Source: a candidate division KSB1 bacterium
GTDB lineage: Bacteria; Zhuqueibacterota; JdFR-76; DREG01
Length of the DNA: 24,137 nt
NCBI GenBank assembly: GCA_022566355.1
Contig: JADFJB010000069.1
Location: 1 to 24,137, forward strand
Reading direction: 5' to 3'
Shown: in pieces, positions 1-24,137 of the stretch
Position numbering within the stretch: position 1 is the stretch's first letter
How the letters are laid out: every line of letters begins with the position of its first letter
Notes under the pieces: generated by a model
Seen by the model: only the letters and a program-made list of their open reading frames with translations
What the model was told of the DNA's origin: nothing
The model's database searches: none
Translations under genes and position numbers: made by a program

Positions 1-77
1 TACCTCATACCTCATACCTCATACCTCATACCTTTTACCTTTTCCTTTTTCCTTTTTCCTTATTCCCTAATCCTTGC
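1..77. repeat. Degenerate 7-bp tandem repeat
   Basis: Eleven consecutive heptamers can be laid out in register. Four are exact copies of TACCTCA (1-28), followed by TACCTTT twice, TCCTTTT twice, then TCCTTAT, TCCCTAA and TCCTTGC. The array starts at the window edge, so its true length is unknown, and it stops about 4 bases before the stop codon of the small membrane protein gene at 81. The gradual drift of the unit suggests an old array with a recently expanded edge. It could be a variable-number locus. No function is visible. Confidence 0.85.
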
Positions 78-80
78 CTC

Positions 81-622
81 CTATTTATCCAGTTTATCTA
101 AGGAACCAGGGCAATAGTGTTCCTTGGTCTCACGGCCACTTAATATTGTCCATAAATGAGGAATCGATCTCATTTCACAGCCGGGAGTTGCTAATATGCT
201 TGCCAGTATTAACGATATGCCAAGGTGTCCGGCAACATATGTTAGCCAAATAAGCAAAAGCCATCCTAGTGCAGGTGACCATAAGCTGCCATATTGAAAC
301 AAAGTAAACAGCCCTAAACCAACGACTGTAATGATAAAGATGAGCTGAGGTTTCCGCTTCCAGTTGACCCCAAAACCAATATTAACAACATATGGAAATA
401 AAAGAAAGAAAATCAGGAAGTTCACTACCCAAAACAAACCAGGAGCTTGCCACCGAATAAACTCACTAGTGTTTTTAGGGCTAAGCCATTCCCACTCTAT
501 CAGGTTAACGAATAAGTAAAGAATTAAAGAATTAATATACTTAATAAAAGCCGAACGATTCGCCCAATTAAACCAGGAGGTTTAAGTGTTCCTGTCTTTT
601 CAAATCTAGTTTCAACAGACAA
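81..622 (-). pseudogene. Small multi-pass membrane protein, frameshifted by an 8-bp duplication
   Basis: The intact downstream frame (81-437) encodes 118 residues with about three hydrophobic segments and a polar tail containing CEMRSIPHLW and EHYCPG. Upstream of it, a second frame starts at a TTG at 620-622, preceded by AGGGG nine bases away and by an in-frame TAG, and begins MSVETRFEKTGTLKPPGLIG. The two frames meet at an exact tandem duplication of AGAATTAA (520-535). Deleting one copy joins them into one 177-residue protein running LLSILILYLFVNLIEWEW across the junction. I do not recognise the family. It reads toward the window edge, downstream of the M56 peptidase gene, and has a BlaI-type operator just before its start, so it is probably controlled by that pair. 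Either the gene is broken (or reversibly switched), or the duplication is an assembly error. Translation from the TTG at 435-437 alone seems less likely because it has no good ribosome binding site. Confidence 0.75.
520..535. repeat. Exact 8-bp tandem duplication (AGAATTAA x2)
   Basis: Two adjacent copies of AGAATTAA at 520-527 and 528-535 lie inside the small membrane protein gene. Eight is not a multiple of three, so the duplication shifts the frame and creates a TAA soon after. One copy fewer gives an open frame across the whole gene. Slipped-strand mispairing is the usual origin of such a change. Confidence 0.85.
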
Positions 623-648
623 TGTATAATGCCCCTAAGTTAGTATTA

Positions 649-667
649 GTACTACAACATGTAGTAA
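649..667. promoter_or_regulatory. BlaI-type operator upstream of the small membrane protein gene
   Basis: On the minus strand this reads TTACTACATGTTGTAGTAC: half-sites TACTAC and GTAGTA separated by five bases. The sequence and spacing match the palindrome in front of the blaI-like gene (2465-2483). TACTAC/GTAGTA-type dyads are the known recognition pattern of BlaI/MecI repressors. It ends 27 bases before the TTG start at 622 and lies 3' of the M56 peptidase gene, so its natural target is the small membrane protein gene. Binding itself is inferred. Confidence 0.75.
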
Positions 668-684
668 ATAAACTCAAAAAAAAT

Positions 685-2022
685 TTAACCGTCTATTTGC
701 GATTTCTTATTCAAATTAACAGAGATATACCCGACTGCTTTAATTTGATTGTCTTCATTCAAAATGATTCGAAGACTAAATGTTTCTCGTTCAAATTGAA
801 TCTCAATAATAGCTTGATCTTCATTTATGATCTCAACAATTTTAATTTCAATAAGTCTGCCGTATTTTTGATTGAGATATTGGTCGATGAGTAGTGCGGA
901 GGACATTGAATATTTTTCAGTAATTGTTTCACTCAATATTTTTTGTAATTTATCAGCATCTTTATTCCAAATTGCACGACTATAAATACTGATGATTTCC
1001 TTAAAACGAGCTTCCTGAATAACCTTGTTGGATAGTTCACTAAAATTGTCAGAAGCAGCACAAGAAATTACAGAACCGAGAACGGGAATTACTCCAGCCT
1101 GTAAATTATCTCCAATTTGATTGCCTCCTAATGAGTAAAACTGCAAAAGAAAGACAATGACGAAAGCTGAAACTAAAACTACAGCAAATTTGAAAGTCTT
1201 TCCTAATAAGAATTTTAATCGTGGTTTATGGTAATCCAAAAGCCTCTTTACGCGAAACTCGAAATTCATCCATGTAGGTAGAAATGCTTGGACGAACCCT
1301 AAGCCGCTGTGCCAGTGATAACGGGGTAATTTATGTCCTAACTTCCATACTTTTACAAGTGAAGCCGCAAGGGTAAGAGGCGTTTTAGTTATCTCTATAG
1401 ACACATCATCACAAGAAAGCTCACGTAAAAACAAAATTCGTTTCCATAAAATTAATTTAAACACTAAAATAAATGTTAACGCACCTAATAAGGCATAGAC
1501 TGAATTTTCGATACTAAATGTAAAGCTTAAGGCAAAAACCTGTATAATGAGTAATGGGATTGATGCAAAGAAAAGTTCCATAAACCATATTAAAGCATTG
1601 TCTCGCCGTTTAATGTGTGTCAATTCATGAACTAAAGTAATTTCCAGTTCTTCTGCAGATAATTTATCCACCAAATAATGAGACATAAAAATGGCTGGTT
1701 TAAAAGTGCCAATTGTAAAAATTAGAGGTCGAACTCTACTAAATTGGTAAAGTGGCGGAATTTTTCCTATTTGGAATTTGCAGACAGCATGTTGATATAT
1801 CTTATACAGTTTCGGATGAGAACTTTCCGTATATTGCGTAAATTTATGTTTGAGTAAATTAAATAAAATCAAATGAATACTTGTCTTGATCAAAAGAACA
1901 AAAAAAAGTGTGAAACTGAAAATCTTGAGTATGTCGACAGTCCCGCACCTGGTGGGGTTGGACATTAGGATTTGGTAATTTGTAATCAGTGTTAAATATT
2001 GTTCATTAAGCCATTCAAACAT
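685..2022 (-). CDS. M56 (BlaR1/MecR1-like) membrane metallopeptidase
   Basis: This 445-residue integral membrane protein belongs to peptidase family M56, which senses a signal and triggers cleavage or release of a BlaI-type repressor. Membrane segments lie near residues 32-58, 143-190 and 273-297. The zinc motif HELTH (132-136) faces the cytoplasm in this family, and Glu201 in RELSCDD is the likely third ligand. The C-terminal part after residue 330 is not a penicillin-binding sensor as in BlaR1. It looks like a small alpha+beta domain of the NTF2-like/DUF3887 sort, so the signal is probably not a beta-lactam. The ATG (2020-2022) overlaps the end of the upstream repressor gene by 8 bases, so the two are translationally coupled. 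No beta-lactamase gene is nearby; the likely output gene is the small membrane protein downstream. Confidence 0.88.
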   Translation of the reverse strand: MFEWLNEQYLTLITNYQILMSNPTRCGTVDILKIFSFTLFFVLLIKTSIHLILFNLLKHKFTQYTESSHPKLYKIYQHAVCKFQIGKIPPLYQFSRVRPLIFTIGTFKPAIFMSHYLVDKLSAEELEITLVHELTHIKRRDNALIWFMELFFASIPLLIIQVFALSFTFSIENSVYALLGALTFILVFKLILWKRILFLRELSCDDVSIEITKTPLTLAASLVKVWKLGHKLPRYHWHSGLGFVQAFLPTWMNFEFRVKRLLDYHKPRLKFLLGKTFKFAVVLVSAFVIVFLLQFYSLGGNQIGDNLQAGVIPVLGSVISCAASDNFSELSNKVIQEARFKEIISIYSRAIWNKDADKLQKILSETITEKYSMSSALLIDQYLNQKYGRLIEIKIVEIINEDQAIIEIQFERETFSLRIILNEDNQIKAVGYISVNLNKKSQIDG

Positions 2023-2437
2023 TTTTTTTCATCCGTTTTTGCTCGATCAATCTAGCAAGCTCATCCATTTTTTCTGGCTGAGAATCATCAATCGAATCTA
2101 TAAACTGGCTTATTGCGGGTGTCGAAAAATCAGCGAGAAGTTCTGTAATCACTTTTTTTATAGTTGATTTCGTAAACTCAGCTTTTGATTTTGCTGCATT
2201 GTATACAAATGCATTACCCTGTTTTATTTTTTGTAGCAACCCCTTCTCAGCCAATCGTGTCATCACAGTCATAACTGTTGTATATGCGATTTCTCGGGTT
2301 TTTTTCAGTTCTCCAAAAACTTCTCTCACTGTGATAGTAGTCTTTGACCAGACAACCTCCATAATATCGGCTTCAAGATCACCCAATATTTTGCGGACAC
2401 CTTTTTTATGTGGATCAAATGTAAAAGAATATTTCAT
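2015..2437 (-). CDS. blaI-like: BlaI/MecI-family transcriptional repressor
   Basis: The 140-residue protein has the length and layout of BlaI/MecI/CopY repressors. A winged helix-turn-helix spans about residues 15-82, with the pattern LGDLEADIMEVVW, TVREVFGEL, AYTTVMTVMTRLAEKGLL and a wing with GNAFVYNA. A helical dimerisation and cleavage region follows (about 88-140). It should bind DNA as a dimer at TACTAC/GTAGTA palindromes and be inactivated through its partner M56 peptidase, whose gene overlaps its 3' end by 8 bases. One such palindrome lies 28 bases before its ATG, implying autorepression, and a second lies before the small membrane protein gene. The start was chosen as the ATG at 2435-2437, which gives the usual family N-terminus. 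Confidence 0.92.
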   Translation of the reverse strand: MKYSFTFDPHKKGVRKILGDLEADIMEVVWSKTTITVREVFGELKKTREIAYTTVMTVMTRLAEKGLLQKIKQGNAFVYNAAKSKAEFTKSTIKKVITELLADFSTPAISQFIDSIDDSQPEKMDELARLIEQKRMKKNV

Positions 2438-2464
2438 AAGTACCGATTGTTTTCCAATTTCAGC

Positions 2465-2483
2465 TTACTACGTCATGTAGTAA
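2465..2483. promoter_or_regulatory. BlaI-type operator upstream of the blaI-like gene
   Basis: The minus strand reads TTACTACATGACGTAGTAA: two perfect 7-base half-sites (TTACTAC/GTAGTAA) around a 5-base spacer. It lies 28 bases upstream of the repressor ATG and shares the left 10 bases, TTACTACATG, and the same spacing with the operator at 649-667. It is a good candidate for autorepression of the repressor-peptidase operon. The promoter hexamers could not be assigned with confidence. Confidence 0.82.
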
Positions 2484-2896
2484 CAATTGTTTCGTAAATT
2501 GTATTTCAAAAGAGAGTACTTTAGGGTCGTGATAAAAATGCGTACTTATTATTAAAATCGTTTCCCGGCGTGTTGGTTAAAATTGAAGACCAGATAGATT
2601 AAAGGATTAGTAGAATTTCAGTAAAAAGTCCCGTTAGGGACTTTAATTAACAGGACTAAAAGAATAGAATTGCTACAAATATATTATCCCGATGGGATAT
2701 AAATCGTAATAAACATATTTTAAGAATAGAATTCATTCTACCTCCCCTACTGAGAGAATCCAGCGATACCGTTTACGGTATCGTAAAGAAGCATCGTCGC
2801 CAGCCTCGCGTTGCCGCAAACGACAACGCTGGTAATAATCAAGGATCATGAATGATCCTATGAAAAATGTGTTTTTGCAGATATTGCATTCAACAG
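2484..2896. repeat. Intergenic region with a cluster of perfect short palindromes
   Basis: No convincing gene is present between the blaI-like operator and the MITE-like element. At least four perfect hairpins are visible: AAAGTCCC/GGGACTTT with loop GTTA (2625-2644), TATCCC/GGGATA with loop GAT (2685-2699), CGATACCG/CGGTATCG with loop TTTA (2764-2783) and AGGATCAT/ATGATCCT with loop GA (2842-2859). A fifth, TTCAACA/TGTTGAA (2889-2908), overlaps the left end of the next element. The stems differ in sequence but share a size of 6-8 bp and tiny loops. They resemble dispersed intergenic palindromes seen in many FCB-group genomes. A 61-codon minus-strand frame across 2733-2918 has no protein-like features. 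Confidence 0.7.
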
Positions 2897-3021
2897 GGGG
2901 TTGTTGAAAAAGGGTCATGGAAATACGTAACTCGACATTTATGTCGAGAAACTAGCCCCAACCAAGCTCGGCGACATGAATGTCGCGTTACTGACTCTTT
3001 ACGAGCTTTTTGGACAGCCCC
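2897..3021. mobile_element. MITE-like element with 16-bp imperfect terminal inverted repeats
   Basis: The left end GGGGTTGTTGAAAAAG (2897-2912) matches the reverse complement of the right end (3006-3021, GGGGCTGTCCAAAAAG) at 13 of 16 positions. The 125-bp element has no coding capacity. It contains two perfect internal palindromes sharing CGACAT/ATGTCG: CTCGACAT/ATGTCGAG (2931-2948) and GCGACAT/ATGTCGC (2971-2986). Ends of the form GGGGnTGTnnAAAAAG resemble those of some transposase families, but no transposase is in the window and I see no clear target-site duplication. Confidence 0.55.
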
Positions 3022-3124
3022 AAATTGAGACAAAGAAATTACTACAGCTCCATAGCTCCGATTAAAAATATAGACAGCTTATTCCCCAATGATTTCTCCC
3101 CATTTTTCAATAGGATTATAGATA

Positions 3125-4228
3125 TTAAATTCTGATGGATTCCTCTGTTTCTTTATCAAAAAAATGCGCTTTTGCCATGTTAAAAACTAAATCAACTTTC
3201 TGGCCAACCGAAGGTATATTTTGAGTCCTTATTTTGGCGACGAGGGTGTTTGATCTTGTTGTAAAATATAGATACGTTTCACTCCCCATCGGCTCAACGA
3301 CTTCAACCATTAATTTTACTTCAGATTTATCTTTTAAATTATTAGATGTAGAAGATTCATAAATATCTTCAGGCCGAATGCCAAACGTTATTTCTTTGTC
3401 AAAATAATCGGCCAACTTATTTTCAAACTTTTGGGGAATCTTTAATCTCAGGGTTTCTTCATGAAACCAAATACCATTTTCTCTACTAATTTTCCCGCTA
3501 AAGAAATTCATAGCAGGACTGCCAATAAATCCTGCTACAAATTCATTCTTCGGAAAATTGTACAAATTAAGAGGAGTATCTATTTGATGAATAATTCCAT
3601 CTTTCATTACAACGATCCGATTCCCCAGAGTCATCGCCTCGACTTGGTCATGGGTCACATAAATCATCGTCGTGTTCAGCCTGTTATATAATTTTGATAT
3701 CTCGGTGCGCATTTTAACCCGCAATTTTGCATCTAAATTTGAAAGTGGTTCATCAAATAGAAAAACCTGTGGGTTTCTAACAATAGCCCTGCCAACCGCA
3801 ACTCTCTGTTTTTGACCACCGGACAAAGCTTTAGGAGTTCTCTCAAGCAATTCAGAAATACCTAAAATATCTGCCGCCTCTTTTACCCTTCGCTGGATCT
3901 CCGTTTTTGAAACTTTGCGTAATTTGAGTCCAAAAGCCATATTCTTAAATACAGTCATATGTGGATAGAGCGCATAATTTTGAAAGACCATTGCAATATT
4001 TCTATCTTTAGGATGCACTTTGTTAATGAGTTTATCCCCGATATATAACTCGCCGCTGGTTACTTCTTCGAGACCTGCTATTAACCTTAAAGTAGTTGAC
4101 TTACCACAGCCGGATGGACCCACCAGTACAATAAATTCTTTATCTTTTACCTCAATATTTACATTGCTTACGGCAGTGATGTCATTATCATATGTTTTGC
4201 AAACTTCTTTCAGAACTACATTGGCCAT
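3125..4228 (-). CDS. msmK/ugpC-like: ABC sugar transporter ATP-binding protein (MsmK/UgpC/MalK family)
   Basis: The 367-residue cytoplasmic ATPase powers CUT1-type sugar importers. Walker A is GPSGCGKST (37-45), the Q-loop glutamine is 83, the signature is LSGGQ (135-139), Walker B is VFLFDE (155-160) with a D-loop SNLD, and the switch histidine is 193 in THDQVEAMT. A TOBE/OB-type regulatory region follows from about residue 235, including GIRPEDIY. The gene follows the beta-mannosidase gene by 31 bases, with GGAG six bases before its ATG. This ATPase family often serves several importers. Here the cognate permeases and binding protein are missing, except for a permease tail at 10386, so it may work with transporters elsewhere. 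It is the last gene of the run. Confidence 0.95.
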   Translation of the reverse strand: MANVVLKEVCKTYDNDITAVSNVNIEVKDKEFIVLVGPSGCGKSTTLRLIAGLEEVTSGELYIGDKLINKVHPKDRNIAMVFQNYALYPHMTVFKNMAFGLKLRKVSKTEIQRRVKEAADILGISELLERTPKALSGGQKQRVAVGRAIVRNPQVFLFDEPLSNLDAKLRVKMRTEISKLYNRLNTTMIYVTHDQVEAMTLGNRIVVMKDGIIHQIDTPLNLYNFPKNEFVAGFIGSPAMNFFSGKISRENGIWFHEETLRLKIPQKFENKLADYFDKEITFGIRPEDIYESSTSNNLKDKSEVKLMVEVVEPMGSETYLYFTTRSNTLVAKIRTQNIPSVGQKVDLVFNMAKAHFFDKETEESIRI

Positions 4229-4259
4229 TTCGACTCCAATAATTTAGTCATCTTAAGAT

Positions 4260-6740
4260 CTATCCAATCCACTGAAATGAAATATCAGAAATTAATAAAT
4301 TTGCGGTTTGATCAGGCGAATAAATATCCAGAGATCGAACCTCTCCTGCATCTAAATCGAAGAAATTATCTGATAACTGAAATTGCTCATTCGCAAGTTT
4401 TATACAAATTGCTTTCACAAAGCAATCAGAAGTAATATTTAACTGCCATTGTCCACAACTCTTAGTCAACAGGTTCGTTTTTAATTTTGGAACTCCCAGG
4501 CATAGGTTCTTTATAGGTTTGAAAAAATAGCGATTTACTGCGAGAGTTTTGTCGCCATCAATCAACCGTGCGCGAATATATTGCTGGCTGGGGTCCGTTA
4601 TATTCAAGTTCGTTTGTTGAAAACTTACCAAAGGAATCGAATTATTAGCTGGAATTAAAGTTTTACTTTGGTAGATAACACTAGACTCTCCATAAAAATC
4701 GAACTTGCACACCTCTAATTCATAAGCGCTAGCGTCCTTTTTATCGTTAACAGCATAAAATTCTAAATACTTGCCATTTTCTTTATGAGCCAAAATGAGT
4801 GGAGAAAAAAACCGCCTGGTATACCAATATGCAGCCTTAGGCCTTAATTCGCTGTCGATAATGGACCAGCTGGTTACCGGCCAGCAATCGTTGAGCTGCC
4901 AAAATAACACGCCTGAGGTCAAAAACTTCTGACGGCGCCAATGCTCAATACAATATTTTAGAGCTTCCGCCTGCATCACCTGGCCATAGTAGATAAACTC
5001 ATCAAAGTTGTCCGGCACAGTAAGCTGCTCGGCAATGTAATGGTGCAACCGTTCAGACCCCTTAATTTGTTTGTTGTGATGTTGCATTACACGATGCTGT
5101 GGATTTTGAAACTCAGCGTCAATATTCTCTTGCCATGTAGGCAGACAGGCTGGGGATTGGAAGCCAAATTCTGTTACAAATCGGCTTCTATCGTCCTTTA
5201 CAACGGTCGGTGAATCCCATCCACTCCACATATTCCATTTGTGTTGATTGCCAATGCTTTCGCTATTGGGATCCTCACCGCCAAAGGGCGAGCTCTGCCA
5301 ATAAGGATTTGAGGAGCGCTCAGAAAAAAGGATATTTGGAATAACCTCGCTGAATAATTTTTCTCCAGGCATTTCCCCCACTGGGCGCCCGGATTCCTGA
5401 CGCCATATCCATTCGTTTTCATTATTACCACACCACAATACGATACTCGGGTGAAAATGAAGCTGGCGATAAATAACCCTGACTTCCTGCTTAACATTTG
5501 CTACAAAATGTTCATATTCAGGATATGAGCCGCATGCGAACATGAAATCTTGCCATACCATCAAACCGAGTTCGTCACAAAGATCGTAAAAAATTGGCTG
5601 TTCGTAAATCCCGCCGCCCCATACCCTCAGCATATTGATATTTGCATCTCTGGCCAGGGTGAGGAGGGTTCGGTATTTATCCTTTGTGATTCGCGGAAGA
5701 AAACTATCAGCGGGGATCCAATTTGCCCCTTTGCAGAAAACCTTTACATTGTTGATGCGAAATCGAAATGATTCGCCGCCGTTTTCGGGCTCTCGCTCTA
5801 ATTCAACCCGGCGCAATCCGATTTTCTTGTCAATTTTGATCTGCACTTTTCCTTCAATGCTGATCCTAAACTTCACATTATATAAAAATTGTTCTCCGAA
5901 TCCATTAGGCCACCATAACTTTGGGTTTTCTATCTTGAATTGGAAATCCTGTTTACCGGCGGCGCTTCGTATTTCTACTGTTGAGCAGTAATCCGGTCCT
6001 TCAATCGTTATTTTCCATTCGATCGATTTAACTGCAACACAAGAAACTTCCGCTTCAACCTGAACCGTCGCTTCTTTTAATGAAGCATCCAGGTCGGAAT
6101 TAATTTTAAGATTGTGCAAGAGAATATTTCCATAAGCCAAATAGATATGCCGCCAAATACCGCTGGTAGCCAACTTTGGTCCCCAATCCCAACCAAAACT
6201 GTACTGCGCTTTGCGGGCGTACACACGAAAACTATCCAGGGCGACATTCAGTTTACCGTGCTTCTTCTCAAGTTTCCTTACTTGATCAATGGGCGAGTCA
6301 AAGATAATTTCAATATTATTTTTCCCCTCATGGAGTAAGGACTTTACATCAAATTGATTTGGAATAAACATGTTGTTTGTCTCCCCAACATGTTTACCAT
6401 TGATATAAATTTGGGCGAAAGTATCGAGACCTTCAGCGCATAATTCGATTATTGGCGCACTAAGAATTTCGCGATCCATTTCAAATTCTCGCCGGTACTT
6501 CCATCCAATCTCCGCAATCCACTGCACTATATTTTCATTTTCATTAACGAATGGATCCGGAATCTTACCTGCTTTCATAAGATCGGTATGAACACTGCCT
6601 GGGACTACGGCCGGCAGCCACTCATCCGGGCTCAATAACTTTTTCGGTAAAGTTTTTATGTTCGGTGAATTCCAATCCGGTTGGAACAACCAAGCGCCAT
6701 TCAATAATAGCTTTGAAGTGGAAATATGCATTTTAATCAA
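4260..6740 (-). CDS. Glycoside hydrolase family 2 beta-mannosidase
   Basis: The roughly 826-residue retaining exo-beta-mannosidase releases terminal beta-linked mannose. It has the GH2 layout: an N-terminal jelly-roll with LNGAWLF and VPGSVHTDLM, an immunoglobulin-like domain, a TIM barrel from about residue 330, and C-terminal beta domains. Mannosidase-type features include FSFGWDWGP-like SFGWDWGP (181-188), LRVWGGGIYE (371-380), the acid/base Glu441 in GNNENEW and the nucleophile Glu524 in FVTEFGFQSP. It has no signal peptide, so it acts in the cytoplasm. It follows the GH130 gene at once; the two likely share manno-oligosaccharides or mannosyl disaccharides as substrates. The start is uncertain: TTG at 6738-6740 has AAGG eight bases upstream, while the ATG at 6729-6731 would shorten it by three residues. 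Confidence 0.93.
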   Translation of the reverse strand: MIKMHISTSKLLLNGAWLFQPDWNSPNIKTLPKKLLSPDEWLPAVVPGSVHTDLMKAGKIPDPFVNENENIVQWIAEIGWKYRREFEMDREILSAPIIELCAEGLDTFAQIYINGKHVGETNNMFIPNQFDVKSLLHEGKNNIEIIFDSPIDQVRKLEKKHGKLNVALDSFRVYARKAQYSFGWDWGPKLATSGIWRHIYLAYGNILLHNLKINSDLDASLKEATVQVEAEVSCVAVKSIEWKITIEGPDYCSTVEIRSAAGKQDFQFKIENPKLWWPNGFGEQFLYNVKFRISIEGKVQIKIDKKIGLRRVELEREPENGGESFRFRINNVKVFCKGANWIPADSFLPRITKDKYRTLLTLARDANINMLRVWGGGIYEQPIFYDLCDELGLMVWQDFMFACGSYPEYEHFVANVKQEVRVIYRQLHFHPSIVLWCGNNENEWIWRQESGRPVGEMPGEKLFSEVIPNILFSERSSNPYWQSSPFGGEDPNSESIGNQHKWNMWSGWDSPTVVKDDRSRFVTEFGFQSPACLPTWQENIDAEFQNPQHRVMQHHNKQIKGSERLHHYIAEQLTVPDNFDEFIYYGQVMQAEALKYCIEHWRRQKFLTSGVLFWQLNDCWPVTSWSIIDSELRPKAAYWYTRRFFSPLILAHKENGKYLEFYAVNDKKDASAYELEVCKFDFYGESSVIYQSKTLIPANNSIPLVSFQQTNLNITDPSQQYIRARLIDGDKTLAVNRYFFKPIKNLCLGVPKLKTNLLTKSCGQWQLNITSDCFVKAICIKLANEQFQLSDNFFDLDAGEVRSLDIYSPDQTANLLISDISFQWIG

Positions 6741-6743
6741 ACA

Positions 6744-7667
6744 TTAAACCTTGTATTTCATTAACTCTTGCAAGAGCTCGTCAAGATTGGCAACGGCAAG
6801 CCCGACAACCTTATCCGCCCCGCCATAATAAACCTGTAGTTGGTTATCAAACACAACGGCGCCCTCGGGAAAAACAACATTAGGCACATCACCTTGCTTC
6901 TCGTAATCATGTTCGGGTTCAAGGATGGGTTCCGGAAACCTGGCCAAGATCTTATTTGGATTTTCCAGGTCTAACAACGCAGCGCCGGCTCGGTAGATTA
7001 AATCTCGATCCACCCCATGATAAATAACTAACCAGCCTTCTTTTGTTTTAATTGGCGGCGCACCCCCACCGATTTTTTCAGCTTCCCATGAGTACAAAGG
7101 ACGCATGATCGTAAAATCATCCAGGTGAGAAAAATAATGGGGCCAAAATCCCTCATCGATTTTAAGGAGGTGATTGATATCCTCAAATTCCGCGATCTGA
7201 ATATTAGGCTCAATGCGATGCATCAAAACTAGTTTACCTTTAACCGGTTCTGGAAAAAACATTGCATCCTTGTCCAAAATATCTGGGATAACAACACCAT
7301 GTTTAGTAATTTTTTTGAAGTCATATGTGGACGCCAAACACACACGACAGGTTTGGCCGTCATATCCGGTATATAATATATAGTAACAGTCATCTATCTT
7401 GCATATCCTTGGATCTTCAACTCCTTGTTTTTCATAATCATACTCTCGGTTTATCAGGGGCTTTTGTCGGCGTTCCCGAATTTCACCATTCCGATCAAGA
7501 CGAGCATATCCAATCGTTGAAAAATTATCTCCCTCGACAGCTCGATAAAGCAAATGAACAGAATCACCATCTCGAATCGCAGCAGGATTGAAGGCTGCCT
7601 GTGATTCCCATGAATTTTCCTTGATTGGTTGTAAAATAATCTTATCACTTCGCTTCAGTTTGAACAT
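6744..7667 (-). CDS. Glycoside hydrolase family 130 protein (beta-mannoside phosphorylase or hydrolase)
   Basis: The 307-residue five-bladed beta-propeller belongs to GH130, whose members mostly phosphorolyse beta-mannosides to mannose 1-phosphate. Family marks are FNPAAI (26-31), YRAVEGDNFSTIGYAR (41-56), GVEDPR (82-87) with Asp85 as the likely proton donor, KDAMFFPEP, LMHRI (148-152), GGGAPPIKTKEGW, YHGV and VYYGGADKVVGLA near the end. The length fits GH130_2/_3-type members. Retained Arg and His residues (42, 87, 150-151) favour a phosphorylase, but the exact linkage (1,4-Glc, 1,4-GlcNAc, 1,4-Man or 1,2-Man) cannot be read from sequence alone. It has no signal peptide. A strong AAGGAG lies 11 bases before the ATG, and the gene is 3 bases from the beta-mannosidase frame, which implies co-translation. 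Confidence 0.92.
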   Translation of the reverse strand: MFKLKRSDKIILQPIKENSWESQAAFNPAAIRDGDSVHLLYRAVEGDNFSTIGYARLDRNGEIRERRQKPLINREYDYEKQGVEDPRICKIDDCYYILYTGYDGQTCRVCLASTYDFKKITKHGVVIPDILDKDAMFFPEPVKGKLVLMHRIEPNIQIAEFEDINHLLKIDEGFWPHYFSHLDDFTIMRPLYSWEAEKIGGGAPPIKTKEGWLVIYHGVDRDLIYRAGAALLDLENPNKILARFPEPILEPEHDYEKQGDVPNVVFPEGAVVFDNQLQVYYGGADKVVGLAVANLDELLQELMKYKV

Positions 7668-7686
7668 TTAGAATAACACTCCTTAA

Positions 7687-9072
7687 TTAGAAAACCTGTG
7701 GCCAGGGTGGTACAGCTAACTGATTTGATTGCCCCGACCGTACCGCAAGCAAAGGAATGTCAGTCAGCTTAATTGAATTTAATTTTTTCATATTAATTGA
7801 AACCGGAATTTGTGTTTTTAATTTTTGTAGTTTTTCGGAAAAAACAATGTCTTCTGAAGATTGAGCTTTCATATCCAAACTGTTTATCATGCCATTATAC
7901 AAAAAATAGTCACGCCAAATTCGAAGCTCGTCTCGAACTTCTTTGCGCTTATGCAAACCCCGGCGAACTCCCTCTCGCGCCAACAATTCATCCCTGATTA
8001 TTTCAAGTAGAATGTTGCTAAAAGTCACTTTTACATCGGTGATGGAACGTTTATCCATCGGGTTCGGACGATTAGACAATTTCTGAACAACATCGCCAAT
8101 TGTCATAACTCCATCCTTGAAGCTTGCAACAGCTTCATTCCAATTTTGACGGATTAATTCTGATTCACCCAGACTTGACATCAACTTTATTGGCGCTATT
8201 TCCGGCTGTTTTAATGAAATGTTTTTAACATTTTTTTCGATTTCGCGGACAAGCAGACCAAAGTTTCTACCTTCTATCTTTGCACCATTTCTCTTCATAA
8301 AATCATCCACGAATTTATCCGACTGTGCATCCGCCTTACGCATTCGAAGGATCTTGGTTATTTCACTCCGTTTTTGAAAAAACTGACTTTCTGTCCGGAG
8401 AGGATTTACGATAATATTGTCGATCTTCAGAACAAGGTACCCGCCATTTACTTCGAGGATTGACACTTCATTGGGTTTAAGTTTATAGATTGAATTCTCT
8501 AATTTTTCATTAACCTTGCCCCATGTAAGTTTAGCGATATGACTTTTTTCGTCGTAATCTTCACCCATTTTTTTGCGCAGCGCTGCATCGAAAGAACCAA
8601 CATCTTCAACCAGTTCGCGAAAACTAACTGCGTCTTTATGCGTCTCGGCGCTGAAATGCTTTATCACGATGGTTTTTTGCAAACGATCAAATGCCTTGTG
8701 AATTTCCTCCTCCTCAATATTAACGAGGTTCATAACTGCATCGGCGTACAATTCACGCAGAACCGCCTGAGATTCAATAATACTAATTTTCCTTTTGAAT
8801 TCACCATCCAGGTTTAATCCGGATTGAATAGCCTCGATAGCAAACAGCTTCTCACCTATCAGCATCTCTAAAAGCGCGCGATTGCCGGAATACCCATTCA
8901 CACTGAATATTCTTATCCGTGGCGTCAACTCGGCGCGCTTGATGAAATCATCGACTGTGATAATCTTGTCATCAACTTTAGCAAGAACATTTTCTTCCAA
9001 TTCGATCTGGGCGCCACAGCCAAAACTCCCTAAAAGAATGAATAAATAGAAAATAAATTGCCTGATTATCAA
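7687..9072 (-). CDS. SurA/PpiC-like periplasmic foldase, probable lipoprotein
   Basis: The 461-residue protein has an N-terminal hydrophobic segment ending LLGSFGC, a relaxed lipobox placing the anchor cysteine at about residue 19. A SurA_N-like helical region follows (VLAKVDDKIITVDDFIKRAE, LLEMLIGEKLFAIEA). A parvulin-like stretch runs about 120-220, with SFRELVEDVGSF and LEPS-like KLKPNEVSILEVNGGYLVLKI. A second helical part near the C-terminus holds RDELLAREGVRRGL. The role is probably folding of periplasmic or outer-membrane proteins; prolyl isomerase activity is not certain because the parvulin core is divergent. It starts with TTG one base after the stop of the upstream helical-core gene and lies 19 bases before the GH130 gene. 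It may be a dedicated chaperone for the secreted proteins of this locus. Confidence 0.8.
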   Translation of the reverse strand: MIIRQFIFYLFILLGSFGCGAQIELEENVLAKVDDKIITVDDFIKRAELTPRIRIFSVNGYSGNRALLEMLIGEKLFAIEAIQSGLNLDGEFKRKISIIESQAVLRELYADAVMNLVNIEEEEIHKAFDRLQKTIVIKHFSAETHKDAVSFRELVEDVGSFDAALRKKMGEDYDEKSHIAKLTWGKVNEKLENSIYKLKPNEVSILEVNGGYLVLKIDNIIVNPLRTESQFFQKRSEITKILRMRKADAQSDKFVDDFMKRNGAKIEGRNFGLLVREIEKNVKNISLKQPEIAPIKLMSSLGESELIRQNWNEAVASFKDGVMTIGDVVQKLSNRPNPMDKRSITDVKVTFSNILLEIIRDELLAREGVRRGLHKRKEVRDELRIWRDYFLYNGMINSLDMKAQSSEDIVFSEKLQKLKTQIPVSINMKKLNSIKLTDIPLLAVRSGQSNQLAVPPWPQVF

Positions 9073-9073
9073 T

Positions 9074-10381
9074 TTAATTATCTCGTAGATCTAAATATCC
9101 CTTCAGTTTTTTGAATGCAATTGGATTGTTTTCCACTTCAAGAATTGAATATAAGGCCTCAATGGTGGATTCCGCGCCGGCATTGCGATTAATTTCTTTA
9201 CTGGAAAGGATTCCATCAAAACATCGTCCGGTTTTTGGATCATACATTTCAGCTTGTGCAGGATTGGCGCCAAAAAACCATGTCGACAATTCACCAGCTA
9301 ATTCGGCATACTCTTCCTTACCGGTAATTTCAAACAGTCTCAGAGAACCTACGATCATAGGCCGTAGTGCATAGGCAATTTGGGAAAAGGAATCCACCCT
9401 GACAGCATGCAAACTGTCAGTCCTGCTCAGTTCGATTTCACGCGGCCAGCCTTGAGATATCCAATAAGGATAAAAATACTGCGCTTCAAGTTCAGCGGCA
9501 TTTAAAAAATCATGATTCTGAATTACCCTGGATATTTCCGCCAAAGCCTGTGTCTGACTGTTACCCCAGCCATGCCATATATTTTTCCACGATAAAAATG
9601 CCCCGTAAAGATATTCTTCCGGATTGCTCAGTTGCATAGCAATCATACCACTGGCAAATCGTTCCAAATATTTTATTGCACGCTCGTCATTTGAAGCCCT
9701 GGCATAACTGGCCAAACCCAGCGCAAGTTCTGTAGTTGCATCCGAGGCCGAGTTATAAAGCAGCCATTGGGGGACTAAAAAACCACCGACGGTATCAATA
9801 TTTGCATTATTCGTCAAAAGCGTGTCGATGTGTGAAAAGGTCATCTGAATATGTTTCCCTAATAGAGTCGCATATTCTGGTTCCTGCTGAATAAAAACTC
9901 GATATCCTTCTCCCATCGCCAAAATTGCTCGACCTGCCCACCAGCCGAGACTTTTGAAACTGGTTTTTCCTTTTTGATTTATCGAATAATCTGAATAAAT
10001 AAAATTATAGAATTGACCATCATCATCTTGCATAAATCGACAAAAGTCAATCAATTTTCTGCCCCGTTGCAAACTAGTCGTATCACCGGTAAATTCAAAA
10101 TGCCGTAAATAAACGACCGCTGCTCGCGCTGCATCATCCACGCAAGCGATCCCCTCATCCCCGGCATCAACCCAACCATAATCCGGGTATTCGGAATAGA
10201 TGTGTACAATTGCTATCTCATGCCCATCAATTGTAATTTCTTCATAAAGACGATTTAGATGAGCAAGATTACTCAAGGAAACAATTGATTTATTAGGATT
10301 GCTACAACTCAAATAAAGGATGGAGCAGGCTACATAAATAAGCACTTGACCATAATTCACTCTCTCTTTATTAAAAACCAT
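9074..10381 (-). CDS. Cell-envelope (alpha/alpha) helical-barrel protein, candidate glycoside-active enzyme
   Basis: The 435-residue protein has an N-terminal hydrophobic segment with Cys19 and Cys26 as possible lipid-anchor sites (neither lipobox is canonical). The rest is a helical, toroid-like domain of the kind seen in six-hairpin glycosidases and lyases: DEGIACVDDAARAAVVYLRH (75-94), DDDGQFYNFIY, WWAGRAILAMGEGY, IWHGWGNSQTQALAE and NAGAESTIEALYSIL, with repeated aromatic-rich helices. I do not recognise a named family. A close paralogue is the core of the 1007-residue protein upstream: 37 of 58 residues are identical over the segment starting NLAHL/NFAHL. Conserved acids (Asp74, Glu76, Asp82, Asp83) are candidate catalytic residues by inference. 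Its AAGGAG lies in the last codons of the permease remnant. Position next to GH130 and GH2 genes suggests a mannoside-related periplasmic function. Confidence 0.75.
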   Translation of the reverse strand: MVFNKERVNYGQVLIYVACSILYLSCSNPNKSIVSLSNLAHLNRLYEEITIDGHEIAIVHIYSEYPDYGWVDAGDEGIACVDDAARAAVVYLRHFEFTGDTTSLQRGRKLIDFCRFMQDDDGQFYNFIYSDYSINQKGKTSFKSLGWWAGRAILAMGEGYRVFIQQEPEYATLLGKHIQMTFSHIDTLLTNNANIDTVGGFLVPQWLLYNSASDATTELALGLASYARASNDERAIKYLERFASGMIAMQLSNPEEYLYGAFLSWKNIWHGWGNSQTQALAEISRVIQNHDFLNAAELEAQYFYPYWISQGWPREIELSRTDSLHAVRVDSFSQIAYALRPMIVGSLRLFEITGKEEYAELAGELSTWFFGANPAQAEMYDPKTGRCFDGILSSKEINRNAGAESTIEALYSILEVENNPIAFKKLKGYLDLRDN

Positions 10382-10385
10382 AAAC

Positions 10386-10466
10386 TCACTCCTTTATCCC
10401 GGTTGCAGCCATACTCCGAATAAAATATTTTTGAAAAAATACATAGGTAATGATTTTTTTTAACAT
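10386..10466 (-). pseudogene. Remnant: C-terminal tail of an ABC sugar permease (MalG/CUT1 type)
   Basis: In the 91-base gap between the two helical-core genes, the minus strand encodes LKKIIT followed by YVFFQKYFIRSMAATGIKE and a TGA (10386-10388). The pattern of a hydrophobic stretch, FQKYF, two small residues and G-[ILV]-K-[GE] at the very end is the hallmark of MalG-type inner-membrane sugar permeases. The remaining 250 or so residues are absent: the frame ends at the TAG that closes the 1007-residue gene (10473-10475). The last codons AAG GAG serve as the ribosome binding site for the next gene, as expected of a former permease-enzyme operon. I read it as a deletion or replacement scar; a coincidental 26-codon reading frame is less likely. 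Confidence 0.72.
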
Positions 10467-10472
10467 ATGATC

Positions 10473-13400
10473 CTATTTGAGATAAATGATTTTCTGGCTG
10501 AAACGTTGTGATTTTGTCTTTAATAAACTAAAATAGATACCACTTGGATACCGACTTGCTTCCCATGCAACCTTATGGTAACCTGCGGCGACTTTTTGAT
10601 TAATCAATGTCTCTACTTCATTGCCGAGAAGATTATATATTTTAAAAGTTATATAACTATCTTTTCCCAACTCAAAAGAAAAAGTGGTTTGTTCATTAAA
10701 TGGATTAGGATAATTTCTCCATAAAACAGTGGATATTGACTTTCGATCTCTAGCATCTTCGTCAATACCAACTGTAAATGGAAAAAACCTGGTAATCGAA
10801 AGGGTATCTCCGGTTGGATTGGCAAATACTTTTCGTTGATCCACAGGTTGTAGCAGAAAAAAATCAACTTTTGCGCTCTTATCTATATTGGCGCCTGAGA
10901 AGGAAACTTCCATTGTGTGAGCGCCTGGACCAAGATATATTGGAGAACCGACTCGATCAACCCATAAAAATTGGCTGGTTGCGCCACCCTGCAGAGACGA
11001 TAAAACCTGGCCATTCTCGAAGGAAACATCAATTGCAACTTCGTTAGCTCCACCTGTTTGATGTACAAATTGAACATAAAGCTGGTATTCTCCCGACCAA
11101 TTGAATGGATCGGGTACGAAAAATTCATATCTAACTCGATCACGAAAAGTTAATTGTAAATAACGATTATTGCTGAATTGCGCATTTCCAAGATTTCGGG
11201 CTGATATTGTTTGCGGCGGACCCGTTACAATCCCGGAATAGCTTTCAGCTTCCATGAGTAAATAGCGGTTATCCGCAACGCTCGAATAGGATAAAAACGG
11301 CATTGAAGCCGGACTATAATAAACATCCTGTAAAGCGATCAAGCACTCTACTACAGACTCGGCCCCACTGTTCAAGTTGACTCCATTTTCTTCGAGTCCG
11401 TCGAAGCTTCGTCCTGATGTAGAATCATACATAGCAAATGATTGGGGGTTGTTCCCAGTCCACCAGGCAGCAAATAACCCGGCGTACCTGGCATATTTTT
11501 CTTCCCCAGTCGCTCGAAATATCTCCATCAATCCACCGACGATGGGACTGATGTCATAGTTAATCTGTGGATAGAAGATGGGTCCAGGGCGCAATTCGTG
11601 AATTTGTTGCGAGGTGAGAATGTGAAGATAAAAATTATCGGCCTCATTTTTTGCCGATTGAATCCAATCTTCGCGGTTCATGATTCTTCCGGCAAGCGCC
11701 AGCGCCTGCGATTGACGACTACCCCAGCCATGCCAAAGATAAATATTCGGAACGAAGGACAAGTGCGCTCCGAACGGATATTCGAGAGCATCCCCGATCT
11801 GGAATAAAGCCATCCCATCGCAAAGCCTTGTTAAAAGTTCCCCAGCCCTTGGATCTTGTGAAATTTCATAGTAGTATGCAAGCCCCAAAACCGCTTCTGA
11901 AGATTGATCCGCTCCATTATTTAGAAGCCAGGACGCCGCCGGAATTTGAAAACCATGTATTGTATCATAGTTATAAGCATTCCAGGTATAAGAATCTGCT
12001 TTTTTAATTGCTTTTCTAATGCGGGTTTCCAGCTCAGTTCGCAAATCGAATTCTACATTTAATTTCGCTAAAGTATTATAGGCAAATCCCATTGCCCATA
12101 AAGCTCGACTTGCCCAGAAATTGAAACTATTGTTGTTACTCGTGCCGCCATTCTTGTTGATCGAAAAATCTGGCCAGATAAAATTATAGAAACCGCCATC
12201 CGCATCCTGCATTCTGAACAAGAAATTTAGAAGAAGGGTCGCTTTGTTCAAACTACTTTGGCTTTCCGATTCTTGAAAATGCATCAAATAAGCCACAACA
12301 GCGCGGGCGGCGTCATCCACAGCAGCGATGCCCTCATCCGAGTCACCGAGCCACGTATAATCAGGGAAACTGGAATAGATATGAACGATTGCCATTGAAT
12401 CACCGTCAACCTGGATCGTTTCAGTCAAAAAATCCAGATGTGCAAAATTGATGAATCCCCCTTTCAAGCCGGAGCCAGTTAGAATATTTGACAATAACAC
12501 CGGGTTTTCACCCTGAATTCCATCGGGATCCTGAAATGTAACTTGTATATCATAAGCAGTATTTACTAATAGATTTTTAATGTCGGCAGCATAATACGTT
12601 CGATATTTTTCCATAGAATTTTCTTCAGACCAGTCTGATGAACCGACCTTTCTGTACGAAATTGTCGCAGTGCCATTTTGATTTTCATCTCCTAAAATCC
12701 ATGCAGTTACACGAAAGATGTTGGAGGAGTGAGTTTCCGATACACTACGAACAATAGTTTGGTCAGCGGCGCCGGCTTGAATAAACAATTGCGGCCGAAT
12801 GCCAGGTTCAGGGTTTTCGCTTGAAGCGAAATCCAGGATTCCCCATTCAGCTGAGATTTTCGTTTCCCTGACCACCATACCAAAATTGCTGTCGGGATGA
12901 TTGATCCAAAATTGACATAACTCCAAAATATTCCAATTATGCCAGGTTTTTGCATTATGAGTTGGTGTAAAAACGATGGAATCCTGCAACACAGCAGATC
13001 TGTCAATCGGTATTCCATCCGCTCCGGGGATGGCCCATGATTGATTATCCAACATTGCATATTGCCAGTTTGTTTCACCGGAAACCGCTGGGCGTCCATC
13101 CAGACCGCCGGGATCCAGCCCTGTTCCTTCTCCCCAGGGACGATTTAATTTATAGATTGCCAGGGTTTTATTACCTGTCTGTTGAGTTCGCCTGGCATAA
13201 AAATACAGAGATAAAAAAGCTGAGTCAATTTGGGTAGATGAATGTATAGAACTAAGATCAAATCGAATAAGGGTATGTTTGGCATCGGTCAAACCACCAT
13301 TGCCGGTAGCTTCAAGAAGGGGCTCGTTACCCGTATTCCAACCTGGTTTATCGGCAAATATATGTACGTCACTACAGCCCAAATAGCCGTTCAGACCATC

Positions 13401-13496
13401 TTGAAAAAGAAAAGCACTTTGACCATAAATCTGTGAATCAAAAGAAAGTAATAGAAGTAGGCAGGAGAAATATCCAGTTAGATAGCCAGGTCTCAT
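10473..13496 (-). CDS. Secreted multidomain T9SS cargo with helical-barrel core and carbohydrate-binding modules
   Basis: The 1007-residue protein has a signal peptide to about residue 26 (ending IYGQS). The domains in order are: a DNRLRE-type beta-sandwich (about 30-240, with IRFDLSSI and LSLYFYARR), a fibronectin-III-like strand domain (about 245-340), a helical-barrel domain (about 348-745, with DEGIAAVDDAAR at 387-398, IWPDFSIN, WHGWGSRQSQALALAG and NSGAESVVECLIAL), a CBM6/35-like module (about 760-905, MEAESYSG to VDFFLLQP), and a type A T9SS sorting domain (928-1007, NYPNPFN to KIIYLK). The protein is probably displayed on or released from the outer surface. The core is paralogous to the smaller envelope protein downstream. 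Substrate is unproven; the GH130/GH2 context points to mannosides. The ATG at 13494-13496 has no clear ribosome binding site. Confidence 0.82.
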   Translation of the reverse strand: MRPGYLTGYFSCLLLLLSFDSQIYGQSAFLFQDGLNGYLGCSDVHIFADKPGWNTGNEPLLEATGNGGLTDAKHTLIRFDLSSIHSSTQIDSAFLSLYFYARRTQQTGNKTLAIYKLNRPWGEGTGLDPGGLDGRPAVSGETNWQYAMLDNQSWAIPGADGIPIDRSAVLQDSIVFTPTHNAKTWHNWNILELCQFWINHPDSNFGMVVRETKISAEWGILDFASSENPEPGIRPQLFIQAGAADQTIVRSVSETHSSNIFRVTAWILGDENQNGTATISYRKVGSSDWSEENSMEKYRTYYAADIKNLLVNTAYDIQVTFQDPDGIQGENPVLLSNILTGSGLKGGFINFAHLDFLTETIQVDGDSMAIVHIYSSFPDYTWLGDSDEGIAAVDDAARAVVAYLMHFQESESQSSLNKATLLLNFLFRMQDADGGFYNFIWPDFSINKNGGTSNNNSFNFWASRALWAMGFAYNTLAKLNVEFDLRTELETRIRKAIKKADSYTWNAYNYDTIHGFQIPAASWLLNNGADQSSEAVLGLAYYYEISQDPRAGELLTRLCDGMALFQIGDALEYPFGAHLSFVPNIYLWHGWGSRQSQALALAGRIMNREDWIQSAKNEADNFYLHILTSQQIHELRPGPIFYPQINYDISPIVGGLMEIFRATGEEKYARYAGLFAAWWTGNNPQSFAMYDSTSGRSFDGLEENGVNLNSGAESVVECLIALQDVYYSPASMPFLSYSSVADNRYLLMEAESYSGIVTGPPQTISARNLGNAQFSNNRYLQLTFRDRVRYEFFVPDPFNWSGEYQLYVQFVHQTGGANEVAIDVSFENGQVLSSLQGGATSQFLWVDRVGSPIYLGPGAHTMEVSFSGANIDKSAKVDFFLLQPVDQRKVFANPTGDTLSITRFFPFTVGIDEDARDRKSISTVLWRNYPNPFNEQTTFSFELGKDSYITFKIYNLLGNEVETLINQKVAAGYHKVAWEASRYPSGIYFSLLKTKSQRFSQKIIYLK

Positions 13497-13533
13497 TACA
13501 AGTTTGCACGGAATTTTGATAATATTAATATCA

Positions 13534-14568
13534 TCAGAAACTTAAACCGAGAGAAAACACATGCACACTATCCAACCTTTCCATATTGCGAAATGCATAA
13601 TCGGCGCGAATTTCAGCATTCCGAAATAGCATTTTGGATTTTGTACCAATCCCGAATGACAATCCTCCTTCGGCTTCATCCAAAAATAATGACTGATATC
13701 CACCCCTGAGGAAAAAGAAATCCCGAAATCCGATTTCTGTTCCAATGTTCAAACTTTCATAATTGTCACTAGGGTGGAGTGCATCAATTGCAATTATCCA
13801 CTGGTAATCTCCTCGAGCCATCAAATTTGTAGATACCCCAAATTGAAATAAAATCGGTAAGTGCCAGGAATCCAATTCGATGTTTTGCGGAATTCGCTCA
13901 TTTGAGCCCAACTTCGATTCATCGATCCGGCCAAAGAGCCTGGTATCACGGCCGGAGAGTTGCATTTTAGTTCCAAAATTCGAAATAGACGCGCCTATGA
14001 TCATGCCTCCAAACAAATCAGTCCTGAAAGTGGTTCCCGCGTCCAGGGCAAATCCTGTAGCGCTTTCATGCCAGATATTTTGTTGAATAAATTTTGCCGT
14101 AAGACCAATCGAAAAACGATTTGTTAATTGTCTGGCGTAAGAAACAGCGGCGGCAATATCGCCGGCTTTAAAAAATTCACCCGTGCCATCTGGCATTTCC
14201 ACGGTTCTCACCGCCATATCATCCATGGTCAGGGCAGTGAAGCTAAATCCCAAACTGCCAAAATTTCCCATATTCACAACGATGCCCAAGAAATCGAAAT
14301 TGGTGCCTGCTATCCAACGCGTATGGAGCGCTACAACATCATTGCCAGCCAGCCTTGTAATTCCTGCAGGATTCCAATAGAGCGCAGTAGCATCATTCGC
14401 TATACTCACGTTAGCGCCGCCCATTGCAACACCCCGCGCCCCGATGGCAATCTCTAAGAATGTCGCAACAGAAGTTCCAGATTTTGAAACATCCGTAATG
14501 AAACCCTGTCCAAACAATGAGTTTGAAAAAAAGCAACAAATGCATAAAATCAATAATTGTCTATACAT
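13534..14568 (-). CDS. PorV/PorQ-family outer-membrane beta-barrel protein
   Basis: The 344-residue protein has a signal peptide to about residue 20 (SNSLFGQ). The N-terminal motif GARGVAMGGANVSIANDATA followed by LYWNPAGI is the diagnostic signature of PorV/PorQ (UPF0164-like) outer-membrane proteins. The remainder is alternating beta strands ending in an aromatic residue (GLSF), as barrel proteins do. In T9SS bacteria PorV shuttles cargo from the translocon to the attachment machinery. Many FCB lineages carry extra PorV-like copies beside particular secreted proteins. Here it lies 37 bases upstream of a T9SS cargo gene and downstream of the 1087-residue protein, so it may be a dedicated partner. 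AGGA precedes the ATG by five bases. Confidence 0.87.
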   Translation of the reverse strand: MYRQLLILCICCFFSNSLFGQGFITDVSKSGTSVATFLEIAIGARGVAMGGANVSIANDATALYWNPAGITRLAGNDVVALHTRWIAGTNFDFLGIVVNMGNFGSLGFSFTALTMDDMAVRTVEMPDGTGEFFKAGDIAAAVSYARQLTNRFSIGLTAKFIQQNIWHESATGFALDAGTTFRTDLFGGMIIGASISNFGTKMQLSGRDTRLFGRIDESKLGSNERIPQNIELDSWHLPILFQFGVSTNLMARGDYQWIIAIDALHPSDNYESLNIGTEIGFRDFFFLRGGYQSLFLDEAEGGLSFGIGTKSKMLFRNAEIRADYAFRNMERLDSVHVFSLGLSF

Positions 14569-14606
14569 ATTTTCCTTTTAGAACCTTCTAAAAAATAACT
14601 TTCTGC

Positions 14607-14708
14607 TGTCATTTCGAGGAGTTTACGACGAGAAATCTTATGATCACATTCCGAATATGATTTGTTCGAAGACAAGATTTCTCCTCGCTTCGCATCGTCG
14701 AAATGACA
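14607..14708. repeat. 102-bp dispersed palindromic repeat with 11-bp perfect inverted ends
   Basis: The ends are TGTCATTTCGA (14607-14617) and TCGAAATGACA (14698-14708). Inside, AGAAATCTT and AAGATTTCT face each other around a central TGATCACATTCCGAATATGA segment. This layout (TGTCATTTCGA with AGAAATCT) matches a type of intergenic repeat common in FCB-group genomes. TTCTG occurs next to both ends (14601-14605, one base off the left end, and 14709-14713), a weak hint of a target duplication. It fills most of the 179-base gap between two genes of the run and could fold in the mRNA. Confidence 0.75.
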
Positions 14709-14747
14709 TTCTGTTTATTTATCAGAAGTTTCCTTATAATTATGCAG

Positions 14748-17700
14748 CTATTTTATAATTGCAAACTTGCCAATTTTAGAACCGATTTTCGGAGCGTCCA
14801 CATGGAAAACATAGACGCCGTAAGCTATATCCATACCATCTTTCGAGACCAGGTTCCAGGCTTCCTGTCCATTGCTAAATGCACTTTTATGCTCCAACGT
14901 TTGCACCAGGCGCCCTGCCATCGTATAAATCCGAATAATGCATTCATTCGGTAAATTAATAAAGTAAATTCGCCTTACTCCACGCCCGATACTTGCAGTT
15001 TGGGGTTCCCAGGATGCAGCTCCAACATAAGGATTGGGTACCACAGCAATGTCATTTAATTCTGATTTTGCAACTTCCTGATCGAATGAAGGCGCTTTTG
15101 TAGAAAATTCAAAATACTCTCCTGAGCGAAAAGGTTTTTTGATAACTACTCTAAAAACATCACCAGGTTGTGGAGTTCTTTGTTCTGTCTGGGTTATGGT
15201 TGTGTCCTCGATGAAAGTGACAGACCATCCAACTCTTAAATTTGAAAAAGAAGTTGCGGGTTCTCCTAATGCATTCCCGGAAACGAAAAAAATCGCATCC
15301 GGAGCATTGAATAATTCATCAGAGTTGACGTCTCTGAAGATGAACTGGAAATTGTCGATGCCCTCGGTGGTATTTCGGACAACTATATTTGAAGCCTGTG
15401 GCTTGCTAAATCCTGTTGCAGGAAACGACATATCCCCTTCCCCGGCTTCCAAAAATGTTATTTCAAAATCTGCCGGATATGGCACTCGCTTTGAATTATA
15501 CGCCGGTGCAAATCGTGAATCAAATCCAACCCGGACGATATAATTACTATCCCCATTTTTCCAACCGGTCTCATCATTATCAATTACGACATTTGCGTCA
15601 TTATCAATGTCGATGGCAAATCCATGCAGCACCGGTGTTTGTTCTTCCTCAGAAATAAGTGATGTCAAATTAATAAGCGTATCACCTGATGTGAAATCGA
15701 TTAAACGATAAGACGGATTTGCATCATTTTGAAAAACAGCAGAGTTTTGAAACTCTAAGAAATAGGTGTGCATATCTTTTAGAGAATCAGGATCAAGCAC
15801 ATGCAAAGAGATTTGTCCTGTCCCGGGTCCTATATGTGATAGAAGGTTGATTTCCGGGGCTATATAACCTGCTGCTGGAGCATGTGGGGTGACTACCGCA
15901 GTATTGATATCAGTTTCAAGATGACCGGAAATGTCGACTTTTATGATGCTCGTCGTTTCAGAAGGCGGAATTCCTAAAAATTCACCCTCTATTGTCGTCG
16001 TTGTAAATCCCTGGTCGTACGCAACGACAGCGTAATAATAGGTTTGACCATTCTGGACTGTAGTATCAATATAGGAATGCCGTAAACCTGAATCATTACC
16101 CAGGTTGAACAATGCTCCATTCACATCAATAGGGTGAAGGCCCTTTACGCCGTCTACCAAGTCGAATTGTGCAAGAGGTTTGCGAAAGGTTGGTTTGCCA
16201 AAAGCATCGGTTATCAATTTACTTTCCAAGAAATTAGGTTCAGTACTTCGGTAGATACGGTATCCTTCAAAATTGAATTTCTGATAAAAAGCGTCAAAAG
16301 TGAATTCTGCCCGATCATCCCAATAGAGTGTCACTCGTTTATCCCCGGCGACAACTTTAATAATAGGTTTCTCCGGCGGTTTTGCAAAACGATAGTTCGC
16401 ATTGTAGATTTGTTGTACTGTCCTTTTCCTGCGAAATATATCGTCCCTATCTATGCCAAATATAAGCGCCATTGAGAACCGTTCGGTCTCTCCTACCTCC
16501 TGATTCTCTCCTGTAAGAGCACTGTAGGTGTCTCTGCCAAAAAGGTGGAATAAATAGCTAGAAAAAAAATTAGCGAGATTTACACCAACAAGAGATTGCC
16601 CGTGTGGTGCCGGCAATGCAGAAAGAGCGCCCCAGTTTTCTTCATCGTTATCCAGATCATACGGCGTATGAACCGGAAATATCAAAAATCCCGTGAGACC
16701 AAGCTGATCCGATTCATCCTTATCCAGTATACCAAAATTGGGCTCACCCTGGTCTGGTTTGCCGTTGGCTTCAGTACCATCTGGATCAGGATCAGTATAT
16801 TCTTCATCAAATACTCCAATACCGTCCGTTCCGACATCATCGTTGAGAGGTTCCCCTTTATCCCATACACCGTTCTCGTTCACATCGAGAAATGTCCGCC
16901 AATTGGCATTTTCATCAGCATCCCAATGAGGTCTCCAGGAATATCCGTAAAACTGTCGAAAATTTGTGGTGTCCTGGAATACATTTGTTAAAAAGGGATC
17001 GTCGAGAGGACTTTCAATAAAATTTTTGGCGTCATTATCTCGACGTTCATCGGTCAATCCATCCATATCATTGTCTTTAGAATCATCCGATATTCCCGGA
17101 CTTTCCAGAAACGCATAAGCCGCCAACCCGACCGGACGCCAACTTCCAGGACTGCCAAAGGGTACAGTAGACCATGCATATGAAATATCCAGAATGTCAT
17201 CATAATCTCCAGCATTATTTGACGAGTTATCATGTCCACCTATTCCCCAATCGATGTATTGTGCAAAGAGCGTTTTTTCGTAATCCGTATTACTTATATT
17301 AGTGATCTCGTACAGCCAAAAAATTACATCCTCTGCAAGAACCTGTGACCATTGAAAGCCACGCACACGCACTTGCATCCCTAATCCACCGCGAGTCGTA
17401 TCTTGAGAATCAGGATAAAAATTATTCTTAAGGATATACTCGCGATCTTCATTATCATCAAAGACGAAGTAGGTTTCCACATCTGCATTCTGCACACCTT
17501 TACCGAAAAATCCATTCCAGACGCCATCCCAATCGCTTGGGCGGTCAGGCCAATGGGTTGGCCATGTTTGCGGCCGGTTACTTTGAGCTGGATTCGATTG
17601 GAAAGGATTTGCATAACCAGGCAAAGGCCACCAGCCATAGGTTACACCAGCTGAAGGATCATGCCGTGTAAATTCATAATAGTTGGTTTCCAATGGATGA

Positions 17701-18011
17701 ATAATATTCCCCCGTGGATCTATAGCTTCAGCCTGTACAATGATTGCGATACCATCCACATAAGTATGGTTTGTACCTTTCGGCCACACACCGCTACGGC
17801 TCGGTTCGTTTAACCAATCAGCAATTTCACCGAAATTGTAATAAACTGTTTCCACAAGATTTCCGTCCATAATCCCCTTTTTGGTATGCCTGTGGTCACC
17901 TTTATTCTTATCTACCAGCCTTTGAGCGGACGCATATCCGGAGAATATGTTTACGGCCAAAAACAGGAGGGCCAAAATTAATTTTTTTCTTGTAAGTACT
18001 AGCCGAATCAA
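14748..18011 (-). CDS. Large secreted protein with acidic repeats, FN3-like domain and C-terminal sorting-like domain
   Basis: The 1087-residue protein has a signal peptide (cleavage near residue 29, ASAQ). The N-terminal half is beta-rich with many Trp and Tyr (YGWWPLPG, QYIDWGIGGHDN). Acidic, calcium-binding-like stretches resemble thrombospondin-3 or dockerin loops (DNDMDGLTDERRDND at 313-327; DVNENGVWDKGE at 376-387; on to about 435). A fibronectin-III-like domain spans about 545-680 (VTLYWDD, GYRIYRS, TYYYAVVAYDQG). The C-terminal region from about residue 990 (VVPNPYVGAASW to GKFAIIK) resembles FlgD-Ig/T9SS-type sorting domains. It follows the TonB receptor gene by 38 bases. Such receptor plus large secreted protein plus PorV groups recur in FCB lineages without SusD, so a surface ligand-binding partner of the receptor is a reasonable guess. 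The start is TTG with AGGAG five to six bases upstream. Confidence 0.78.
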   Translation of the reverse strand: MIRLVLTRKKLILALLFLAVNIFSGYASAQRLVDKNKGDHRHTKKGIMDGNLVETVYYNFGEIADWLNEPSRSGVWPKGTNHTYVDGIAIIVQAEAIDPRGNIIHPLETNYYEFTRHDPSAGVTYGWWPLPGYANPFQSNPAQSNRPQTWPTHWPDRPSDWDGVWNGFFGKGVQNADVETYFVFDDNEDREYILKNNFYPDSQDTTRGGLGMQVRVRGFQWSQVLAEDVIFWLYEITNISNTDYEKTLFAQYIDWGIGGHDNSSNNAGDYDDILDISYAWSTVPFGSPGSWRPVGLAAYAFLESPGISDDSKDNDMDGLTDERRDNDAKNFIESPLDDPFLTNVFQDTTNFRQFYGYSWRPHWDADENANWRTFLDVNENGVWDKGEPLNDDVGTDGIGVFDEEYTDPDPDGTEANGKPDQGEPNFGILDKDESDQLGLTGFLIFPVHTPYDLDNDEENWGALSALPAPHGQSLVGVNLANFFSSYLFHLFGRDTYSALTGENQEVGETERFSMALIFGIDRDDIFRRKRTVQQIYNANYRFAKPPEKPIIKVVAGDKRVTLYWDDRAEFTFDAFYQKFNFEGYRIYRSTEPNFLESKLITDAFGKPTFRKPLAQFDLVDGVKGLHPIDVNGALFNLGNDSGLRHSYIDTTVQNGQTYYYAVVAYDQGFTTTTIEGEFLGIPPSETTSIIKVDISGHLETDINTAVVTPHAPAAGYIAPEINLLSHIGPGTGQISLHVLDPDSLKDMHTYFLEFQNSAVFQNDANPSYRLIDFTSGDTLINLTSLISEEEQTPVLHGFAIDIDNDANVVIDNDETGWKNGDSNYIVRVGFDSRFAPAYNSKRVPYPADFEITFLEAGEGDMSFPATGFSKPQASNIVVRNTTEGIDNFQFIFRDVNSDELFNAPDAIFFVSGNALGEPATSFSNLRVGWSVTFIEDTTITQTEQRTPQPGDVFRVVIKKPFRSGEYFEFSTKAPSFDQEVAKSELNDIAVVPNPYVGAASWEPQTASIGRGVRRIYFINLPNECIIRIYTMAGRLVQTLEHKSAFSNGQEAWNLVSKDGMDIAYGVYVFHVDAPKIGSKIGKFAIIK

Positions 18012-18049
18012 AATGTCTCCTAAATCTCTTGATATATTTAGATAAAATT

Positions 18050-20767
18050 TCAGAATGAATATTTAAAACCCAGAACAATCTGACGCGGCGCTGAATAAAA
18101 ATCAGGCCGTATAAAAAATTCTTCCAACGTATTAACACCACGGGGAGCCTGTTGCGCTCGCGTCAATTCGAGCGTATACGCCGCTCTACCCGTATCCCCG
18201 AAAACTTCAATTTCATTCGAATTATCGAACAGGTTGAAGACTTTAAGAAATAGGGAAAAATCCTGACCTGATAACTTCAAATGCTTGGTCATGTAAAGAT
18301 CAACATTAAAGAAAGAAGGTCTGTTGTCGCTATTTTCCAACCCAGTCCTTTGATTTTGCAACGATGGTGTGTACGGAAGTCCAGTACCTAGCTGTCCGAT
18401 AAAGCTTGTGATGAAATCACCCGGAGTTCCGATTGTAACTGTAAAATTGAGAGAATGCCGGCGATCCCAGTTTAAAGGCACGAGTTGTTTATTGATTTCA
18501 ATGGGTGGATTTGCCTGGGCCTTATTAAAATCATCATTCGGATCCGAGGCATTCCCTTCCGCAACCTGGTAGGTATAATCAAGATTGGCTCCAAAACCTT
18601 CATCTAACCGTTTTTCAAGCGAAACAGTTATGCCGCTCACTGCGCCGTAATCGCGATTAATAAATTTACTGAACTTTCGAAAATCATTCTTTATGTGAAT
18701 TTCATTTCCCAGGAGATTGCGCATATCTTTGTAGTAGCCCGTGACTGTTACGCCAAGATTTTCAGCCACCTCCTGTTGTAAACCAATTTCATACATAACC
18801 GTTCTCTGTGGTTCCAAATCAGCATTGCCAATAGAGTTACCGACGAATTCCGGGAAATTTCCAGTCAATGGAATCCTGAAATTTGGATTTTTATACAATG
18901 CCTCAAATGGTGGGGTCTGAAAAAAATGGCCATAGGAGATGTGAATAGCGCCACGGTCTGTGATTGGGTACGAGATACCGATCCTGGGACTCATTTGATA
19001 CTTGGCTGTCGCTTTGGAAAACAGGTTCCCTGGATAAGGCGGTTTCAGATCATCCAGAATGTCTATACTGTCAGGATCATTAAAGGTGACGCCGTCTGGT
19101 TCAAAATAATCGAAACGAACCCCGACATTTACAATCAGGTATTCTAATTCAATTTTGTCTTGAATATAATAAGCCAATTGATAAGGATTGTTTTCATATG
19201 TATTGAAATCGAAGCTGCCAGGCTGCGATAGCGCAGGTTGGAATCCACTGGAAGCGTCTACATGGATTTGAAAATCCTCGTAATTCAAATTATGCAATTT
19301 CACTTCCATACCGGTCTTAACCTGGTGAATATGTGAAATCTGGGCGACAAAATCTATTTTGCCTGTTTTGGTTTGAGTGCGATGTGAGAAATGCCAGTTT
19401 TCAGTGCCCCCACTCAGAAAAGCATTTCCACTTACATCCCGTTTTCTTTCAGGATTGACATAGTTGGGATCAAGGGAATTTTCAAACACCCGTTGTTCGT
19501 ATTTCGTCGTAAAAACCGATGCAAGCAGGTCCAGGAAAGCAGAACCGCTGAAGACATGTGTGTAACCGGCGCTGAACAACGATCCCCTCTGAAATCGTAG
19601 ATAGTCCCCATCCGGATTTAATTGAAATCGATGATTGTAATCTCTGTAATCCCGTTTTTGATAAAATCCATGTAAAACAATTCCTTTAGCAGCTCCCGCT
19701 TTTATCGAAAGCTTTCCCTGCAAAGTCAGCCTCTGATTAAAATTCATTGGGACAAATGCCCGATCACCAGTCGAACCTACATGCCATTCTTGTGGATCAT
19801 TAGCGGAAAAATTTGAGGAATCGGAGGGATTGAAAATCCTTTGGCCATAAAGGTAACCATCATTATTTAGATACCGCCCAGACAAAAAGAATTTCAACAG
19901 ATTCTTAAGGCCGGGAACAGGACCGCTTAAGCTGCCCTGGAGATTGTATATATCGGATGGTGAAATATCATCAATATTGCTATAGACCTCCCTTCGACCA
20001 CTCACATAATCACCGCTATATGCGGAAAATTGCCCCGAATAATAATCCTTTGGAATTTTGGTAACCTGGTTCACCACACCGGAAAGCGCTTCACCATACT
20101 CAGCATTAAAAGTACCAGTGAGTACTTGCACTTCTTCTATTGCATTGACTTCGGCCTGTATGGAGAAATCACCTGAGAAAACATCTACTACGGAAACACC
20201 GTCAATCAAATATTTGACTTCGTTCGACCGGCCTCCACGAAAATGCCCGTTAACCACGCCTGCCTGAAGGTTTACGACCGTGGCCACATCCTCAATAGGC
20301 AGCATGGCAATTTGATCGCCGTCCACCTTAGCAATTGTTGATGTTAAATCTCTTTGGACGATTGGCCGCTCGGCGCTTATTATAACTTCACCCATTTCGA
20401 TGGCCGCAGGTTCCAGCTTAAAATTCACCCGTGTTGTCAGGTCTATGGAGACTTTGACATTATTTACAATGTAAGAAGTATAGCCAATGGCCATGGCTTT
20501 TAATTGGTAATTACCTGGATGAATATTTAAGATAAAGTAATTTCCATCTAAATCGGTAGCTGCCCCTTTGTTGGTCCCTACAAGAACGACATTCACCCCA
20601 ATGAGTGGCTCTTGGGTCGTCGCGTCCAAGACTTTGCCGGCAATTTTCCCCGTAGTTCCAGCCCATGCGGCAGTTGTTGCAACAACCAGAAATACTAAGC
20701 TATAAGAAGAGACTTTCCAAAGAAGTTTTTGAATCGACATAAAATGGAATTTCACTTTTACTTTCAT
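18050..20767 (-). CDS. TonB-dependent outer-membrane receptor with CarboxypepD_reg-like domain
   Basis: The roughly 905-residue protein has a signal peptide (cleavage near AAWA-GTTG), then a carboxypeptidase-regulatory-like beta domain (GKIAGKVLDATTQEPLIGVN to about residue 120), a plug domain (EVIISAERPIV, LIDGVSVVD, IEEVQVLTGTFNAEYG) and a 22-strand-type barrel ending in FKYSF. It imports ligands into the periplasm using TonB energy. The domain order is like SusC, but no SusD-like lipoprotein gene follows; a large secreted protein does. Given the downstream genes the ligand may be a beta-mannoside. The ATG at 20765-20767 was chosen. A TTG at 20788 would add seven residues, and an ATG at 20740 would give an even more typical signal peptide (MSIQKLLWK). 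None has a strong ribosome binding site. Confidence 0.93.
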   Translation of the reverse strand: MKVKVKFHFMSIQKLLWKVSSYSLVFLVVATTAAWAGTTGKIAGKVLDATTQEPLIGVNVVLVGTNKGAATDLDGNYFILNIHPGNYQLKAMAIGYTSYIVNNVKVSIDLTTRVNFKLEPAAIEMGEVIISAERPIVQRDLTSTIAKVDGDQIAMLPIEDVATVVNLQAGVVNGHFRGGRSNEVKYLIDGVSVVDVFSGDFSIQAEVNAIEEVQVLTGTFNAEYGEALSGVVNQVTKIPKDYYSGQFSAYSGDYVSGRREVYSNIDDISPSDIYNLQGSLSGPVPGLKNLLKFFLSGRYLNNDGYLYGQRIFNPSDSSNFSANDPQEWHVGSTGDRAFVPMNFNQRLTLQGKLSIKAGAAKGIVLHGFYQKRDYRDYNHRFQLNPDGDYLRFQRGSLFSAGYTHVFSGSAFLDLLASVFTTKYEQRVFENSLDPNYVNPERKRDVSGNAFLSGGTENWHFSHRTQTKTGKIDFVAQISHIHQVKTGMEVKLHNLNYEDFQIHVDASSGFQPALSQPGSFDFNTYENNPYQLAYYIQDKIELEYLIVNVGVRFDYFEPDGVTFNDPDSIDILDDLKPPYPGNLFSKATAKYQMSPRIGISYPITDRGAIHISYGHFFQTPPFEALYKNPNFRIPLTGNFPEFVGNSIGNADLEPQRTVMYEIGLQQEVAENLGVTVTGYYKDMRNLLGNEIHIKNDFRKFSKFINRDYGAVSGITVSLEKRLDEGFGANLDYTYQVAEGNASDPNDDFNKAQANPPIEINKQLVPLNWDRRHSLNFTVTIGTPGDFITSFIGQLGTGLPYTPSLQNQRTGLENSDNRPSFFNVDLYMTKHLKLSGQDFSLFLKVFNLFDNSNEIEVFGDTGRAAYTLELTRAQQAPRGVNTLEEFFIRPDFYSAPRQIVLGFKYSF

Positions 20768-20873
20768 TTTTTCAAAGTAAGGATCCAAACTGAATTATCA
20801 AATCAAAGGTAACTCATAAAAAAAGGGAACATCCACCATTTGGAGAATAAATTAATTCCTCTATCTTCAATTC

Positions 20874-20892
20874 AAAAACCGCCAAAACGGTT
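20874..20892 (-). terminator. Possible Rho-independent terminator (minus-strand direction)
   Basis: In minus-strand reading, AACCG, a six-base loop and CGGTT are followed directly by a run of T. The stem is short (5 bp), so termination would be weak. It lies about 110 bases upstream of the TonB receptor start, so it could instead be an attenuator in that leader. Confidence 0.35.
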
Positions 20893-20913
20893 GAAACCCT
20901 TTTAAAAATCCTA

Positions 20914-20941
20914 TTAACACCCGATTTAAGTCGGGTGTTAA
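20914..20941. repeat. Perfect 11-bp inverted repeat
   Basis: TTAACACCCGA and TCGGGTGTTAA flank a six-base loop. It is the strongest hairpin in this gap. No clean T-run follows on the minus strand, so it may be a bidirectional terminator, a leader structure, or one of the dispersed palindromes of this genome. Confidence 0.7.
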
Positions 20942-21065
20942 AAAGAAATAAACAATAACTCTATAACCGTTTTAATGGTTTTATTAAGGAACGACCTTAT
21001 TTCATTTGTAATTTGATGATCTTTTTTCATCTTGTTGATCTGTCTTAATATTGAAAAGCGCTCGT

Positions 21066-21117
21066 TTTTAGGTTGAGCCTAAAATTTGACGTTGAGGCGC
21101 CAGAATGTTACGGCGCC
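21066..21117 (-). terminator. Two inverted repeats just downstream of the T9SS-tailed protein gene
   Basis: Reading minus, the first structure after the stop is GGCGCC repeated with a 10-base spacer (21096-21117; 7 of 8 flanking positions pair). It is followed by TTTTAGG/CCTAAAA with a five-base loop (21066-21084), which ends in A/T-rich sequence. Position 20-70 bases past the stop codon at 21139 fits transcription termination, but neither has a proper T-tract. Confidence 0.4.
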
Positions 21118-21138
21118 CCACGCCAAATTAATACAATA

Positions 21139-22665
21139 CTATTGCATTAGAAGCATCTTTTTGGATAAAGCAATTCTGCCGATCTCTAGACGGTAGAAAT
21201 AGATGCCAGATCCGAGAGTTTTGCCGTGATCGTCCTTACCATTCCAAACCACCTCATGTCGTCCAGCAGGAAGAGCCTGATCCACAAGCACTCTAACCCT
21301 CTGGCCAAGTGCGTTGTAAATTGCCAAACGAACATTCCCATCCTGAGGTAAAGCATATTGAATCGAAGTGGACGGGTTGAAGGGATTCGGATAGTTGTTT
21401 CCCAGCTCGTAGGTTTTGGGAAGTCCGTTTAAAGTGATTCCCTTGTCAACATCCGTGATGTTCAACTTTTCCACAGTCAAATTATCATAATAAACCGTAC
21501 CTGTGAATCTTGAATACACGTGCGGTCTCACCGATAGTGATTTTACATTTGGGTCATCCGGAACCGTAACATCGATATAAAATTGTGTCCAGCCGAATTC
21601 GGTTACAGGTGGGAAGGTATATACCCAATCATGGGCGCCAATTTCATCATATGGGTCATTGTTTCGATAACCGCTGTGAAAAATCGGTGTTATCCCAACA
21701 GACCAGGTACCAGGATAAGCTGCGGCAGAATCAGGCACCAAACTGCTGGCCTTTAGCCACATACTTATTCTCAGCACATCACCGCCACTTACACCTGATA
21801 ATGTTGATATATCATTTAAGATCGATGTACCAGAAGGGGCAACACTCTCACTATTTATCAAGTATCGTTTTGTACCTACCCAGGCATCATGTGGTATACG
21901 GTCAAACGGCAAATCAAACTTCAAGGAGTTTAATCCGTGATAAGCTTCTTCATCTGTCACAATGGTGTTTTCAAAGCCGTTTTCAATGCGGCCATCGTTG
22001 CCACCGATGGGCGGAAACCAGTACAACCAGCCTTCCGGTACTCCGACGGACTGGTTCCAGTTTTGCCCGGCCCATTGGCCGCCACGACCTACGTGAAGAA
22101 AATCATCCGCCCAAACTGTGCCGGTCGCATCCTTGCCACCAACAAACTTGATGATCGTGGTCCACGCTTCTACCGGTAAGATCGTTTCACCAACTGCGTT
22201 TGTATCCGCAACAAAACCAGAACTACTGGCAACGCTTTGGTCGATAGGAAGCTTGGTTTCACCGATCAGAGCTCCCGCTTCATCCCAAAATGAATAGGAG
22301 ATCCACCAACGCTCATCATCCGTCGTAGGATTCGTGTTGACATTCATGGTCTTGATATAAGCGCCAATCTTGATATCAACATCTTTTGAGTGTCGTGGCG
22401 ACCAATAGTCGACCATGTTTGTGGAAATCCAGGAAGCCGAATCAGCCGTGGCCGTTGGCTTGTGGATCTTCAGGGAACGACCCATCGAACGAAACTCATC
22501 CTTCGCCCATGTCAAGGTCGCACCAGACTCGCTGCCCTTAGTCCAGTAAGATGGCATATCACCCTCAAAGCTGCCAATTGAGTTTATTTGAGCAAAACCA
22601 TTTGATAAGCCAACAAACATCGATGACAAAATCAAAATAAAAAATAGTTTCCCAAGAGTTTTCAT
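21139..22665 (-). CDS. Secreted two-module beta-sandwich protein with T9SS sorting domain
   Basis: The 508-residue protein has a signal peptide to about residue 25 (NGFAQ). Two jelly-roll-like regions follow. One starts INSIGSFEGDMPSYWTKGSESG and includes WISYSFWDEAGALIGETK. The other begins near GWLYWFPP and IENGFENTIVTDEEAYHGLN and ends YYDNLTVEKL. Both read like carbohydrate-binding modules of the CBM4/9 or CBM22 kind (FE...D.P..W opening, late YDN-L-V strand). A type A T9SS sorting domain spans 424-508 (NYPNPFNPSTSIQY to KKMLLMQ). No catalytic motif was found. Probable role: surface or extracellular glycan binding. GGAGGT eight bases before the ATG is a strong ribosome binding site. The hairpin-rich gap after it suggests a separate transcription unit from the receptor. 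Confidence 0.82.
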   Translation of the reverse strand: MKTLGKLFFILILSSMFVGLSNGFAQINSIGSFEGDMPSYWTKGSESGATLTWAKDEFRSMGRSLKIHKPTATADSASWISTNMVDYWSPRHSKDVDIKIGAYIKTMNVNTNPTTDDERWWISYSFWDEAGALIGETKLPIDQSVASSSGFVADTNAVGETILPVEAWTTIIKFVGGKDATGTVWADDFLHVGRGGQWAGQNWNQSVGVPEGWLYWFPPIGGNDGRIENGFENTIVTDEEAYHGLNSLKFDLPFDRIPHDAWVGTKRYLINSESVAPSGTSILNDISTLSGVSGGDVLRISMWLKASSLVPDSAAAYPGTWSVGITPIFHSGYRNNDPYDEIGAHDWVYTFPPVTEFGWTQFYIDVTVPDDPNVKSLSVRPHVYSRFTGTVYYDNLTVEKLNITDVDKGITLNGLPKTYELGNNYPNPFNPSTSIQYALPQDGNVRLAIYNALGQRVRVLVDQALPAGRHEVVWNGKDDHGKTLGSGIYFYRLEIGRIALSKKMLLMQ

Positions 22666-22730
22666 TACTTACTACCTCCATATTTTACAGGTTAATAAAG
22701 CCCATGAATTATCACAACCTTCCATTCCTT

Positions 22731-22777
22731 TTATGAATAGACAAAAGGAAACATGCAGCTAATTTGTTACCTCCTTT
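22731..22777 (-). promoter_or_regulatory. Orphan strong Shine-Dalgarno and possible 7-residue leader peptide
   Basis: On the minus strand a nearly full anti-16S match AAAGGAGGT (22769-22777) lies about 100 bases upstream of the T9SS-tailed protein gene, which has its own GGAGGT. The only ATG after it (22752-22754) is 14 bases away and opens MFPFVYS before a TAA (22731-22733). The spacing is long for initiation. It may mark a leader peptide, a decayed gene start, or chance in purine-rich DNA. The rest of the 142-base gap shows only A/T-rich tracts. Confidence 0.35.
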
Positions 22778-22807
22778 CTTGTTTTAAGAGTTTTAAATTT
22801 TAAAGTT

Positions 22808-23827
22808 TTAAGCAGATGGAAAAATTTGATATTTTGTTATGGATGAATTCCATGACCGAGAAAAAAGCTGTGGTATGTTTTCGAGTTCTACAGATACTGG
22901 CTCAAGAGGTTCTACCCGGATTTTGTTTGAAATAAGTAAATCAACAGCTCTCTGGAAAGTAAAAGGATTTAATAAGGAGCTCTTTATGGCTAACTCGCGG
23001 TGAAATAAATCCTGCAAGTTCAACTCTATTGTAGCGTTTCTTTCAGCTAATCCGAACAAAACAACCCTTCCACCTCGTTTTGCAATTTTAACCGCCAGTT
23101 CAGCAGCTTTAGAAGATCCTACACACTCAATTACGACATCTGCCCCACCTTCGGTGATATCTCTCAATTTGTCTACGACATCATGTTGATTCGAATCGAG
23201 GACAAAATCAGCAGATAATTGTTTTGCAATCTCTTGTTTTCTAGTAATGGGTTCAAGAAGGATTGTTTTTGCAGCTCCGCTTAATCGCACTAATTGTAGC
23301 ATTAGTAATCCGATCGTTCCCCCACCTACAATTGCAACTGAGTCCGCCATTTCGATGGATGCTTGCTGAATTCCTCGCAGACAACAGGATAGGGGTTCGG
23401 CAAAAGCAGCCCTCTTGGCTGGAAAATCTTCAGGCAAATGATAGGCCTGGCTGGCCGGAATAATTGAATATTCTGCAAACCCGCCATCTATATTAACCCC
23501 CAATGCCTCCAGGTTCTTACATAGATTCACTTTACCTTTTTTACAGAAAGAACAATAACCGCAAGTAATGTTAGGATCGACAGCAACTTTCTCGTCGATT
23601 TGAAATCCTGAAACCTTAGAACCTATTTCAACGATGGCGCCAACATACTCATGCCCAAGAATAACTGGCGGACTGGCTGGAGCTTCACCAGAATAGATAT
23701 GCAGATCAGTTCGACAAACTCCACAAGTTTCAACCCGAATGCGAAGGTCCTTTTCTCCCATCCTATTTAAAGGATAATTCACTAAATCCAGTTTGAATGC
23801 TTTTTCAAATAGAGCAGCTTGCATCAT
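22808..23827 (-). CDS. Zinc-dependent medium-chain alcohol/polyol dehydrogenase
   Basis: The 339-residue cytoplasmic NAD(P)-dependent oxidoreductase is similar to sorbitol and threonine dehydrogenases. Catalytic zinc ligands are Cys38 in CGVCRTDLH, His59-Glu60 in GHEYVG, and probably Glu144 in AFAEPLSC. The structural zinc lobe has Cys89, 92, 95 and 103. The Rossmann motif is VGGGTIG (167-173), with Glu191 in LLEP ending the second strand, which favours NAD over NADP. The substrate is not evident; a sugar or sugar alcohol would suit the neighbourhood. It reads in the same direction as the other genes, 142 bases before the T9SS-tailed protein gene. Two adjacent ATGs (23825 and 23822) make the start ambiguous by one residue. 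Confidence 0.93.
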   Translation of the reverse strand: MMQAALFEKAFKLDLVNYPLNRMGEKDLRIRVETCGVCRTDLHIYSGEAPASPPVILGHEYVGAIVEIGSKVSGFQIDEKVAVDPNITCGYCSFCKKGKVNLCKNLEALGVNIDGGFAEYSIIPASQAYHLPEDFPAKRAAFAEPLSCCLRGIQQASIEMADSVAIVGGGTIGLLMLQLVRLSGAAKTILLEPITRKQEIAKQLSADFVLDSNQHDVVDKLRDITEGGADVVIECVGSSKAAELAVKIAKRGGRVVLFGLAERNATIELNLQDLFHRELAIKSSLLNPFTFQRAVDLLISNKIRVEPLEPVSVELENIPQLFSRSWNSSITKYQIFPSA

Positions 23828-24137
23828 CTATCAATGAAACCTATTAAATGTTTTATCAGAAAAACAACTTTGATTTTGAGTCAAATATTTTTGCGATGAA
23901 ATAAAATTATTTTGATTTAAAATTCGAATGTACAAAATTAAAAACAGGGCATAATTGATTTACTCTCCTCAATAGGTTTCTTCGTTTTGTTTGGTGTATT
24001 TGGAATTTGATCATTGGAATTTGTTTAGGATTTTGATATTAGCATTTCGAGTTTATTAAGCTTGTTTTCCTTGTCGGTTTGAGGCGAAGATTCTCTAGTT
24101 TTTATTAGGTCCCAGTCCCGTCGACTCCCTGATTTGT
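23828..24137. other. Gene-free right edge, AT-rich with a short direct repeat
   Basis: No reading frame of note is present. TTGGAATTTG occurs twice, 14 bases apart (24000-24009 and 24014-24023), in a run of TTTGGAATTT-like sequence of the sort often found between genes as low-complexity or dispersed repeat. It may include the promoter of the dehydrogenase gene; no clear hexamers were assigned. Confidence 0.55.

What the first reader, a model, noticed from the sequence alone, without database searches (positions are those of the whole stretch)
9074..13496. Paralogous pair of an apparently uncharacterised helical-barrel enzyme family, one surface and one periplasmic
The DEGIA-VDDAAR family core appears twice in adjacent genes: as a probable lipid-anchored 435-residue protein and as the core of a 1007-residue T9SS cargo with DNRLRE, FN3-like and CBM6/35-like modules. 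The first block is 37/58 identical. The fold resembles six-hairpin glycosidases, the modules bind sugars, and the flanking genes process beta-mannosides. A new glycoside hydrolase, lyase or epimerase family is possible, working in series outside and inside the outer membrane.
Basis: partly seen in the sequence, partly recalled or inferred. Interest (0 to 1): 0.8.

Follow-up and report, generated by a model that had tools for sequence, protein, structure and literature searches.

The report
Secreted mannoside-locus helical-barrel enzyme family
Two neighbouring genes encode distant cousins of an unnamed family of secreted sugar-acting enzymes that travels with beta-mannoside uptake genes in many bacteria; one relative already has a solved but unexplained crystal structure, and the family is probably a still unrecognised mannoside-cutting enzyme.

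Summary
The 435-aa protein (9074-10381, minus) and residues ~350-740 of the 1007-aa protein (10473-13496, minus) share one domain, 41% identical over 408 aa. The window proteins match no Pfam or NCBIfam family there. The fold is not unknown: 7TEM (Yersinia pestis YPO2471, 'putative exported protein') is a full-length relative (E 2e-87; Z 59) with no function reported in the papers searched. AlphaFold gives an (alpha/alpha)6 barrel at pLDDT 95.6. Relatives occur in at least ten phyla, mostly secreted, and sit beside a sugar ABC importer and GH130 in about 85% of complete loci, often with a GH2 beta-mannosidase. The window's GH130 is closest to beta-1,2-mannoside phosphorylases. A sister branch is cytosolic, fused or adjacent to a GT4 glycosyltransferase. 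Asp82, Asp83, Asp389 and Glu404 (short-protein numbering) are the acids conserved in both branches, at the mouths of inner helices 1 and 6, as in GH9, the only known family with in-register profile similarity. Best reading: a new (alpha/alpha)6 glycoside hydrolase family, distantly GH9-related, cutting extracellular mannosides, plausibly beta-1,2. Epimerase and lyase readings are disfavoured. The pair are not recent duplicates. Activity and linkage are untested.

The parts
9074..10381 (-). 435-aa secreted, probably lipid-anchored (alpha/alpha)6-barrel protein (family core = residues 38-435)
10473..13496 (-). 1007-aa T9SS cargo: DNRLRE (43-239), linker/FN3-like (unproven), family core (~350-740), CBM6/36-like sandwich (~741-905, low confidence), T9SS type A tail (~929-1004)
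10133..10138 (-). Asp82-Asp83 codons of the short protein, N-terminus of inner helix 1; invariant in 66 relatives, conserved in both branches
9170..9172 (-). Glu404 codon of the short protein, N-terminus of the last inner helix; conserved in both branches
9215..9217 (-). Asp389 codon (FDG motif) of the short protein; conserved in both branches
12312..12317 (-). Asp394-Asp395 codons of the long protein (equivalent of Asp82-Asp83)
11355..11357 (-). Glu714 codon of the long protein (equivalent of Glu404)
6744..7667 (-). [quoted passage not shown]
4260..6740 (-). GH2 beta-mannosidase
3125..4228 (-). MalK/UgpC-type sugar ABC transporter ATPase
7687..9072 (-). PPIC-type peptidyl-prolyl isomerase, recurrent neighbour of the family
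13534..14568 (-). PorV-like outer-membrane protein, recurrent neighbour of the family

Best explanation
The shared domain is the catalytic domain of an uncharacterised, secreted (alpha/alpha)6-barrel glycoside hydrolase family, distantly related to GH9. It cuts mannose-containing glycans outside the cytoplasm, most plausibly beta-mannosides and perhaps beta-1,2-mannan, into oligosaccharides. In most relatives these are imported by the co-encoded ABC transporter and then split by GH130 phosphorylases and GH2 beta-mannosidase inside the cell. Asp82/Asp83 at the mouth of inner helix 1 and Glu404 at the mouth of inner helix 6 are the likely catalytic base and acid of an inverting mechanism, as in GH9. 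The short copy is anchored to the cell and the long copy is exported by T9SS with a probable sugar-binding module. Shown: homology, fold, conservation, secretion signals, gene context. Inferred: hydrolysis, stereochemistry, catalytic roles, linkage.
For: (alpha/alpha)6 fold at pLDDT 95.6, with conserved residues at the N-termini of the six inner helices. Asp82, Asp83, Asp389 and Glu404 are kept in the secreted branch and in the cytosolic sister branch and are invariant in 66 full-length relatives. Pfam GH9 matches 4 of 24 and 5 of 66 members at E <= 0.01 and 0.001; the three members scanned alone score 35-41 bits, above Pfam's cut-off of 27.7. hhalign to GH9: probability 96%, in register. Within 8 kb GH130 is found in 35 of 40 complete loci, SBP in 32, permeases in 33-34, GH2 in 22; 140 of 146 of these genes lie on the same strand. 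The same layout stands on a Sphingomonas plasmid and in Bacillota. The GH130 is nearest to beta-1,2-mannoside phosphorylases and the GH2 to beta-mannosidases. Most members carry signal sequences, and some carry CBM-like modules.
Against: No activity is known for any member, including 7TEM. The GH9 alignment covers only the middle of the domain and leaves out both GH9 catalytic motifs, and most members, the window's two included, do not reach the GH9 cut-off. The window's genome shows no homologue of the usual binding protein. The sister branch pairs with GT4 enzymes, which as retaining transferases make alpha-linkages from GDP-mannose, so an alpha-mannan substrate is not excluded.
Confidence: 0.5

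Rival explanations
1. [quoted passage not shown]
For: The sister branch is fused or adjacent to a GT4, and GH130 stands beside it in some loci. GH189 shows that such a barrel can only transglycosylate (PMC10834661).
Against: The secreted branch stands with an importer and degradative enzymes. No sequence link to GH189 was tested or found; GH144/162/189 are not among the listed structural neighbours (a missing match is not evidence).
Confidence: 0.12
2. An alpha-mannanase working like GH76, cutting the alpha-mannan part of a glycan capped with beta-1,2-mannose.
For: GH76 structures superpose at Z 24-26, also carry adjacent aspartates, and beta-1,2-caps on yeast mannan are handled by GH130 (PMC4599007). 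GT4 enzymes make alpha-linkages.
Against: Pfam GH76 matches only 1 of 24 members, weakly, and the listed neighbours contain no recognised GH92, GH125 or GH38. Sequence similarity favours GH9.
Confidence: 0.12
3. A sugar 2-epimerase of the AGE/cellobiose 2-epimerase type.
For: AGE-family epimerases are the best non-family structural neighbours (Foldseek 1e-8; Z 29) and mannobiose 2-epimerisation is a known step in mannan use.
Against: Profile alignment is shifted by about half the domain even when forced to be global. The last inner helix opens with N-x-N-x-G-A-E-S instead of the AGE histidine (family knowledge). Secreted enzymes with CBM-like modules would be odd for reducing-end epimerases.
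Confidence: 0.07
4. A polysaccharide lyase.
For: (alpha/alpha) toroid lyases exist and appear in the structural list (5no8, Z 24); conserved His and Tyr residues are present; a PfkB kinase and a dehydrogenase occur in some loci.
Against: GH130 and GH2 need neutral mannosides; no other uronate genes were seen in the loci.
Confidence: 0.07
5. A non-catalytic glycan-binding or scaffold protein.
For: SusD-like helical binding proteins stand in comparable loci of other bacteria (general knowledge); no activity is known for any member.
Against: Invariant acids clustered at inner-helix mouths and kept in a cytosolic branch point to catalysis.
Confidence: 0.12

Closest known systems
YPO2471 of Yersinia pestis (PDB 7TEM)
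   Same: Same family over the full length: E 1.7e-87 with the short and 2.8e-56 with the long protein; profile E 3e-152; model superposes at rmsd 1.5 A over 395 residues.
   Different: Deposited only as 'putative exported protein'; no paper or function found. The chain (427 residues) has no T9SS, DNRLRE or CBM parts.
GH9 (inverting beta-glucanases, exo-beta-D-glucosaminidases)
   Same: (alpha/alpha)6 fold, in-register profile similarity, acids at the mouths of the first and last inner helices.
   Different: No DAGD motif and no NE..(I)N.NA motif; shorter; most members below Pfam's cut-off.
AGE superfamily (cellobiose 2-epimerase, N-acylglucosamine 2-epimerase, YihS)
   Same: Fold (Z about 29, rmsd 3.1-3.5 over ~330 residues).
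   Different: No in-register sequence similarity; Glu/Asp-rich instead of the His pair.
[quoted passage not shown]
   Same: Same logic in the sister branch: glycosyltransferase plus (alpha/alpha)6 domain, with a phosphorylase nearby in some loci.
   Different: GT4 and GH130 instead; GDP-mannose chemistry; secreted branch is degradative in context; no sequence link shown.
Thermoanaerobacter GH130 cluster (Teth514_1785-1796)
   Same: ABC importer, two GH130 beta-1,2-mannoside phosphorylases, GH5, GT4 and two hypothetical proteins (PMC4264767).
   Different: Whether those hypothetical proteins belong to this family was not tested here.

Membership tests
YPO2471/7TEM family | Full-length sequence similarity and same fold | tested here: met
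   phmmer E 1.7e-87 over residues 32-433; profile E 3e-152; Z 59.1, rmsd 1.5 over 395
GH9 | Score above the Pfam PF00759 cut-off | tested here: inconclusive
   Window proteins: no hit. 4/24 and 5/66 relatives hit; three scanned alone lie above the cut-off, best 41.3 bits vs 27.7, over profile 154-372 of 444 only
GH9 | DAGD catalytic base motif | tested here: not met
   Family has invariant (V/I)DDxAR at the corresponding helix; no DAGD
GH9 | C-terminal NE motif with the catalytic acid | tested here: inconclusive
   Family has N-x-N-x-GAES; Glu404 is in a similar topological place, but the alignment ends before this region
AGE-type 2-epimerase | In-register similarity with the conserved GHxxE motif and the catalytic His pair | tested here: not met
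   hhalign register shifted by half the domain, local and global
GH76 | Pfam PF03663 above cut-off | tested here: not met
   1 of 24 members at E 0.009 only; none of 66 at E <= 0.001
GH88/GH105 | Profile similarity | tested here: not met
   hhalign probability 9.5% over 21 columns; 2 of 66 members at E about 8e-4
T9SS type A cargo (long protein) | C-terminal sorting domain | tested here: met
   PF18962 E 2.4e-9, TIGR04183 E 1.1e-8
New CAZy GH family | Demonstrated glycosidase activity | not testable with these tools
   Needs enzyme assay; CAZy itself could not be searched

The most novel reading that the evidence does not exclude
The domain founds a new glycoside hydrolase family whose secreted members depolymerise a beta-1,2-linked mannan, supplying the missing extracellular step before the known GH130 beta-1,2-mannoside phosphorylases, while the cytosolic sister domain trims or ends the product of its GT4 partner in a widespread bacterial mannan-making system.
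Probability: 0.18. Interest if true: 0.8.

Novelty: new variant of a known kind. Interest (0 to 1): 0.55.

Why it matters
The family spans at least ten phyla, has a solved structure waiting for a function, and has a specific context-based substrate prediction. If it cuts beta-1,2-mannan it would supply an extracellular depolymerase for GH130 beta-1,2-mannoside phosphorylases, for which none was found in the papers searched, and give a tool for beta-1,2-mannans of fungi, protozoa and O-antigens. The sister branch linked to GT4 points to an undescribed mannose-based glycan in many Bacillota and KSB1 genomes.

Tried and rejected
Papers on YPO2471/7TEM: none in the held library; papers on a beta-1,2-mannan depolymerase: none found. 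Epimerase: rejected by shifted register. GH76 and GH88: weak or no profile link. Recent local duplication: rejected by the tree; the long copy is 82% identical to a protein of a relative in the same taxonomic family (L025) and groups with Bacillota proteins, 94% support, on a long branch. A homologue of the locus's usual binding protein in the window's genome: none found. GH144/162/189 barrels are not among the structural rows shown, which does not exclude them. The C-terminal module's model is poor (pLDDT 67), so its class is only indicative.

Full report
OBSERVATION. The window is a whole contig of a 4.62-Mb genome, in a group whose named relatives are KSB1/Calditrichota-like MAGs. Two minus-strand ORFs cover the reported span: 435 aa (9074-10381) and 1007 aa (10473-13496). 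They align over 408 residues at 41% identity, E 2e-81, with 37 identities in the first aligned block. Pfam and NCBIfam name nothing in the shared domain of either. In the long protein the DNRLRE domain and the T9SS tail are confirmed. The FN3-like stretch has no profile support, and the module at ~741-905 looks like a CBM6/36-type sandwich only in a low-confidence model.

ONE SOLVED RELATIVE. phmmer against the PDB finds 7TEM, 'Putative exported protein YPO2471', over the whole length (E 1.7e-87; 2.8e-56 for the long protein; profile E 3e-152). No paper in the held library mentions it. The family is thus structurally known and functionally blank.

FOLD. AlphaFold2 with 24 relatives gives pLDDT 95.6 and pTM 0.94. 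7TEM superposes at Z 59.1, rmsd 1.5 A over 395 residues; next come AGE epimerases (Z 28-29), GH9 (Z 26-27) and GH76 (Z 24-26). Fold alone cannot choose among these. Sequence favours GH9: Pfam GH9 matches 4/24 and 5/66 members, three of them checked alone at 35-41 bits against a cut-off of 27.7; the GH9 search of related genomes also rang on family members; hhalign gives 96% in register. AGE aligns only in a shifted register and GH88 not at all. The GH9 match covers the middle of the domain and neither GH9 catalytic motif is present, so this is kinship, not membership.

CONSERVATION. Numbering is of the 435-aa protein (model residue + 37). Invariant in 66 full-length relatives are Glu76, Asp82, Asp83, Glu299, Asp389, Glu404 and Glu408 among acids, with Arg86, Asn126, Arg151, His270, Tyr337, Asn373 and Asn398. 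A sister branch, recognised by (T)DDNARA, keeps His41, Asp82, Asp83, Arg86, Asn126, Arg151, Asn274, Asn373, Tyr380, Asp389, Asn398, Asn400 and Glu404. Asp82/Asp83 open the first inner helix and Glu404 the last, the same topological places as the GH9 base and acid (family knowledge). The long copy keeps all of these acids but has Ser for Arg340 and Ser for Asn274, so its specificity may differ.

CONTEXT. Eighty named relatives come from KSB1, Calditrichota, Bacteroidota, Ignavibacteriota, Chlorobiota, Balneolota, Rhodothermota, Stahlbacteria/WOR-3, Planctomycetota and Bacillota; a Sphingomonas plasmid adds Pseudomonadota. In 40 loci with at least 5 kb on both sides, GH130 lies within 8 kb in 35, the ABC binding protein in 32, permeases in 33-34, GH2 in 22; 140 of 146 of these neighbours are on the same strand. 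The loci were chosen by the barrel protein only, so this is not circular. The window's GH130 is closest to 1,2-beta-oligomannan phosphorylase and beta-1,2-mannobiose phosphorylase (E 8e-70 and 8e-66; beta-1,4-type enzymes at 2e-35 or weaker), and the GH2 to beta-mannosidases. A Thermoanaerobacter GH130 cluster has the same kind of ABC importer, a GH5, a GT4 and two hypothetical proteins (PMC4264767). The window's genome shows no homologue of the usual binding protein, though a MalK-type ATPase is present.

LOCATION. Of 74 relatives, 24 have a lipobox-like cysteine and 43 more a hydrophobic signal stretch. The short protein is probably a lipoprotein (which membrane face is unknown); the long one is a T9SS cargo. 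They are not recent duplicates: the short one lies with KSB1 relatives, the long one with L025 (82% identical) and Bacillota proteins (94% support, long branch).

SISTER BRANCH. In Bacillota (105 of 398 genomes with any match to the profile, mostly of this kind) and in KSB1 genomes a cytosolic form is a ~350-aa protein next to a GT4-like glycosyltransferase, or a ~780-aa GT4 fusion. [quoted passage not shown] The analogy is a lead, not evidence of homology.

MECHANISM. Most likely: a secreted, inverting glycoside hydrolase with Asp82/Asp83 as base and Glu404 as acid, releasing mannooligosaccharides that the ABC importer takes up for GH130 and GH2. Linkage is the weakest point: GH130 kinship suggests beta-1,2, GH2 allows beta-1,4, and the GT4 partner of the sister branch would allow alpha. 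Transglycosylase, GH76-like alpha-mannanase, epimerase, lyase and binding-protein readings are given with lower weight.

VERDICT. A real, widespread family without a functional name, with a solved structure and a specific context-based prediction. I rate it a new variant of a known kind (probable new GH family in the (alpha/alpha)6 superfamily). CAZy could not be searched, so an unpublished or very recent assignment cannot be excluded.

Noticed in passing
L084:5217-7550, L083:5201-7534, L236:8329-9408, L240:7994-9046: Cytosolic sister branch ('TDDNARA ... NQNEGAES') fused to or next to a GT4-like glycosyltransferase, in many Bacillota and KSB1 genomes, beside GH130 in some loci; no Pfam family covers this domain.
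   Followed up: partly
L036:7333-9894: An ~850-aa secreted protein with weak GDE_C/GH94/MGH1-like matches stands near the family in 18 of 40 complete loci; it may be another uncharacterised mannoside enzyme.
   Followed up: partly
L032:3297-6500: A ~1050-aa T9SS protein with LamG/PKD modules and an unassigned N-terminal ~550 residues recurs in 12 of 40 loci.
   Followed up: no
window 3125-4228 and genome G000: A sugar ABC ATPase is present, but no homologue of the binding protein usual in such loci was found in the 98.5%-complete genome; uptake may run through another system such as the TonB-type receptor at 18050-20788.
   Followed up: partly
window 7687-9072 and 13534-14568: A PPIC-type isomerase and a PorV-like protein recur beside this family in other loci (15 and 16 of 40), suggesting a conserved export or outer-membrane module tied to the mannoside locus.
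   Followed up: no
window 685-2437: M56 (BlaR1-like) peptidase and BlaI-type repressor pair at the contig end, unrelated to the finding.
   Followed up: no
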